From Pseudocolwellia sp. AS88 (lineage in GTDB: Bacteria > Pseudomonadota > Gammaproteobacteria > Enterobacterales > Alteromonadaceae): DNA of 64,000 nucleotides. Positions 1 through 64,000 of this stretch are shown here, piece after piece. The translations under genes and the position numbers were made by a program. The stretch's first letter is position 1. Each line of letters starts with the position of its first letter. The stretch covers positions 1-64,000 of the forward strand of contig NZ_JAUPEC010000009.1 in the NCBI RefSeq assembly GCF_030551755.1, given 5' to 3'. Below the pieces are notes generated by a model. It saw only the letters and a list, made by a program, of their open reading frames with translations. It was not told where the DNA came from and made no database searches.

Positions 1-72
1 TGAACCGCCCTGTGCGGAGCCGCATGCAGGGTGGTGTGGGGGCTGGAGGTTAGATACCTCCGGCTACCCGAT
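1..72 (+). mobile_element. 3' end of a group II intron (domains V-VI)
   Basis: The first 72 bases look like the terminal RNA domains of a bacterial group II intron. A long hairpin with an AGC-type loop (about 4-33, arms CCGCCCTG and CAGGGTGG) fits domain V. A second hairpin (about 36-69, arms GGAGGT and ACCTCC with an unpaired A in GGCTACCC) fits domain VI with its branch-point A. The CTACCCGAT ending is typical of intron 3' ends. The reverse-transcriptase part would lie before the window, so intron class and activity cannot be judged. GC content is much higher than in the flanking DNA, consistent with transfer. Confidence 0.78.
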
Positions 73-567
73 TTATAAATCGTGACCTAATGACTTAACG
101 TGGTCGATAACTAAACCATGACCACCTAATAATGCAGACAACCTTATTTTGGCGCCACTTTCAAAAGTTAAAGTATACCAATTAGGGGTTGAGTGAAACT
201 TTACTTGTTTTAAATTAACCCACAATTCATCTTTTGATCCAGTCCAAGGAGTATGAAATTGAATTGATGTTTCATCAAAGCGACCATGAACCCTGAATGC
301 TTCACCAAACGAATAAATTGCACCGATACCAAAACCAACGATTAAGCCAATTAAAGGGTAAAAGTCTCGTTCATGGTTATATTCAGTAAACAATAAAACA
401 TATAAACAGCCTAACGAAAAAGCTAAACAACACCAAAATAAACCAGAAATCAAAACTCCAAATTTTAATTGGCCATCTGATGTTTTATGACTGATTTTTG
501 ATGAAACGATTGTGCATAGAATTACAGCAATAATGCCACCTATAATTCCACTATAATTTGAATCCAT
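73..567 (-). CDS. Hypothetical membrane protein with PH-like C-terminal region
   Basis: A 164-residue protein that I do not recognise. It has about three hydrophobic segments in the first 90 residues (roughly 5-22, 36-60, 70-88). A soluble, beta-rich C-terminal part (about 95-164) with alternating hydrophobic residues is reminiscent of small PH-like (bacterial PH) domains, but that is inference. The ATG has a good ribosome site (AGGAG). Its stop codon directly touches the 3' end of the group II intron, which lies on the opposite strand, so the intron sits just behind this gene. Confidence 0.7.
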   Translation of the reverse strand: MDSNYSGIIGGIIAVILCTIVSSKISHKTSDGQLKFGVLISGLFWCCLAFSLGCLYVLLFTEYNHERDFYPLIGLIVGFGIGAIYSFGEAFRVHGRFDETSIQFHTPWTGSKDELWVNLKQVKFHSTPNWYTLTFESGAKIRLSALLGGHGLVIDHVKSLGHDL

Positions 568-603
568 ACTCCGAAACTCCTTGAGATTTATAACAGTTTA
601 ATA

Positions 604-808
604 TGAGGATGCCATCCGCCTTTCTACAAAGGCCAACAATCATCAACAATTTATAATTAATATAAACATTACTCGATTATCAATTATAGATCAATTAGTT
701 AAAAATCCAATCGTAACTGGTTGATGTGTGAAAGGAGGATGTAATCCTGCTTTGTTGTAGAAAGAAGGATTACAAGGTATCTGTATGTATTTACAGTTAC
801 CTTGTAAT
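604..808. repeat. Intergenic hairpin-rich region with a related repeat motif
   Basis: This gene-free stretch (568-905) holds two related motifs, GAGGATGCCATCCGCCTTT (613-631 area) and GAGGATGTAATCCTGCTTT (735-753). Around the second, GTAATCC (741-747) can pair with GGATTAC (767-773). Alternatively ATTACAAGGTA plus CTGTA (769-785) can pair with TACAG plus TACCTTGTAAT (792-808), a 16-bp stem with one mismatch. The two foldings share bases 769-773 and exclude each other. It lies upstream of the minus-strand membrane protein gene and downstream of the UPF0016 gene. Confidence 0.5.
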
Positions 809-905
809 TAAAAATCAGATATTTCTAACAAAACGTTTGAGCTTTAAGTAACTATCAACTTTATATCTATACTTTTATTGCGTTATGGTGATTAAACTGA
901 GTGTT

Positions 906-1178
906 TTACGCTTTATAAAGTGTAATAGCACCTATAATAATAAAGCCTGCACCTGCGAAATAATTTAAATATTTTTCATTGATGTATTCAGATAAAAGGC
1001 TTCCAGCTAACACCCCTACTGCTGTCGCTACAATTAATGCGGCTGATGCTGCTAAGAATACAGTATATTTGCTAACTTCTTTATCTGCTGCAAATAGCAT
1101 GGTAGCAAGTTGGGTTTTGTCTCCTAGCTCAGCGATAAAAACGGAAGCAAATATAGTTAAAAATATTTTCCAATCCAT
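906..1178 (-). CDS. Half-size UPF0016 (TMEM165/GDT1) cation transporter
   Basis: A 90-residue membrane protein with the family signature E-L-G-D-K-T-Q near residues 17-23 and three hydrophobic helices. UPF0016 proteins export Mn2+ or exchange Ca2+/Mn2+ for protons. Most have two copies of the domain (about 190 residues); this one has a single copy, so it would need to form a dimer. The ATG at 1178 is preceded by GAGAGAGAAAAG, preferable to the TTG 18 bases upstream. It lies 105 bases behind bioD on the same strand. I see no manganese riboswitch upstream. Confidence 0.85.
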   Translation of the reverse strand: MDWKIFLTIFASVFIAELGDKTQLATMLFAADKEVSKYTVFLAASAALIVATAVGVLAGSLLSEYINEKYLNYFAGAGFIIIGAITLYKA

Positions 1179-1283
1179 CTGTCTTTTCTCTCTCAAAATT
1201 ACCCATTTCTTTATTTTGGGTAGATGTTTATAAAATTTTTCTTTGGTAAGTTATTTAAACAATTTAAACGTTTTAATAACTCT

Positions 1284-1952
1284 TTAAGTTAATAAGCTTA
1301 AATCAAACTTAGTTGCGGCTATATCTGTACTTATTTCATTGTTTAATCTTGCAATCATGGGGGCTTTGATTAAAGACATTAGCTCAGTGATATTTTCTTC
1401 TAAATAGTTCATACCCTCAAAAGTATTCGCTACCCAACCAACGCATTCTAGTCCGTCAGATAATATACTTTCGTACGTTAATATTGCGTGATTTAAACAA
1501 CCTAATTTCATATTTACCACTAGAATAACTTTTTGTTCTGATTGTTGAACAAATTCAGATAAATATTTGCCATTACCTAAGGGTAAGCGCCACCCTCCAG
1601 CACCTTCAGTTAAGGTAATATCGGCATTTAATGAGGTAACGTTTGTGTAATGTTGTAATACATCTTCAACGGTAATACTTTGATTAGATTTCGCTGCGGC
1701 AATATGAGGTGCAATAGGCTCTTCGTAAGCAATGGGATTTACATTCGAGATAGATTGATTACTGTTAGCCACTTGCTGTAATAAAAATGCATCTTCGTTA
1801 ATAAGCTCACCATCAATAACTTCACAGCCTGCTGAAATAGGCTTGTATACAGCTACAGTTTTTCCTGTGTTTACTAAAGCTTTAACTAAGGCGGTGGCTA
1901 CGAATGTTTTTCCTGCATCGGTATCTGTGGCGGTTATAAAAAATTTAGACAT
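1284..1952 (-). CDS. bioD: Dethiobiotin synthetase
   Basis: BioD closes the ureido ring of dethiobiotin from 7,8-diaminopelargonate, CO2 and ATP in the cytoplasm, the step before biotin synthase. The 222-residue length is normal. The N-terminal P-loop variant TDTDAGKT (residues 8-15) and the later EGAGGW segment are characteristic of the family. It is the last gene of bioB-F-C-D, and its start overlaps the end of bioC by 8 bases, so translation is probably coupled. Confidence 0.97.
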   Translation of the reverse strand: MSKFFITATDTDAGKTFVATALVKALVNTGKTVAVYKPISAGCEVIDGELINEDAFLLQQVANSNQSISNVNPIAYEEPIAPHIAAAKSNQSITVEDVLQHYTNVTSLNADITLTEGAGGWRLPLGNGKYLSEFVQQSEQKVILVVNMKLGCLNHAILTYESILSDGLECVGWVANTFEGMNYLEENITELMSLIKAPMIARLNNEISTDIAATKFDLSLLT

Positions 1953-2730
1953 TAAGTTTTACTGCAACCCCTGAATATGCTGAATAAGTGGCTGGATATA
2001 CGCCATTTGGTTCTCTAAAGTCTTCGTAGTGTTCTGTCATTTTCTTCCATTTATCTTTACCTGATAAACCTTTCTTTCTTTGATTAGGTACATGATTAGC
2101 ACCTAAACCTTTTAACTCGTGTAGTAAGTGCATTACGTTTTCATATTCTAACGCAATGTCTTTTACCTGACTGTCTAATAATTTAAATTGAGAACCATCA
2201 AAAGTATTAACAAGTGTATCTTTTGGTTTAAAGTCTAATACGTGTGGTTCGTCATCAACTTGTTTCCAAGAAGATTTAAGCTCATATAAAGTACCTTCAA
2301 CAAGTGTGCTGAAAACAAACAGGCCACCGGGTTTTAGTATACGAGTCATTTCGGTAAGTAAATCACTTAATGGATTACACCATTGAATCATTAAATTTGA
2401 ATAGATAACATCAACACTTTCATCTTCAATAGGAAGTTTAAAAGCATCCGCTTCTATCCATTTAATTTCATGTGTTGATTTTTCTTCAGCAAATTTAAGC
2501 ATATCTTTTGAAATATCCACACCGATAACTTGCTTGTATTTACTTGCTAAAATATTAGTAAAAAAGCCTGTACCACAGCCTAAATCAACAACCGTTAAGT
2601 CGCTTCGCTTAGGTAGTTTAGACATTAAGTGTTTGCCTGTGTAACGTTGCAAACGTGCAGAAACATCGTAAGAGTGTGTTGCTGAACTGAAAGAACGAGC
2701 AATCTTAGTCCTACTGAAGTTATTTCCCAT
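1945..2730 (-). CDS. bioC: Malonyl-[acyl-carrier protein] O-methyltransferase
   Basis: BioC methylates malonyl-ACP with S-adenosylmethionine, letting fatty-acid synthesis build the pimeloyl moiety of biotin. The 261-residue protein has the class I methyltransferase glycine motif VVDLGCGTGFF (about residues 47-57) and the later acidic D-I-S strand end. It overlaps bioF by 11 bases and bioD by 8, an operon arrangement. BioH or another pimeloyl-ACP esterase, needed next, is not encoded in this window. Confidence 0.95.
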   Translation of the reverse strand: MGNNFSRTKIARSFSSATHSYDVSARLQRYTGKHLMSKLPKRSDLTVVDLGCGTGFFTNILASKYKQVIGVDISKDMLKFAEEKSTHEIKWIEADAFKLPIEDESVDVIYSNLMIQWCNPLSDLLTEMTRILKPGGLFVFSTLVEGTLYELKSSWKQVDDEPHVLDFKPKDTLVNTFDGSQFKLLDSQVKDIALEYENVMHLLHELKGLGANHVPNQRKKGLSGKDKWKKMTEHYEDFREPNGVYPATYSAYSGVAVKLNV

Positions 2731-3868
2731 TTAAAAAGGCCTTGTTAATATTACTTGCTAAATATTTGATATCGTTTGCATTATGAGATGCAGTTATAGT
2801 AACACGTAACCTAGAGCTGTTTTTTGCAACCGTGGGAGGACGAATTGCGGTAACCCAAATTCCATTTTCTTTCAGTTTTTCACTCGTGTTCAATGTTTTG
2901 CTCGCTGAACCTAAAACAATCGCGTGAATTGAAGATTCAGTTTTTATTAATTCTATGTCGTTATTAAGTGTAGTAGATAATAAATAACTTAATTCACTAA
3001 TTTTGTCTCTGCGCCACTGTTCTTGCTGAGCCAGCTTAATACTGGCTTTAGTTGCCCAAGCAACGGCAGGCGAAATGGCTGTTGAATATATGTAATGTCT
3101 AGAGAAGTTTACGAGGTATTCGTAAATGTCTTCATTACAAACAACAAAAGCGCCACTGGTCGCCAATGCTTTACCAAATGTTGCCATTACCATGTCTATT
3201 GGTGCTTGGCTTAAACTACCTTCACCAAATTTACCTTTTACACCTATGCTATGGGCGTCATCTATATAAGTTAACGCTTTATGTTTTTTAGCGAGTTGAC
3301 TAATGCTGCTTAAATTAGCTTGATCGCCATCCATGCTAAAAACGCCTTCAGAGATTATGACGTTATCTTTTTCTGGAGACGAGCTTAAAAACGTATCAAG
3401 TTGTTGCATGTCGTTGTGTAAGAAGCGTTTAGTGCGCGCTTTTGATGCTAAAGCACCATCAATTAACGAAGCATGGCTAAGTTTATCTAACCAATAGTTG
3501 GTATTAGGCTCACCCAACGCATCGAGTACACCTTGATTTGCAGCAAAACCACTAGAAAACAATAAACATTTAGGTTTGTTTAACCAAGTACATATGTCGT
3601 TCTCAAGTGATTGATGCGCATAGTGATAACCAGTAATCAAACTTGAGGCACTTGCACAAGTGCCAAACCTATCAGCACCCTCTTGCATGGCTTTATTGAT
3701 TTCTGGGTGATTATTTAAACCTAAATAATCATTAGATGAAAAGTTTAAGTAGGTTTTACCTGCTATAGACACTTCTCTCGCGTTTTGAGATTCAACACAC
3801 TTTGTACTTCTATACAAAGCGTGTTCTCGTTGTTGCGCTAATTTTTGCTCAATAAAGCTAAAAGCCAC
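2720..3868 (-). CDS. bioF: 8-amino-7-oxononanoate synthase
   Basis: BioF is a PLP enzyme that condenses pimeloyl-ACP with L-alanine to give 8-amino-7-oxononanoate. The 382-residue sequence shows the alpha-oxoamine synthase features: N-F-S-S-N-D-Y-L-G near residue 43, Y-I-D-D-A-H-S around 200, and T-F-G-K-A with the PLP lysine near residue 233. It starts 19 bases after bioB and overlaps bioC, consistent with a single bioBFCD transcript. Confidence 0.96.
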   Translation of the reverse strand: MAFSFIEQKLAQQREHALYRSTKCVESQNAREVSIAGKTYLNFSSNDYLGLNNHPEINKAMQEGADRFGTCASASSLITGYHYAHQSLENDICTWLNKPKCLLFSSGFAANQGVLDALGEPNTNYWLDKLSHASLIDGALASKARTKRFLHNDMQQLDTFLSSSPEKDNVIISEGVFSMDGDQANLSSISQLAKKHKALTYIDDAHSIGVKGKFGEGSLSQAPIDMVMATFGKALATSGAFVVCNEDIYEYLVNFSRHYIYSTAISPAVAWATKASIKLAQQEQWRRDKISELSYLLSTTLNNDIELIKTESSIHAIVLGSASKTLNTSEKLKENGIWVTAIRPPTVAKNSSRLRVTITASHNANDIKYLASNINKAFLNGK

Positions 3869-3887
3869 TATAAATACAACTTAAATA

Positions 3888-4967
3888 TTAGTTAGCGTTA
3901 TAAAATAAATCACTATTTTGCTGATCAATTATAGCAGTTTTAACTTTCAGCATTTGCTCTTGTTCAGTAATGCTGTCAATCGTTTCAGTGTTAATACCTA
4001 GTTTTTTGAATAAGGCAACGTCAGAGTTTGTTTCAGGGTTGTCAGCCGTTAATAGCTTACATCCGTAAAAGATTGAGTTAGCACCGGCTAAAAAACACAT
4101 GGCTTGCATTTGTTCATTCATTTCTGAACGACCAGCAGATAAACGTACATGGCTTTTTGGCATAATAATACGTGCTACAGCAATACAACGAACAAAGTCG
4201 AAATGATCTAAATCATCAACATCCGCTAAAGGTGTACCTTCAACTTTAACTAACATGTTAATTGGAACACTTTCAGGTTGTGGAGAAAGGTTAGCTAATT
4301 GAATAAGCAAAGAAATACGGTCTTTAGCATCTTCACCTAAACCCACTATACCGCCACTACATACTTTCATACCGGCTTTACGAACGTTGCCTAAAGTATC
4401 TAAGCGATCTTGGTAAGTACGGGTAGTTATAATTTGGTTGTAATGCTCTGGCGAGGTATCTAAGTTATGATTGTAGTAATCTAGGCCAGCAGTTTGTAAT
4501 TCGTCAGCTTGATCTTCAGATAACATACCTAAAGTCATACAAGTTTCTAAACCCATAGCTTTAACGCCTTTAACCATTTCAACAACTAATGGCATATCAC
4601 GCTCTTTTGGATTTCTCCATGCAGCCCCCATACAAAAACGGGTTGAACCTTGTTGTTTAGCTTTTTCAGCAGCTTCTAATACTTTTTCAACAGCCATTAA
4701 TCTTTCTTTATCAATGTCTGTTTTGTAACGAGCACTTTGCGAACAGTATTTACAATCTTCTGGGCAAGCACCGGTTTTTATTGATAACAAAGTACTCACT
4801 TGTACTTCATTAGCGTTAAAGTTTTTGCGATGAACTGTTTGCGCTTCGAACATTAGGTCGTTAAAAGGCATATCGAATAAGGCTTGAACTTCTTCTTTAG
4901 TCCAATCGTGACGGACAACTTGATCAGACTCTTTTAACATATTTAACGAATTAAGCTGTACAGACAT
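3888..4967 (-). CDS. bioB: Biotin synthase
   Basis: BioB is the radical-SAM enzyme that inserts sulfur into dethiobiotin. The cluster motif CPEDCKYC (C-x3-C-x2-C) is present along with the other conserved segments, such as [12 protein letters not shown] choose the ATG at 4967 (protein starting MSVQLN, 359 residues) because it has an AAGG ribosome site. The frame stays open to 5069, but the extra 34 residues do not resemble BioB and would run into the regulatory region. First gene of the minus-strand biotin operon, facing bioA across the BirA operator. Confidence 0.97.
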
Positions 4968-5017
4968 AGAATACCTTTTCTTCTTACGAGTAAATTGCTG
5001 ATGGTGAGGTGTAATCC

Positions 5018-5031
5018 ATGCGCTAGCGCAT
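5018..5031. promoter_or_regulatory. Perfect 14-bp palindrome in the bioB leader
   Basis: ATGCGCTAGCGCAT is a perfect palindrome about 50 bases upstream of the bioB start codon, inside the predicted untranslated leader. It could be a protein site or form an RNA element, but no known motif is recognised. Confidence 0.4.
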
Positions 5032-5076
5032 ATTGCATCTCTTTTTATTTGCGCGTAGTCTACCACCAATTTTTAC

Positions 5077-5109
5077 TTGTAAACATACTAACGAGAATTA
5101 AGTTAACAA
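5077..5109. promoter_or_regulatory. BirA operator between bioB and bioA
   Basis: TTGTAAAC, 17 bases, GTTAACAA matches the known proteobacterial BirA site (TTGTAAACC-N14/15-GGTTTACAA) with one base changed in the right arm. On the minus strand the same bases can serve as a bioB promoter: -35 TTGTTA, 16-base spacer, -10 TATGTT. The right arm ends at the base before the bioA ATG (5110), so bound BirA-biotinyl-AMP would block both directions. Confidence 0.85.
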
Positions 5110-6420
5110 ATGTCTAATTTATATACAGATGATTTGATCTTCGACCGAGATCACATATGGCACCCTTATACATCCATGACTAATCCCCTACCAAGTTTTA
5201 TGGTGGAATCAGCTAATGGTGTAACCATTAATTTAGCGTCAGGCGAGCAACTTACCGATGGTATGTCATCTTGGTGGTCTGTTCTGCATGGTTACAACCA
5301 CCCTGTTCTTAATGAAGCATTAGTTGAACAAAGTAAAAACATGTCTCACGTTATGTTTGGCGGTTTAACCCATAAGCCTGCTATTGAACTCTGTAAAAAA
5401 TTAATACGTTTATCGCCTGAAGGTTTAGATAAGGTATTTCTATCTGACAGTGGCTCGGTAGCTGTTGAAGTAGCAATGAAAATGGCAATTCAATATTGGG
5501 GGGCTAAAGGACAACCTAACAAAAACAAAATGCTTACTGTTAAAAATGGTTATCACGGTGATACTTTTGCAACCATGGCTGTTTGTGATCCTGTTAACGG
5601 CATGCATCATATGTTTGATCAGGTACTCACCAAGCATTATTTTGCTCCAGCGCCTCAAACCAGTATTGATGAAGAATGGAATGCCAACGGCAATAACGAT
5701 GATATTGCTGAGCTAGAACAGTTATTTAAAGATAATCACAGCAATATAGCCGCTTTTATTATAGAGCCGATTGTTCAAGGCGCTGGCGGTATGCGTTTTT
5801 ATCATCCAGAATATTTAAAAGCCTGTCGCGCATTATGTGATCAATACCAAGTGCTTTTTATTGCTGACGAGATAGCCACTGGATTAGGCAGAACAGGAAA
5901 GCTATTTGCTTGTGAATGGGCAGAAATTAGTCCCGACATTATGTGTTTAGGTAAAACCTTAACTGGTGGTTACATTACATTAGCCGCCACACTTTGTACG
6001 AACGAAATAGCTGAAGGTATAAGCCAATCAGAAGCTGGCTGCTTTATGCATGGCCCAACCTATATGGGTAATCCATTAGCATGTGCTGTTGCTAATGCGA
6101 GTATAGGTTTACTTGAAAGTAGTGATTGGAAATCTAACATAAACCGCATCGAAAAATGCTTGCAGGAACAACTATTACCTCTTAGTGAAAATAAGCGTGT
6201 TCATGCAACTCGAGTGCTAGGTAGTATTGGTGTTGTAGAAGCGGTAACGCCAGTAAATATGGCAAACATTCAAAAACGCTTTGTTGAATTAGGTGTGTGG
6301 ATCCGCCCTTTTGGTAAGCTTATTTATATAATGCCACCACTTATTTCTACTAATGAAGATCTTAAAAAACTAGTTGGAGCTATTGCGACAGTTTTAAATG
6401 AAGAGGCTTGTTTTGCTTAA
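5110..6420 (+). CDS. bioA: Adenosylmethionine-8-amino-7-oxononanoate aminotransferase
   Basis: BioA is a PLP transaminase that uses S-adenosylmethionine as amino donor to make 7,8-diaminopelargonate. The 436-residue protein has the BioA start pattern (DDLIFDRDHIWHPYTSM), the ADEIATGLGRTG segment and the catalytic lysine in C-L-G-K-T-L-T-G-G. Comparison with the known BioA N-terminus supports the ATG at 5110, although it directly touches the BirA operator and has no clear ribosome site. It is transcribed away from bioBFCD. Confidence 0.97.
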   Translation: MSNLYTDDLIFDRDHIWHPYTSMTNPLPSFMVESANGVTINLASGEQLTDGMSSWWSVLHGYNHPVLNEALVEQSKNMSHVMFGGLTHKPAIELCKKLIRLSPEGLDKVFLSDSGSVAVEVAMKMAIQYWGAKGQPNKNKMLTVKNGYHGDTFATMAVCDPVNGMHHMFDQVLTKHYFAPAPQTSIDEEWNANGNNDDIAELEQLFKDNHSNIAAFIIEPIVQGAGGMRFYHPEYLKACRALCDQYQVLFIADEIATGLGRTGKLFACEWAEISPDIMCLGKTLTGGYITLAATLCTNEIAEGISQSEAGCFMHGPTYMGNPLACAVANASIGLLESSDWKSNINRIEKCLQEQLLPLSENKRVHATRVLGSIGVVEAVTPVNMANIQKRFVELGVWIRPFGKLIYIMPPLISTNEDLKKLVGAIATVLNEEACFA

Positions 6421-6433
6421 CTGGTAATAAAGT

Positions 6434-6511
6434 AAGGTTTACTGCAAATCGTTATGCGGTAAACCTTTTACCTTTAAAGGACTTAATATGCTGTTCTTAA
6501 AAAGCATTAAG
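6434..6511 (+). terminator. Two hairpins after bioA
   Basis: A 12-bp stem (AAGGTTTACTGC, 6434-6445, with 6456-6467, one G-U pair) is followed by TTTTA. A second, weaker hairpin at 6481-6511 (ACTTAATATGC with GCATTAAGT) lies between the converging ends of bioA and the minus-strand gene at 6549. The region probably stops transcripts from both sides. Confidence 0.65.
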
Positions 6512-6548
6512 TAAAATAGCTTAATCCGTTCAAAGATTACTTACCAAG

Positions 6549-6911
6549 CTACCTAAGATTAATTAAAATATAAACAGCCCAAGCAACCGAAATCACCATC
6601 AATAATAGTAGATTGAAGTTTTTACTATCTGTTTCTCTTCTCGATCGAAACTTGTGAACAATTAAACTGAAATAACTAAATAAAGCACTTAACCAAAGTG
6701 CGGCATACAAATATCCCGTTAAAGGGATCAACCAGAATTTACGAATCTCTAAGCTATGATAACGAACAAGCCCATAGTCTTTTTCGGGTGCAGCGTAATA
6801 AGACATCCCCAATGCAAATATAAATAACACCCAACTTACTATGGTTAAAGTGCGTACAACTAACACCCATTTGTCGGGTGATTTTCTTCTGTTTTCTTGC
6901 TTAGTATCCAT
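6549..6911 (-). CDS. Hypothetical small membrane protein
   Basis: A 120-residue protein with three predicted membrane segments (about 17-38, 63-85, 99-118), a charged N-terminus (KQENRRKSPDKW) and basic loops (HKFRSRRE). I recognise no family. It converges with bioA and diverges from asnS, so it stands alone. Its composition is like that of its neighbours. Confidence 0.7.
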   Translation of the reverse strand: MDTKQENRRKSPDKWVLVVRTLTIVSWVLFIFALGMSYYAAPEKDYGLVRYHSLEIRKFWLIPLTGYLYAALWLSALFSYFSLIVHKFRSRRETDSKNFNLLLLMVISVAWAVYILINLR

Positions 6912-6975
6912 ATTTACTCGTAAATGCTCTAAATTAACTATTTCTTTAGCTATTTATTCAATTTTATAGCAGGTA

Positions 6976-7005
6976 TTAACATTTTTTACTTGTTAATCAT
7001 ATAAT
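6976..7005 (+). promoter_or_regulatory. Predicted sigma-70 promoter of asnS
   Basis: TTAACA (-35, 6976-6981), 18-base spacer, consensus TATAAT (-10, 7000-7005), about 60 bases before the asnS ATG. A good housekeeping promoter by inspection; no transcript data. Confidence 0.65.
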
Positions 7006-7065
7006 GCACGGTAACATATCACACCTTAACTTTAGAGCAATTTTGACAGACAAAGAGGTCGATTA

Positions 7066-8466
7066 ATGTCACTCATATCAATTACTGACGTTTTAGCAGG
7101 AAAGTCGCCTGTTAACGAAACAGTTTCAGTACATGGTTGGATCCGTACACGCCGTGATTCAAAAGCAGGTATTTCATTTTTAGCCATTCATGACGGTTCA
7201 TGTTTTGATGCGATTCAAGCGATTGTTTCTAGTGACATAGAAAATTACCAATCTGATGTTTTAAAATTAACTACAGGTTGTGCCGTTAAAGTTACCGGTA
7301 TTTTAGTTGAATCTCCTGGCCAAGGCCAAGCATTTGAAATTCAAGCTACAGCTATCGAAGTATACGGTTTTGTTGAAGACCCAGATACTTACCCAATGGC
7401 AGCTAAACGTCATAGTATTGAATTTTTACGTGAGCAAGCTCATTTACGTGCTCGTACTAACATTGGTGGCGCGGTAACTCGTGTTCGTAATACCTTAGCA
7501 CAAGCTGTACATCGCTTTTTACATAGCAAAGGTTACTTCTGGATAAGCACTCCACTTATTACAGGTAGTGACTGTGAAGGCGCTGGTGAAATGTTCCGTG
7601 TAAGTACATTAGACATGGAAAACTTACCGCGTACTGACAAAGGCGAAGTTGATTACAAACAAGACTTCTTCGGTAAAGAAACATTCTTAACAGTTTCAGG
7701 ACAATTAAACGTTGAAACTTACGCATGTGCTTTATCTAAAGTATATACGTTTGGTCCTACGTTCCGTGCAGAAAACTCTAATACTACGCGTCATTTAGCT
7801 GAATTTTGGATGGTTGAACCTGAAATCGCGTTTGCTGATTTATCTGACGCGGCTGATTTAGCTGAAGAAATGTTGAAGTATGTGTTCAAAGCCGTTTTAG
7901 ATGAACGTGCTGACGACATGGCATTCTTCCAACAACGTGTAGATAAGACGGTTATTGACCGTTTAAATTCTGTAATCAATACCGACTTTGTTCGTCTTGA
8001 TTATACAGATGCAATTACCATTTTAGAAAATTGTGAGAAGAAGTTTGAAAACGCAGTTTCATGGGGTGTTGATTTAAACTCTGAACATGAACGTTATTTA
8101 GCTGAAGAACACTTTAATGGTCCAGTAGTTTTACAAAACTACCCTAAAGATATTAAATCGTTCTACATGCGTTTAAATGACGATGGCAAAACTGTTGCTG
8201 CTATGGACATTCTTGCTCCTGGTATTGGCGAGATCATTGGCGGAAGTCAACGTGAAGAACGTTTAGACGTTTTAGATGCTAGATTAGAAGAAATGAACCT
8301 AGATATTTCTGATTACGGCTGGTATCGCGATTTACGTCGTTACGGCACAGTTCCTCATTCTGGTTTTGGTTTAGGCTTTGAGCGTTTAGTTGCTTATGCT
8401 ACAGGCATGCAGAACGTACGTGACGTTATCCCATTCCCAAGAACACCAAATAACGCAGCATTTTAA
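7066..8466 (+). CDS. asnS: Asparaginyl-tRNA synthetase
   Basis: Class IIb aminoacyl-tRNA synthetase that charges tRNA-Asn in the cytoplasm. The 466-residue length is normal for the bacterial enzyme. The N-terminal OB-fold anticodon-binding domain (about 15-105, [14 protein letters not shown]) precedes the catalytic core, with motif 2 ([16 protein letters not shown]) and motif 3 ([10 protein letters not shown]) near the C-terminus. Ribosome site AGAGG precedes the ATG. Single gene with its own promoter and terminator. Confidence 0.98.
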
Positions 8467-8490
8467 TTTTTAATAGCTACTTTATAAAAT

Positions 8491-8519
8491 AAAAAAACGC
8501 CTTAATTGGCGTTTTTTTT
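8491..8519 (+). terminator. Rho-independent terminator of asnS
   Basis: A-rich tract, stem ACGCC / GGCGT with loop TTAATT, then eight Ts, 25 bases after the asnS stop codon. A strong and probably bidirectional terminator. Confidence 0.92.
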
Positions 8520-8686
8520 GTTTTATAATTAAAAATCTAATGCTTTTATAATCCTAGGCATTTATCTCATACCCATCTATTTTATCGTTATATCTAATAT
8601 CACAGCCCTATTCACCTTATTAGGCTCTCAACTGACGCTTTAGCTAAATTAATAACGATCTATCTATAATTATTTTAGAAAAACAG

Positions 8687-8719
8687 TTGTTTTCTCTTAA
8701 TTAAGACATATTATGTCTT
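8687..8719 (+). promoter_or_regulatory. htpX promoter overlapped by a palindrome
   Basis: TTGTTT (8687-8692), 16-base spacer, TATTAT (8709-8714) fits a sigma-70 promoter about 30 bases before htpX. The -10 lies inside a perfect inverted repeat, AAGACAT-ATT-ATGTCTT (8703-8719), which could be an operator. I do not see a convincing heat-shock (sigma-32) promoter. Confidence 0.55.
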
Positions 8720-8745
8720 TGAATCATTTAATTCGGAGTTAAAAA

Positions 8746-9624
8746 ATGCAACGTATTGTATTATTTTTATTAACTAACTTAGCGATAATGTTAGTGCTCA
8801 GCGTTACCCTTAGTATCTTAATGTCAGTGTTTGGTATTGACCGACAAGGTTTAGGTGGCTTATTAATGCTCGCTATGGTGTTTGGCTTCGGTGGTGCTTT
8901 TATATCATTACTTATGTCTAAATGGATGGCAAAACGTTCTGTAGGCGCTTATGTGATCGAACAACCACAAAATAATACAGAAAAGTGGTTATTAGATACG
9001 GTTAAACGCTATTCAGATAAAGCAGGTATTGGTATGCCTGAAGTAGCGCTATATCAGTCGCCAGATATGAACGCATTCGCAACGGGCGCTAACAAAAACA
9101 ATGCGCTAGTTGCTGTAAGCACTGGGTTATTAGAAAACATGAGCCAAGCTGAAGCTGAAGCGGTGATCGGTCATGAAATTAGCCACGTAGCTAATGGTGA
9201 TATGGTTACTCTAACTTTAGTGCAAGGTGTAATGAACACTTTTGTTATATTTTTAGCGCGCTTAATAGCAGGCGTTATTGATAACGCAACTCGTAGCAAT
9301 AATAACCAAGGTGGCGGCTTAGGCGGAATTGCTTATTTTGCTGTAGTGTTTATTTTAGAAATGGTTTTAGGTGTTTTAGCCAGTATAGTTGTAGCTTGGT
9401 TTTCAAGAAAACGTGAGTTTAGAGCCGACATTGGAGGTGCTCAACTTGCAGGTAAACAAGCTATGATTGGTGCTTTAGAGAAATTAAAACGTAGCCAAGA
9501 AAGTCAACTTGAAGGCTCTATGATGGCATTTGGTATTAATAATAAAGCTAAGTTTTTAAGTTTATTTGCAAGTCATCCACCGCTTGATGTGCGTATTAAA
9601 GCGCTTAGAGATAACCAAGAGTAA
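8746..9624 (+). CDS. htpX: Membrane zinc protease HtpX
   Basis: HtpX is an M48 zinc metalloprotease of the inner membrane that degrades misfolded membrane proteins, often with FtsH. The 292-residue length is normal. Two N-terminal membrane helices (about 5-25 and 33-53) are followed by the zinc motif HEISH (about residues 143-147) and further hydrophobic stretches (about 155-180 and 195-220). The conserved C-terminal [12 protein letters not shown] ending is present. The ATG has a GGAGT ribosome site. Confidence 0.97.
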
Positions 9625-9665
9625 AATTATGTAGATTTAATGTTAAGACTACACTGAAAAACAAA

Positions 9666-9699
9666 AAAGCCCTTAAACTATTATTAGTTTAAGGGCTTT
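9666..9699. terminator. Bidirectional terminator
   Basis: A 13-bp perfect stem (AAAGCCCTTAAAC with GTTTAAGGGCTTT), flanked by A and T tracts, between the converging ends of htpX and the cohesin-like gene. Confidence 0.88.
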
Positions 9700-9772
9700 A
9701 ATATTTTGTTGTATAGCTTGGCTAGTTTATGCGTTAAGCCATTTATCTATTCTGCATCCATCTTGACAAGTC

Positions 9773-10369
9773 TTATGCTTTACGTTGACGAACAACAAGA
9801 GCAATTAAACCTAAAGCAAAAATAGCTAAAGAAGGCATTTCTGGAACAGATGTAGCGCCACCAACAATAACTTCTGTGCCTGATGAAGATACTGAAGAGA
9901 AATCATCACCAAAGTCATCAGCTAAAAGGATATCAGCAAAGTTAAATGTGTTCAGACCATCAGCTAAAACATCAAAACTTACCGAAGCTAAAAGAAAGCT
10001 TGATTGACCATCTTGAGCAGCAAATAAATCATCACTAAAAGCATAACTAATTTCAGACACATACAAATCACCCATACCTAAATCAGCATCAAATTGATCA
10101 CTGGCAAAGGAAGGGTCAACATCTAAAAAGCTACCAAAAGTTGTTGATTGGTAAGCAAGTATAGAGCTATCGAATAATAGGTCGAAATCAAACGAACCTA
10201 ATAGTTTTTGAAAACCTAAAGAGTCTTGTTCAATATCTGAAATTATTACGTTTGCTTGTAAAGTATCACCTACTTGATAGTCAGTATTATCAAGATCGAT
10301 GCTTAATAATGTTGCTTGTGAACTTAAAGAAATAAGTGCTGTTGCGAATAACGCGATTAATTTTTTCAT
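9773..10369 (-). CDS. Cohesin-like surface protein with PEP-CTERM-type tail
   Basis: A 198-residue exported protein. The signal peptide (about 1-19) is followed by a beta-rich domain (about 22-155). Its pattern, VGDTLQANVIIS, GSFDFDLLFDSSIL, then LLASVSFDVL, resembles cohesin domains, which bind dockerins. The C-terminus has V-P-E-M-P-S, a hydrophobic helix and a basic end (RQRKA), as in PEP-CTERM sorting tags recognised by exosortase. The next gene upstream in the same direction ends in a dockerin, suggesting a binding pair. The cohesin call rests on pattern reading, not a profile search. Ribosome site AGGA. Confidence 0.72.
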   Translation of the reverse strand: MKKLIALFATALISLSSQATLLSIDLDNTDYQVGDTLQANVIISDIEQDSLGFQKLLGSFDFDLLFDSSILAYQSTTFGSFLDVDPSFASDQFDADLGMGDLYVSEISYAFSDDLFAAQDGQSSFLLASVSFDVLADGLNTFNFADILLADDFGDDFSSVSSSGTEVIVGGATSVPEMPSLAIFALGLIALVVRQRKA

Positions 10370-10400
10370 TTTATATTCCTAAGGATATTTTGTTATTAAA

Positions 10401-10423
10401 ATCCCCTCTAAAACAGAGGGGAT
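10401..10423 (-). terminator. Hairpin between the nuclease and cohesin-like genes
   Basis: Perfect 8-bp stem ATCCCCTC / GAGGGGAT with a 7-base loop, 15 bases after the nuclease stop codon; on the minus strand it is followed by TTTTAATAA. It may end part of the transcription, setting a ratio between nuclease and the downstream cohesin-like protein, or protect the mRNA 3' end. Confidence 0.6.
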
Positions 10424-10438
10424 ATTTACTTTTATTTT

Positions 10439-13400
10439 TTATTCAGTTGCACAACGGCTACGTGTACATAACGACATTAATGAACGAGCGTCTGATGTAT
10501 TAACAACACCGTCATTATTAAAATCGTTCGCCATATCAGTCGCTTCGCCTTGTCTTACTAACAAGGTGAAAGCTACAACGTCATTACGGTCAATATCACC
10601 ATCAGCATCAAAGTCACCTACTAAAGCTTGTTCTGAGCTAAGCGCTAGTGAAATAACAACTGGATCATGATCAGAAGCACGGTATGCGTCACTGCCATAG
10701 TAACTAGTGATTTGACTATCTGTTTTGAACTCAGTGTTGTAATCAAACGAACCTGGTTCATCAGCATTAATGTGCCATACCGTTGTTTCAAGTACTTGGC
10801 TTGTTAATGTATCTGAAGCAAGAGCGTGATCTAAATAACCTAACTCACCATCAAAGCTATAAGAATAACCATTATGACCTAATGATTTTTCAACTAAGTT
10901 TTGGTAACCGTTATTTTCAATCTCAAGGATAGGGTCTTCTTTAGCATAAGCATTTAAATCACCCATGATGATCACATCAGTATCAGCAGTACCTGTTGGC
11001 TGTGTTGCTAACCAAGCAGTTAATGTAGATGCAGCTTGTGTTCTTAATTCATTCCAACAGCCTTGGCCATCACCTGAATCAGCATTACCACCTGTTGCAC
11101 TGCCACAGCTACCTTTCGATTTAAAGTGGTTAACAGCAACAGTTAATACTTCATTGCTCGCTATTTCTTTAAACGTTTGAACTAATGGTTGACGGTTACT
11201 GGTATTAAATGGAGTTTCTGTTGTTGTTACTGCAGAACCTTCAAGTGATACGTTTGCAGGTTTATAAATTAAACCAACCGCAATAGCATCTGTACCTAAA
11301 GTCGACATGTTAGGGTTAACATAGCTATAAGTACCTTCACCCATTTGTGAGTTTAATTTAGTTACTAAATCACTAATTGCACTGTTCGCTTCATAGCCAT
11401 CGTTTTCGATTTCCATTAAACCAACAATATCAGCGTTTATAGCAACTAATGCGGCAACGATTTTATCACTTTGACGTGTAAATTCTTCTGCAGTATCAGC
11501 ACCACGTTCAGTTGGGAAACCTCCACCTAAACCATCGCCATTAAAGTAGTTTAATACGTTAAAGCTAGCAATTTTTAAAGAACCAACGTTTGAAAACTCT
11601 GGTTCGTTAGTACGATTGTTAGTTGCGATAAATTGAGGAGCACCTACAGGCAATGCACGGTAGCTACCAAAACTGTAATCAATAACAGCAGTTAAATTAC
11701 TCACTGTATCGCCTAAACGTACAGTATTTGTGTAACTTAAAGGAGATGAAGGAAAAGGCACAACCTCAGGGTTTTGCGAGCTATTCATATCATCTAATAT
11801 AAGTCTGTTACGGCTGTTTCTGTCAGTTAAAGCAATGGCTTCAGTACTATCTGCTGCGTAAACATTCGTTGGTTTAAGTAAACGACCATTTGATAAAGTA
11901 AGTTCACCAAAGCGAGTTAATGTGAATGAATCTGATACACTTAAATCATGAGAAACAGTAATTAACATGCCTTCAACTTTTTCCCAATCAGCAAAGCTAT
12001 CTACAGGTAAGCTAATTGATTGAGAAGAAATAGATTCGCCTACACCACAATCAGTGTAAGTAGTAGAAGCTGTTAATTGAGTTCTTGCGAAAGATTCTTC
12101 AACAACACCTTGTACTCGAATTCTGTTACCTACTGTTGGCATTGCCGATGAGTTTTCGTCTAAAACAAATAAACCTTCAGAAGTTTCAGATAATCCATCT
12201 TGGTCTGCGGCTTCTTCTTGAACAAAGTAACCATTTAGTGAGTTATCAACAAGAGTAACAACACCTTCAATAACTTTAGTTTCGCCCGCGAATAGTGAAG
12301 CGTCGCCAGAACCTTGAATTACGTTAATGTAATCGGCTGTGTCACTACATGAACCTAATGGTAATGTAGGTTCAGTTGGTTCTTCAGGATCTGTCGGATC
12401 AGTTGGGTCTGTTACTTCACCTGGAAGTACATTATGTGAACCGATGAAAGTAAAGGTATCACTTGGTTCAGAATCCCACTCAGTATCAACTGAGAATGTA
12501 TCAGTTCTGTCTGAATCACCTTGAGTGATTGAAGATTTTCTGATTAACGTAACGTTACCACCCCAGCTTTCTCTTACACCAAATACACCTACTGAATCGA
12601 TAATATTATCGCCATTAGTTAATTCAATGTAATCATCACCGTTAAAGTTAGCAGCACCAGTAAATACATCTATTTTACTTGCTAACTCTTCAGTCGCTTG
12701 GCTGTTACCTAAAACGAGTACATCACCAGAAGCTAACTCACCTGTTAAACTAACAGTGGTTGATGGCGTTACACTACCATTTGAATACAGTTTAAATTCG
12801 TAACCAGTTAAATCGATTGTTGTTAGTGTTGGATTGTAAATTTCAACAGCTTTGTTGAAGCTACTACCTTCTACGTATTCAGAAATGAATAAATCGGCAC
12901 CACCTGGAGCTGGGTCGGTAGGCTCTGGATCTGTTGGTTCTGGTTCAGGATCTGTTGGCTCTGTTACTTCTTCGTCAGTACAACTTTGGGTATAAATTTT
13001 TGAAATCCATTCTGGATGATCGATAAATGGGTTTCTGTTGCCTTGGAATTCGTAAATTCGGTTGTTGCGTTCTTGTTCAAACTCATCAACAGGATCACTT
13101 TCATTCCAGCTTAGTAAAGCACATAGCTTACCTAAGTTTGCTTCACCAGTAGAGGTTAGTCTATTAACTACTTCTAAATCAGGTGTTCCAGAGTCATTAC
13201 CTTGGTAACGAGTATCCATATAGAAAACGATACGTGCTACATCACCTTTAACAGCATCACGTGGTTCAAAAGAATCACTGTCTACTCTGTTTTCCGGTGC
13301 TTCAGCTAAAGCACCGTCACTAAAGTCAAAGTCTAAGTTACCGCGAGAAGAGTTAACTGAAATATCGGTAGGACGTAAATGATGGATATCTGTATAAGCT

Positions 13401-14479
13401 TCAGCACTTGTTTCAGGGAAACCATGGCTTTTAGCCCAAACGTGCTCACGGTTCCAGTTATCTTGATCTGAAGATTGTGAACCACTACCATTTGAAAACT
13501 TAGCTAGTGAAATACCACGGTAGAATAAAATAACGTTTTCACTGTTTAATGGATCTTCATCAGTTTGTGTTAATGCAGTCCATGCTTCTGAATAGGTAAG
13601 ATTTTTGTGATTATCTGAAATTGCAGCAGTAATTCTTTCTTTAATAATTTCTTGTGATTGTTCAGAGTCAACAGCATCAAATACATGAGCATAATATGCA
13701 GAATCATCAAAAGCTGAAGCATCTGCTATTTTCTCTAAATCAGGACAGTTAAAACAAGCATTAGTAATAATGTCTGAATCTGGAGTCTCATCAACTTCGC
13801 CTGTTCCGTCATCTATACCATCGTCACCGTCTTCACTTCCATCGCTATCACCCTGAGAAGTTACTAGCACATCATCTAATCTGATGTACTCAGAACCTGC
13901 ACCATTTTGCATCGCAACTTTAATAACTAAAGAAGAACCTTCAGCAATATCGGCTTCTACAGTTGTAGAAGTAAAATCGTCAATTAATGTATGTTCCGTG
14001 CTACCTAAACCTTGCCAGTTAGTCACTTGAACAAATGCGCCGCCATCTACAGAGTAATATAAGTCAAAAAAGTCATCTGCTTCGTGTGTTCCATCTTCTT
14101 CAGCTAAAACAGATAATTTAATATCCGTTTTATTTGAAATATCAATTGTTTCAGAAATCCATTCTACAACACCGTCAACATCTCTAGCTTCCATAACTGC
14201 ATTGGTTACTTTAAACCAATCAGAAGTTGCCGTTAATGATGCATTACTAATATCGATAGACCAACGATCAACGCCAGACATATCAATAGTAGAATTAACA
14301 GCACCTTTGTTATCTAATGCTGCATCATTAAAGTTTTCGCTCCATAGGTCTTCTGCGAAAGCAGATGAACTAATTAATAACGCAGACGATATACATAAAG
14401 CGACTTTACTTTTTGTATGCATAAACCGAGTTGATCTTGGTACTAATGTATCGACTGTAACAGTCTTTTTCTTAAACAT
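10439..14479 (-). CDS. Secreted double nuclease (EndA + ExeM-like) with dockerin
   Basis: A 1346-residue exported protein. After a long signal region (about 1-42) and a beta-sandwich-like segment come: an endonuclease I domain (about 245-490) with NREHVWAKSHGFP and HHLRPTD; PTDPEP linkers; a lamin-tail domain (about 520-670); an ExeM-type OB-like region (about 700-820); an endonuclease/exonuclease/phosphatase domain (about 965-1275) with ASFNVLNYF, ENDGY and a terminal SDHDPV; and a C-terminal dockerin (about 1280-1340) with two calcium repeats (D-F-D-A-D-G-D-I-D and D-F-N-N-D-G-V-V-N). It likely degrades extracellular DNA for nutrients or biofilm turnover. The ATG at 14479 has a GGAGT site; the TTG 12 bases upstream overlaps that site. 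Confidence 0.9.
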   Translation of the reverse strand: MFKKKTVTVDTLVPRSTRFMHTKSKVALCISSALLISSSAFAEDLWSENFNDAALDNKGAVNSTIDMSGVDRWSIDISNASLTATSDWFKVTNAVMEARDVDGVVEWISETIDISNKTDIKLSVLAEEDGTHEADDFFDLYYSVDGGAFVQVTNWQGLGSTEHTLIDDFTSTTVEADIAEGSSLVIKVAMQNGAGSEYIRLDDVLVTSQGDSDGSEDGDDGIDDGTGEVDETPDSDIITNACFNCPDLEKIADASAFDDSAYYAHVFDAVDSEQSQEIIKERITAAISDNHKNLTYSEAWTALTQTDEDPLNSENVILFYRGISLAKFSNGSGSQSSDQDNWNREHVWAKSHGFPETSAEAYTDIHHLRPTDISVNSSRGNLDFDFSDGALAEAPENRVDSDSFEPRDAVKGDVARIVFYMDTRYQGNDSGTPDLEVVNRLTSTGEANLGKLCALLSWNESDPVDEFEQERNNRIYEFQGNRNPFIDHPEWISKIYTQSCTDEEVTEPTDPEPEPTDPEPTDPAPGGADLFISEYVEGSSFNKAVEIYNPTLTTIDLTGYEFKLYSNGSVTPSTTVSLTGELASGDVLVLGNSQATEELASKIDVFTGAANFNGDDYIELTNGDNIIDSVGVFGVRESWGGNVTLIRKSSITQGDSDRTDTFSVDTEWDSEPSDTFTFIGSHNVLPGEVTDPTDPTDPEEPTEPTLPLGSCSDTADYINVIQGSGDASLFAGETKVIEGVVTLVDNSLNGYFVQEEAADQDGLSETSEGLFVLDENSSAMPTVGNRIRVQGVVEESFARTQLTASTTYTDCGVGESISSQSISLPVDSFADWEKVEGMLITVSHDLSVSDSFTLTRFGELTLSNGRLLKPTNVYAADSTEAIALTDRNSRNRLILDDMNSSQNPEVVPFPSSPLSYTNTVRLGDTVSNLTAVIDYSFGSYRALPVGAPQFIATNNRTNEPEFSNVGSLKIASFNVLNYFNGDGLGGGFPTERGADTAEEFTRQSDKIVAALVAINADIVGLMEIENDGYEANSAISDLVTKLNSQMGEGTYSYVNPNMSTLGTDAIAVGLIYKPANVSLEGSAVTTTETPFNTSNRQPLVQTFKEIASNEVLTVAVNHFKSKGSCGSATGGNADSGDGQGCWNELRTQAASTLTAWLATQPTGTADTDVIIMGDLNAYAKEDPILEIENNGYQNLVEKSLGHNGYSYSFDGELGYLDHALASDTLTSQVLETTVWHINADEPGSFDYNTEFKTDSQITSYYGSDAYRASDHDPVVISLALSSEQALVGDFDADGDIDRNDVVAFTLLVRQGEATDMANDFNNDGVVNTSDARSLMSLCTRSRCATE

Positions 14480-15108
14480 TGAACACTCCAAATGATAACT
14501 TAATTAAAATAAAACCAGGTATGAAAACAAACTCCATATTGATGTAAATAATGACGTAAAATTGTTACATTAATGTTATTGATATATTACACAATACAAA
14601 AACCTGACTATATAGTCTACTTTATAATTGTATGCAGTCTTTATGTCACATGAATAATTTTCATCTAACTAACCAAATAGACAAAAAATAAAAACTGTAT
14701 AAAATTAAAACAAAACCCCGCTAAGCCATACCACGCATAGCTTACCGAGACGCACACTTTGGAAGGTCAAAAAAACTCAGAGTTGAGAAAGTAATAGGCA
14801 TAAAAAAGCCAGCTACTGATATAGCTGGCTATTAGCAATAAAATGCAGAAAATACGTAAAACAAAAATGTTAACAAGTATTTTACTTTGCACAATTGAAT
14901 TATTTACCTTTAAATCACAATAATCGATTTTTGACTAATGAATGTATTATGATCAGTTAGGGATTTTACATGAGAACATAATGTAGGGATGATAAAATCT
15001 ATGTGGTTAACAAGGATTTTTTATTGCAGATATAAACCAGATACCTGCATCCTTGCAAGTAAACGCTTAAAGCTAATTATAAAGTAAAATAGCTTATCTC
15101 AAATGAGA
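14480..15108. other. Gene-free region upstream of the nuclease gene
   Basis: About 630 AT-rich bases hold the nuclease leader and promoter and one hairpin (14807-14830, listed separately). A short palindrome ACTATATAGT lies near 14605-14615. I see no convincing coding frame, RNA gene or repeat, and no promoter that I would place with confidence. Confidence 0.5.
14807..14830 (-). terminator. Terminator hairpin
   Basis: Perfect 9-bp stem AGCCAGCTA / TAGCTGGCT with a 6-base loop; on the minus strand it is followed by TTTTTTA. It lies 280 bases behind the YdjA-like gene, so that transcript has a long 3' end or an unseen small RNA ends here. Confidence 0.75.
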
Positions 15109-15660
15109 TTATTTCAAATAAGTCACACAATCTTCGTAAGGCTTAGCAGGTTTAGCGGGTCTAACCTTTTTTTCTGTTCCAATATATAAGTAGCCAACAA
15201 TGTCATCTTGTCTATCAACATTCAGCGCATATTTAACTGAATTGTTATAGCTTAAATCTCCAGTTCGCCATACTGCACCAAAACCTAAACTAAATGCCAT
15301 CATTTGCATTGCATGTACACAACAACCAGCAGCAACTAATTGTTCTTGTTTAGGAACTTTATGTTCTTGATATTTAGTACTTACAATAATAATTAATGGT
15401 GCTCTAAAAGGCATATTGCGTGTTTTTTCAAGTTTGGCTTCATCATTACTTTCTAACTGCACAGCATTAACAAAATACTCACTAAGCTTATGTAAACCAT
15501 CACCTTCTACAACAGTAAAGTGCCAAGGCATAAGACCACCATGATCAGGCACTCGCATACCAGCACTTAAAATATTATGTAAATCTTCACCTGCTGGTGC
15601 TGGTTCACATAAATGTGGGTTAGACTGACGCGTTAAAAGTAATTCGGTGCTGTTCATCAT
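15109..15660 (-). CDS. YdjA-type nitroreductase family protein
   Basis: A 183-residue flavoprotein of the NAD(P)H nitroreductase family, closest in pattern to E. coli YdjA: LL..R.S, then EPAP.GE.L..IL.AGMR.PDHG, then PWHF, NMPFRAPLIIIV, VAAGCCVHAMQMMAFSLGFGAVWR, and a C-terminal GYLYIGT. It should bind FMN as a dimer and reduce nitro compounds or quinones; the physiological substrate is not known. It follows hrpA on the same strand, 48 bases after the hrpA stop's upstream neighbour boundary, and may share its transcript only weakly. Confidence 0.9.
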   Translation of the reverse strand: MMNSTELLLTRQSNPHLCEPAPAGEDLHNILSAGMRVPDHGGLMPWHFTVVEGDGLHKLSEYFVNAVQLESNDEAKLEKTRNMPFRAPLIIIVSTKYQEHKVPKQEQLVAAGCCVHAMQMMAFSLGFGAVWRTGDLSYNNSVKYALNVDRQDDIVGYLYIGTEKKVRPAKPAKPYEDCVTYLK

Positions 15661-15708
15661 TAATCTATTCTCGTATTTGGTTTTATATTTTAAACTTATC
15701 GTATTAGC

Positions 15709-18700
15709 TTAAAACTCTTTTAAATGGTTTAACACACGTTTAGTAGAAATAGGATAAGGTGTTTTAAGGTTTTGTGCGTATAACGACACCTTTAATTCTT
15801 CCAACATCCAAGTAACATCCGATAGCTCTTTTGATAACGGCTGCCCTTTCTTCTGCTTACTTAATACCGTTTGATAAGCCGTTTGAGCTTTCTCAATTTC
15901 GATCATTTTTAATCTATCTTGATTAGGATCGATAGGTAGTTTTTCTAAACGTCTTATAATTGCTTGTAAATATCTGTTTATATCATCGAGTTTGTCGTGC
16001 CCTGATTCGGTAACAAAACCTTTAAACACAAGGGATTCTAAATGCTGCTTAATGTCACCATGAGATTGAATGATGTTTAGGCTCACATTACCTTTAAGCT
16101 TTTTACGAATATCGTGCGCGGTGCTTAGGGCTTTCTCAACTTTAATTGCACTGTCTAAAACGCAATCAGCTATTTCTGCACGTATGTAATCTTTAGCTTT
16201 AGTAAATTCTTGTTCACTGCGTGGTAAAGGTCCATGAGTAAGCAATAAATGCTGACAAGCCGCCACAATACAATCTTGTAGTAAATCAGTGATCGAGCCA
16301 AACGGATTAAAGTACAAGCCCAGCTTAGCTTTATTTGGAAGCTTTTCTTGTAAGTATTTAATCGGCGAAGGAATGTTAAGTAAAATTAATCGACTTGCAC
16401 CTTTCAACATTGCTTGCTCGGCAATTTCTTGTTGCTCGAATAACTCAATTGAAACACTTTTGTTTTTATCAACTAAAGCTGGAAATGCTTTGATGGTGAT
16501 ATTGGCAACTTTCTTCTCGTAGCCTGTTGGTAAGTCTTTAAAGTCCCAAGTTTCGATATCTGTTCGTTCAATACCTTTATCAGCGACTTGCTTGATAGAA
16601 GCTTTTACTTTGCCTTGCAATTCAGCTTTTAATAAATCAAGATCGCGACCTTGTTTAACTAACTTACCTTTTTCATTTAATACTTTGAAGTTCATAGTTA
16701 AATTCACAGGCAATTCAATATGATCCCAAGAATTTTCAGGTAATCTTACGCCTGTCATTCTCAGTAATTGTTTTTCAAGCACTTCAACTAAAGGTTTATT
16801 AGTGTCAGTCATCGCCATTACACAAGCTTCAGCATAATTAGGTGCTGGTACAAAGTTTCTGCGTAGCGATTTAGGTAAGCCTTTAATTAACGCAACCACT
16901 AAATCAAAACGTAAAGCAGGAATTAACCAATCAAAACCATGGTCGTGAACTTGGTTAAGAATACCGATAGGGATAATAACGCTAATTCCATCGTCTATAT
17001 CGCCTGGTGTAAAGTGATATTGTAATGGCAAGGTTAGATTGTCTTGCTGCCAAGTATCAGGGTATTCAGTTTTAGATAGTTCTTCAGAACTTTCGTTTAA
17101 CAAAAACTCTCGAGTAAAATGCAGTAGCTTACCGTTTGTTTGCTTTTCTTTTTTCCACCACGATAAGAAACTTCGTTGACAGTTAATGTGTTCAGGCAAT
17201 ATAGATGAGTAAAAATCTACAAGGTGTTGCTCGTCAATTAAGAAATCTTTGCGTCGAGCTTTTTTCTCTAAGTTTTCAATTTCTTCAACAAGTGCTTTGT
17301 TTGCCTTGAAGAAGTTTTCTTGAATGGTGCAATCACCGTTAACTAAGGCTTCTCTGATAAAGATCTCACGACAAGTATCGGGTTCAATTTTGTTAAAATT
17401 AACTTTTCGATTTGCCACTAAAATCAAGCCATAAAGAGATACTTGCTCAGATGCCATAACAGCACCCTGCTTCTTCTCCCAATGGGGTTCGCTATAGCTC
17501 TTTTTAACTAGGTGATCCGCTAAAGGTTCAATCCATTGTGCATCAATTTTACCCACCATACGGGCGAATAGACGACTAGTTTCAACAAGTTCAGCCCCCA
17601 TAATCCACTTAGGTGATTTTTTAGCGACACCAGAACCTGGGAATATATAAAACTTACTGCCACGCGCGCCTTTGTATTCTCGGTTTTCGTCAAGCTGACC
17701 TATATGACTTAATAACCCTGAAAGTATAGCTTGATGAATAATGTCTTGATTACCTTCAGCTTCATAATCAATGCGTGTTAACGGTATTTTCAAATCTCTA
17801 AAGGTAGACTTTAATTGTGTGAATATATCCTGCCATTCTCGAACACGCATATAGGCGATAAAGTCTTTTTGGCACATACGTCTAAATTGGTTACTGCTTA
17901 ATTCTTTTTGCTGATCGGTAATATAATTCCATAAATTAAGTAAACTAATAAAATCAGACTCGGGATCTTTAAAGCGATTATGCTTTTCATCAGCCGCTTG
18001 TTGTTTCTCATGTGGACGTTCACGTGGATCTTGAATACTTAACGCACTAACGATAATCAGGACTTGTTCAATACAACCTAAGTCGATTGCAGTGAGAATC
18101 ATTTTTGAAAGTCGAGGATCAATAGAGAACTTTGAAAGCAAGCGCCCTATTTTGGTTAATACCGGACCTTTAGTGTTTTGACCTTTACCTTGCGCCCGTC
18201 CTTGATAAGAAATAGCCGCGAGCTCTTCTAATAATTTAACACCGTCGTTTATGTTACGGCTATCTGGTGGTTGAACAAATGGAAAGTCAGAAATATCGCC
18301 TAAATCGAGCGCAAGCATTTGTAGAATAACGGTTGCTAAGTTTGTTCTTACAATTTCAGGATCAGTAAACTCAGGACGCCCTAAAAAGTCTTCTTCAGAA
18401 TATAAACGAATACAAACACCCGCAGATACACGACCACAACGACCTGAACGTTGATTTGCACTCGCCTGTGAAATTGCTTCAATAGGTAAACGTTGTACTT
18501 TAGTTCGGTAGCTATATCGTGAAATACGCGCCGTACCTGGGTCAATTACATATTTAATGCCAGGTACGGTTAAGCTGGTTTCAGCAACGTTGGTCGCTAA
18601 AACAATATTTCTACCGCTGTGTGGCTGAAATATTTTATTTTGTTCTTGCACGGTTAGGCGCGAATACAATGGAAGAATACTGGTGTGGCGTAAGTTCGCT

Positions 18701-19674
18701 TTTTCTAATGCGCTTGCTGTATCTCTAATTTCACGTTCACCATTTAAAAATATAAGAATGTCGCCGTTACTTACATCAGTTAATTCGTCTACCGCATCTA
18801 AAATACCTGTAATAACATCGGCATCATCACGTTGTGAGCTACCTTCATTTGAATCATCGCTTCGCGGCTCATTTAATGGTCGGTACAAGATATCTACAGG
18901 AAATGTTCTACCTGATACTTCAATAATGGGTGCATCGTCAAAGTGTTTTGAGAAGCGTTGAGGATCTATCGTCGCAGAGGTAATAATAACTTTTAAGTCT
19001 GGGCGTTTAGGTAGTATTTGCTTTAAGTAACCTAAAATAAAATCGATGTTTAAACTACGCTCATGCGCTTCATCAATAATTAATGTATCGTATTGACGTA
19101 ACAAACGATCCGTTTGCATTTCAGCTAATAAAATACCATCGGTCATTAACTTTATATGACTGTGTTCATCAACCATATCGTTAAAACGAACTTTATAACC
19201 AACAGAAGTCCCAAGCTTAGTATTTAACTCTTCAGCAATACGTGTTGCTACTGTACGTGCTGCAATTCGTCTAGGTTGAGTATGACCAATAATGCCGTCA
19301 ATACCACGACCCAATTCTAAACAAATTTTAGGGATTTGAGTGGTTTTACCCGAGCCTGTTTCACCAGCAATAATAGTAACTTGATTATTTTTGATGGTTT
19401 CGCTGATGTGATCTACGTTTTGTGAAACAGGTAAAGATTCATTATAAGATACTTTAGGCAACTTACTGATTTTATGCTGTTTATTAACTAAAGACTTTTC
19501 TATAAGAGAAGCCACCTGTAGTAACGCGTTATTTTTTTTATCGCCTTCACTCAGCTTTTTAGCATTTATTAATCTATTTTTTAAACGTGCTCTATCGCAG
19601 CCTTTGACTTTGGTTAAGAGATTAAAAAGAGATTGAATTTCTGGGATGGGATTTGAACTGACTTCTAACGACAC
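15709..19674 (-). CDS. hrpA: ATP-dependent RNA helicase HrpA
   Basis: A DEAH-box RNA helicase of 1321 residues, the usual HrpA size. The N-terminal part has Walker A GETGSGKTTQ (about residues 97-106) and the DEAH motif in IIDEAHERSLN (about 198-208). The middle has SAT and the QRSGRCGRV motif VI. After the helicase-associated and OB regions comes the long HrpA-specific C-terminus (DUF3418). In E. coli HrpA acts on mRNA and on stalled ribosomes. It diverges from the nfsA-like gene. Confidence 0.97.
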   Translation of the reverse strand: MSLEVSSNPIPEIQSLFNLLTKVKGCDRARLKNRLINAKKLSEGDKKNNALLQVASLIEKSLVNKQHKISKLPKVSYNESLPVSQNVDHISETIKNNQVTIIAGETGSGKTTQIPKICLELGRGIDGIIGHTQPRRIAARTVATRIAEELNTKLGTSVGYKVRFNDMVDEHSHIKLMTDGILLAEMQTDRLLRQYDTLIIDEAHERSLNIDFILGYLKQILPKRPDLKVIITSATIDPQRFSKHFDDAPIIEVSGRTFPVDILYRPLNEPRSDDSNEGSSQRDDADVITGILDAVDELTDVSNGDILIFLNGEREIRDTASALEKANLRHTSILPLYSRLTVQEQNKIFQPHSGRNIVLATNVAETSLTVPGIKYVIDPGTARISRYSYRTKVQRLPIEAISQASANQRSGRCGRVSAGVCIRLYSEEDFLGRPEFTDPEIVRTNLATVILQMLALDLGDISDFPFVQPPDSRNINDGVKLLEELAAISYQGRAQGKGQNTKGPVLTKIGRLLSKFSIDPRLSKMILTAIDLGCIEQVLIIVSALSIQDPRERPHEKQQAADEKHNRFKDPESDFISLLNLWNYITDQQKELSSNQFRRMCQKDFIAYMRVREWQDIFTQLKSTFRDLKIPLTRIDYEAEGNQDIIHQAILSGLLSHIGQLDENREYKGARGSKFYIFPGSGVAKKSPKWIMGAELVETSRLFARMVGKIDAQWIEPLADHLVKKSYSEPHWEKKQGAVMASEQVSLYGLILVANRKVNFNKIEPDTCREIFIREALVNGDCTIQENFFKANKALVEEIENLEKKARRKDFLIDEQHLVDFYSSILPEHINCQRSFLSWWKKEKQTNGKLLHFTREFLLNESSEELSKTEYPDTWQQDNLTLPLQYHFTPGDIDDGISVIIPIGILNQVHDHGFDWLIPALRFDLVVALIKGLPKSLRRNFVPAPNYAEACVMAMTDTNKPLVEVLEKQLLRMTGVRLPENSWDHIELPVNLTMNFKVLNEKGKLVKQGRDLDLLKAELQGKVKASIKQVADKGIERTDIETWDFKDLPTGYEKKVANITIKAFPALVDKNKSVSIELFEQQEIAEQAMLKGASRLILLNIPSPIKYLQEKLPNKAKLGLYFNPFGSITDLLQDCIVAACQHLLLTHGPLPRSEQEFTKAKDYIRAEIADCVLDSAIKVEKALSTAHDIRKKLKGNVSLNIIQSHGDIKQHLESLVFKGFVTESGHDKLDDINRYLQAIIRRLEKLPIDPNQDRLKMIEIEKAQTAYQTVLSKQKKGQPLSKELSDVTWMLEELKVSLYAQNLKTPYPISTKRVLNHLKEF

Positions 19675-20008
19675 AACAGGCTCTAATACTTATTTATATT
19701 GCCTGTATAATATCAGTTTCTACCTTAAATGGCAGTAAGTTAACCTTATTTGTTTTATCTTTTATGGTTATATTAGCGATGGAGTTAATAGCAATTTCAT
19801 TTTGTTTGTTATCAACTTACAGCTCCATCAGCGAGTTTAAAAGAGCTTATATTCAGTGTTAAAAATTTTGACTAAACTGTAACCCTGCAAAGTGATTTGT
19901 TATGATAAATAACGTCATAAATAAATCTGTTTGTAATGTTACGTTTGTACTACAAAAATTTTTATTATCCACATTTATTACTTTCAATAATTAGAGAAGT
20001 ATCTCGCT
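19675..20008. other. Divergent intergenic region between hrpA and nfsA-like gene
   Basis: About 330 AT-rich bases with the promoters of both genes. TTGACT at about 19868 could be a -35 element for the plus-strand gene, but no good -10 follows at standard spacing. No coding frame, RNA gene or repeat was found. Confidence 0.4.
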
Positions 20009-20746
20009 ATGAATCCTATTTTAGAAGCTCAGTTAAATCATCGCTCTATTCGTTCGTACACAGACAAACCAATAGATGCAACACTTTTACACGAACTGAT
20101 CAGGCATGCTCAAGGTGCAGCCTCTTCTAGCTTTATTCAGGCTTACTCAATCATTCGAGTAAACAACAAAACAAGTCGCCAAACTATCGCATCGGTAGCG
20201 GGTGGTCAACATTGGGTTAAGTCAGCTGCAGAGTTTCTTATTATTTGTGCAGATCTAAGACGTGTTGAAATGGCCTGTGTAAATCAAGAACTTGGTGCGC
20301 TGGAAGGAAATACTGAGCACTTTATCAGTGCCACAGTTGATGCAGCATTAATGGCGCAAAACTTAATGTTGGGTGCTGAATCTGAAGGTTTAGGTGCTGT
20401 ATTTATTGGTGGAATTAGAAATGACCCTGAAAAGGTTTCTGAGCTTTTAGATCTTCCCGATCAAGTTTATCCAGTTTTTGGTTTATGTTTGGGTTGGCCT
20501 GATGCAATTCCTGAGCTTAAACCTAGATTGCCAGTTGACGTGATCTTGCATGATGAATCTTACGATAAAGATAGAACAGCAAGCGATATCGCAGCATACG
20601 ATGAACAAATTGAACATTATTATAAAGAAAGAGGTTCTAATCAACGTTCAAGCAATTGGTCAGAACAAACAGCAAAAGCAGTTCAGAAGAAAAAACGAGA
20701 ACATATGTTAGAGTTTTTACAGAAACAAGGCTTTGTTAAATGTTAG
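20009..20746 (+). CDS. Oxygen-insensitive NADPH nitroreductase (NfsA type)
   Basis: A 245-residue FMN flavoprotein of the NfsA/FRP family: H-R-S-I-R near residues 12-16, the SSSFIQAYSIIRV flavin segment, MLGAESEGLGAVFIGGIRN, and the GLCLGWP plus KPRLP strand typical of NfsA. It reduces nitro compounds and quinones by two-electron steps using NADPH, helping against oxidative and xenobiotic stress. Single gene; the ATG at 20009 matches the family start. Confidence 0.92.
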   Translation: MNPILEAQLNHRSIRSYTDKPIDATLLHELIRHAQGAASSSFIQAYSIIRVNNKTSRQTIASVAGGQHWVKSAAEFLIICADLRRVEMACVNQELGALEGNTEHFISATVDAALMAQNLMLGAESEGLGAVFIGGIRNDPEKVSELLDLPDQVYPVFGLCLGWPDAIPELKPRLPVDVILHDESYDKDRTASDIAAYDEQIEHYYKERGSNQRSSNWSEQTAKAVQKKKREHMLEFLQKQGFVKC

Positions 20747-20795
20747 TAAATGCCGATATTTAGTAAGTTTTAAAATAACTTATATAAGATCATAA

Positions 20796-20831
20796 ACGTT
20801 AACACTGATTTAGAATAATCAGTGTTAACGT
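20796..20831. terminator. Perfect 15-bp inverted repeat between convergent genes
   Basis: ACGTTAACACTGATT (20796-20810) pairs perfectly with 20817-20831 around a 6-base loop, between the nfsA-like gene and the CBS gene. There is no clear T tract, so it may be a weak or Rho-assisted terminator for both directions. Confidence 0.6.
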
Positions 20832-20874
20832 AGTGTCAGACTTTAAATACCGTTAATATCTTAAAATCAAACCA

Positions 20875-21315
20875 TTAAGCAGTCGATTTGTGGCTAAGTT
20901 TGTCAGCGATCTCACCAGAGCGTACATGCTTATCAATTGCTCGTAAAACATCGTTACGACAAATAGTGCCTAACAAGTTACCGTCATCATCAACAACAGG
21001 ATAAACTTTAGGTTTGTTTTGCAGCATACTTTGACCAAGCTCCATCACACTGTCGTAAGGTTTTACAGTTAATACATCTTTACGCATCATCTCAGAAACA
21101 TAGGCAAAGTGCTTATTATGATAAATGCTATCTATCATCTTCGATAACACATCATTTTCAGATAAAAACCCAACAAGTTGGTTATTTGAGTCAATAACGG
21201 GCCCACCGATTTGCTTTGTTTTTAAAAACCTTAGTGACGCGTCTTGAACCACCATATCAGGCGTAAAAGTTACAGGATAGTGATTCATATAATGTTGTAC
21301 TTGTAATGATTCCAT
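20875..21315 (-). CDS. CBS-domain pair protein
   Basis: A 146-residue protein made almost wholly of two CBS domains (about 8-62 and 73-130), with the repeated G-x-P-V/Y-P-V-V-D-x-x-G/N-x-L pattern. CBS pairs bind adenine nucleotides and regulate other proteins. With no attached effector domain, the target is unknown. AGGA lies before the ATG. It precedes no gene closely on its strand. Confidence 0.88.
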   Translation of the reverse strand: MESLQVQHYMNHYPVTFTPDMVVQDASLRFLKTKQIGGPVIDSNNQLVGFLSENDVLSKMIDSIYHNKHFAYVSEMMRKDVLTVKPYDSVMELGQSMLQNKPKVYPVVDDDGNLLGTICRNDVLRAIDKHVRSGEIADKLSHKSTA

Positions 21316-21404
21316 ACCGATTGTCCTATATTGTTTTTATTATCTTTAAGTATTTTTATCTATATATTAACTGTAGACCTTATTTGTACAAACTTCCTAA
21401 TTTT

Positions 21405-22262
21405 TCACTGTTTTATTAATGATAATAACGCAGTTGCTTCACATTCTGAATTAGACTGATTTAATTGCTTAACGGCACCTTTATAAGAACTTTTTAAATG
21501 CCCCTTTAAATGTGGTAAAACCTTACTTTTATCGATGTTTTTTAACTTACAAAACATGGCTAAACAGTAAACCGTTTCAAGTTCAGTTAATGTAGATTGC
21601 CTATTCGCTTGTCTATTATTACAAGATCCACATCCACCTTTAAACTGAAAGGCTGTATTAGAAAATATAACACCAAAGCCCATAAAACAAGCAACCAGAT
21701 CCACAGCTTGAGGAACATACTCTTTGCCACCTGGTGGTAACTCAGGTGAATGCATCACTAACAACGAAGCCAGTATTTGTGCAAAAGAAGACACTAAGTC
21801 TTGTGGTTGATTAACTTGAGCTGGGTTATAGCTAATTTCAATAACCTGATTATTAGCATTATCTTTCGACAAACTCTCGCCACCGTAACTAACCTCTACT
21901 GCATTTCCACTGCCATAACCATCAGTATTAGCAACAGATACAAGCGCAGAAGGACCACGTAGTAAACGGCTGGTAGATAACTTAGGGATTACATTAGCTG
22001 AAGCACGATGCGGCTCCACAAGAACAAGCGGCCAATTTTCCATTCCGGCATGTTTAACCGTTTGACTAAATACTTGCTGTGCCATTTCATGAACACTGGT
22101 TACTCTTCCCGGGAAAAATTCATTTGTTGGAAGAATTAGTTGGCTTTCATGCTTCAAAAAATCGCCGTTTAAATGGGTAATTGCCCATGAAAATGTGTCA
22201 GCAACCCAATTATGAACACTGTCTTCTACTACGGGTTTATTTTTAAATAAATCTAAAATCAT
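21405..22262 (-). CDS. Conserved protein of unknown function
   Basis: A 285-residue soluble protein that I recognise only as a conserved gammaproteobacterial type. It has no signal peptide or membrane segment. A small cysteine cluster C-G-S-C (about residues 213-216), followed by NNRQANRQ, may bind metal. It starts 36 bases after the lipoprotein gene creA-like stop and points the same way, so the two may be cotranscribed. No function is assigned. Confidence 0.75.
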   Translation of the reverse strand: MILDLFKNKPVVEDSVHNWVADTFSWAITHLNGDFLKHESQLILPTNEFFPGRVTSVHEMAQQVFSQTVKHAGMENWPLVLVEPHRASANVIPKLSTSRLLRGPSALVSVANTDGYGSGNAVEVSYGGESLSKDNANNQVIEISYNPAQVNQPQDLVSSFAQILASLLVMHSPELPPGGKEYVPQAVDLVACFMGFGVIFSNTAFQFKGGCGSCNNRQANRQSTLTELETVYCLAMFCKLKNIDKSKVLPHLKGHLKSSYKGAVKQLNQSNSECEATALLSLIKQ

Positions 22263-22298
22263 AAGTGTGTTTGTTTCTCTTTAATTTATAACATGCGA

Positions 22299-22805
22299 TT
22301 AACTGGACGTTTTAGCCTGCTGTAGTGCCCAATTCCAACCTTGTGTATTAAATAATGCGATAGTTGAAAGTGAATGATGATGGCTACCACTCGACTCCTT
22401 TGTAGAATAAGACAGGTAAATTAAGGTTTTGTGTTCAGCATCGTAAATTCTACGTACTTTTAAGCTTTTAAATAAAATACTTTTAGATTGTTTAAAAACA
22501 ATATCGCCGTCTTTAGAGCGGTCGATTTTATTAAGTTGTTCTTCCGTGATTGGTCCTGTTTGTCGACAAGCGATAGACATATCAGACGGATCACTAAAAT
22601 CTAGATTCGCTTCAACATGACTAATATGACAAGTTACACCAGAAATAATAGGATCTTGCTTTGCTTCAATAACAACATCTTTTGTAGTAAATAAGCCTAA
22701 GCTCACTTTACCTACGTTGTCTGAACAACCCGCCAATAAACCTAAAGCAAGAACAGATGGAACAAGTGCAGATTTTGAGATCGCAGAGAATGAGAAATTT
22801 TTCAT
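22299..22805 (-). CDS. creA: CreA family lipoprotein
   Basis: A 168-residue protein of the CreA family (function unknown; neighbour of creBCD in enterics but found alone in many bacteria). It has the conserved VGKVSLGLFTTKDVVIEA and PIISGVTCHIS segments with two paired cysteines (T-C-H and A-C-R). The N-terminus ends in L-A-G-C, a lipobox, so the mature protein should be lipid-anchored in the periplasm. I choose the ATG at 22805, preceded by GGTGA, over an upstream TTG. Confidence 0.88.
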   Translation of the reverse strand: MKNFSFSAISKSALVPSVLALGLLAGCSDNVGKVSLGLFTTKDVVIEAKQDPIISGVTCHISHVEANLDFSDPSDMSIACRQTGPITEEQLNKIDRSKDGDIVFKQSKSILFKSLKVRRIYDAEHKTLIYLSYSTKESSGSHHHSLSTIALFNTQGWNWALQQAKTSS

Positions 22806-22944
22806 AAGGTTCACCAAAGAGTTAATATAAACAAATAGTAAACCATATTAGGCAAGGAAGTTAGCTGATTTTAGTATTCGGCCAAATGAAGATGTGGAAT
22901 ATCCAGAATAACTACACACTCAGAATAAATAACCCAGTAAGAAC

Positions 22945-23307
22945 CTACGACTCCTCTTCAATTGGGTGAAATTGTGTAATATGCCAAAGCTCACCTGAAG
23001 GCCCAGTAAGATAAATAACTCTTCCCCATGGTTCTACTATTATTGGCTGATATTTAATATCAAAATCAGTTAAAGTCGAGAGATTTTCATACACAGCATC
23101 AATATCAGATACAGCTAGTTGCAACATTAAGTTAGTTTTAACGTCTTCATTGTAATGACGACTTAAGAAAAATGTAGAGCCATTGTTTTCAAATATAGAT
23201 AAGTCGTCAGATGCACGTTCCATTTCAAAGCCGAGAGACTGATAAAAACGTTTTGAAACTTCATAATCCTTACTTGGAATAAATACGCGTATGTCTACAA
23301 CTTTCAT
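22945..23307 (-). CDS. VOC (glyoxalase-fold) family protein
   Basis: A 120-residue protein with the paired beta-alpha-beta fold of the vicinal oxygen chelate superfamily: DIRVFIPSKDYEVSKRFYQSLGF at the start and WGRVIYLTGPSGELWHITQF at the end. Such proteins include glyoxalases, dioxygenases and bleomycin-resistance proteins; the substrate cannot be told. It starts 10 bases after the DUF6176-like gene with a GGTGA site, so the two form an operon. Confidence 0.85.
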   Translation of the reverse strand: MKVVDIRVFIPSKDYEVSKRFYQSLGFEMERASDDLSIFENNGSTFFLSRHYNEDVKTNLMLQLAVSDIDAVYENLSTLTDFDIKYQPIIVEPWGRVIYLTGPSGELWHITQFHPIEEES

Positions 23308-23317
23308 ATATTCACCT

Positions 23318-23665
23318 TTAAACAGAAAACGTCATTGACGAATTAAAACAGAAGATTGGTTCTATATCTAAATACAGTTCAGGTGCCCAACATTCATTTC
23401 TAAATTTGTTATACACATCTCTAAATGGAGTCTCAATAAGACCAACTTCATCCATCATGATTTTAGAAAAGTCGTTAGATTTGATCACAATATAAATATA
23501 TTCAAATTCAGAGTGTTTTTCATAAAAAACAGAATCCCAGTAATAACCTTTTTGATCCATCTCGTTTTTTGGGAATTCGATGTTTTCTTGCATGTACAAG
23601 ATTAGCTCATCTAGTTTAGTTCGCGAATTTGAGTTAAGTTTTATTTTTAACAGCTTAGATTCCAT
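23318..23665 (-). CDS. Small protein, DUF6176-like
   Basis: A 115-residue soluble protein. The pattern, an N-terminal helix of about 30 residues, then K-G-Y-Y-W-D-S-V-F-Y and E-Y-I-Y-I-V-I-K-S-N-D-F, is like DUF6176 proteins as I remember them; no function is known. It is first in a two-gene operon with the VOC protein. Family assignment is tentative. Confidence 0.6.
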   Translation of the reverse strand: MESKLLKIKLNSNSRTKLDELILYMQENIEFPKNEMDQKGYYWDSVFYEKHSEFEYIYIVIKSNDFSKIMMDEVGLIETPFRDVYNKFRNECWAPELYLDIEPIFCFNSSMTFSV

Positions 23666-23684
23666 TCTTACCTCTGAAATAAAA

Positions 23685-23704
23685 CAAGCCTCATAAGAGG
23701 CTTG
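23685..23704 (-). terminator. Terminator of the hydrolase/OsmC gene
   Basis: Perfect 8-bp stem CAAGCCTC / GAGGCTTG with an ATAA-type loop, followed on the minus strand by TTTTATTT, about 40 bases after the stop codon. Confidence 0.85.
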
Positions 23705-23746
23705 ATTAAAATTAACGAAGCAAAGTTCGTATTAGCTATTTAAAGA

Positions 23747-24946
23747 TTACACTAATTTACTTACAACACTCACATTATTATGCAAAGTTTTATGAACAGG
23801 ACATTTATCAGCAATTTCTAAAAACCGTTGTTGCTGTTGCCCATCTAATTCACCGGTATAACTAATATTTCTCACGATAGCTTCCATACCATTTAACTGT
23901 TCACAGTTTTCGCAATCATCTTGATAATCACGAGTATGAGTCAAATCAACTTTAATATGTTTTATTGGAAGCTGTTTACGTTCAGCATACATTCTTAAAG
24001 TCATAGCAGTACAAGCACCTAAGCCAGCTAAAACATGTTCGTAAGGATCTGGACCGGTATTATTGCCACCAACACGTACAGGTTCGTCTGCTAACCAGTA
24101 ATGGCTAGCTGTGCTTACATGCTGAGCAAATTTATGATTTTTCTCTTCTACTAGAACGTGACCTTGTGCAACATTCGCTTTATACGTTTCTACATCAGTT
24201 GGCACATAACGACTTGCCCAAGCGGCAATAACATCAGCAGCATATTCAGAGTCTTTTTTGTTAGTAAGTAAATGATCTGCATCATCTAAGCTAACAAAAC
24301 TTTTAGGATGTAGCGCTGATTGGTAAATTTTTTCAGCTTCAGAAATTTTAACCGTAGCGTCAATTGGCGAATGCATCACTAATAACGCTTTTTTAAGTTT
24401 ACTAATATGACTATTACCGTAACTCTTAATATCGTCTAAAAATTGTTTTTGTATTTTAAAGCTTCTTCCAGCAAGATTTACTTCAGCTTCACCATTCGCT
24501 TCAATATCTTCGATGTGGGCTTCAAAATTATGTGCAACATGAGCTGCGTCTGATGGTGCACCAATAGTTACAACAGCGACAGACTCTTCTACTTTGCGTG
24601 CAACACCCAATACAGCAGCTCCACCTAAACTATGGCCAATCAATAATTTTGGCGCGCTGTATTCTTTACGAAGAAAATCAGCAGCAGCGACTAAATCTTG
24701 GATATTAGAAGAGAAGTTTGTATTAGCAAAATCACCATCACTATTACCTAATCCTGTAAAATCAAAACGTAAAACCGCAATACCTTTAGCGGTTAACGCT
24801 CTACTTATGCGAGAAGCAGCAGCAACATCTTTACCACAGGTAAAACAGTGAGCAAATAAAGCATAAAATTTGATATCTGACTCAGGCGTTTCTAACAAGC
24901 CACTTAATTGATTAACACCGCTGGTAAATTGTATCTTCTCACGCAT
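23747..24946 (-). CDS. Alpha/beta hydrolase - OsmC fusion protein
   Basis: A 399-residue two-domain protein. The N-terminal half (about 1-250) is an alpha/beta hydrolase with nucleophile elbow GHSLGG (about 105-110) and a later ADHLL. The C-terminal half (about 260-399) is an OsmC/Ohr-like domain with two redox-type cysteines in G-A-C-T-A-M-T-L and D-K-C-P-V-H-K-T. The fusion is widespread in proteobacteria. OsmC domains reduce organic hydroperoxides; the hydrolase substrate is not known. Ribosome site GAGAG. Confidence 0.92.
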
Positions 24947-25040
24947 AAACTCTCTCCAAGTAATTATGTATTGTTCTTATGAAAACCGAGTTAATCTTAT
25001 GTAATTAATCAGTTTTATTCGTTTTAAGTTAATTGTTTTT

Positions 25041-25444
25041 TTAACTATAGTTAAGTTAGTTTTGCTTTTGATGACCTTGAATAGCTTTAACTGATGAATA
25101 AGTTGAAACACAGTATGGCACCAAATAAGTTAGCAAAATTTGAGTGATTTTTTCACCCGATAAATTCATCTCTAGCAGTGTTGATCCGTGGTTAATCATA
25201 GCAAGCAATGTTCCTACAATAATCGATACTTTTAGTGCAGAAAAAACCACCTTGTTAGATAGCGCTAAAGTAATAAACTTAGTTGATGGATCTGACATAT
25301 ATTGTTATTCCTATGAATGCCTAGCTTTTACAAATGTTATACAAAAGAATGATAAAGCCACGAAGTTAAATATTACATGGTATTTTTTTTATCGCTTTTG
25401 AATTAAAACTTTCTGATTAACTCTTTCTAATTAACTATAGTTAA
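25041..25444. repeat. Two copies of a 14-bp palindrome flanking the NrtS-like gene
   Basis: TTAACTATAGTTAA occurs at 25041-25054 and 25431-25444, on either side of the gene at 25056-25298. Each copy is a perfect palindrome. They may be regulator sites or remnants of a small insertion. Confidence 0.5.
25056..25298 (-). CDS. NrtS-like small nitrate/nitrite transporter
   Basis: An 80-residue membrane protein with two hydrophobic helices (about 17-36 and 51-68). The pattern ALKVSIIVGTLLAMINHG, followed by LLTYLVPYCVSTYS, matches NrtS, a small nitrate/nitrite transporter first described in cyanobacteria. There is no nitrate-assimilation gene nearby, so its role here is uncertain. The ATG is preceded by AGGAA. 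Confidence 0.72.
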   Translation of the reverse strand: MSDPSTKFITLALSNKVVFSALKVSIIVGTLLAMINHGSTLLEMNLSGEKITQILLTYLVPYCVSTYSSVKAIQGHQKQN

Positions 25445-25540
25445 AATCTTTGGATATTAGACACGTGTTTGTCATGAATACTTTCAGGCATAAGTTAAAA
25501 AAGCTGAAAAACCATTAAACCTCGAAAAAGAAGCTAAATA

Positions 25541-25999
25541 TTAGCTTTTTATCATATATAAACAATGATCGTCTTGTAATTCTTCTGGGTAGGTAGCTAA
25601 TGTAAAGCCGTACTTTTTGTAAGCTTTAATAGCACTTTTATTATGTTCTAGAACAAACAACGACGTTTCTTTAACATTAAGTTCGCTACAACCTTCTATT
25701 GAAAGTAACTCGATAAGTTTTGCTACTAACCCTTTACCTCTATGCTTTGGGTTAACAATTAAACGAGCTAAATGACACTTATGGTTTCTTAAATAATATT
25801 GACCAAAAGAGAGAACCTCATCACTTTCACCAACAAGAATAAAAGAACTAAAAAGCGTAATATTCAGCTCTGCAGCAAAGCTTGAAAGGCTTAGCGGATA
25901 ATCTAGTACCGTGCCAGACCAATCAAGAAGCTCTGCTTGATCGGCAAACCAGTGGGTCATTTCGAGTAAATGTTCGTTTGTCGGTGTGATTAACTTCAT
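25541..25999 (-). CDS. GNAT family N-acetyltransferase
   Basis: A 152-residue protein with the GNAT acetyl-CoA site, R-L-I-V-N-P-K-H-R-G-K-G-L-V near residue 85-98, and the late N-K-S-A-I-K-A-Y-K-K-Y-G-F motif. Target unknown; such proteins acetylate small amines or protein N-termini. Stands alone with no clear operon partner. Confidence 0.88.
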   Translation of the reverse strand: MKLITPTNEHLLEMTHWFADQAELLDWSGTVLDYPLSLSSFAAELNITLFSSFILVGESDEVLSFGQYYLRNHKCHLARLIVNPKHRGKGLVAKLIELLSIEGCSELNVKETSLFVLEHNKSAIKAYKKYGFTLATYPEELQDDHCLYMIKS

Positions 26000-26104
26000 A
26001 TAGATAATTGATTAGGCTTCCGAAACTAATAGAAAATTAAAAATAACAATAACACTATTAATTTATAACGTATGTTATGCGCTTATAGAATAAAAAATAT
26101 GTAA

Positions 26105-27148
26105 CTAAAAACGCTTAATATCGTTTACTGCTTGGTTATCAACAAAAGATGAAAAAACATCAGCTAGCTTTTCAGTGTCAGCTAAAACACTTTTCCAATA
26201 ATGAATACGGGTATCTGAATCCATTTTAGTGAAGTCTGTTCGGTCGGGAATTTTATTGTACGGTAAAGAATTCACAAACTCTTGCGATGGGCAAATCATC
26301 ACAATCTTATCATAATTTTCAGGCGATACTTTTCGTGTTAAGTTTTTATCAAACCACCCTGCTTTGGGATTGGAACTAAAATGTGGATATAAAATTAACC
26401 CTTCATTTTTTACGTTAAAATCAAAATGGTAATCAATAATTCCACCATCTCGATACATGCCTTTTGGCGAATTTTGGATGTTTCTAATCCCTTCCATCAC
26501 CATAGGTATAGAACCAGAAGCGAGTAACGCATCTTTTATATTTTCAGGCGTAAACGCTATTTTAGTGGTTTTAAATCCATAACTATCGTTGATATTTAAT
26601 GAGCTATTGGCCGGTTGATAAATAAAACGTTCGTATTGAGACTTTAATAATCGTCTATCAATGCGATTTAACAAGTAACTACTAAGTAATCCAGCACCTT
26701 GAATAATTTTGTTTTCGCTTGCCGTTAAGCCCTTAGATTTAGCGACAATAAAATGTGCTTTAAAGACAGGATTATCAATAATTTCTTGTCCACCTGTACT
26801 GCCAAAAACACCATTTAAAAGTTCTCGTGCTTTTCCGGTTATTTCAGCAGCATCAGCATTAGCCGAATAAGTTGTTTCTGAATAAGATGTAGCTAAACGC
26901 TCAATAGCAGCTAAAGGATCGTTTTGTGCAAAACAAGAACTTCTAAAGCTACCAGCACTCGAACCTATCAAGTTTAAAGTTTGAGTTCTGTCTTTAAAAA
27001 ACTCACCAAATAAATATCTATCCAAACAGTACAATACAAACCATTTAGGCCCACCAGACGCACCTAAAAATGAAGTAAACAACTCTTGCTTGAAGCCTTG
27101 TTCTTTTATGGTTTTTAAAGCTGTTTTACCTGCATATATTTCTAACAT
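26105..27148 (-). CDS. Patatin-like phospholipase
   Basis: A 347-residue protein with the patatin elements: oxyanion segment F-L-G-A-S-G-G-P-K (about 27-35), nucleophile elbow G-S-S-A-G (about 62-66) and the catalytic Asp in R-D-G-G (about 233-236). It would act as a serine/aspartate lipid acyl hydrolase. No signal peptide, so probably cytoplasmic. It is long for a minimal patatin, and I see no extra domain. Alone between terminator-poor spacers. Confidence 0.88.
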   Translation of the reverse strand: MLEIYAGKTALKTIKEQGFKQELFTSFLGASGGPKWFVLYCLDRYLFGEFFKDRTQTLNLIGSSAGSFRSSCFAQNDPLAAIERLATSYSETTYSANADAAEITGKARELLNGVFGSTGGQEIIDNPVFKAHFIVAKSKGLTASENKIIQGAGLLSSYLLNRIDRRLLKSQYERFIYQPANSSLNINDSYGFKTTKIAFTPENIKDALLASGSIPMVMEGIRNIQNSPKGMYRDGGIIDYHFDFNVKNEGLILYPHFSSNPKAGWFDKNLTRKVSPENYDKIVMICPSQEFVNSLPYNKIPDRTDFTKMDSDTRIHYWKSVLADTEKLADVFSSFVDNQAVNDIKRF

Positions 27149-27233
27149 TTAAATCATGTTCTCGTTTGAGTAATAGTATTTTTGGTGCACTTGAGCTTTT
27201 TATAATTCAAGCAATTGTTATACAAATATGAAA

Positions 27234-27590
27234 CTAAACCTTTTTAAAACCTATTTGATTCACTTTAGAACCACAGTAAAAACAATGGGTACGACGTTTA
27301 GCTATTCTATGTCCACAATCTGAGCATTCTGTTGGTAATGCGAGTTTGCCATCAGCTTTACCATCTCTTAGGTCAATCTCCTCTATTTTGTTCATGATTT
27401 CTGTTTGAGTAACGCCTAAATCACCCAATAGCTCTAAAGCGGCTAAATTCATTACATAAAGTTGATCAATCTTTTCAGATAACACATCAAGGTGACTTTC
27501 ATTTTGATGTGCTCGGATTTTAGTTTGATCACCTTCTATCTCAGAATTCGCAATCCTTAAATCTCTGAAGGCATTTTGAAGAAATGACAT
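27234..27590 (-). CDS. Small zinc-ribbon protein
   Basis: A 118-residue soluble protein: a charged helical N-terminal part (about 1-80) followed by a zinc ribbon C-S-D-C-G (about 94-98) and C-F-Y-C-G (about 109-113). I recognise no named family. AAGGAA precedes the ATG. The zinc ribbon suggests a nucleic acid or protein contact; function unknown. Confidence 0.72.
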   Translation of the reverse strand: MSFLQNAFRDLRIANSEIEGDQTKIRAHQNESHLDVLSEKIDQLYVMNLAALELLGDLGVTQTEIMNKIEEIDLRDGKADGKLALPTECSDCGHRIAKRRTHCFYCGSKVNQIGFKKV

Positions 27591-27819
27591 ATTATTTCCT
27601 TATAAAGTACTTTAAAACGTTAAAATATTGTCTCTAATATTGCTGTTAATCTTTTATCTATCAAAAGAAAGCAACAATGAATGCCAGACAATATAAGTGA
27701 TTAAGTTACAGATTTCATTATCTATTATGCTAACTGAGTTTTTTATTTGGAAGCCATTTAAATAACAAGGTATGTATTTGAGATATAAAATTACAAAACG
27801 GTTTTAACACAAATAAAAA

Positions 27820-27837
27820 AGGAACCCGTAGGTTCCT
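27820..27837 (-). terminator. Terminator of the PL6 lyase gene
   Basis: Stem AGGAACC / GGTTCCT with a 4-base loop, followed on the minus strand by TTTTTTATTT, about 60 bases after the stop codon. The rest of the gap 27591-27898 shows no gene or repeat. Confidence 0.88.
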
Positions 27838-27898
27838 CTGTACTATTTAACGATCTATTTATCTAGGCCCATTCAGATAAGTTTCGCCTAAAGATTAT

Positions 27899-30800
27899 CT
27901 ATTCCAAAATTTGATCATTACTTGAATAACCATCTGGTGCTTCAGCATGTGAAACTAAACGGAAACTATCAAAGTATGCTTCCGTACCTTCAGCAGGAGC
28001 GCCTTGCGAAGTTAACGAAACATTATCAATACGCAGCTCATTGGCTTTTTGAACATCACTTGAAAGCTTACCATCTGAATCTACCGTAGTATCTCCGATA
28101 ATAGTGTGCGCATTGTATGTGATGTAAATAGTCGCTGAATCATTTGAACCTGAATTCAAACCACTTAGCGAAAACAGCTCAAAACTATCATCTAAATCTG
28201 TATCAACTAAGTCAGCGGTTGTTACTACCGTATCGTTTAGAATAATGCTTGAGTCCCCTTCTATGCGTACTGTAACTGAAGAACTTGAACCATTTTTAAC
28301 TAGCATAGCAAATTCAAAATCGTAGTTAGTATTTATATCAACATCAACTTCTTGAAATAATACCGGCGAGGTATTTTCGTGAGTTGCTCTGTTGTAACCT
28401 AACTTAGCTGAACCATCAGCGCCTGAAGCTGAGTTACTTGATCCTGCTACATCACCTTCATTAGTTCCTTCAATGGTTTGCCATTCTCCATCACCCGCTT
28501 TAAATTCAACTAAATCAGAGTCTGAAACAGCTTCGTTAAGTACAAAATCATCGACTGAGCCGCTTATAACTGCAGTTGTAGCACTACCTGAGTTAAATGT
28601 TACTGAAGTAAACTTATAACTGCTTGAATCTTGGTCGCTATAGTAAGTTACACCACCAACCAGTGCAGATAGTTTTGCTGTACCTTTAACAAAAGCAGAT
28701 AAAGTGTAATTAGTGTTAGCGGTAAGTGATACTGTTTGGCTAACTTCCCCAGCATTAGTGTCTAATTTTAAACTAGCACCACGAGAAAACACCTCTTCAG
28801 GATCAGTTTCTATAACACCACCATTATTAGTCCAACCAGTAAAGTCGCCTGAATCAAAGTCATGGTTTGCTAAAGGCACTACAGCAACATGAACTTCACC
28901 TGGTGTTGCTGTATACGTTTTAGGTCCAACATCTGCTGAGCTTAGTAAAGCTAAAGTAACATCAGTTGTTAACACTTCATCAGCGCCTGATGTGGTAGTG
29001 TCAGAACGAGTTTGTCCATCCATATCAATGGTTGGTAAAGTGAAACTGCCAATAGCCACATTACTTTCTGCAGTTAATGATGGACTTGAAGCGCTAGGTC
29101 TAAAAATACCATCGCTATCTGCAGCTAACATAGCATCAACCATGTTGAAACCAGATATTGTTGCATCTTCATCATCGTCAGATAACACTAAACCATCTAC
29201 ATAGTTCCCTGCATAAATAGAGTTTGTTGGCATTTCGTTAGCATTGCGAATAATGGCGCCAACTGCATCTGCAATAATGTTATTGATAAAATAAACACTG
29301 TCTGGAGCTGTATTTTCATTGCCACCGTACACATTTAAACTATTTACACTGTCTACAATAGTATTGTTCGCCACTAAAACATTAGACACATCTTGGTAGC
29401 CATTTTCACTGTCACCAGAACCATCTCCTGTTGTAAGTACAACACCGCCATTCCAATTAGACGCTAAATATCGAGCGCCTTGAATATAGTTGTTTGTAAC
29501 CGTGTGGCTGTCGTCAACAATACGAATGCCGCCAGAAAATGGGTGGTCGTCACCTAATACAAAGTTATTACTGATCGTTGCTGTATTACCATGGCGAGTT
29601 ACGATTGAGCCATAGCTTTCGCGCACTGTATTATTTCGAATAGTATTGTTTGATGCCTTGTTTGAAATAACTTCAGCTTCACCTTGAATTCGTTCGAAGT
29701 AATTATTCTCAACGACAGTAAATGAATCACCTGAATGTGAAGTACTTACACCAATGCGGATCCCTTCATATTCATTATCTGAACTGCCAGCGTAAGCTTT
29801 ACCTTCAATCGGCGGTCTATCACCAAAGTAGTTATAATCGATTTGTGCGTAATCTACTTCAAAGTCTGCTTCTATACTTGTACTCCATCCATCTGAATAA
29901 CGGTCAACTACTAACAAAGCACCACGAGATGTTTTGCCTGAAACCCAGTTGTGATCGAAACGTGTATGAGCACCATAAATTTCAAACCATTTTTTCGAGT
30001 CGTCAGTATCGTTAACACCGTCATCCATATCTACAAAGGTATTTTCGGTAATACGACAGAAATTACATGGCACGCTGTTACCAAACGTTTTTATTAAATT
30101 AAAATCGACACTGCCATCTCTAAATACAAAACCTTGAAGAACAACATGCTCACCGCTCATTACAATATCTACTTGGCTATTTGAGATAATAGCTTGACCG
30201 GGATTTTCAGCAGCAATGGTAATTTTAGCTTCAGCGGTACCTACACCGCCAAAATCTAACTCAAAATCATCATCGTAATTACCATCAGCTAAACATAAAG
30301 TTGTACCTGCAGCTAATGAGTTTGATGCTGCACTTGTTAAAGCACTAATTGAATCGTAAGTCGTATCACAACTAACCACAGGTACGGCATCGGTATAACC
30401 ATCAATAGAGTTACCACCTTGCTCTTGAGAAAAACCGTTAGCACTATTGCTTGGTGGAGGAACTATCACAACAGCTTCGTCTGCTCCTGTAATAGTAATG
30501 GTGATGGTTGCCGTGGTTGAATCTATAGTCGTTACAGTAAAAGCATCTATTACCGTATCAACCGCTGTTAACGCCTGAAGATCAGTATTGCTATGATCTA
30601 ATGAATAAGTCCATGCACCTGCAGCATCTATTGAAAAACTGCCGTAATCACCTAATGTATCAGTTTGAATATTGAAGGCAGCTTCACCAGAATCGGGATC
30701 GACTACGGTTAATGTACCTGCTGTATTAGTCATTACATCTTCAGTTGCTGTTCCGGACATACCACCTGAAATAACAGCAGCTACATTAATAACCTCAGGT

Positions 30801-30934
30801 GGAACGACTGGGTCTACTACTGGATCTACAACAGAGTCAACTGCGTCATCTCCACCGCCACCACAGGCACTTAACGACCAAACTAATATCCCCAATGCTA
30901 ATTTTTTAGTTAATGTTTGCTTATTTGTTTTCAT
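27899..30934 (-). CDS. PL6 family alginate lyase lipoprotein
   Basis: A 1011-residue lipoprotein (lipobox L-S-A-C near residue 24, then a Gly run). A VCBS-like repeat domain (about 50-160) precedes a right-handed beta-helix of the PL6/chondroitinase-B family (about 190-650). The catalytic pair is visible: Lys 426 in ISNKA and Arg 447 in TRHGN, 21 residues apart, the same spacing as K220/R241 in AlyGC. Two C-terminal carbohydrate-binding-like beta domains (about 705-820 and 825-1000) follow. It should cleave alginate, perhaps at poly-G, at the outer membrane. I choose the ATG at 30934 (GGATAAC site) over an upstream TTG. Confidence 0.92.
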   Translation of the reverse strand: MKTNKQTLTKKLALGILVWSLSACGGGGDDAVDSVVDPVVDPVVPPEVINVAAVISGGMSGTATEDVMTNTAGTLTVVDPDSGEAAFNIQTDTLGDYGSFSIDAAGAWTYSLDHSNTDLQALTAVDTVIDAFTVTTIDSTTATITITITGADEAVVIVPPPSNSANGFSQEQGGNSIDGYTDAVPVVSCDTTYDSISALTSAASNSLAAGTTLCLADGNYDDDFELDFGGVGTAEAKITIAAENPGQAIISNSQVDIVMSGEHVVLQGFVFRDGSVDFNLIKTFGNSVPCNFCRITENTFVDMDDGVNDTDDSKKWFEIYGAHTRFDHNWVSGKTSRGALLVVDRYSDGWSTSIEADFEVDYAQIDYNYFGDRPPIEGKAYAGSSDNEYEGIRIGVSTSHSGDSFTVVENNYFERIQGEAEVISNKASNNTIRNNTVRESYGSIVTRHGNTATISNNFVLGDDHPFSGGIRIVDDSHTVTNNYIQGARYLASNWNGGVVLTTGDGSGDSENGYQDVSNVLVANNTIVDSVNSLNVYGGNENTAPDSVYFINNIIADAVGAIIRNANEMPTNSIYAGNYVDGLVLSDDDEDATISGFNMVDAMLAADSDGIFRPSASSPSLTAESNVAIGSFTLPTIDMDGQTRSDTTTSGADEVLTTDVTLALLSSADVGPKTYTATPGEVHVAVVPLANHDFDSGDFTGWTNNGGVIETDPEEVFSRGASLKLDTNAGEVSQTVSLTANTNYTLSAFVKGTAKLSALVGGVTYYSDQDSSSYKFTSVTFNSGSATTAVISGSVDDFVLNEAVSDSDLVEFKAGDGEWQTIEGTNEGDVAGSSNSASGADGSAKLGYNRATHENTSPVLFQEVDVDINTNYDFEFAMLVKNGSSSSVTVRIEGDSSIILNDTVVTTADLVDTDLDDSFELFSLSGLNSGSNDSATIYITYNAHTIIGDTTVDSDGKLSSDVQKANELRIDNVSLTSQGAPAEGTEAYFDSFRLVSHAEAPDGYSSNDQILE

Positions 30935-30966
30935 TATTGTTATCCATTTATGATGAAAATTTATCG

Positions 30967-31078
30967 ATTGGTTAACCAATTACTTTGTTTTTGTTGATAA
31001 AACGAACATTTAAAACTTAGCATTTTTACAAAAAAGATCAAACACGATTTACCAATATATCACTATTGGTAAAATCGT
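30967..31078. promoter_or_regulatory. Palindromes upstream of the PL6 lyase gene
   Basis: ATTGGTTAACCAAT (30967-30980) is a perfect palindrome 33 bases before the lyase ATG. A longer dyad at about 31045-31078 carries ACCAATA and TATTGGT around TATCAC, with CGATTT and AAATCG outside. Both centre on ATTGGT/ACCAAT, like the TTGG-TATA-CCAA operators of FadR-type GntR regulators of hexuronate genes. They are the likely sites of an alginate- or uronate-responsive repressor. Confidence 0.6.
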
Positions 31079-31538
31079 ATACACAATGAAAACAAAAAAA
31101 TTATTTGCCTATGTACTTAGGCTGACGCTTAAACAAAAAGAAACGCGTTACTTTATTACGGACAAGAAGGATTCGATAAAATAAATATAAAACAGTTAGA
31201 TAATAAATAAAAACAGAAATACCAATCAAAAAAGTGTAAATCTTTCGATTTGGTAATAGCAGCATATAAATTAAAATATAACGAGATAAATAGCAGGTAA
31301 AACTATAAAAAAACACGAGGATGAGTACATAAAAGTTACAGAAGGAATGATTTTAGCCTAAAAATAGATATGACCAATAAGACTTACCAAAACTGGTTAA
31401 AAAACTTATTAGCACCAATACCAAAAAAGATAAATGACTGAGCAATGAAATGATAAAAGCTCAGTCATTTGTTAAAAGGTGTTGTGCTAATTTAACACCT
31501 TTAATTCATTAGATTTGTCTAATAATAAACTTAAGTTA
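31079..31538. other. Region between PL6 lyase and secF
   Basis: Apart from the palindromes and terminators listed separately, about 350 very AT-rich bases. One weak frame (31101-31316, minus, GTG start, no ribosome site) is hydrophobic but not supported as a gene. Confidence 0.4.
31432..31502 (-). terminator. Two hairpins after secF
   Basis: A perfect 12-bp stem (31432-31443 with 31459-31470, core TGACTGAGC) and a 9-bp stem AAAGGTGTT / AACACCTTT (31475-31502) lie 35-105 bases after the secF stop. Together they probably end the secDF transcript. Confidence 0.75.
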
Positions 31539-32459
31539 CTAAGGTAAGGCACAAACCTCTTCGTCTTTTTTATTGTAATAATCAGCAGACAATCCGATTA
31601 ATTGAGGTACAGTTGCTGAAATGGTAATTGATGAAAAAGTACCAATCAAAATCCCAGTAAACAATGAAATTGCAAAACCAGATAACGACTCACCTGCAAA
31701 TATCCATATCGCCATAATAGTCGCAAGGGTTGTACCTGATGTAATCAATGTTCTTACAATAGTCGACTTAATCGCTAAGTTAACAATGTTTTCGATACTT
31801 GCACCTGAATTACGTTTCATAATTTCACGAATTTTATCGCCAACAATAATCGAGTCATTCAACGAATAACCAATAATCGCCAGTAAACTAGCCACAATAG
31901 TTAAATCAAACTCAATACCAAGCCAAGCGAATAATCCTAGAACTACGATCACATCATGACACAGAGCAATAACCGACCCAGCAGCTAAACGCCATTCAAA
32001 TCTGAACGACAGATAAAGCAATATAACTATTACAGCGGTTATCAAAGCTAATCCACCTTGATCAATTAACTCATCACCTACTTGGCTACCAATGTAGATA
32101 GAATCTTGCGGGGTAATGTTTAAGCCACTTTGTTGTGAAAAGTCAGTTAACCAAGTTTTACCTTTTAAACTAATGTCGTTATCTGCTTGCTGTACGCTCC
32201 AATGGGTACCATTGTCGGCTGAAGCTAAGCCAAATGTATCGGGTAGATAGTCAGTTAATAAGGTTTCCATGTCTGCTTTATTCACAGACTCTTGAGTGGT
32301 AAATTCTGTTAAATAACCACCGGTAAAGTCTAAACCTAAATTCAAACCTTTACTAAATACGCCTGCTAGAGAAAAAATAACTAACGCTGTGGCAAAATAT
32401 AAGCTGATAACCCGAAATTTACTTAAGGTTTCTGTTTGATTTAAAAGGAAGTTGTTCAT
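31539..32459 (-). CDS. secF: Protein translocase subunit SecF
   Basis: SecF works with SecD in the inner membrane, using proton flow to pull exported proteins through SecYEG. The 306-residue protein has six membrane helices, the N-terminal GLNLGLDFTGGYLTEF and the conserved IGYSLNDSIIVGDKIRE in helix 4-5. Its start overlaps the secD stop by 4 bases (ATGA), so the two are translationally coupled. Confidence 0.96.
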   Translation of the reverse strand: MNNFLLNQTETLSKFRVISLYFATALVIFSLAGVFSKGLNLGLDFTGGYLTEFTTQESVNKADMETLLTDYLPDTFGLASADNGTHWSVQQADNDISLKGKTWLTDFSQQSGLNITPQDSIYIGSQVGDELIDQGGLALITAVIVILLYLSFRFEWRLAAGSVIALCHDVIVVLGLFAWLGIEFDLTIVASLLAIIGYSLNDSIIVGDKIREIMKRNSGASIENIVNLAIKSTIVRTLITSGTTLATIMAIWIFAGESLSGFAISLFTGILIGTFSSITISATVPQLIGLSADYYNKKDEEVCALP

Positions 32460-34288
32460 AGTTTTACTCCAAGTAACTGAGACTTGTTTTCACGAATAGA
32501 AAAGTTAGTTAATGCTTTTGATACGAATACGCCAGTAAACATGCTTGTTAAAATACCTAAACATAAAATAATGGCGAAACCTTTTACCGCGCCATAACCA
32601 ATAGCATATAAAATAATGCCTGTGATCATTGTGGTAATGTTTGCATCTAAAATCGTTGAAAAAGCATTGTTATAGCCATATTCAATCGCTGAAAGTACTT
32701 TACGACCGCGTTTCAATTCCTCTTTTATCCTTTCAAAAATAAGTACGTTAGTATCAACTGCCATGCCTACCGTTAACACCAAGCCAGCAATACCAGGAAG
32801 TGTTAATACCGTGCCTGGTAATAAAGACATTAAGCCAAGTAAGCTCACCAAATTTAAAGCTAAAGCCACGTTAGCGATCAAACCTAAACTGCGATACCAA
32901 ACAAACATAAAGATTAAAGTAATACCTATGCCTATACTTAAGGCTTTAATACCGTTGTCTATGTTGTCTGCACCTAAAGTCGCTTCAATACTGCGTTGCT
33001 CAACAATCGTTACAGGAGCAGTTAAAGAGCCTGCACGTAGTAATAATGCTAACTCTTGCGCTTCTTGTGGGCTCGACATATTAGTAATGCTGAATTGCGA
33101 ACCTAGATGTTGTTGAATCGTAGCAACGTTAATTACCTTGCTCTTCTTCACCATCTGGTCGTTTGCATCACGGTAAAACTCAGAAAACACAGTCACCATT
33201 GGCTTGCCAATATTCTTCTTAGAAAAGTTAGACATTTGCTTACCGCCTACATCATCTAAGGTTAAGTTAACTAGTGGCATTCCCATTTCACCAACACCTG
33301 AACGAGCATTTTTAATATGGCTACCAGAAAAAACCACTTGGCTGTTCATACGAAGACGTTGACCATTTTTATCTGTCATTTGAATAATACCAGCTGCTTT
33401 TGAGTTTTCAGCCAGTTGGTAGAAGTCTAACGAAGCTGTTGCACCAATAATTCTTTTCGCTTCTTCAGGATCATGTACACCCGGTAATTCAATGCGAATT
33501 CTATTTTTACCCTGCTTCTGAGTTACCGCTTCTGTAATGCCTAACTCTTCTATTCTGCCACGCATAGTTTTCAGAGTTTGGTTCATTGTTTCTTGACGAA
33601 ACAGCACTTGTTCTTGCTCTGAATAAGTTAGAACAACCTGATTATCATCAACTTTCTTTTGGTTCAACTCAGGGTACATTTTCTTAATTTCAGACAATAA
33701 TGTGCCTTCACTTAACTGCTTTGCAGAAGAGAAGTTAATGACAATTGAATGGTTGTCTGGCTGAGCTACTTTGCTTAAACGAATGCGGCTATCAATTGCT
33801 AACGTTTTAACGTCTAAAGCCACACCTTTTAACTTATCGAATAATGCGCGTTCTGTATCTACATCAAGTACAAACAACACACCACCACTTAAATCTAAAC
33901 CTAGTTTAATGGGTTGTCCGTGTAACATTTTTAACCAAGTAGGCGCAGTGTTTTCTGTCACGCTTTCAATAGAAAAACTATCGCTAAGTTCAGCGCTTAA
34001 AAGCTTTTCAATGGCTTTTTGATCCGCTTCGTTCGATAGCGTGATAGACGTTGTTGATGCTGATGTTCTTATCTCATCAATGGCGAGGTTGTTCTTAACT
34101 AACAAAGTATTAATTTCTTGTGCAGATACTTGTTCAGCTTGGCTGTTATTGTTAACTAAATTAACCGTTAACTTGTCTGAATATAAGTTAGGTAAGGCGC
34201 TAACTATCATAAACAACAATACGAAGATAATGACAATGTTCTGCCATTTTGTCTGTTTAACGTGCTTTTTATTACGTGAATTCATCAT
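32456..34288 (-). CDS. secD: Protein translocase subunit SecD
   Basis: SecD, about 610 residues: one N-terminal helix, a large periplasmic part with KLGLDLSGGVLFVLDVD, then five C-terminal helices with LTLPGIAGLVLTVGMAVDTNVLIFERIKEEL. I choose the ATG at 34288 (MMNSRNKK, matching SecD starts) over a start 60 bases upstream. Unusually, no yajC or tgt precedes it; the canonical order is tgt-yajC-secD-secF. It may be a second SecDF set, as known in several Alteromonadales and vibrios. Confidence 0.95.
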   Translation of the reverse strand: MMNSRNKKHVKQTKWQNIVIIFVLLFMIVSALPNLYSDKLTVNLVNNNSQAEQVSAQEINTLLVKNNLAIDEIRTSASTTSITLSNEADQKAIEKLLSAELSDSFSIESVTENTAPTWLKMLHGQPIKLGLDLSGGVLFVLDVDTERALFDKLKGVALDVKTLAIDSRIRLSKVAQPDNHSIVINFSSAKQLSEGTLLSEIKKMYPELNQKKVDDNQVVLTYSEQEQVLFRQETMNQTLKTMRGRIEELGITEAVTQKQGKNRIRIELPGVHDPEEAKRIIGATASLDFYQLAENSKAAGIIQMTDKNGQRLRMNSQVVFSGSHIKNARSGVGEMGMPLVNLTLDDVGGKQMSNFSKKNIGKPMVTVFSEFYRDANDQMVKKSKVINVATIQQHLGSQFSITNMSSPQEAQELALLLRAGSLTAPVTIVEQRSIEATLGADNIDNGIKALSIGIGITLIFMFVWYRSLGLIANVALALNLVSLLGLMSLLPGTVLTLPGIAGLVLTVGMAVDTNVLIFERIKEELKRGRKVLSAIEYGYNNAFSTILDANITTMITGIILYAIGYGAVKGFAIILCLGILTSMFTGVFVSKALTNFSIRENKSQLLGVKL

Positions 34289-34516
34289 AAAATCTCTAAC
34301 ACCTATTCCATAAATTCTTAATAAAGAAATGAAACAGATATAAATCAAATAGCACCGTACTTAGCTAAATCAATTGAATTAAACCTGGCTAAAACCAAAT
34401 TTATAGATCGCAAATACGGTAAATCACTGATGATTAACATCAGCATGGAAAATTATCTTTTTTGATTTTGTCGTTCAGAAAATACAGGTGTACTTTCATA
34501 AACGAAATTTTATGAA

Positions 34517-34960
34517 TTAGCTGTGGTAAGTAGTTCTAGAAGAATACAAAGAGTTGCCGTCTTTCCAACCAGAAAGTCGAGATGAATTACTGCTATGGCT
34601 TAATTGCTCAAACCATGGCGTTATTACAGGAGGATTCGCTAAATGCTTGAATACACCTGCGTTAAGTTTAATTTTGAAAAACTCAACAATAAGTAAATAT
34701 TCAGGACTGTTTTGAACTTCAACAGAAAATAACGAAGCGTTAAGCCTGCTTGTTCTTGGCAAGTTATATAAAACTTCAGGTTCATCTGTATCGATACTAG
34801 AGTCGAAATCAAAATCGCCATCTACATTTGTTTGAAGTGCTATTTGTGACGTGTTGTGTGCAACAGAGTAATCGTCACTGTTAATCTTAGAGATCGGCAA
34901 AGCACTAGCTGTTTTAGCCAGAACTAATAAAAACAATAAAATTGTTAATTTACGCCACAT
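34517..34960 (-). CDS. Hypothetical exported protein, divergent from the Zur boxes
   Basis: A protein of 147 residues with a signal peptide (about 1-21, ending TASA-LP) and no membrane segment afterwards. The rest is polar and Ser/Asn-rich with no motif I know. I prefer the ATG at 34960 (MWRKLT) to the TTG 12 bases upstream; neither has a clear ribosome site. It diverges from the merC-like gene across two Zur-like boxes and may share their control. Confidence 0.6.
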   Translation of the reverse strand: MWRKLTILLFLLVLAKTASALPISKINSDDYSVAHNTSQIALQTNVDGDFDFDSSIDTDEPEVLYNLPRTSRLNASLFSVEVQNSPEYLLIVEFFKIKLNAGVFKHLANPPVITPWFEQLSHSSNSSRLSGWKDGNSLYSSRTTYHS

Positions 34961-35065
34961 GTAAAAATTCAACCCATTCTAAGATTGGCGGTATTATATT
35001 CCGCTTTTTTTTCTACACAAGATATTTAATCAATTAAATTTATAAATTAAGTAACAAAGAATATA

Positions 35066-35104
35066 TTGTTATATTATCACAATCACTTATGTTATATTAT
35101 AACA
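35066..35104. promoter_or_regulatory. Two tandem Zur-like boxes
   Basis: TGTTATATTATAACA (35090-35104) is a perfect palindrome matching the gammaproteobacterial Zur core (TGTTATANTATAACA). TTGTTATATTATCACAA (35066-35082) is a second copy with one mismatched pair; the two centres are 23 bases apart. They lie 100-140 bases before the MerC-like gene and are also about 105 bases from the divergent gene. Confidence 0.85.
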
Positions 35105-35203
35105 CTTGTTAAATATCTTGATCTTACATAAAGCATTAGATCACAAACAAATTCTTATTACTTGTCTCAACAGGCATAAGAAAAATAAATACAGGTTAAA
35201 TCC

Positions 35204-35605
35204 ATGAACTTAAAGTCTCAAACAGTTGATAAATTTGCAATCTTCGTATCAAGCTTATGTGTTGCACACTGTCTAGTATTTCCGATACTAGCGGTTTTAA
35301 TGCCCAGCTTTATTACCTTAGGATTAGAATCTGAGAGTATGCACTTTTGGATGATAATTACCGTTATTCCAAGTAGCATTTATGCTTTAGCTCTAGGCTG
35401 TAAAAAACACGCTAACACATCAGTATTTTTGATCGGTGCTCTAGGACTTAGCTGTCTATTATTAGCCTTTGCACTAGGTGGAAATATAGTTGGTGAAACA
35501 GGCGAAAAAATGCTTACCGTGATAGGCGCAATAATCATTGCTTTCTCTCACTTTAAAAACTTTAAATTGTGTCAGCATAAAGATGATTGCGAATGCCATC
35601 ATTAA
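35204..35605 (+). CDS. MerC-like membrane protein, probable Zur target
   Basis: A 133-residue protein with four membrane segments and the MerC-family pattern (FAIFVSSLCVAHCLVFPILAV with a conserved C-x-x-x-x-C near the first helix). The C-terminal tail CQHKDDCECHH is rich in Cys and His and should bind metal. MerC relatives without mer genes are often Zur-regulated and placed beside COG0523 GTPases, as here, so a role in zinc uptake or handling is likelier than mercury transport. Confidence 0.85.
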   Translation: MNLKSQTVDKFAIFVSSLCVAHCLVFPILAVLMPSFITLGLESESMHFWMIITVIPSSIYALALGCKKHANTSVFLIGALGLSCLLLAFALGGNIVGETGEKMLTVIGAIIIAFSHFKNFKLCQHKDDCECHH

Positions 35606-35680
35606 TCCTAATACCTGATCAGTAACATATATAAGAAAAACAAATAACGATGTCATATCTCTTACTGTTAAACTGATCAG

Positions 35681-36751
35681 ATGAATAATTTAAAACTCTC
35701 TTCCATTCCTACAAACATAGTTACTGGCTTTTTAGGTGCAGGTAAAACATCTGCAATTTTACATTTGTTAAAACAAAAACCAGCCAATGAACGTTGGGCC
35801 ATACTCGTTAATGAGTTTGGTGAAATAGGAGTAGACGGAAGCTTACTTGAAGCACAAGCTCTAGATAGCAAAAACGTATTTATACAAGAAGTATCAGGCG
35901 GCTGCATGTGTTGTTCGTCTGGCATAACCATGCCAATAGCATTAAATAAACTTCTAAAAGAAGCTAAACCTCACCGTTTATTAATCGAACCAACAGGTTT
36001 AGGCCATCCAATCGAAGTTTTAAAAGTACTTTCAAACCAATACTATAAAGACGTACTAAGCCTAGAGAAAACCATCACCTTAATAGATGCGAGAAACTTA
36101 GCTGACAAACGCTACACCGAACATGTTATTTTTAATCAGCAACTACTGATTGCCGATACCATTGTCGGTAGCAAAACAGATCTTTATAGCACTGAAGATA
36201 AACAGGCATTAATGAATTATGGAAATGATCAAACAAGAAAGCCTGAAGATATCGTTTTTATAGAGCATGGCCAGCTACCTATTAATTTGCTGGCAGGTAA
36301 AACTCAATACATGCCTCAAGTTAAGGCTCAAGCTAGCTCTTTAATTAAACAAGCAAAAGTACAGCCCCATAAATTTAAATCTTCGTTACTTTTAAATAAA
36401 AAAACTACAAATAATACATCTTTAAATGAAAAGCCTTTTCCTGAATCAGGTGTTATCAAAGCAATCAATAAAGGAGAAGGATTTCAAAGCATCGGCTGGC
36501 GCTTTGCTGCAGATAAAACATTTAACCGAGCTAAGTTAAATAACTTTATCGCCAGTTTGGATGTTACTCGGTTAAAAGCCATTTTCATCACTAATGAAGG
36601 TAACTTTGCTTATAACATGACGGGTAAAGAAGGCACTACCGCTAATAACGAAGTGAAATTAACTGAATGTATCGAAAGTCGTATAGAAATTATTTGTCCT
36701 AAGATCGATGAGGCTTGGGAAGAGACATTGCTCAATTATGTGTGTGAATAG
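35681..36751 (+). CDS. COG0523 GTPase (zinc metallochaperone type)
   Basis: A 356-residue G3E-family GTPase: P-loop G-F-L-G-A-G-K-T (about 16-23), metal-binding C-M-C-C in SGGCMCCSSG (about 74-77), Walker B E-P-T-G-L-G-H-P, and the G4-like S-K-T-D. The C-terminal CobW domain (about 262-356) is present. Such proteins deliver zinc to client enzymes during zinc shortage. 75 bases after the MerC-like gene, so cotranscribed under the Zur boxes. Confidence 0.93.
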   Translation: MNNLKLSSIPTNIVTGFLGAGKTSAILHLLKQKPANERWAILVNEFGEIGVDGSLLEAQALDSKNVFIQEVSGGCMCCSSGITMPIALNKLLKEAKPHRLLIEPTGLGHPIEVLKVLSNQYYKDVLSLEKTITLIDARNLADKRYTEHVIFNQQLLIADTIVGSKTDLYSTEDKQALMNYGNDQTRKPEDIVFIEHGQLPINLLAGKTQYMPQVKAQASSLIKQAKVQPHKFKSSLLLNKKTTNNTSLNEKPFPESGVIKAINKGEGFQSIGWRFAADKTFNRAKLNNFIASLDVTRLKAIFITNEGNFAYNMTGKEGTTANNEVKLTECIESRIEIICPKIDEAWEETLLNYVCE

Positions 36752-36873
36752 AATATACTTTACTTGTTAATAACTGATAAGTTGATCACGAAGCAATAGC
36801 ACCTCATTCAAAGACTAAAATAGTAAAGAACGAGCAAGAGGTAAGCTTTATTTAGTGCTAATAATTTGCCTTG

Positions 36874-37446
36874 TTAGAGGCATAGTTCACAAAATGCTTT
36901 CTTATTTTCGAGCAAAAATAATATTTTTTTAGTTCTATCCGTAGATTTAAATTTATCTAAGCTTACAGCTAGTTCAAATATATCTTGTCCAAAATATGGA
37001 CTGGATTCATTTTCAACTTTTGAATTAACAAAACCACCATTATTAATTAACCACTCAACTGTTAAAGGATTACTTATAAATGTCTCCTTTAAAATCCATG
37101 TTAACCCTCTATGGTCTTTATATTCATTAAATTTGTAGCCCTGCGTAGCAATTAACTCTAGCTCTCTTATTGCGCTAGCATTACAACCACCATCTTCATA
37201 AAGAAAAATTGAAAATAAACCTTCTATGAGTTCATTTTTATTTTCAATACTTTTTACTTGAACATTACGAATACCCCAGTATTCATATACAAGATTTACG
37301 GGTGTTATTGATGAAGCGTTAAAGTCGCAATCACTCATCACTTTATGATAAACCTTATACTCGTCTGATGTAAAAACTTCTAATAACAAAACACTTAAAA
37401 ATATACCTATTGGAAGACCAATGATTAGATCCTTGATGATTTTCAC
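36874..37446 (-). CDS. Hypothetical protein with N-terminal membrane anchor
   Basis: A 190-residue protein with one N-terminal membrane helix (about 7-25) and a soluble remainder. The stretch around 110-160 (DHRGLTWILKETFISNPLTVEWLINNGG) has an ankyrin-like helix-turn-helix look, but this is not firm. Four cysteines at 39, 84 and the C-terminal CELCL. GTG start with an AGGA site. No known family; it is 27 bases after the next gene on its strand. Confidence 0.62.
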   Translation of the reverse strand: MKIIKDLIIGLPIGIFLSVLLLEVFTSDEYKVYHKVMSDCDFNASSITPVNLVYEYWGIRNVQVKSIENKNELIEGLFSIFLYEDGGCNASAIRELELIATQGYKFNEYKDHRGLTWILKETFISNPLTVEWLINNGGFVNSKVENESSPYFGQDIFELAVSLDKFKSTDRTKKILFLLENKKAFCELCL

Positions 37447-37473
37447 TATATATCCTTATTAAGCATTCCGCCT

Positions 37474-37794
37474 TTAAGAGTTCACAAACTTAATTAAGTC
37501 GGAAACAAGCAATGGTTGCAATATTCGTCTCGCGGGCTCTTTACGTAAACCAATTTTATTCATCATCCACTTATATGGGTAAAGCAGGTCAAGCAGTTCC
37601 CCTTCTGAATGAAAATAGCTTTCAATGTTACCTATATCTTTTAAATCAATTCCATAATTATCGATAAGATCGAAATATAATTCATCTAAGTCGTCACCAT
37701 TTAGGTCTAAATCAATAACAATAGAGTCAGATTCAATTATCTCTTCTTTAAGAGTGTGTTTACTTAGAATTGAAATCAGCTCATCAGAATTCAT
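37474..37794 (-). CDS. DUF1493-like small acidic protein
   Basis: A 106-residue acidic protein. D-L-D-L-N-G-D-D-L-D-E-L near residues 28-39, then a helix pair and Y-F-H-S-E-G-E-L-L-D, resembles DUF1493 proteins, which have an acyl-carrier-protein-like fold and no known job. An AGG site precedes the ATG. Same strand as, and just upstream of, the gene at 36874, so a small operon. Confidence 0.62.
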   Translation of the reverse strand: MNSDELISILSKHTLKEEIIESDSIVIDLDLNGDDLDELYFDLIDNYGIDLKDIGNIESYFHSEGELLDLLYPYKWMMNKIGLRKEPARRILQPLLVSDLIKFVNS

Positions 37795-37901
37795 CGTATG
37801 CCTAAGGGTTTAATACAAGGATATAATTAGCCTTTCAACAAAAGCCATCAATACCCTTTAATTTAGAATTAACATCGAGATTACGTGATTGTTTTCAGTA
37901 A

Positions 37902-38042
37902 ATCAATTACTTAAAAGTTCGTTATAAATGGTTGGATTTTGAAAGCAGGAACTTATCCGGATTTTGGTATAGAGAAGAGTTAAATGTAGCGGATGTATAT
38001 AAACAGTATAACTATACCGTTAACTTTAAAAACTATTACTAG
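37902..38042 (+). pseudogene. Possible coding remnant without a start codon
   Basis: An open frame of 46 codons ending in TAG, with no start codon and a stop just before it. The translated stretch is rich in aromatic residues (KWLDFESR, SGFWYREEL, DVYKQYNYTV). It could be the 3' end of a lost gene, or chance in AT-rich DNA. No family recognised. Confidence 0.2.
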
Positions 38043-38044
38043 CC

Positions 38045-38473
38045 TTACGCACCTTCCATTTGTTGTTCAATCAGTTGTAGTAGTTGAGCATTTAACATAA
38101 CAAGTTCTGCTTCCATGGTTTTAGCTTTTTCATCATTACCGTTTGTACGTTCTTGAGTTATGTCTGCGGTTAATTTAGTTATTTCTTCCCGTAATTCTGC
38201 GATTTTTTCATCTAATGTTTGTTCACCGTCAGCTTGGGCACTATTAACATCTTCATTGCCTGCCATTTTTCTCATAGCGGCTTGGTTTTCATCATCAATG
38301 CTTTTTTGACGTCCTTCTTCAGAGATATTGACTTGATCTGTTTGAGAATTTGCTGATTGATTAATTTCAACAGATGCACTTTGGCTAAGCTCATTCAATT
38401 TAGACACAGAAACAGGCTCTTTAGAGAGAGATAAAGGAATATTGACCTGCATATTTTCGGTATAAAATTTCAT
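38045..38473 (-). CDS. Hypothetical coiled-coil protein
   Basis: A 142-residue hydrophilic protein. The first 90 residues are Ser/Asn/Gln-rich and look disordered, with V-N-I-S-E-E-G-R-Q, a phrase common near flagellar/secreted structural proteins. Residues 95-140 form a heptad coiled coil (KIAELREEITKLTADI). No signal peptide or motif. AAAAGG precedes the ATG. Function unknown; single gene. Confidence 0.65.
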   Translation of the reverse strand: MKFYTENMQVNIPLSLSKEPVSVSKLNELSQSASVEINQSANSQTDQVNISEEGRQKSIDDENQAAMRKMAGNEDVNSAQADGEQTLDEKIAELREEITKLTADITQERTNGNDEKAKTMEAELVMLNAQLLQLIEQQMEGA

Positions 38474-38611
38474 TTGATAGATATCCTTTTCTTAAGCACT
38501 CGTCGATTTTATAAGTAGAAGCTGTCTATCATATTATCGGCAGCTATTAAAAATACTAAATGCTTTAATGTTAACGATGAAACAAATAGATGAGCACGTA
38601 TTAATCACACC

Positions 38612-38968
38612 CTAAATGTTGTTGTCTTCAGTCCAATCTTTAAGTCTTTCTAAAATATCTAATGCGGAGCGTCCAAAGTCTGTAATGTCATAAGCAACAG
38701 CAATAGGACGATCGCTAATCACTTCGCGAGTAACCAGGCCTTGTGCTTCTAATTCCTTTAATCGCTGATCTACCATCTTCTTACTCGCACCACCTAACAT
38801 ACGCGATAATTCGTTAAAACGAACAGGTCCATCCTTTAGGTGCCACAAAATAGATGCTTTCCATTTTCCACCTAAAACTCGCATACCACGTTCAATAAGG
38901 CATGGTTGCTCACAGCTTTCTGAATTTATTTTTTTCACATTACCTTCTGTTTTTGTTGTGGTTTTCAT
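38612..38968 (-). CDS. HxlR family transcriptional regulator
   Basis: A 118-residue winged-helix regulator. It has the HxlR features: C-P-L-type start (EQPCLIERGMRVLGGKWK), the recognition region RFNELSRMLGGASKKMVDQRLKELEAQGLV, and a wing with Y-D-I-T-D-F-G. Cysteines at about 15 and 19 may sense electrophiles or redox state. It diverges from an aldehyde dehydrogenase gene, its probable target. Confidence 0.92.
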   Translation of the reverse strand: MKTTTKTEGNVKKINSESCEQPCLIERGMRVLGGKWKASILWHLKDGPVRFNELSRMLGGASKKMVDQRLKELEAQGLVTREVISDRPIAVAYDITDFGRSALDILERLKDWTEDNNI

Positions 38969-38982
38969 GTTTTTTGTACTTT

Positions 38983-39035
38983 TACACTAGTGGTAACTAA
39001 AAGTATACTGGTTGCTTTAATTAACCACTCTAGCA
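38983..39035. promoter_or_regulatory. Probable HxlR operator region
   Basis: Between the divergent hxlR-type and aldehyde dehydrogenase genes, CTAGTGGTAA and TTAACCACTCTAG form an imperfect inverted repeat, with AGTATACTGG between them. HxlR proteins commonly bind such dyads in the shared promoter. Exact half-sites are inferred. Confidence 0.4.
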
Positions 39036-39135
39036 TAATACCGCTATATAACCAATTTACACTTTGTGAGCATGTAGTACCAAACGGACTAATTTATTGC
39101 TCACACAAATTAATGCCATTTTAGGAAACCATATT

Positions 39136-40467
39136 ATGTCAACACTCACCTCTTATAATCCAATTGATAGAAACCCCGTTGGTGAAGTTTCCGTTACCGA
39201 ATCAACTGATATACCAACGGTTGTTTTACGCGCTAAGAATGCACAAAAATCTTGGTCTGCATTATCACTTGATGAACGCCAACAAAAAATAGTTAAAGCC
39301 TACGATGCTCTTGCTGCAGTAGAAGATGACCTAACTTTATTAATCAGCAAAGAAATGGGTAAAGACTACCGCAGAGCAAGTTATGAAGTGGGTGGAACTA
39401 TTCAAAACACGGCTTATTTTGCCCAAGAAATAGTGCAAGCATTACAAACTGAAGTAATAGGACGCAGTGGTGAAATTCAATATCGTCCTTTGGGCGTAGT
39501 TGCTGTTATTTCTCCGTGGAATTACCCTCTTGCCATGGCAAACAACTTGTTATTACCTGCACTTATTGCTGGTAACACCGTTGTGTTAAAACCTTCAGAA
39601 GAAACTCCTTTAGTTGCTGACCTTTTTGTTAACACATTAAATACAGTACTTCCTGAAAATGTATTACAAATAGCCCATGGTGATGCTGAAACAGGTAAAG
39701 CCTTAGTTAATGCAGATATTAATATGGTGGCTTTTACTGGTTCGCAAGCCGCTGGTAAACAGATTATGGCAAGTGCCGCTTCAGGTCTTAAGCGCTTAGT
39801 TATGGAATTGGGTGGAAACGATCCACTGATCGTTATGGCAAGTGCAGATATAGATAGAGCTGTTCAGTTTGCTGTAGCTAGCTCTTTTGAAAATACAGGA
39901 CAAATGTGTACATCAACTGAACGAGTTTATGTAGATGAACGTATTGCTGATGAGTTCGAACAGAAAGTCGTAGCGTTAGCCAATCGCTATCAAGCCGGAC
40001 CATGGGATCAGCCTAAAGTGAATATCGGCCCCATAGTTAACCCAAAACAGCATGCGAATGTATTGTCTCAATTAGAAGATGCTTATGCTAAAGGTGCAAA
40101 GTTTTTACTTGGGCAACCTCATTACGATTTACCTTATATACAACCAACAGTTGTAACAGGTATCACACCTGATATGACACTAGAGAAACATGAAACTTTT
40201 GGACCAGTAGTCGCTATTAGCAGATTTAGTCATGTATCTGAAGCGGTTGAACGAGCTAACGCAAGTTCATACGGCTTAGCAGCTGTGGTATTTGGTGGCG
40301 CTGGAGCAAATGATGTGGCTGAACAAATGGAAGCTGGCATGGTTGCGGTAAATAAAGGTGCTGGTGGACTAGGACCTTGGGTTGGCGCAAAACAAAGTGG
40401 CTTTGGTTTTCATGGCACTGCTGATGGCCATCGTCAGTTTGCCCAAGTAAGAGTTATCCAGAAATAA
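39136..40467 (+). CDS. Aldehyde dehydrogenase (succinate-semialdehyde type)
   Basis: A 443-residue NAD(P)-dependent aldehyde dehydrogenase. It shows G-S-Q-A-A-G-K (cofactor), M-E-L-G-G-N-D-P (catalytic Glu) and G-Q-M-C-T-S-T-E-R (catalytic Cys), with overall layout like succinate-semialdehyde dehydrogenases such as E. coli Sad. I choose the ATG at 39136 with TTAGGA before it; a TTG 39 bases upstream also opens the frame. It diverges from HxlR, and the 2OG oxygenase gene follows. Confidence 0.9.
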   Translation: MSTLTSYNPIDRNPVGEVSVTESTDIPTVVLRAKNAQKSWSALSLDERQQKIVKAYDALAAVEDDLTLLISKEMGKDYRRASYEVGGTIQNTAYFAQEIVQALQTEVIGRSGEIQYRPLGVVAVISPWNYPLAMANNLLLPALIAGNTVVLKPSEETPLVADLFVNTLNTVLPENVLQIAHGDAETGKALVNADINMVAFTGSQAAGKQIMASAASGLKRLVMELGGNDPLIVMASADIDRAVQFAVASSFENTGQMCTSTERVYVDERIADEFEQKVVALANRYQAGPWDQPKVNIGPIVNPKQHANVLSQLEDAYAKGAKFLLGQPHYDLPYIQPTVVTGITPDMTLEKHETFGPVVAISRFSHVSEAVERANASSYGLAAVVFGGAGANDVAEQMEAGMVAVNKGAGGLGPWVGAKQSGFGFHGTADGHRQFAQVRVIQK

Positions 40468-40543
40468 GCCTTAATAACGAATGTAATCATCATAAAAACT
40501 AGAAGTTATTTTAATGACTTCTAGGTCAAATATAGAGAAAGAT

Positions 40544-41329
40544 ATGAACCAAACTACAGATACAACAAATGATTTTTTTGTTGCGGCTTTAGAGCCAGGA
40601 GCTGAACATCCTGCTTTACCTGCTTGGGGTAATCGTAATGAAAACCCAGCAAACTTAGAAGCAAACGTTGATGTAAGCAATATTGAGCGACATGAATTAA
40701 CACAAGTACCTGGTGCTTTTCAGTTATTGAATGTATTAACTAAACAAGAATGTGAACAGCTAATTAATATTAGCGAAAAATTAGGTTTTCTACCTGATGC
40801 CGCAGTTTCACTTCCACGTAGTGTGCGTCATAACGATAGTTTAACCTGGATAGTTGATGAACAAACAGATGGTATTATTTGGGACCGAATTGCGCACCTA
40901 ATGGATGACAGACAGGCTATTTTTGGTGGCAGTAAAGCATTAGGACTTAATGCACGTTTTCGTTTTTATCGTTATAAAGCTGAAGACTATTTTAAACCAC
41001 ATTCAGATGGCGCATGGTCAGGTAGTCGTATAATTAATGATGATTTAATTGCTAACGCTTATCCTGATCGTTTCAGCCAAATGTCGTTTTTAATTTACTT
41101 AACGGATGACTTCGAAGGTGGAGAAACACGTTTCTTAGTTAATGCTGATGATCCAACTCAACCAGCGCGAAGAAATGACAATGTTAAAAATGTAGATATT
41201 AGAACACCTGTTGGCGGCGTTTTATGCTTTCCGCACGGCATGCATCCTCTACATTGTATCCATAGCTCGGTACCCATTACTGATGGTGTTAAATATATAA
41301 TCCGCAGTGATGTTTTGTTTGAGTTATAA
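40544..41329 (+). CDS. 2-oxoglutarate/Fe(II) oxygenase (prolyl-hydroxylase fold)
   Basis: A protein of about 261 residues with the double-stranded beta-helix of prolyl 4-hydroxylase-like oxygenases. The iron ligands are H-x-D in K-P-H-S-D-G and the distal His in C-I-H-S-S; the 2OG-binding basic residue lies in G-V-K-Y-I-I-R-S-D-V-L-F. ATG at 40544 preferred (GAGAAAG site); one at 40514 is possible. It follows the aldehyde dehydrogenase by 76 bases and may act with it; substrate unknown. Confidence 0.85.
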   Translation: MNQTTDTTNDFFVAALEPGAEHPALPAWGNRNENPANLEANVDVSNIERHELTQVPGAFQLLNVLTKQECEQLINISEKLGFLPDAAVSLPRSVRHNDSLTWIVDEQTDGIIWDRIAHLMDDRQAIFGGSKALGLNARFRFYRYKAEDYFKPHSDGAWSGSRIINDDLIANAYPDRFSQMSFLIYLTDDFEGGETRFLVNADDPTQPARRNDNVKNVDIRTPVGGVLCFPHGMHPLHCIHSSVPITDGVKYIIRSDVLFEL

Positions 41330-41343
41330 ATACTTTACTTGAA

Positions 41344-41375
41344 AAGCAGTTGTAGATCGTAATCTACAACTGCTT
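41344..41375. terminator. Bidirectional terminator hairpin
   Basis: Perfect 14-bp stem (AAGCAGTTGTAGAT with its complement) around CGTA, 15 bases after the oxygenase stop and 100 bases from the end of the radical SAM gene on the other strand. Confidence 0.85.
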
Positions 41376-41474
41376 ACGTATCATAATGTTAGCTATAAGA
41401 TTTCAACTTCAAATGCTTTAACCATATAAACAAAATAACGACTCGCTAAAGTTGTTGTACTCATTCAAAAACCG

Positions 41475-43184
41475 TTAGCTCATGTGTCGTTGTTGGCGTT
41501 GTAGTGATTTGTTTTTAACAACCAACTCAGGTTTTTCAACGGCATAAAGGTTAAGACTACTGAACAAACTTTTTAACTTAGCCGCCTCATAATCTTGCTC
41601 TATTTTTTCAATCACTAACTCATGCTTTTCAGGATATAAAGCTTCAACCGATTGCGAAATCAACTCAAACAACTTCTTCAAGTTAATCTTATGTATCTGC
41701 CCTGTTTTGTTAAAAATCCATTCAGTAATCGCCATAAAATCATCAAAGGGTTCGTCCGACAATATATGTGGTAACGAATATTTAAAACGTCCTGAATTAC
41801 CTATCATATCCCAATAGCGAGCAAAGCGATTAATACGTTGCATCGTAGGAAAACTAACGCGATCAGTACTTAAAATATTAAACGGTGGTAACGGATTAAA
41901 ACGTAAATCGAACGCTTCGGTATGCCTGATAATTGGGCTACCTTTCAAGCGTTTTAAAATACCCATTTGAATTTCGTGAGGTCGACAATGATAAAGCTGG
42001 TTAAAGCTATCTTTAAACGTATCAAAGGTTTCGCCAGGTAAACCAAAAATCAAATCGGCATGAATATGCGCAGAAGTATGATCTCTTAACCAAAGTAAGT
42101 TCTCTTTCGACTTAGCATTGTTTTGCTTACGACTAATATTCTTTTGCACTTCAACGTTAAAGGTTTGAATTCCAATCTCAAATTGCAAACTACCCTCAGG
42201 AAACTGCGCTAACAACTCTTTGAGTTTTCTCGGAAGATGATCAGGCACTACTTCAAAATGCAGATAAAGATCCTCAGTCATTCGATCTAAGAAAAACTGC
42301 ATAATTTGCATCGTGGTTTTAATGTTTAAATTAAAAGTTCTATCTATAAACTTAAAGTTACGAGCGCCCCGCTCATACAAAATTTCCATTTGCTCTAAAA
42401 ATAGCTCTAGCTCAAATGGCGTAGAGGTTTTATCTAAAGACGATAAACAAAACTCACACTTAAACGGACAACCACGCGACGCTTCAACATAAAGCAAACG
42501 ATTGGTTAAATCTTCATCGGTGTAATACTCATAAGGCAAAGCAATTTCTTCTAGCCCTACAGGTTTAGACTTTAATACTTTTTTCTCAGGCGGCGTTTTG
42601 TTGATAATGTCTTTACACAATTCATAAAAACTAATATCCGCAGGACCCGTTAAAACATAATCAGCATACTTAACAATTAACTGCTCTTCAGTTTCATAAC
42701 TCACTTCAGGGCCACCTAACACCACCTTAATTTCAGGTGCGATAACTTTTAACAAACTAACAACATCAGTAGTTTCAACAATATTCCAAATATAAACACC
42801 AAAGCCAACAATACTAGGTTTCGACTCAAGAATTTGTTCAACAATATCAATAGCGCGCGTTTGAATAATAAACTCTTTAATCTCGCAACTACTCTGCAAC
42901 TCTTTTAAATTAGCGTACAAATAACGTAAACCAAAGCTGGTATGAAAATACCGAGCGTTAAGGGTCGCAAGTACAATCTTAGGCGCACCATCATTTTCGG
43001 CATACTTAATTACATCAAAACTACTGTTGTTATCTTCACTCGTAGAAGAAAGCTGTGTAGCAACTTCAGTAAATTTTGACGTGTTTAAATCTGACGAAGT
43101 TGTGCTAGATGGATCTGTAGTATTCTCTTCAGTTGAATGAATCTGTGTAACCGCTATTTCGGGATGTTTATTTTGCTCAGTCAT
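41475..43184 (-). CDS. B12-binding radical SAM protein (DUF4080 type)
   Basis: A 569-residue protein. An unusual Ser/Thr/Asn-rich N-terminal tail (about 1-60) precedes a B12-binding fold (about 68-190, with FGVYIWN and LGGPEVSYE). The radical SAM core follows (about 225-420), with the cluster motif C-P-F-K-C-E-F-C, and a C-terminal DUF4080 helical region (about 440-560). Such enzymes perform methylations or related radical chemistry on unknown substrates. It stands alone; the tail has no internal Met, so it is part of the protein if translated. Confidence 0.9.
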   Translation of the reverse strand: MTEQNKHPEIAVTQIHSTEENTTDPSSTTSSDLNTSKFTEVATQLSSTSEDNNSSFDVIKYAENDGAPKIVLATLNARYFHTSFGLRYLYANLKELQSSCEIKEFIIQTRAIDIVEQILESKPSIVGFGVYIWNIVETTDVVSLLKVIAPEIKVVLGGPEVSYETEEQLIVKYADYVLTGPADISFYELCKDIINKTPPEKKVLKSKPVGLEEIALPYEYYTDEDLTNRLLYVEASRGCPFKCEFCLSSLDKTSTPFELELFLEQMEILYERGARNFKFIDRTFNLNIKTTMQIMQFFLDRMTEDLYLHFEVVPDHLPRKLKELLAQFPEGSLQFEIGIQTFNVEVQKNISRKQNNAKSKENLLWLRDHTSAHIHADLIFGLPGETFDTFKDSFNQLYHCRPHEIQMGILKRLKGSPIIRHTEAFDLRFNPLPPFNILSTDRVSFPTMQRINRFARYWDMIGNSGRFKYSLPHILSDEPFDDFMAITEWIFNKTGQIHKINLKKLFELISQSVEALYPEKHELVIEKIEQDYEAAKLKSLFSSLNLYAVEKPELVVKNKSLQRQQRHMS

Positions 43185-43606
43185 ACTGAATTTGAATACC
43201 TTGATTGGGTCTGTTGATCTTTTAAAGATGATTCGGGGATTATACGGGGAATGTGGAAGTTATTCAGTAATCTTATTTGAAGATAGTTAATGATTTGTTA
43301 TTTGTATTATTAAATGAAGATTTTGACCTAAAATACATTTTCATAATTAGTTAGCTATTCAAAATGGAATTAAATTTAAGTAGCTAGGAACACAGATTAC
43401 AAACTATAATAAATATCATTTTTTGTCATCTAGGGAGCTAAAGCAAGCATCGCTTTTGAAAAACTATCAAAAGATCAATCTACTTTAAGCTCCTAACTGC
43501 TGTTAGTTTTTCACATATCAAGACTAATGTTCTCAAGGCATTCTACTGATATGATAAATTAGATAATATTTTGCAAGTTATACAATTATCACCAGTTTAG
43601 GATTAA
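43185..43606. other. Gene-free spacer before the nuclease/peptidase pair
   Basis: About 420 AT-rich bases. One long imperfect hairpin has arms GGAGCTAAAG (about 43435) and CTTTAAGCTCC (about 43480). No coding frame, RNA gene or repeat copy seen. Confidence 0.4.
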
Positions 43607-44881
43607 CTATTGCATTATGCCTAACTGTTTCATACGAATAATAACGACAGTTTTTGAAACCATAAACTTTTTCATCAAATGTGATGTAATAAAAATCATC
43701 GAAGTTACATTACATTTTTGTCCATCCACAAATAATGGTCCAAACCCTTTGTTAATAATCCCTCTCCGCTTAGCCTCAGCTTCAAATGCTTTAATAAAAG
43801 TTTTTTTAGGTAATAACAAGCATGAAGCAAACTGGTTCGCTTGCCATTCCATACGCATTATATCTGGTATAGATAAATCCTTACGCTCTTCACTTACTAA
43901 ATGAGAATCATAGCAACTTTCTTCAACCATAAACTGTGAATGTTCAAGGAAAAAATGCCCTAACTCATGTGCTATAGTAAATCTAACTCTTGCTTCCGTT
44001 TCACATTGTGAATTATCAATATTTATTACTGAACTTTTAAAGTTTATATTTCCTAACACTCCAATCCCCAGATCGGTATTTAAATTAAGTTTGAACCTAT
44101 ACGTATTTAGGAGAAAGGTTTTAATCTTATCAAATGATACAGGTCCGTTTAAATATTTGATGGCATGAAGGAGTTTAGAGCACTTAGATTCAATCACGCT
44201 AATATCAAGAAAGTTTACAGATGGATAATTATTAGGAATAGTTTGCCTTACGGCATCCCAAGCTTTTTTTTCACTATTATCTAAGTCTGATAAAATCAAA
44301 TCAGAAAAAAAAATTCGAGTATAGTTTGAATAACAGTTACCAGTATAACAATAAAAGTCAAAGCCAGTGCTTATGTGTTCTTGCTGAGTCAACCCTATGG
44401 ATACTGTTGATTTTTCAGTTTTACTTTTACTTCTTCCGTTAATAACTGAAGGCGAACGAGTCAAGACCCATTCACGTTTTTCTTTACTGAAGTAGCGTAA
44501 TAAACCTATCCCTTTTGATTTAGAAAATTTAAAGGTGCCGTCTTGAAATGAGTTTGTTGAAGCAACAATAGCTTTGATATTAGCACCAGATATTTGCTGT
44601 GTTTTAGCATAAAACTCTTCAACATCATCGACAGGAACTTTATGATTGTAATTCTTACATTCAATGAGTACTAATACAGAGTAATTTTCTTGACCTGGTA
44701 AATATATTTCGATAGATATATCGAAGATTATATCCTTTTCTCTATCTTTAGAGTAATAACCTTTTTTTATGAAAATCTTACAGCAGTCCTTATTAGCCCA
44801 GAAGCTTCCATTAGCTATATCTTCAGAAAAAACATCATGTATTATTTGCTCTAATTTATCCCCTTTTTCAACTGTATTCAT
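43607..44881 (-). CDS. Restriction-endonuclease-like / ImmA-IrrE peptidase fusion
   Basis: A 424-residue fusion. The N-terminal domain (about 1-150) has a PD-(D/E)XK nuclease core, with Asp 50/54 and E74-C-K76 in LIECKNYNHKV, as in Mrr-type nucleases. The C-terminal domain (about 250-420) is an ImmA/IrrE metallopeptidase, with HELGH at 305-309 and the family ending IIRMKQLGI. ImmA-type peptidases cleave repressors to switch on genes. It follows an Mrr-like nuclease gene by about 80 bases on the same strand; together they look like a defence unit. The ATG at 44881 (GGTGGA site) is preferred over an upstream TTG. Confidence 0.85.
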   Translation of the reverse strand: MNTVEKGDKLEQIIHDVFSEDIANGSFWANKDCCKIFIKKGYYSKDREKDIIFDISIEIYLPGQENYSVLVLIECKNYNHKVPVDDVEEFYAKTQQISGANIKAIVASTNSFQDGTFKFSKSKGIGLLRYFSKEKREWVLTRSPSVINGRSKSKTEKSTVSIGLTQQEHISTGFDFYCYTGNCYSNYTRIFFSDLILSDLDNSEKKAWDAVRQTIPNNYPSVNFLDISVIESKCSKLLHAIKYLNGPVSFDKIKTFLLNTYRFKLNLNTDLGIGVLGNINFKSSVINIDNSQCETEARVRFTIAHELGHFFLEHSQFMVEESCYDSHLVSEERKDLSIPDIMRMEWQANQFASCLLLPKKTFIKAFEAEAKRRGIINKGFGPLFVDGQKCNVTSMIFITSHLMKKFMVSKTVVIIRMKQLGIMQ

Positions 44882-44959
44882 TAAATCCACCAATTAAAAG
44901 CATCTATTTGGAAGTGAGAACAGTCAATTTCATTCACTTTAAAGTGACTGTGATTCACG

Positions 44960-45883
44960 TTAACCTAAACCACCTAGAAATTGAGGAACCATTCCTAAGT
45001 CCATTACTTGAGCAGATTCTTTTTGCGTTAGATTACGACAAATATATGGGTATGCCCTTATCAAAAGAGACTTTTTTTGTTCGAATGCTTCTTGACTGTA
45101 TATGATTTTTTCGTCATTCAATTCGTTACAAAAGCTCATAACAGCTTTAATATAAATAGTAGGTGTAAAGTAATCTTTTAAATCGGTCCAAGCATCAGAG
45201 TAACCATCTGTATAATAGCGCTTTGCTAATATTCGATCGCAATCACCACCACAACAAACATACTGATTTCTTATTTTTTTTACTAGACCATTTTCTGTTT
45301 CTTCATATTTCCCCCAACTATTATAATCCAAAATAGTATCACAGTGATGGCACCTAAAAGGTTCATGATCAGAAAATATAACTGCCGGTTTTGGATTTTC
45401 ATCAGTCCAGTTTTTAAATGATTTAGGGAAATAACGTTTTGCAAGCTCCAAGCATTTAGAATTAGTAAGAAGCGCTTGTTCAATTTTAGAGGAATCAAAA
45501 AACTGATGTTCGATCTCTGCCATACCTTCTACTTTATCAACTAGCCCTGATGAAGGTAGTGTAGAATAAAACCCAATAAAACCAGTACAATTATGTGCCT
45601 TTAATGAATCAGATATTTCTGGTTCGTCTGTTTTGGATACTGACGATCCAGAGTGAGCTTTATGTTTACAACTAACAAGCCACCTTACTTCCGTGTTACT
45701 CGCTATTCCTTTTCTAACTTCGGTCAATATCAGGTCTTTTCCGCCATCAGCTCCTCTACCAGGTGCTGAACTAATTCTATAACCTATATTTTGGAAGAAA
45801 TCCCTCGAAAAAAGTTCGAACTTATCTTGTTCACCACCACCTTTATGTGCCATCGGTATTTCTTTAAAATCTAAAATTGACAT
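44960..45883 (-). CDS. Mrr-like restriction endonuclease with zinc ribbon
   Basis: A 307-residue protein. The N-terminal domain (about 15-130) has the Mrr nuclease pattern, G-R-G-A-D-G-G-K-D (46-50) then L-V-S-C-K-H (70-74). The usual (E/Q)xK is here S-C-K, a change worth noting. A possible zinc ribbon follows (C-H-H-C near 180 and C-C-G-G-D-C near 210). Upstream partner of the nuclease/ImmA-IrrE fusion in a two-gene unit. An ATG at 45853 is a possible alternative start. Confidence 0.82.
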   Translation of the reverse strand: MSILDFKEIPMAHKGGGEQDKFELFSRDFFQNIGYRISSAPGRGADGGKDLILTEVRKGIASNTEVRWLVSCKHKAHSGSSVSKTDEPEISDSLKAHNCTGFIGFYSTLPSSGLVDKVEGMAEIEHQFFDSSKIEQALLTNSKCLELAKRYFPKSFKNWTDENPKPAVIFSDHEPFRCHHCDTILDYNSWGKYEETENGLVKKIRNQYVCCGGDCDRILAKRYYTDGYSDAWTDLKDYFTPTIYIKAVMSFCNELNDEKIIYSQEAFEQKKSLLIRAYPYICRNLTQKESAQVMDLGMVPQFLGGLG

Positions 45884-46114
45884 ATATAACTCTAATTAGG
45901 GAACACAATAGCCAAGTATTAAAAACTTATTTCAAAGAATCGTTTATTTACGCAGTAATTACAAGCAGATATAAAAACTTATTAGATTATCGACACTAGG
46001 ATTAACAGAATAAATATCATCCTAACATGGGGTTAGCGCTGAAATACAAAGGTTGTAAGCAAATTCGCTCTATCTATATCATCAAAGCTTAAACATAAAA
46101 ATATAGACATAAAA

Positions 46115-46136
46115 AAACGCTAACAATTTAGCGTTT
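46115..46136 (-). terminator. Terminator of the gene at 46168
   Basis: Stem AAACGCTAA / TTAGCGTTT with loop CAAT; on the minus strand it continues as TTTTTTTATG. It lies about 30 bases after the stop codon. Confidence 0.85.
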
Positions 46137-46167
46137 CTAAGTTTTAAACTTTGGTAAAACGGCCCTG

Positions 46168-46542
46168 TTATTTATTACACCTGAATAACTGGTTTTTACT
46201 TGCGTAAAACCACGTAAGCGTAAACAACAATAAGGTAACTACAACTGCAACTGGTTCAAATGCACTCCCGAGTATCTCGCGATATTTCTTTGCCCAAAAC
46301 AAAGCGTAAAAACAATGATTGGTAAGAATAAAACCGCACCAAAAGTTTAGGTATTGCGCCCATTTTGCTTGCTTGAATCCGTACCATGCTAAGTTTCCTA
46401 AAAATACAGCGATGATCAGTATGATGGTTGGAATAATAAAGTGTTTTCCGATAATAAAGGTTTGTAATACTGCCAATATTGCGATGGCTGCAAACGTAGC
46501 GATTAGCCAATCAAGTCCGTGCTGTAAGGCTAGTTTTTTCAT
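46168..46542 (-). CDS. Hypothetical four-helix membrane protein
   Basis: A 124-residue protein with four predicted membrane helices (about 12-30, 33-55, 64-83, 95-113) and almost no soluble part. No family recognised. The AGGTGG site before the ATG and a good terminator support it as a real single gene. Function unknown. Confidence 0.72.
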   Translation of the reverse strand: MKKLALQHGLDWLIATFAAIAILAVLQTFIIGKHFIIPTIILIIAVFLGNLAWYGFKQAKWAQYLNFWCGFILTNHCFYALFWAKKYREILGSAFEPVAVVVTLLLFTLTWFYASKNQLFRCNK

Positions 46543-46738
46543 TGATATTATCCACCTGGTTATATGTTTACTGATGTTTTATAAGTAATTTACATGATTG
46601 TAAGGTATATGAATAGGCAGAAATCACTGTATTATCAATGAATTATTTTAACTTATAGCTAAACCTCTAAATAACCCTATACCTGAACTTATAAAGAAAT
46701 CTATAACTAAATCTACCACCAAATTCAGGACATAAAAA

Positions 46739-46777
46739 AACCGCTTACGTGCTTTATATTAAGCTTTGTAAGCGGTT
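46739..46777 (-). terminator. Terminator of the molybdenum dehydrogenase operon
   Basis: Perfect 10-bp stem AACCGCTTAC / GTAAGCGGTT with a 19-base loop, followed on the minus strand by TTTTTTTATG, 14 bases after the stop codon. Confidence 0.85.
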
Positions 46778-46790
46778 GTATTTTTGATGT

Positions 46791-49046
46791 TTAAGCTTTT
46801 AGTTGATTACCAATCGGTAACTGTCTAATGCGTTTACCACATGCGGCAAAAATAGCATTACAAAGTGCTGGAGCGTAAACCGGAGTTGCTGGCTCACCAA
46901 CACCTGCTGGTGGCGCTTCACTAGGAACAATTTCTACCTCTATTTCTAGCGGAGAATCATTCATGCGTGGAACTCGGTAATCGTGGAAGTTACTCTGTTG
47001 TACACGACCATTGTCGAAAGTAATACCTTCACTGATTGCAGCAGTAATTCCGTAAATAGAACCACCTTGAACCTGATTTTTCACGGTATCTGTATTTACT
47101 ACTGTTCCAGCATCAATACTTGCCCATGATTTAATGATTTTAAGATCGCCCTCTTCTGAAACTTCTACTTCAACTACTGTTGCAACGTAAGTTAAAAAGC
47201 TTCTGTGTGCAGCAATACCCATACCGCGACCTTTAGGAAGTTTTCTTCCCCACTTACTCATTTCAGCTACTTTTTCAATAACATGACGTAGTCTGCTGGT
47301 GTCTAATGGGTAAACTGTTTTATCGCCACCGTAGTTATCGTAATCAGCATTTTCTTCTGTTACGTCTAAGATGCGATCAGGACCTATGGTGTCTAGCAAG
47401 TAGTCTTTTTGATCACGACCCGCTTTGTGTGCAGCTTCAGCAATAAATGACTGAATAGCAAAGGCATGGAAAATATTAGATACAGATCTCATCCAACCAA
47501 TTCTAGCTTTTGCAGGTGCTTCACCGTTTTCTAACTTCATGTTAGGTGTGTTAATAGGATTATCGGTAAAACCTAAACGTAACTCGAAGCTACCCGCAAC
47601 GGTTGCACCTTCTTGAAAGGTAGAGGTAATAGGTGAAAACGCTGTGCGGTGTAAATACGCATCGATAGCACCATTTTTATCTAATGATGCTTCAATGTGT
47701 TGAGCTGATACCGCATGGTAGAAACCGTGTTGGATGTCGTCTTCACGAGTCCATTGAACACGGATCGCTTTACCTGTTTTCATTGAAAGGTAAGCCGCTT
47801 CTGCTGAGAAATCAGGCTTAGACTTACGTCCAAATCCACCACCTAACATAGTTACGTGAACATTAATTTGTTCTTGTGGCATGCCAACCATTGCAGCAAC
47901 AGTTGCCATATCAGCTTGTGGGTTTTGTGTTGCAGCCCATACGTCTACACGGTCTTTGTAATACATTGCGGTAGCACAAGGTGGCTCCATTGGAGCTTGA
48001 GCTAAATGCGGCGCATAGTAATCTGCTACAAGTTTATCGCTAGCTTTAGCTAGAACAGTTTCTGCATCACCTATCGAGCGGATTGATTTTTGCGATGTAG
48101 CGACTTTAGCCAGTAAGCTTTTCTTAAATGCTTCTGAATTGTAGTCGGCATTTTTACCATCATCCCATGTTACTGTTAAGGCTTTGCGGCCTTTCATTGC
48201 AGCCCAAGTATTATTGGCAATAATGGCAATACCACCTTTAGGTTGAAACATAGGTGCGCCTTTCGGTGCTGGAATTTCTACTACGTCTACCACACCTTCT
48301 ATTGATTTAGCGGCTTTTGCGTCAAAACTTTTAACTTTGCCACCAACAACTGGAGAACGAACAATCATTGCAATAAGCGCTTTAGGCTCTAGAACATCAG
48401 CCGCAAAAGTTGCTTTGCCTGTTACGATATCTTTTAAATCGATATGTTCCATAGCGGTATTAATGTAACGCCACTCACTACGTTTTTTAAGCGCGACTTT
48501 GTCTGTTTCTGGTGGTGTGATGTTTAACGCATCGTTTACTAAATCAGCATAAGTTAGGGTTTTACCTGATGTATGAGTAACAATGTGCTGCACAGCTGAA
48601 CATGAATCTATAGATACACCCCAGCGCGTTGCAGCCGCTTGTCGCATAAGATGACGAACACTTGCGCCCATTTCACGTAAACGCTGCATATTGTAACGAA
48701 TACTGCGTGAACCATCGGTATTTTGGTCACCGTATTTAGGATCACCTTTACCTTGGATAACAACGACTTTGTCCCAAGACGCTTCCATTTCATCAGCTAC
48801 GATTTGTGCTATCGCTGTACGAATTTGTTGACCCATTTCAGAACGGTGACAGGTAATTTCAACAACGCCATCTGGGCGTAAAGCAACAAATAAATTAGCT
48901 TCTTTAGAGGTAGCTGATGGTTTAGCAAGTACTCCTGCCATTGCTCTTGGAGCTGCACCAGTAAAATAGGTACCAACAACTAAAGCACCTACTGCTGCGC
49001 TAGACTTTAAAAAGCTACGTCGGCTTAAATCAAAATATTTGCTCAT
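46791..49046 (-). CDS. Molybdopterin-binding dehydrogenase large subunit (IorB-like)
   Basis: A 751-residue member of the xanthine oxidase family, like the beta subunit of isoquinoline 1-oxidoreductase. A Tat signal (R-R-S-F-L-K, about 9-14) predicts export folded to the periplasm. Molybdopterin-binding segments include [14 protein letters not shown] and a terminal [17 protein letters not shown] with the likely catalytic Glu. It overlaps the 2Fe-2S subunit gene by 4 bases. The substrate is probably an aldehyde or N-heterocycle; no cytochrome subunit gene adjoins. Confidence 0.93.
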
Positions 49047-49540
49047 GATTCTTCTCCTGCTTTTTCAGGAACATAATAAGCAACACCCGCCATTGATTTA
49101 GACGCAGCTTTGATCGCTTTATGAATACGAGGATAAGTACCACATCGACAAATATTACCTGACATACCTTGTACGATTTCGTCATCGCTAGGCGTAGGAT
49201 TAGTGGCTAGTAAACTAGCTGCTTGCATCATTTGACCACATTGACAGAAACCACATTGAGGAACTTTATGTTCTACCCAAGCCTTTTGTACTGGATGCTC
49301 ACCGTTTTCACTTAAACCTTCAATAGTGGTTATTTTACCACCTGCAATGGCAGAAAGAGGCAATACACAAGAACGCTGCGCAACTCCGTCAATATGCACA
49401 GTACATGCGCCACATTGCGCCATACCACAGCCAAATTTAGGACCAGTTAGTTGTAATTCATCTCGTAAATACCAAAGTACAGGAGTCGTTGGATCGCCCG
49501 AAAATTTACGAACTTCACCGTTAACGGTAAACGTAATCAT
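49043..49540 (-). CDS. 2Fe-2S subunit of molybdenum dehydrogenase (IorA-like)
   Basis: A 165-residue electron-transfer subunit. The N-terminal plant-type 2Fe-2S site is C-G-M-A-Q-C-G-A-C (about 38-46) with a later Cys. The second, alpha-helical cluster is C-G-F-C-Q-C-G-Q-M and C-R-C-G. It passes electrons from the molybdopterin subunit, whose gene it precedes with coupled translation. GGAGA precedes the ATG. Confidence 0.95.
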
Positions 49541-49693
49541 TTTTTATCTCCATTGCAGTAAGTAAATGATTTTAAATCGCTTACTTACATTGCTTAATTG
49601 ATTGTCACTATTGAAGGCTATAATTGTATATTAATTAAGCCAAGGCTAGCTTTGTAGTGATTCATCACTTGAACTTTTAAGTCCTATTTTTAA

Positions 49694-49853
49694 TACCAAT
49701 TTGATTAATGAAGTGATCTACTTTTTCATGAGGAAAAATAGATAATTACAAGGCATAAAATTTAGTAAGTAGTTATTCTACTTATAAATTTTATAACGCA
49801 GTCATTATTAATTTTAACCGTTAAAAATGAGCAGTTAATTAATCAACTTGGTA
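49694..49853. mobile_element. MITE-like 160-bp element, copy 1
   Basis: 160 bases with terminal inverted repeats TACCAATTTGATTAAT / ATTAATCAACTTGGTA (15 of 16 match) and a 3-bp direct repeat TAA on both sides (49691-49693, 49854-49856). The middle forms a hairpin (AAAATTTAGTAAGTAG against CTACTTATAAATTTT). It codes for nothing. A second copy at 51451 differs at only two bases. The pattern is that of a MITE mobilised by a transposase elsewhere. Confidence 0.88.
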
Positions 49854-49856
49854 TAA

Positions 49857-50120
49857 CTGTGAATGAATTCAGTTCTCTCAGTTATATAGCCTACGTTATT
49901 TTATTTGATTTACCAGAAAAACTAATAATTTCATGACGATCCAAAATGCTATTTTTGTATCTATTTATTACAACGGATAAAAACATAACTAACAAATAGA
50001 GAAACTTAAGCTCACTTTTAGGAAAAAGCTTATATTTATGACTCATTTTAAACTTATAAATTGAGATATTTTGGGATCGCTTCTGCACATTAAAGCTTCT
50101 TCATTACATAAAATTTAGGC
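49857..50120. other. Spacer downstream of MITE copy 1
   Basis: About 260 AT-rich bases. A minus-strand frame of 65 codons (49891-50088) is lysine-rich and lacks a ribosome site or family match; I do not count it as a gene. The stretch 49541-49690 beside it holds only the IorA-like gene's upstream region. Confidence 0.4.
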
Positions 50121-50125
50121 AAAAA

Positions 50126-50147
50126 AAACGCTAATAAATTAGCGTTT
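50126..50147 (-). terminator. Terminator of the DUF1186 gene
   Basis: Stem AAACGCTAA / TTAGCGTTT with loop TAAA, then TTTTTTTT on the minus strand, about 45 bases after the stop codon. Confidence 0.88.
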
Positions 50148-50190
50148 CTTCAAATGTAATAAAGTTAATTATTTATTTAAACTTAGTGAT

Positions 50191-51126
50191 TTACTGTAAA
50201 CAACATTTCTTGAATTTCTTACCACTGCCACATGGACAAGGATCATTGCGACCCGCTGTAGCTAAAGAACTAACTGGAACACTGTTTTTTAGAATGGTAT
50301 TTTCATCGTACAAGATACTATCTAATAAACCGCCTTCCTCCATTAACGAATCAATGTCATCAAGTTCTTCGTCTTCATAGTCATTTTCAATCCAGGTTTG
50401 TAATGTGTTAATCATATTAAAATCTGTTTGAACCATTCCTGATTCAACGAACTTGCGTGTATTGCTGTTATTCCATGCCTTTACTTCAGAGGACTCAAAA
50501 CGCTCTTCATCAAGTAGGTCTTTGTCACACAATTCGTTAAATTGGCTTTTAAAAGTATTTAATTGATACTGAACACAACAGTCTGCTAATACGCTCATTA
50601 AAAAGCTGTTGATTGCACTTGGAATAGCTAAGAATGAAGCCAACCAGCGACGTACATGATCTTCTAACTCATTTTTATCAATAATCCCCACTTCGTACTG
50701 TGCAAATACCGCTTCAATCGCGGCTCCTTTGCCATACATAGATTGATGCCCATCAGAGATAAAATTACATAACGCTTGGGTATTACCATCTGCAACATTG
50801 AAAAATAAAGTAGGTGTTAATTCAGTGATTGTTTCACCAAATACAGTTTCTAGTGGAGTTAAAATAGAATCGCTGCGTGCAAATAGGTGTAAACATTTTT
50901 CTAGCGCTGGTGAATATTTTAATTCGGCTAATAATAATGTTCCAAAAAACAGAATAGGCTCTTGTTCTTGAGTTAATGACGTATCGTCTGCGATGAACTG
51001 ATCGATGAGACTTTCTAACTCAAGATAAAATGCAGACCAATTTTGTTTTGCCGCGGATATACCAGCAATAGTTAAGTTGTCGTCGTTTGGGTTACTAATT
51101 GCCAATAAGGTTTGATCTAAGTTCAT
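50191..51126 (-). CDS. DUF1186 protein with SEC-C zinc motif
   Basis: A 311-residue soluble protein. The helical body (about 20-220) fits DUF1186 (G-T-L-L-L-A-E-L, then Y-G-K-G-A-A-I-E-A and W-L-A-S-F-L-A). The C-terminus is the SEC-C motif G-R-N-D-P-C-P-C-G-S-G-K-K-F-K-K-C-C, a zinc-binding tail like that at the end of SecA, probably for ribosome, SecB or protein contact. Role unknown. Single gene with its own terminator. Confidence 0.88.
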   Translation of the reverse strand: MNLDQTLLAISNPNDDNLTIAGISAAKQNWSAFYLELESLIDQFIADDTSLTQEQEPILFFGTLLLAELKYSPALEKCLHLFARSDSILTPLETVFGETITELTPTLFFNVADGNTQALCNFISDGHQSMYGKGAAIEAVFAQYEVGIIDKNELEDHVRRWLASFLAIPSAINSFLMSVLADCCVQYQLNTFKSQFNELCDKDLLDEERFESSEVKAWNNSNTRKFVESGMVQTDFNMINTLQTWIENDYEDEELDDIDSLMEEGGLLDSILYDENTILKNSVPVSSLATAGRNDPCPCGSGKKFKKCCLQ

Positions 51127-51269
51127 TTAAAGTTCCGCGTAAGGTATGCAAAAGAGCTGGATATATTAAAGGTCGTATTCTAACATTTCTTATTGTTGTT
51201 AACATTTAAATAGATAAGTTAAGTAAATAAATTTTTCACTTAAATAACCAGCCTACTTTCTCGCAATAA

Positions 51270-51413
51270 ATGGTTAGCATATCTAGGCAAACGATTGTTG
51301 CAATAGAAAAAGGCAAATACTCACCATCGTTAGAAGTTGCCTTTAAAATTGCTGATGTATTTGGTGTATCGATTGCAGAGGTATTTAGTTATCAAGAGCA
51401 AGTTAATAACTAA
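51270..51413 (+). pseudogene. Truncated XRE-family HTH regulator
   Basis: The frame from the ATG at 51270 gives 47 residues matching the second half of a small XRE regulator: S-R-Q-T-I-V-A-I-E-K-G-K-Y, S-P-S-L-E-V-A-F-K-I-A-D-V-F-G-V and I-A-E-V-F-S. The normal protein is about 67 residues. Upstream a stop (51267) precedes the ATG, and the residues before it (P-T-F-S-Q) recall the missing first helix, so part of the gene was lost. It is probably non-functional. MITE copy 2 begins 37 bases after it. Confidence 0.72.
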
Positions 51414-51450
51414 TATTTGATCTTAAATTGTTGCTGATTGATGAATATTA

Positions 51451-51610
51451 TACCAATTTGATTAATGAAGTGATCTACTTTTTCATGAGGAAAAATGGAT
51501 AATTACAAGGCATAAAATTTAGTAAGTAGTTATTCTACTTATAAATTTTATAACGCCGTCATTATTAATTTTAACCGTTAAAAATGAGCAGTTAATTAAT
51601 CAACTTGGTA
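51451..51610. mobile_element. MITE-like 160-bp element, copy 2
   Basis: Same length and orientation as copy 1, with two substitutions. Flanked by a 3-bp direct repeat TTA (51448-51450, 51611-51613), different from the TAA of copy 1, so each copy is an independent insertion with a 3-base target duplication. Confidence 0.88.
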
Positions 51611-51692
51611 TTAGCACCATGATTTGAACTCTACATCAGGTTTAGCGCTACAAACCCTCTATTCTAAACATCAAAATCCAGACGAAAAAAAA

Positions 51693-51710
51693 CCGCTAAA
51701 TAATTAGCGG
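51693..51710 (-). terminator. Terminator of the tRNA-Ser gene
   Basis: Perfect 7-bp stem CCGCTAA / TTAGCGG with ATAA loop, flanked by A and T tracts of seven or more bases, 14 bases after the tRNA 3' end. Confidence 0.92.
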
Positions 51711-51724
51711 TTTTTTTTGGAATG

Positions 51725-51815
51725 TGGCGGTGAGATAGAGATTTGAACTCTAGAAGGGCTACAAACCCTTGCCGGTTTTCAAGACCGGTGCTTTCGACCA
51801 CTCAGCCATCTCACC
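51725..51815 (-). tRNA. tRNA-Ser (UGA anticodon)
   Basis: A 91-base class II tRNA. The acceptor arm GGTGAGA pairs with TCTCACC, with G discriminator and encoded CCA. The anticodon stem CCGGT / ACCGG encloses CTTGAAA, giving anticodon TGA. A long variable arm (AAGGGTTTGTAGCCCTT region) and the TTCAAATC T loop are present. Reads serine codons UCA and UCG. Confidence 0.97.
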
Positions 51816-52355
51816 TGAATGCAATTAACGCGTTGCGTTAAAGCGAGGCGAATATTAAAGAGAGTTGAAACCTTTGTAAAGTATTTTTTTTATGAAAAGT
51901 GTGTTTTTTTACTAGTTGAGTAAAAAACAGGTAAACAATGAGTAAAAACCATACATAACGTGTCTTGTCATTGAATGCTGAATAAAATATTACATTAATA
52001 CTTACTTTATTTATGCTGTATCTGTTTACAATAGAAATATAACCGCTAGAGTTTAGTTATAACTATTAACTACAATTAGGGGTAAGTTGTTTTACTCTGT
52101 ATGACTATTTAGGTGTTAATCATCTTTGCTTGAGGTACTTCGTTTATATTTTAAATATAAAGGCTGTATTTTGATATTCAATACCTACTTATTGGTTTGT
52201 AAAATACTTTGATAATCACATAAATTTCATCATTAAATAGATATTAATATTGTATTCTGTTCATTATCCGTAATAAGTTAGAATTAACAATATGAGTCAA
52301 TAAGTTATAAAACCCATCAACCTGAACAAGGTTATAATAATAAATTAGGATGTTT
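51816..52355. other. Spacer with tRNA promoter and lipoprotein upstream region
   Basis: About 540 AT-rich bases. The tRNA promoter is listed separately. A hairpin TTTTTTACT / AGTAAAAAA lies at 51907-51929. Towards 52355 no clear promoter was recognised. No coding frame seen. Confidence 0.4.
51852..51880 (-). promoter_or_regulatory. Promoter of the tRNA-Ser gene
   Basis: On the minus strand TTTACA (-35), 17-base spacer, TAATAT (-10), followed by a GC-rich discriminator (TCGCCTCGC) typical of growth-rate-controlled stable-RNA promoters. It lies about 35 bases before the tRNA 5' end. Confidence 0.82.
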
Positions 52356-52703
52356 ATGAATTCGCTTTTAATCAAATCTTTAGTCGTTTCTCTTGTTTCA
52401 ATCAGTGCTTTAGGATGTCAAAGTCAGGTTGAGCTTACTCCTGTTGAGATTGACCCTAATGCAAATCATATTGCAGTCGATAATAATCCAATAACGAATA
52501 AAAAAGCTGAAGGGATTAAGCCTAAGCATTCGGTATGTAAAAAATCATCAACACCTTTATTAAAAGATAAAACTAAATTAAAAGAAATGTTATTTAAAGA
52601 AGGAAAGTTAAATAACGATATGTCTGAAGACGAAATAAAAGCTTATGTAGATGAGTATATAAAGAAGAAGTCTTCTGTACCTTGTAAGCCGTTATCAAAA
52701 TAA
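52356..52703 (+). CDS. Lipoprotein resembling the N-terminal segment of the adjacent M6 protease
   Basis: A 115-residue lipoprotein (lipobox A-L-G-C near residue 21). Residues about 76-107 (K-L-K-E-M-L-F-K-E-G-K-L through Y-I-K-K-K) align without gaps to residues 32-63 of the M6 protease encoded next (R-I-L-Y-W-L-E-K-R-G-E-L through Y-I-A-D-R): nine identities in 32 plus many conservative pairs. That protease segment is in its N-terminal propeptide region, so this lipoprotein may bind, chaperone or inhibit the enzyme. 29 bases upstream of the protease gene; ATG at 52356 with AGGA. Confidence 0.78.
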   Translation: MNSLLIKSLVVSLVSISALGCQSQVELTPVEIDPNANHIAVDNNPITNKKAEGIKPKHSVCKKSSTPLLKDKTKLKEMLFKEGKLNNDMSEDEIKAYVDEYIKKKSSVPCKPLSK

Positions 52704-52732
52704 CGGTTACTTTCCATCATTAGAGAACATAC

Positions 52733-55189
52733 ATGTTTAAATTATCAAAAATAGCTCTGCTAACCAGTTTAGTTACTTGTAGTGGCCTGTCTTATGCTGA
52801 CACTTTTGTTAATGCCGGTTCTACAGACTTTGGTGTTGTTAATAAAGATAGAATTTTGTATTGGTTAGAAAAACGTGGCGAGCTTTCTGCTAACGCCTCT
52901 GAAGAAGAAAAACAGCAGGCTTTTGAAAGTTACATAGCCGATAGAATGAGTAACCAAAACAATAAGCTACCTAAAAGCTTGATGAACAAACAAGCAAAGG
53001 TAAACAAAACGGCTAAAGCTTCTATTATTGAAAAACAATCAGTAAAGAGCACGAGTATTCAAAAAGTTAATGAAGATGTTGATAATACCATTAAAGTATT
53101 AGCCATCATGATCGATTTCCCAGATTTACGTTACAACGATAATGGCTTATCTGCCTTTGACACAGATATGTACTACAGTGACTATCCGATGTCTCATTAT
53201 CAGGACTTATTGTTCTCTCCTACCGGTTTTACTGGTCCTTCAGGTCAGAACCTTGAATCTGCTTATCAATATTATCAACAAGAATCAGGCAACACATTTG
53301 CTTTTAGTGGTGAAACCTTTGGTTGGTATACAGCAGAAGAAAATGCTGAGTATTATGGCGCGAATAATAACGATCCAAGAAACGATTTCAATCAAGATGA
53401 TGTAAATGTTGATGAACTTGTTATTGAAGCTGTAGAAAAAGCCATTGCGTTAGGTCAAATTGATTTAAATGATTACGATAAAATTAGCGAAGAAGACCAT
53501 GACGGTGATGGTATTCTTGATGAACCTGATGGGATTGTTGATCACATTATGATTTTTCATTCGAGTATTGGTGAAGAGTCAGGTGGTGGAGATTTAGGGT
53601 CTAATGCTATTTGGTCTCATAGATCAGCAGTGTTTAATGCAGATTACCCACAAAGTTCTGACGATTTTGCCGTAAGTGTTGAAGGCTCTGATCTTAGAAT
53701 TTATAGCTATACGATTACGCCAATTGATGCTTCTGTGGGAGTTGTTGTTCATGAATTTGGTCATGTGTTAGGTGTGCCTGATGAATATGACTTAACAAAT
53801 GATTCTACGGGAGCTCCTGTTCAAGCTTGGTCTGTTATGGGAAGTGGTAGCTGGTTAGGAAGCCCTCGCGGCTCTGAACCTGTTTCTTTTAGTCCTTATG
53901 CTAAAGAATTCTTTCAAAACAAATATGGTGGAAACTGGGTAAATCAACAAAGAGTTACTTTCTCAGATTCTACAAACGAGACATTGTCGTTAGTTAGCGC
54001 ATCTACCCATGGCGATAGTGTTGATCAGATAAGAGTGGATCTTCCAATAATTCCTAGAAGTTTTGGTGAACCATTTACAGGTGAATATCAATACTATTCT
54101 AATCAAGGTAATGATTTACAAACCACTTTAAGTTTCAATACCACGTTGGGAACTAACAGCCCTACTTTATCTATGAAAGCTCGCTGGAACATAGAGCAAG
54201 ATTACGATTTTGTACTTGTAAGTGTTGATGGAAATGTTGTTTCTGGTAATCATACTTCAGCATCGAATGAATATTATAGCTTTATAAGAAACTTTATAAG
54301 TGGTGATTCTGCAGATATTAGCGGTGCTTCTGTAGATTTGGGTTGGGTAGATTTAACTTTTGATTTGTCTAATTACAGCGGTCGAAATGTTGATATAGCA
54401 ATAACTTATGTAACTGATACTAGCATTTCAGGTTATGGATTTGTCGCAGATGATATTACGGTTACTTCAGGTACAACTACAACATTTAGTAATGGTGCTG
54501 AGAATCTTACTTCTATGAGTTTAGATGGCTTTTCTCGAATAGACGATACTGTTGAAGGCGATAATCATTATTATTATGTTCAATTACGTGATCATACTGG
54601 TACGGACTCATCTTTAGCTAGTTTAGATTACGATCCTGGTGTTTTAATTTGGTATAGAGATGAAGCGGTTGATAATAACAACGTAAGTGATCATGCTGGT
54701 GAGTTATTTCTTGGTGTGGTTGATGCTGATCAGAACTTGATCACTCGAAATGGTTCGCCTAGAAATACCGAGATACAAATACGTGATGCAGCTTTTAGTT
54801 TGTATGATCAAAGTTTAAATATTAATACAGGATCTAACGATACTGCACTTACTAATAACTCTGTATTCAATGATAGTGATGATTACACATCACCAGATCA
54901 ACCTAAGTCGGGTATTATTCTTCCAGAACTAGGTGTTAATATTGAAGTAATTACTCAGGCTGGCGACAGTTCTACTGCTTCGATAGTGCTAAGTAACACT
55001 AGCGATACATCTGGTGGCACTGATACATCCGGCGGTACTGATACGTCTGGTGGTACTGAAACACCTGTTATAACGGTACCTGAAACAGCTTCAACAAGTG
55101 ATTCAGGAAGTTCTGGCGGTTCAATACATTGGTTAACCTTATTATTTGCAGGATTATTCGTTAATAGAAGATATGCTAATAAAAAGTAA
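52733..55189 (+). CDS. M6 family metalloprotease with GlyGly-CTERM tail
   Basis: An 818-residue secreted protease, immune inhibitor A / PrtV-like. Signal peptide (about 1-22), propeptide (about 23-110), catalytic M6 domain (about 115-430) with H-E-F-G-H at 340-344 and D-E-Y after it, then beta domains (about 440-740). Three 18-bp tandem repeats encode T-S-G-G-T-D. The C-terminus S-G-G-S, hydrophobic helix, R-R-Y-A-N-K-K is a GlyGly-CTERM tag cut by rhombosortase. It likely degrades extracellular proteins; operon with the lipoprotein. Confidence 0.93.
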   Translation: MFKLSKIALLTSLVTCSGLSYADTFVNAGSTDFGVVNKDRILYWLEKRGELSANASEEEKQQAFESYIADRMSNQNNKLPKSLMNKQAKVNKTAKASIIEKQSVKSTSIQKVNEDVDNTIKVLAIMIDFPDLRYNDNGLSAFDTDMYYSDYPMSHYQDLLFSPTGFTGPSGQNLESAYQYYQQESGNTFAFSGETFGWYTAEENAEYYGANNNDPRNDFNQDDVNVDELVIEAVEKAIALGQIDLNDYDKISEEDHDGDGILDEPDGIVDHIMIFHSSIGEESGGGDLGSNAIWSHRSAVFNADYPQSSDDFAVSVEGSDLRIYSYTITPIDASVGVVVHEFGHVLGVPDEYDLTNDSTGAPVQAWSVMGSGSWLGSPRGSEPVSFSPYAKEFFQNKYGGNWVNQQRVTFSDSTNETLSLVSASTHGDSVDQIRVDLPIIPRSFGEPFTGEYQYYSNQGNDLQTTLSFNTTLGTNSPTLSMKARWNIEQDYDFVLVSVDGNVVSGNHTSASNEYYSFIRNFISGDSADISGASVDLGWVDLTFDLSNYSGRNVDIAITYVTDTSISGYGFVADDITVTSGTTTTFSNGAENLTSMSLDGFSRIDDTVEGDNHYYYVQLRDHTGTDSSLASLDYDPGVLIWYRDEAVDNNNVSDHAGELFLGVVDADQNLITRNGSPRNTEIQIRDAAFSLYDQSLNINTGSNDTALTNNSVFNDSDDYTSPDQPKSGIILPELGVNIEVITQAGDSSTASIVLSNTSDTSGGTDTSGGTDTSGGTETPVITVPETASTSDSGSSGGSIHWLTLLFAGLFVNRRYANKK
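55004..55057 (+). repeat. Three 18-bp tandem repeats in the protease gene
   Basis: Three copies of GATACATCTGGTGGCACT with third-base changes, encoding D-T-S-G-G-T. They form a flexible linker before the sorting tag and may vary in number between strains by slippage. Confidence 0.8.
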
Positions 55190-55264
55190 AGTTGATTGTC
55201 ATCACTCAACTTAAGCAAGTGCTAGTGATAAGATAAAATTCTTTGATACTAATCTTTTGAAATT

Positions 55265-55290
55265 AAGCCCTGATTGTTCAAGGCTTTTTT
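55265..55290 (+). terminator. Terminator of the lipoprotein-protease operon
   Basis: Stem AAGCC / GGCTT around CTGATTGTTCAA, followed by six Ts, about 75 bases after the protease stop. Confidence 0.85.
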
Positions 55291-55344
55291 ATGCCTGTAT
55301 GTTCCTCGAAAAACTTCCACAAAACCATTAACCATTAAATACTC

Positions 55345-55365
55345 AAATGATACTGATTCGCATTT
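55345..55365. promoter_or_regulatory. Fur-like box
   Basis: The 21 bases AAATGATACTGATTCGCATTT fit the Fur pattern of ATGATA / ATT-type hexamers moderately, with the right arm degenerate. It lies 255 bases before the PepSY protein gene, whose relatives are often iron-controlled. The rest of the gap up to 55580 shows no gene. Confidence 0.5.
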
Positions 55366-55583
55366 ACATACAGGTAACAATTATGTATCATCTTCGCAAT
55401 TATAGATTCAGATAAACACAGAAAATAACATTATAAAATTTATCGTCGTATACACACTAATTGCATTTAGTGGTCGTAAGAGTTTTGCATTATCAAATAT
55501 AAAACTATAGCCATAAATTAAACGTTTTATGTAGATCGAATCTGTACCAAACGACGTTCAGTTAAAGCCAATAACAAAGGAAA

Positions 55584-55607
55584 TAAAGCGGTTCACTTAC
55601 CGCTTTA
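55584..55607 (+). promoter_or_regulatory. Hairpin just before the PepSY gene start
   Basis: Perfect 9-bp stem TAAAGCGGT / ACCGCTTTA with a 6-base loop ends 12 bases before the ATG, where the ribosome site should be; no other Shine-Dalgarno is seen. It could limit translation or end an upstream transcript. Confidence 0.5.
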
Positions 55608-55619
55608 CTGTTAAGTATT

Positions 55620-56750
55620 ATGAGAAAAAAACTCTACAAATGGCATTCTATTGGTGCCCTTTTCGCTATGTTGCCGTTGCTTCTTATTTCTTTAACCGGG
55701 AGCATTTTGGTTTTTAAAGTTGAGTTAGACACTCTACTAATGCCAGATAAGATGCAAGTTACTAGCAACAATTCTGCGACTGATGTTACAAGAGCGAGTG
55801 AAAGAATGTCGTTAGATTTTTTGATGGCAAAGGTAAAATCTACATACCCTGAGCACGAAATAGGCAGTTGGGAAATATTTGACGATAAAAGCCGAACCGA
55901 TGCCGCTTATCTTATAAAACATTATACAACACAGTGGTCAAAAATTTATGTAAACCAATATACTGGCGAATTGTTGTCTACTCCTGTTGGTTTATCTGAT
56001 GATTTAACTGATTGGTTATTAGATTTACATTACAAGTTACTACTAGAAACTAACGGTATGTTTTTAGGTGCAATTGTTTCTATATTACTGTTGTTCTTAG
56101 GCATTAGCGGTATTGTTTTATATCGTAAATTTTGGGTAAACTTTTTTACTTTACGCTTTAAATTAGCCCGTAGAATTTTCTTTAGTGATTTACATAAGAT
56201 GATAGGTATATCAAGCTCCCCTGTTATTATCATTCTTGCTTTTACGGGTGCTTGGTGGAATGTATCAGAGGTTATTCATGAAGTATCTGAGCATATTATT
56301 GAAGAGCCGTATTTAATGGCAAAGCCTTTACACAATCAAGACTTATCAATTCAATCATTATTAGATCGTAATAAAGAGACGATTCAAGATTTTGAAGCAA
56401 CCTACCTGCTTATGCCCTACGAACCTGAAATGAATATTCTATTTTACGGTAAAGTAGATTCGCCTAATCCTTTGAATAGCGACTACTCAAGCACCATCAC
56501 TTACGATAAAAACTCTGGCAAGATGATCGATTATTTAGATGTAAGAACATCAAGTGCCGCCCATGTTTCAGTAGATAGCTTCAGAAAACTACACTTTGGA
56601 CACTTTGCCGGTTTACCAAGTAAAATAATTTGGTGTGTTTTAGGTTTAAGCCCTTCTATCTTAGCGTTTACTGGTCTGTATTTATATTTGTATAAAAACA
56701 GAAATAGAAAGGCATCAAAGCTTGTTAAGCTTAAAAGAGCAGTAAGTTAA
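55620..56750 (+). CDS. PepSY-associated membrane protein
   Basis: A 376-residue inner-membrane protein of the PepSY-TM family. Four membrane helices at about 11-33, 140-162, 196-216 and 337-360, with a periplasmic PepSY part between the first two (about 60-135) and another soluble part (about 225-330). Conserved W-H at the start and L-H-K / L-H-F-G-H segments, possible haem or metal ligands. Family members often assist TonB-dependent siderophore uptake as ferric-siderophore reductases; no receptor gene adjoins here. Confidence 0.88.
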   Translation: MRKKLYKWHSIGALFAMLPLLLISLTGSILVFKVELDTLLMPDKMQVTSNNSATDVTRASERMSLDFLMAKVKSTYPEHEIGSWEIFDDKSRTDAAYLIKHYTTQWSKIYVNQYTGELLSTPVGLSDDLTDWLLDLHYKLLLETNGMFLGAIVSILLLFLGISGIVLYRKFWVNFFTLRFKLARRIFFSDLHKMIGISSSPVIIILAFTGAWWNVSEVIHEVSEHIIEEPYLMAKPLHNQDLSIQSLLDRNKETIQDFEATYLLMPYEPEMNILFYGKVDSPNPLNSDYSSTITYDKNSGKMIDYLDVRTSSAAHVSVDSFRKLHFGHFAGLPSKIIWCVLGLSPSILAFTGLYLYLYKNRNRKASKLVKLKRAVS

Positions 56751-56884
56751 TGAAGCTACAGATGAAACGAGTCAGGCGTTAAACGGTCTATGCTTTAACA
56801 AATCAGGCATTAAGCAAACTTATTGTTTTTTTATAGTGGTTTGACATGGATATATAGGCATACATTAAAAGTAACAGACAAAAA

Positions 56885-56926
56885 AATAACTTAGCAGGAA
56901 TATCTGAATATTCTTGTTAAGTTATT
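56885..56926. terminator. Long hairpin between convergent genes
   Basis: A 19-bp stem with two G-U pairs (AATAACTTAGCAGGAATAT with 56908-56926) around CTGA, flanked by A and T tracts; ends the pilin gene on the minus strand and the PepSY gene on the plus strand. Confidence 0.8.
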
Positions 56927-56972
56927 GATTTTGTTTTGATGAAGGAATTAACTTACTAGACTTTATTGAAGG

Positions 56973-57497
56973 TTAGCAATCAGCAGTTTCTAAGCCTATT
57001 TCTGGTTCTCGACCATCTTGATGATTAACGTAATACACACTACACTGATCGTTAAAGCTATACCCATTTGAGTAAATTTTAGCTATGCCCCCTGTACCTG
57101 AAGTTGTAATGCCACTTGGGATACTTTGTTGATTTCCTCTAGCGCACCATTCATCCTCACAAACCTCATCAGGAACTGATGTAAAATCTACGTTATCTAA
57201 ATTTACTACATACTTAAGACTAGCTGACCATTGAGCTGTAGGATAACCGCTATGTACATCAATGGTGACATCACCAAGTGCCATTGAGTCCAAGTCTGAT
57301 GTTTTATCTTGTACAATAGCTTTAGCATGGACCATATTGGTACCACTACGAATAGCACCTAGCATACCTTGAAGTTTAGCCACGGTTGCGTCAGAAGTTA
57401 GATCGATAAATTTAGGTGCTGCAGTGGCTGCTAAAATCCCTAATATAACAATCACCACAACTAATTCTATTAAAGTGAAACCTTTGTTCTTTTTCAT
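56973..57497 (-). CDS. Type IV pilin, MSHA-like
   Basis: A 174-residue prepilin. The leader MKKNKG is cut before F-T-L-I-E-L, and the hydrophobic N-terminal helix (V-V-V-I-V-I-L-G-I-L) packs pilus subunits. The C-terminal part has cysteines (C-E-D-E-W-C, and later Q-C and a terminal C) that likely form disulfide loops. Most like MSHA pilins. Secretion genes are not near, so it relies on a pilus system elsewhere. The ATG at 57497 with AAGG fits the leader; the longer frame does not. Confidence 0.9.
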   Translation of the reverse strand: MKKNKGFTLIELVVVIVILGILAATAAPKFIDLTSDATVAKLQGMLGAIRSGTNMVHAKAIVQDKTSDLDSMALGDVTIDVHSGYPTAQWSASLKYVVNLDNVDFTSVPDEVCEDEWCARGNQQSIPSGITTSGTGGIAKIYSNGYSFNDQCSVYYVNHQDGREPEIGLETADC

Positions 57498-57609
57498 AAA
57501 GTTAACCTTATTATCTGCTTTGTTTATTTGATTCACACCAAACAAACAAAATAATATACAACTTATAAACTGTACGAATTTTAAATAGCTGTTTTATACA
57601 ACAGCTCTA

Positions 57610-57633
57610 TAGCACTGAGAATTTATCAGTGCT
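57610..57633. terminator. Hairpin between ydiJ-type gene and pilin gene
   Basis: Perfect 8-bp stem AGCACTGA / TCAGTGCT with a 7-base loop, 80 bases after the ydiJ-type stop on the minus strand. No T tract, so termination is uncertain. Confidence 0.45.
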
Positions 57634-57713
57634 CAAATACCATCACTATATCTGCCATTAAAAATAAAACTTAAACTATTAGATCTAGTTATAGTTAAAT
57701 ACAACAACTGAGT

Positions 57714-60700
57714 TTAAAGAAGCTCAGCCAGTACTTGTGCGGGATGTCTTGCTTTTAAATCAGCAAAGCGTTTCGTTTGGCTTCTACAAGAAAAACCTGT
57801 AACCACGATTTGTTGAGAATTTAAGCGCTCTACTTTCGGCTCCCAGCTTGATTCAAATAAAGCTTTAGAGTTTTCTAAGTTCACTTTTTCATGACCGTAT
57901 GTTCCTGCCATGCCACAACAACCCACACTTTGCTTTTGTAGCGATAAACCTAAACCTTTAAAAATAGCGATCCATTGTGCTTCACTATTCGGTAAGGCGG
58001 TTTTCTCTGTACAGTGGGAAAACAGTTGATAGTCAATATCAGAGGACAATTGAATATTGGCTTTAATCTCGTCTAATTTCGGTGTTAACCATTCATGTGC
58101 TAACAATACAGAGAAATCGCCACGCTTATCACCTAATATTTGTTTGTATTCGTCGCGGTAACATAAAACTAACGAAGCATCTAAACCCACCATAGATAAG
58201 TTAAGGGCTTGCAGCTTATTTAAAAACTCTGCGCTGTTTTTAGCTGTGCTAGCAAAGCGTGATAAAAAGCCTTTAACATGCTGAGCTTTACCATTAGGTT
58301 TGAAAGGCAATAATACAGGTTTATAACCACACTTCTTGGCTAGCAACATCATCGACTCAACCGTAGCAGCGTCGTAATAAGAAGTGAACGGGTCTTGAAC
58401 GATTAATAAGTATTGTTTACGCTCTTCTTCAGATAGTGCTTCTAGTTTGCTTAAATCGAAGGCTTCAAATACACCGGCATTAATTTGTTCGTTAACACTG
58501 CTTTCAAGTGTTGGCACAGACAGCAATGGTGTATTCACATAACCGATAGTTGCACTAGAAAATTTGTCATAAATTTTTGAACCTAAAACACTATTCACTA
58601 ACTTAGGTGCTTTCGCCAAAATAGGTGTGATTATCTCAACGTTTGCCACTAAGTGATCTTTTAGCGGACGGAAATAACGTGTGTGATATAAGTTAACAAA
58701 ACGCGATTTAAAATCAGGAACATCTACTTTAATCGGACACTGGCTAACACAAGATTTACATGCCAAACAACCCGACATAGCTTCCATAACTTCGTGTGAA
58801 AAGTCGTTTTTATAATCGTTAGAAAAGCGACTTTTCATCTTAAATAAGGTTTGTTCAAGTAGTTGTTTAACAGACCAACCACTTACGTCTTGCTCTAGCT
58901 TAAGAACGTCAACGCCTTTTACTTCTAATAAGCGTAACCATTCGCGCATTAAGCCAGCTCTACCTTTCGGAGAATGACGTCGGTCACGCGTTACTTTACT
59001 TGAAGGACACATTGGGCTATCTACATCATAGTTAAAACATAACCCGTTACCATTACAGTCTAATGCTGACTTGAATGAGTCTTTCACTTCAATAGGGATT
59101 TGACGGTCGTAAAAACCACGTTTAATGGCATCAACAGATACCAGTTTTTCAGTAGATTCTAGCGGTGTACAAATCTTACCTGGGTTCATTTTGTTAAGGG
59201 GATCGAATGCCCCTTTCACTTTACGAAGTTCTAAGAATAACTCTTCACCAAAAAACTCTGGGCCATATTCACTACGATAACCACGACCATGTTCACCCCA
59301 CATTAAACCGCCATATTTTGCAGTTAAGGCAACCACTTGATCTGAAATTTGACGCAGTAAAACTTCTTGCTCTGGGTCACACATATCTAATGCTGGACGC
59401 ACATGTAAAACACCAGCATCGACATGGCCAAACATTCCGTATTGTAAATTATGGCTATCAAGTAGCGCTCTAAATTCAACAATATAATCAGCTAAGTTTT
59501 CTGGTGGTACGGCTGTATCTTCAGCAAAGGCTATTGGTTTTTGACGCCCTTTAGTATTTCCTAATAAACCAACAGCTTTTTTACGCATTGCATAAAGTTT
59601 GTTAATGCTAGCGAGATCACTCGTTACTTGGTAACCAATAATACCGCCAATGCTATTTTCAATTTCGTTATCTAAACGTGCTGTTAGTTCAGCCACTTGT
59701 TCAGCTAAGTCTTCAACACTTCTCCCGTTGTATTCAACAACGTTAATGCCATCCATTACCTTGCCTTCAACATCGGTAATAAGGTCGCTAACGGAATGCC
59801 ATACAATATCTTGTTTTGCTAAGTTAAGTACTTTGCTGTCAATGGTTTCAACTGATGTTGCTTTAGCTTCTACTAAGGCTGGAGAATGTCTTAAAGCTGA
59901 ATCGAAGCTATCATATTTAATATTAATAACTGTTTTAGCTTTTAAAATTTCGTTTAAGTCGAGCTTGGCTTCACATACAAAAGCTAAAGAACCTTCAGAG
60001 CCTGTAATAATTCGGCTTAGGTCAACTTGTGTTAAATCAGCATTAAATACGTTTTCTAAATCGTATCCTGTTAAAAAGCGATTTAAACGTGGGAATTTCT
60101 CAAGTATTTGTTCACGGTTATCTTTACCGCTTGCAAGCACTTGTTTAAGTATTTTGCCTAAGCTTGAGTCTTCTTGAGAAAGCTCTTCTGCTGCTTCCAT
60201 ACTCATAGGTTTTGTATGTAAAAAATCACCGTTGGCTAAGATCGATTCTAGCTCTAAAACATGATCTGAAGTTTTTCCGTAATATAAAGAACCTTGACCG
60301 GAAGCATCTGTATTGATCATGCCGCCAATGGTTGCACGGTTACTTGTTGATAAATCTGGTGCGAAAAAGAAACCAAAAGGACGTAAATAAGCATTTAATT
60401 GGTCTTTAACAACACCTGCTTCAACTCTTACCCAATTCTCTTTTACGTTAATTTCTAATATACGGTTCATGTACTTAGATAAATCAACAACAATACCTGG
60501 TGTTAAACTTTGACCGTTAGTACCTGTTCCGCCACCTCTTGCACTGAATTTAATTTTGTTAAATTTTTCTTCATTAGCAAGTTGAGTAATAATTTGTACG
60601 TCGAATTTATTGCGAGGATTTAGAACCAACTGCGGTAATTGCTGATATACACTATTGTCTGTAGCCACAGACAAACGAGCACTATATTGACAGCTAATAT

Positions 60701-60788
60701 CACCTTGATATGGCTTTGTTTGTAATACGCGGGCAAACTCTTGATAGAGTGGTTCTACTACTTCGATATGGTCGATTCTAGGTAACAT
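57714..60788 (-). CDS. ydiJ: FAD and 4Fe-4S D-2-hydroxyacid dehydrogenase, YdiJ type
   Basis: A 1024-residue flavin/iron-sulfur protein that reads as an ortholog of E. coli YdiJ, which is reported as a D-2-hydroxyglutarate dehydrogenase. N-terminal FAD domain with A-R-G-G-G-T-G-T-N-G-Q (about 66-76); FAD-oxidase C domain; Fe-S region with C-L-A-C-K-S-C-V-S-Q-C-P (about 685-696); C-terminal CCG-like part with S-V-G-C-C-G-M-A-G-T. I choose the ATG at 60788, as in relatives, over the TTG 18 bases before it. Single gene. Confidence 0.95.
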   Translation of the reverse strand: MLPRIDHIEVVEPLYQEFARVLQTKPYQGDISCQYSARLSVATDNSVYQQLPQLVLNPRNKFDVQIITQLANEEKFNKIKFSARGGGTGTNGQSLTPGIVVDLSKYMNRILEINVKENWVRVEAGVVKDQLNAYLRPFGFFFAPDLSTSNRATIGGMINTDASGQGSLYYGKTSDHVLELESILANGDFLHTKPMSMEAAEELSQEDSSLGKILKQVLASGKDNREQILEKFPRLNRFLTGYDLENVFNADLTQVDLSRIITGSEGSLAFVCEAKLDLNEILKAKTVINIKYDSFDSALRHSPALVEAKATSVETIDSKVLNLAKQDIVWHSVSDLITDVEGKVMDGINVVEYNGRSVEDLAEQVAELTARLDNEIENSIGGIIGYQVTSDLASINKLYAMRKKAVGLLGNTKGRQKPIAFAEDTAVPPENLADYIVEFRALLDSHNLQYGMFGHVDAGVLHVRPALDMCDPEQEVLLRQISDQVVALTAKYGGLMWGEHGRGYRSEYGPEFFGEELFLELRKVKGAFDPLNKMNPGKICTPLESTEKLVSVDAIKRGFYDRQIPIEVKDSFKSALDCNGNGLCFNYDVDSPMCPSSKVTRDRRHSPKGRAGLMREWLRLLEVKGVDVLKLEQDVSGWSVKQLLEQTLFKMKSRFSNDYKNDFSHEVMEAMSGCLACKSCVSQCPIKVDVPDFKSRFVNLYHTRYFRPLKDHLVANVEIITPILAKAPKLVNSVLGSKIYDKFSSATIGYVNTPLLSVPTLESSVNEQINAGVFEAFDLSKLEALSEEERKQYLLIVQDPFTSYYDAATVESMMLLAKKCGYKPVLLPFKPNGKAQHVKGFLSRFASTAKNSAEFLNKLQALNLSMVGLDASLVLCYRDEYKQILGDKRGDFSVLLAHEWLTPKLDEIKANIQLSSDIDYQLFSHCTEKTALPNSEAQWIAIFKGLGLSLQKQSVGCCGMAGTYGHEKVNLENSKALFESSWEPKVERLNSQQIVVTGFSCRSQTKRFADLKARHPAQVLAELL

Positions 60789-61140
60789 ATTATTATATTT
60801 TGGCAACGTTTATTATGCTCTGAGTATATCACGCTGTTATGGATAATTAATGCATAAAAGTAGAAAAAAAGTAGTAGATTATTGGTTTATAAGATATAAA
60901 TTTATCAGCTAACAGAGCAGTAAAAACACGATAGAACAACCATTGTTAAAGCATTAATTCAGTGTTCAATCGAGTCTTTGCATTAACAAGTGTAAAAGTA
61001 TCTGTACTTTATAAGCATATTTTAGCGTTATCCATTCGTATATTAATCAGATAAACCATTAACTCAGCACGAGTTTACCTGTACAATTTAGTCATTAAAT
61101 ACTTTCTCATTTATCTGAGTACAACTCTTTAGAAAATACC
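60789..61140. other. Divergent promoter region between ydiJ and the DAHP synthase gene
   Basis: About 350 AT-rich bases. TGTAAA-AGTATC-TGTACT at about 60991-61008 is a weak match to a TyrR box, which would be sensible upstream of a DAHP synthase gene, but only the left arm is good. No gene or repeat seen. Confidence 0.3.
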
Positions 61141-62199
61141 ATGACAATTAAAACTGATGAATTACGCACTACCCTTATCGATAATTTAGTATCTCCTGCA
61201 GAGTTGGCTAATCAAATTCCTCTTGATCAAGAAACTGCTGATTTTATTATTGAAAGTAGAAAGAACATTGAAAAGATCATTTCAGGTGAAGACGACAGAC
61301 TACTTCTTATTATTGGTCCTTGTTCAATTCATGATCCTGAAGCAGCTATCGATTACGCTAAAAAACTTAAAGTATTAAGTGATAAGCATGCAAATGAATT
61401 ATTGATTGTTATGCGTGTGTATTTTGAAAAACCTAGAACCACTGTAGGTTGGAAAGGTTTAATTAGTGATCCTAATTTAGACAAATCTTTCAATGTTGCT
61501 AAAGGTTTAAACCTTGCGCGTAACTTATTAATGGAAGTTAACAAAATAGGTTTATCGGCTGGTACTGAATTTTTAGATATGGTTACTGGCCAATATATAT
61601 CAGACTTGATCAGCTGGGGAGCTATTGGTGCACGTACTACTGAAAGCCAAGTTCATAGAGAATTAGCTTCTGCACTTTCATGCCCTGTTGGTTTTAAAAA
61701 TGGTACCGATGGTAATATCCAAATTGCGCTAGATGCGATTAAAGCAGCAAGTGTTCCTCATGTTTTATATTCACCAGATAAAAGTGGCCAAATGTGTATT
61801 TATCAAACACATGGTAATCCACATTCTCATGTAATTTTACGTGGTGGTAAAATACCAAATTATCACGCAGAAGATATTAAACAAACTCAAGAGTCGTTAA
61901 CTAAAGCCAATATAAGCACTAAAATCATGGTGGATTGTAGTCACGGTAATAGCTATAAAGATCATAAGAAACAAATCGATGTGGCTAAATCTATTGCGAA
62001 TCAAATAGAAAATGGCGAAAAGTCAATCTTTGGTTTGATGGTTGAAAGCTTTTTAGTTGAAGGCAATCAAAAAGTAGAATCAATTGATACGTTAACTTAT
62101 GGCCAAAGTATTACTGATGCTTGTGTTAATTTAGATGAAAGTGAAGACATTATTAACTTACTTGCGAATGCAGTAACCGTTGCTCGCTCAAAAAAGTAA
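61141..62199 (+). CDS. 3-deoxy-7-phosphoheptulonate (DAHP) synthase, class I
   Basis: First enzyme of the shikimate pathway: joins phosphoenolpyruvate and erythrose 4-phosphate. The 352-residue length fits the AroF/AroG/AroH type. Visible motifs are L-L-I-I-G-P-C-S-I-H-D (metal Cys), F-E-K-P-R-T-T-V-G-W-K-G, S-A-G-T-E, G-F-K-N-G-T-D and V-D-C-S-H-G-N-S. Which aromatic amino acid inhibits it cannot be read with confidence. Single gene. Confidence 0.95.
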   Translation: MTIKTDELRTTLIDNLVSPAELANQIPLDQETADFIIESRKNIEKIISGEDDRLLLIIGPCSIHDPEAAIDYAKKLKVLSDKHANELLIVMRVYFEKPRTTVGWKGLISDPNLDKSFNVAKGLNLARNLLMEVNKIGLSAGTEFLDMVTGQYISDLISWGAIGARTTESQVHRELASALSCPVGFKNGTDGNIQIALDAIKAASVPHVLYSPDKSGQMCIYQTHGNPHSHVILRGGKIPNYHAEDIKQTQESLTKANISTKIMVDCSHGNSYKDHKKQIDVAKSIANQIENGEKSIFGLMVESFLVEGNQKVESIDTLTYGQSITDACVNLDESEDIINLLANAVTVARSKK

Positions 62200-62217
62200 A
62201 AAGTAAAAAGTAAATTA

Positions 62218-62338
62218 AGCTAACTATAAACTCATTTTTAGTTAGCTAACTTGTTCAAGATCAAAAAGAAAACCTTTCTTAGTCGCCTCAATCAAAAACA
62301 ATTTGACCTTAAAGATATATTCGCTATATCTTTAAGGT
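62218..62338 (+). terminator. Hairpins after the DAHP synthase gene
   Basis: A small stem AGCTAACT / AGTTAGCT (62218-62247) is followed by a perfect 14-bp stem (ACCTTAAAGATATA, 62306-62319, with 62325-62338) around a 5-base loop. The second lacks a strong T tract. They separate this gene from the sulfatase gene. Confidence 0.6.
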
Positions 62339-62463
62339 TATTAATTTCTGTGTAAGCATTTTAAATTTAAATCCCAAAAGCTATTCACAATACGCTATTG
62401 TTAACTTACTCAGGAAATATCACCGTTCTTTATCATTATTTAAATAAAGCAAGGAGGCAGATT

Positions 62464-64000
62464 ATGACTATGTTAACTAAACCTAGGTTTACTTTAACAA
62501 AACTCGTAAAAACTAACCCTATTCGTCACTTATTATCTTTATCACTGATAATGTCATTTTCTGCAGTTATTCTTACAGGTTGTAGCCAGGAAGGTACACA
62601 AGCTGAAAACAATTCAAATTCAAAAATTGATAAACCCAATGTTATTATTTTTTACGTTGATGATTTGGGTTATGGCGACTTAGGTGTTTACGGAGCAAAA
62701 GACGTTAAAACACCAAATGTTGACGCGCTTGCTAAAAATGGCATTCGATTTACTGATGCTCACAGTTACTCTGCAACAGGTACACCTTCTCACTATTCGT
62801 TGTTAACAGGTGAATATGGCTTTCGTGAGAATGTAACGTTATTAAAAGAAGATTCAGAATTAATTATCCCAAGCAACAAACCAACCTTACCTAAATTATT
62901 TAAAAGATCTGGATATAATACAGCGGTTATTGGTAAATGGTTATTAGGTTTGGGAGATGCTAAATCTGATGTTAATTGGAACGAAAAAGTACCTTTAGGA
63001 CCTTCAGAAGTAGGATTCGATTACAGTTTTATTATTCCTGGGGCGGTAGAGAAAGTTCCTACTATTTATCTTGAAGATCAATATGTAGTTAACTTAAAAG
63101 AAACTGATCCTATTTCTATTAGTTTAGAAAAAAAAATTGGAGACAGACCAACAGGTGCTGAAAATCCAGAGCTTTTATTGCAACCAGCTGATGAATTACA
63201 TAGTGGTAGCATTATTAATGGAATAAGCCGGATTGGTTGGATGAAAGGTGGTAAAGACGCTGAATGGAAAGATGACAATTTTTCAGAAATATTTACTAAT
63301 ATGGCCGACTTTTATATTGAAGATTACCAAGAAGCCCCCTTTTTCTTATTTTTCTCATTTCATGATATTCATGTTCCTCGTATGCCTAACGAGATGTTTA
63401 AAGGAACGAGTAGCATGGGCCCCCGTGGAGACTCTATTGCACAAATGGATTGGATCACAGGCCAAGTGGTTAACAAACTGAAAGCAAAAGGTTTACTTGA
63501 TAATACCTTAATTATTTTTACCAGTGACAATGGTCCTGTGCTGATGGATGGTTACAAAGATGGCGCAGATGAATTACTAGGTGACCACAAACCTGCCGGT
63601 GACTTTAGAGGTGGCAAGTACAGCGCGTTTGAAGCAGGTACTCGTGTTCCAACCATTATTCATTACCCTAATAAAATCAAACCAGGTGTTAGTAATGCGT
63701 TAATGAGCCAAGTAGATATATATGCTTCTCTAGCTAATATGCTAAACATAGAGCTTGCAAAAAATGAAGCGATAGACAGTGAGAATCATTTAAAAGCTTG
63801 GTTCAATCCTCTAAGTACTGGTAGAACAGAATTACTGCTTGAGTCGCAAACATTCGCTTTAAGAACTCAAGAATGGAAGTATATTGCTCCTAGTAAGAAA
63901 AAAGTTGATTGGATCAAACAAGAAAAAAATATTGAGTCAGGTGTATCGCCTATTCCTCAACTTTTTAATGTTTTAAAAGATCCTTCAGAGACAAAAGACC
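62464..64000 (+). CDS. Sulfatase-family lipoprotein with altered active site (partial)
   Basis: At least 512 residues, running off the window. A strong AAGGAGG site precedes the ATG. Lipobox L-T-G-C (Cys 40), then a type I sulfatase fold: D66-D67 metal ligands, H-D-I-H-V-P, S-D-N-G-P and G-D-H-K-P-A-G-D-F-R-G-G-K. But the formylglycine motif C-x-P-S-R reads G106-T-P-S-H110, and G-K-W-H-L-G reads G-K-W-L160-L-G, so the nucleophile and two partner residues are replaced. It probably is not a working sulfatase, though it could bind sulfated sugar or use another nucleophile. Confidence 0.88.
   Translation, partial: MTMLTKPRFTLTKLVKTNPIRHLLSLSLIMSFSAVILTGCSQEGTQAENNSNSKIDKPNVIIFYVDDLGYGDLGVYGAKDVKTPNVDALAKNGIRFTDAHSYSATGTPSHYSLLTGEYGFRENVTLLKEDSELIIPSNKPTLPKLFKRSGYNTAVIGKWLLGLGDAKSDVNWNEKVPLGPSEVGFDYSFIIPGAVEKVPTIYLEDQYVVNLKETDPISISLEKKIGDRPTGAENPELLLQPADELHSGSIINGISRIGWMKGGKDAEWKDDNFSEIFTNMADFYIEDYQEAPFFLFFSFHDIHVPRMPNEMFKGTSSMGPRGDSIAQMDWITGQVVNKLKAKGLLDNTLIIFTSDNGPVLMDGYKDGADELLGDHKPAGDFRGGKYSAFEAGTRVPTIIHYPNKIKPGVSNALMSQVDIYASLANMLNIELAKNEAIDSENHLKAWFNPLSTGRTELLLESQTFALRTQEWKYIAPSKKKVDWIKQEKNIESGVSPIPQLFNVLKDPSETKD

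Follow-up and report, generated by a model that had tools for sequence, protein, structure and literature searches.

Why should a secreted nuclease that ends in a dockerin be encoded directly beside a small protein that carries a cohesin and an exosortase-type sorting tail? Both genes lie in the window, that is, the whole stretch of 64,000 nucleotides from Pseudocolwellia sp. AS88 that was analysed. According to the ANME review PMC5244752, it is not known what such modules do outside the cellulosome. The purpose of many PEP-CTERM/exosortase proteins is poorly explained, as is that of the non-cellulosomal modules, and this gene pair links both questions. The nuclease gene (10439-14476) starts with ATG, with an alternative TTG possible upstream at 14491, and is separated by 69 bp from the gene of the 198-aa protein (9773-10369). 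Both are on the minus strand. The features of the locus are as follows.

9666..9699, minus strand: strong terminator-like hairpin directly 3' of the cohesin gene (15 pairs and a T-run)
9773..10369, minus strand: 198-aa secreted protein with a signal peptide, one cohesin and a PEP-CTERM-type tail (sequence, profiles, predicted fold)
9776..9853, minus strand: PEP-CTERM-type tail consisting of VPEMPS, a hydrophobic stretch and RQRK (sequence)
9854..10315, minus strand: cohesin domain, residues 19-172 (AF2 model, structural match 6kgc_A)
10401..10423, minus strand: hairpin between the nuclease and cohesin genes (weak T-run on the minus strand)
10439..14476, minus strand: 1345-aa secreted double nuclease with a dockerin at the C-terminus (domain matches)
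10442..10618, minus strand: dockerin with two calcium-loop repeats and a C-x4-C tail (alignment, profile, AF2)
10640..12271, minus strand: ExeM/NucH extracellular endonuclease domain, residues 736-1279 (NF033681, 662.8 bits, cut-off 300)
12584..12907, minus strand: lamin-tail domain, residues 524-631 (PF00932, E 3e-14)
13010..13645, minus strand: Endonuclease I (EndA-like) domain, residues 278-489 (PF04231, E 1.1e-42)

The reading that we favour, with a probability of roughly 0.8, is a two-part, one-to-one surface anchor, in which an exosortase-sorted cohesin would bind a dockerin-tailed cargo and hold it at the cell surface. It is supported by the families and folds of both domains, the tail, the exosortase gene, the near-obligate linkage of the cohesin to a dockerin gene across the family, and the overall co-variation of the modules.

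In single-sequence searches, the Pfam matches proposed as a check in the first-pass annotation were present for both Cohesin (20.8 bits, residues 24-92 of the small protein) and Dockerin_1 (10.2 bits, nuclease) but stayed under the curated cut-offs of 24.1 and 22.9. A phmmer search of the PDB with the single window cohesin gave no match. The AlphaFold (AF2) model of residues 19-172 has a pLDDT of 93.6 and a pTM of 0.88, and its best structural match is the cohesin 6kgc_A (Z 16.8, 2.3 Å over 137 residues). The best 42 structural matches, with Z from 16.8 to 13.5, are titled cohesin modules, cohesin-dockerin complexes or cellulosomal complexes; the fold matches include both type I and type II cohesins, as well as ScaE, OlpA/OlpC and C. 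perfringens structures. The cohesin fold expected for residues 22-155 was thus found. A tail-free family profile of the cohesin (A1) was built from 16 loci, themselves among the 150 matches listed below. L040 and L041 were excluded because they were covered only in part, mainly at the tail, and the motif scan showed no dockerin next to them; also excluded was L036, because its neighbour appeared dockerin-free by motif; the dockerin profile (A2) later detected an N-terminal dockerin in that neighbour. In the PDB, profile A1 best matched ScaB-type scaffoldin cohesins, with the cellulosomal cohesin 3l8q at the top (E 2.8e-8), and 13 of its 14 matches at E<=10 were cohesin or scaffoldin chains. 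A misread beta-sandwich is ruled out by the fold and profile evidence together. The window small protein is a single-cohesin protein whose entire domain is predicted to fold as a cohesin beta-sandwich. Of 59 genomes, 13 contain a match to it, its own genome counted.

The neighbouring protein is an EndA plus ExeM/NucH double nuclease with a C-terminal dockerin. It passes the ExeM/NucH model and fails the full-length ExeM-GG model that includes GlyGly-CTERM (NF033680, 449 bits, cut-off 1300), and its C-terminus is the dockerin instead. The duplicated calcium-loop/helix repeat of the dockerin family is present by alignment, profile and AF2 model, and eight aspartates are invariant across 17 aligned nuclease dockerins (L173, L180 and L183 excluded from the alignment). 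Profile A2, also built from 16 loci, has the cellulosomal dockerin 2y3n_B as its best PDB match (E 7.3e-12), while EF-hand proteins such as calmodulin match too, at lower scores. The AF2 dockerin model reached Z 6.9 to 2vn5_D; Foldseek with this small model returned nothing at E<=0.001, and its top rows were dockerins. The Pfam dockerin cut-off is exceeded by several other partner proteins, not by the window dockerin, and the Pfam scan of its own genome also listed low-scoring partial matches. The nuclease C-terminus is therefore assigned a predicted dockerin fold, less strongly supported than the cohesin.

The third element is the sorting tail. The small protein combines a signal peptide with the tripartite arrangement of motif, hydrophobic stretch and basic end. 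Its motif is a PEMPS variant, and PEP-CTERM (PF07589) scores only 13.5-15.3 bits against a cut-off of 20.7, which related cohesin proteins surpass. The cohesin, the dockerin and the tail of the window all fall under their Pfam cut-offs; therefore, Pfam alone would not settle their identity, and the profile and fold tests do. Of 116 close cohesin-dockerin records, 115 passed a rule-based test for such a tail. The exosortase that the first-pass annotation suggested looking for is encoded in the same genome (G000:C34:63670-64407, E 1.1e-42; TIGR02602, 197 bits, cut-off 105.6). Among 196 genomes of the family, which are phylogenetically non-independent, an exosortase occurs in 86 of the 87 with a cohesin among the matches listed, compared with 64 of the 109 others. 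Since those 64 genomes have an exosortase and no listed cohesin, the exosortase has other client proteins too. The identities given at first pass to the cohesin, the dockerin and the tail, together with the adjacency of the genes on one strand, are borne out by the profiles, folds and gene coordinates.

Is the adjacency in the window a local accident? Profiles A1 and A2 were searched on the same 196 genomes, with 150 matches listed for each. A listed dockerin lies within 3 kb of 107 of the 150 listed cohesins. In every one of these cases it is upstream of the cohesin and shares its strand, and the gap has a median of 93 bp and a maximum of 962. Inspection of the remaining 43 revealed an adjacent dockerin gene in 41, so that a dockerin gene adjoins 148 of the 150 listed cohesins, and the expected recurrence of the gene pair in related genomes holds. 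Only L070 and L084 had no dockerin neighbour among the 150, and the verdict on L070 depends on profile sensitivity. In a control of eight genomes, a listed dockerin was found within 2.5 kb of 15 of 21 cohesin-bearing PEP-CTERM matches and near 1 of 125 other PEP-CTERM matches. The former count rises to 19 of 21 once five dockerins from individual loci are added, but these five lie near cohesins and favour the cohesin side; 15 of 21 uses listed dockerins only. Chance adjacency is ruled out by linkage far above chance, and the idea that any PEP-CTERM protein adjoins a dockerin by the 1 in 125. The comparison of 148/150 listed cohesins with 1/125 strongly supports the view that the window cohesin protein and nuclease are partners, a case made by comparative means. 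At the level of whole, phylogenetically non-independent genomes, listed dockerins are present in 87 of 87 cohesin genomes compared with 28 of 109 others. Among 80 named nuclease loci, 19 have a dockerin. Of these 19, 13 also have a cohesin, whereas none of the 61 loci without a dockerin does.

The geometry of the pairs is not fixed to one cargo end. In the 116 close records, the dockerin is C-terminal in the gene just upstream in 100 and N-terminal in the gene just downstream in 8. Duplicate loci among 126 records (L036/L060/L079 overlap, L055/L165) were removed to give 118 pairs. L034 is absent from the scripted pairs, apparently because its dockerin ORF lacks an early ATG; its dockerin is among the A2 matches. 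A second A1 match was found in none of the 118 paired cohesin proteins, whose median length is 192.5 aa. A cellulosome proper is ruled out, because no multi-cohesin scaffold was found among them. The partners fall into 23 sequence groups (BLAST clusters, for which non-homology is unproven; an Exo_endo_phos domain is present in one small group, L137, too). Nucleases make up 43 of the 118, and the others include M9 collagenase, M43 and M4 proteases, porphyranase, glucuronyl esterase and phosphatase. The same genome of Pseudocolwellia sp. AS88 holds a second cohesin/dockerin pair. The earlier description of the locus, a cellulosome reduced to one nuclease, is too narrow given the 23 partner groups and this second pair, and no multi-cohesin scaffold was found among the paired cohesins.

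Whether each cohesin matches its own dockerin can be approached through co-variation, although pairs are phylogenetically non-independent, and two genes passed on together in one operon would co-vary whether or not their products bind. Across different groups, cohesin and dockerin similarity correlated with r 0.45, compared with a within-group permuted mean of 0.23 and a maximum of 0.33 (1000 permutations). The cohesin beside the most similar other-group dockerin ranked in the five most similar cohesins for 46 of 118 pairs (permutation mean 6.2, maximum 15; 500 permutations). A C-x4-C tail is present in 102 of the 118 paired dockerins; for the 16 without it, the nearest other-group cohesin belongs to a dockerin of this type in 11 cases (shuffle mean 2.0, maximum 10; 5000 shuffles). 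Bottom-half ranks were obtained for 21 of the 118 pairs, and 11 of these 21 are nuclease pairs, out of 43. The window pair gives no co-variation: the cohesin that accompanies its closest other-group dockerin ranks 73 of 75. Judging from sequence comparisons, cohesin type thus tends to follow dockerin type and not the enzyme, although some pairs, the window pair among them, depart from this.

The modules could be homologous to cohesin and dockerin yet non-binding, so that a surface beta-sandwich merely hitch-hikes in a neutral cassette. Operon co-inheritance alone could yield the co-variation, and the single-sequence Pfam scores are under cut-off. However, in the solved type II complex 2y3n one chain is matched by A1 and the other by A2, and the linkage of 148 of 150 listed cohesins, the 23 partner groups and the occurrence of both gene orders are hard to explain without a functional pair. 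We regard a non-binding cassette as very improbable.

Another possibility is that any dockerin uses any cohesin in the cell as a pooled scaffold, the adjacency being merely regulatory. The dockerin side is less tidy than the cohesin side, and it is here that pooling finds its support. No listed cohesin lies within 3 kb of 40 of the 150 listed dockerins, and a cohesin was absent at 12 of 20 inspected loci of this kind (among the 20, L096 was a wrong stretch holding a paired dockerin and L103 gave no scored dockerin ORF). Likewise, 6 of the 19 named nuclease dockerins have no adjacent detected cohesin. Such dockerins may therefore have other partners or share cohesins, and at L095 and L099 a single cohesin lies between two dockerin genes. 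The missing cross-group co-variation of the window pair points the same way. Nevertheless, counted from the cohesins, the linkage is nearly one to one, and cohesin type matches dockerin type across groups more than in shuffles. These results suggest pair specificity, and a common pool appears unlikely.

In the favoured two-part anchor, the cargo, here the EndA plus ExeM double nuclease, would be exported by its own signal peptide with a calcium-binding dockerin at one end. The adjoining gene would supply the socket for it, namely a separately exported protein in which one cohesin is followed by a PEP-CTERM-type tail. The exosortase would handle the cohesin protein, and such proteins are thought to be brought to the outer surface or to exopolysaccharide. 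Cohesin and dockerin would then bind, presumably in a calcium-dependent way, and the nuclease would be kept near the cell. The pair would thereby substitute in trans for the GlyGly-CTERM tail with which this nuclease terminates in certain other genera.

The outcome of exosortase processing could also be different. If it frees the cohesin into the exopolysaccharide matrix or the medium, the pair would load enzymes onto the matrix or form secreted complexes, away from the cell. The founding paper on PEP-CTERM tied this sorting to exopolysaccharide loci, with a localisation described there as unknown at that time (PMC1569441), and floc formation is reported to involve a PEP-CTERM gene (PMC9850573). 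On the other hand, the Shewanella nuclease of the same family has a Gly-Gly C-terminal anchor and is described in PMC6085458 as located in the membrane fraction, not the medium. The same account notes that deletion of the anchor did not abolish this location. The membrane location suggests that cell proximity is useful, but it is not decisive. Release from the cell is possible, but we consider it the less probable outcome.

Modules of this kind outside cellulosomes are already known. Ruminococcus flavefaciens ScaE and C. thermocellum OlpA/OlpC are single-cohesin anchoring proteins of Gram-positive bacteria that carry a surface signal and bind dockerin. They are the closest functional analogue, with one cohesin plus a surface-anchoring signal, but they are anchored via sortase/LPXTG or SLH, whereas exosortase/PEP-CTERM would serve here. 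To our knowledge, such anchors do not occur as a two-gene unit repeated with each enzyme. The clostridial cellulosome has homologous modules, as the ScaB-type cohesin and type II 2y3n dockerin matches indicate; it differs in its multi-cohesin scaffoldin, while the present system is Gram-negative, has an exosortase-type tail and carries identified cargo that is mostly not cellulases. Non-cellulosomal cohesin and dockerin are also found in C. perfringens enzymes. Similar modules have been described in the planctosome (PMC6461901) and in ANME archaea (PMC5244752, PMC9012536). In the relevant parts of these accounts, the likeness lies in cohesin-dockerin pairs outside cellulose degradation that are proposed to assemble extracellular proteins. 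Large anchor and adaptor proteins, each with many domains, are given as the components of the planctosome (PMC6461901), and the sections concerned describe no exosortase-tailed single cohesin beside each cargo. Shewanella ExeM/NucH with GlyGly-CTERM belongs to the catalytic family of the window nuclease (PMC6085458, PMC3237569), but the sorting tail is reported there on the enzyme itself, whereas the window nuclease has a dockerin and leaves the tail to a second protein. Our literature search found no paper that joins PEP-CTERM with cohesin or dockerin, although the survey of non-cellulosomal modules by Peer et al. 2009 may mention such neighbours; exosortase together with dockerin led to the ANME review (PMC5244752).

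A broader reading seems to us somewhat better than an even bet. It holds that cohesin(PEP-CTERM)/dockerin pairs are orthogonal, number up to five in a genome and form a widespread, previously unrecognised class of two-component surface display in Gram-negative bacteria. As a cassette, they would pass from one exoenzyme to another, unrelated one, at either cargo end, and replace covalent-type sorting tails with a detachable, calcium-dependent anchor for each enzyme. The arrangement itself would explain how DNases, collagenases and enzymes acting on algal polysaccharides can be kept at the cell in marine bacteria via one shared sorting route, and ready-made, possibly orthogonal binding pairs would be available for Gram-negative enzyme display.

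Class and phylum searches extended the survey to 14 + 2 inspected loci outside the family. The weaker matches L273-L276 have other architectures with no dockerin adjacent. At E<=1e-6, L267 was unpaired and L272, on a 3-kb contig, was without a dockerin match; 10 of the 12 loci at this threshold were paired, with L270 counted by coordinates (cohesin ORF uncalled) and L268 with an antisense ORF in between. In the window itself, the hairpin at 10401..10423 could possibly tune the ratio of nuclease to cohesin.

The nuclease and cohesin genes lie on the same strand of the window, with 69 bp between the end of the former and the start of the latter.

10439-14476, minus: secreted nuclease of 1345 aa, in which Pfam or NF033681 matches mark Endonuclease I (residues 278-489), lamin-tail (524-631) and complete ExeM/NucH nuclease (736-1279) domains; it ends in a dockerin
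10423-10401: weaker hairpin between the nuclease and cohesin genes
9773-10369, minus: 198-aa cohesin protein, with a signal peptide, one cohesin domain and the tail VPEMPS-hydrophobic-RQRK
9699-9666: strong terminator-like hairpin just after the cohesin gene

Since the terminator-like hairpin follows the cohesin gene and the hairpin between the genes is weaker, the two look like one transcription unit. The nuclease also joins two unlike nuclease domains, EndA-like and ExeM/EEP, in a single secreted polypeptide (13010-13645 and 10640-12271).

The first-pass annotation had called cohesin-like and dockerin modules here, and these calls were supported. In single-sequence Pfam searches, the scores of the cohesin, dockerin and tail were all under the curated cut-offs, whereas profiles and predicted folds matched cohesin and dockerin. 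Profile A1 was built from 16 related cohesins with their tails removed and profile A2 from 16 dockerin ends. Against solved structures, A1 matched cohesins with E down to 2.8e-8 (13 of the 14 matches listed were cohesin or scaffoldin chains), and the top match of A2 was a cellulosomal dockerin (E 7.3e-12), with EF-hand proteins ranking lower. Each profile matched one chain of the solved complex 2y3n, the cohesin chain at E 0.0058. The AlphaFold model of the cohesin, run on 14 sequences from the window and named loci (pLDDT 93.6, pTM 0.88), is nearest to cohesins (Z 16.8, 2.3 Å over 137 residues to 6kgc_A), and its top 42 structure rows are, by title, cohesin, cohesin-dockerin or cellulosomal complexes. 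The dockerin model is weaker (pLDDT 84.3), but dockerins head its structure matches (Z 6.9, 2.4 Å over 54 residues to 2vn5_D). Ten positions, eight aspartates and both C-x4-C cysteines, are invariant in an alignment of 17 nuclease dockerins, which omits the loci L173, L180 and L183 (without C-x4-C) from the 19 named.

Both profiles were searched over the same 196 Alteromonadaceae genomes, with at most 150 matches listed for each. Cohesin was found in 87 of these genomes and 29 of 52 genera, and dockerin in 115 genomes. Among the 150 listed cohesins, 107 had a listed dockerin within 3 kb, in every case upstream of the cohesin and in the same orientation, at a median gap of 93 bp. When 40 of the remaining 43 loci were inspected, 35 showed a directly adjoining dockerin gene, and extended or further inspection added six (L033, with one small ORF between the two genes, L164, L165, L277, L278 and L279). 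The same gene pair, which the first-pass annotation proposed to look for in related genomes, recurs: a dockerin gene stands beside 148 of the 150 listed cohesins, the exceptions being L070, with a porphyranase-like neighbour and no dockerin match, and L084. As a control, 146 PEP-CTERM matches in 8 genomes were sorted by cohesin content. A listed dockerin lay within 2.5 kb of 15 of the 21 cohesin-bearing matches; with five dockerins known from inspected loci added, the count was 19 of 21, compared with 1 of the 125 others.

Arrangement was counted in 116 close cohesin/dockerin records, which include a few duplicate loci. A C-terminal dockerin encoded just upstream of the cohesin accounts for 100, an N-terminal dockerin just downstream for 8, an internal dockerin in the upstream gene for 6 and a C-terminal dockerin in the downstream gene for 2. 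By these counts, the cohesin gene usually adjoins the part of the partner gene that codes for the dockerin, be it the start or the end of the partner. In L033, L053, L068 and L165, a large downstream gene ending in a dockerin lies beyond the distance limit. A cohesin gene preceding one whose product has its dockerin near the N terminus (roughly residues 26-90) was seen in L049, L050, L054, L060, L067, L079 and L263, the last with a very large ORF that is RHS-like by eye. By a rule for sorting tails, 115 of the 116 records have one.

After removal of duplicates, 118 pairs remained and were grouped by partner similarity without the dockerin. They fall into 23 groups, the largest being the ExeM-type nuclease (43). 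Pfam matches of group representatives comprise M9 collagenase, M43 and M4 metalloproteases, porphyranase domains, glucuronyl esterase with CBM9, purple-acid-phosphatase-like, BNR4, GH141-like/CBM35 and IgGFc-binding-like proteins; the L050 representative gave no Pfam match. The genome of the window has a second pair, L044 (an 807-aa dockerin protein and a 189-aa cohesin whose PEP-CTERM tail scores above cut-off), and a third dockerin protein, L043, which stops 265 bp short of a contig end, so that any neighbour there would lie past it. Outside the family, A1 matched 13 genomes in a class sample of 274, and a phylum sample of 249 genomes added 2. Ten of the 12 out-of-family matches at E<=1e-6 adjoin a dockerin gene. 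A1 matches of other architecture (L272, L273, L276) are repetitive-looking surface proteins or lie inside one long ORF.

The genome of the window has one exosortase match (TIGR02602, 197 bits). Among the 196 genomes, an exosortase was present in 86 of 87 cohesin-bearing ones versus 64 of 109 others. In the best 80 of 559 named ExeM/NucH loci, 19 nucleases bear a dockerin, and a cohesin occurs in 13 of these 19 loci versus 0 of the 61 others. The named nuclease pairs come from Colwellia, Thalassotalea, Paraglaciecola, Bowmanella, Alteromonas, another Alteromonadaceae isolate and three gammaproteobacterial MAGs. Judged by eye, the nucleases of six Pseudoalteromonas loci end not in a dockerin but in a Ser-Gly-Ser, hydrophobic, Arg/Lys tail. 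Gly-Gly tails are reported on extracellular nucleases (PMC3237569), and Shewanella ExeM, which has such a tail, is reported in the membrane fraction, partly also without the tail (PMC6085458). Because related nucleases carry Gly-Gly or Ser-Gly-Ser tails themselves, we interpret the dockerin and the cohesin-PEP-CTERM protein together as one sorting tail divided between two proteins. Depending on how the exosortase acts on its tail, the cohesin may be attached to the matrix or released.

Surface anchors with a single cohesin are known from Gram-positive bacteria. Non-cellulosomal cohesin/dockerin complexes have been proposed in Planctomycetes as the planctosome (PMC6461901) and noted in ANME archaea (PMC5244752, PMC9012536). 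A literature search, with most subscription papers outside its reach, returned no paper joining PEP-CTERM with cohesin or dockerin. We file the window pair as a putative non-cellulosomal, exosortase-linked, one-to-one cohesin-dockerin anchor.

Cohesin and dockerin also co-vary, by statistics that ignore kinship throughout. For pairs in different enzyme groups, their similarities correlate at r 0.45 (dockerins permuted within groups: mean 0.23, maximum 0.33 of 1000). The cohesin next to the most similar other-group dockerin ranks in the top five cohesins for 46 of 118 pairs (permuted mean 6.2, maximum 15 in 500). This is not universal: the rank is in the bottom half for 21 of 118, including 11 of 43 nucleases, and the window pair ranks 73 of 75 in the cross-group cohesin comparison. 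C-x4-C is present in 102 of the 118 dockerins and absent from 16. For 11 of these 16, the nearest other-group cohesin has the same dockerin type (shuffles: mean 2.0, maximum 10 of 5000; within-group shuffles: mean 4.7, 11 reached in 3 of 5000). Cohesins of the nuclease group have a mean similarity of 0.148 and 0.222 within dockerin types and 0.072 between them. By these comparisons, the cohesin tends to track the dockerin, not the enzyme.

For 40 of the 150 listed dockerins, no cohesin was listed within 3 kb. Twenty such loci were inspected, and 12 were without any detected cohesin. Four (L087, L088, L095, L099) had either a cohesin on the opposite side or one shared by two dockerin genes, L090 had a weaker-scoring neighbouring cohesin, and L094 had a candidate neighbour not detected by A1. 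Dockerin-tailed exoproteins without a detected adjoining cohesin were seen in L086, L089, L091, L092, L097, L098, L102 and L104, and L086, L091 and L102 share flanking genes of the same kinds. In L095 (4353-13456) and L099 (1772-10880), a single cohesin gene is flanked on the same strand by two large dockerin-tailed genes, possibly a unit of two cargoes and one socket. L087 (2985-16163) holds four dockerin-tailed proteins and at least 2 small secreted proteins with PEP-CTERM-like tails within 13 kb. Small secreted, A1-negative proteins with such tails also stand beside dockerin genes in L094 (3933-4484) and in L183 of Methylomonas methanica (7242-8042), and may be divergent cohesins.
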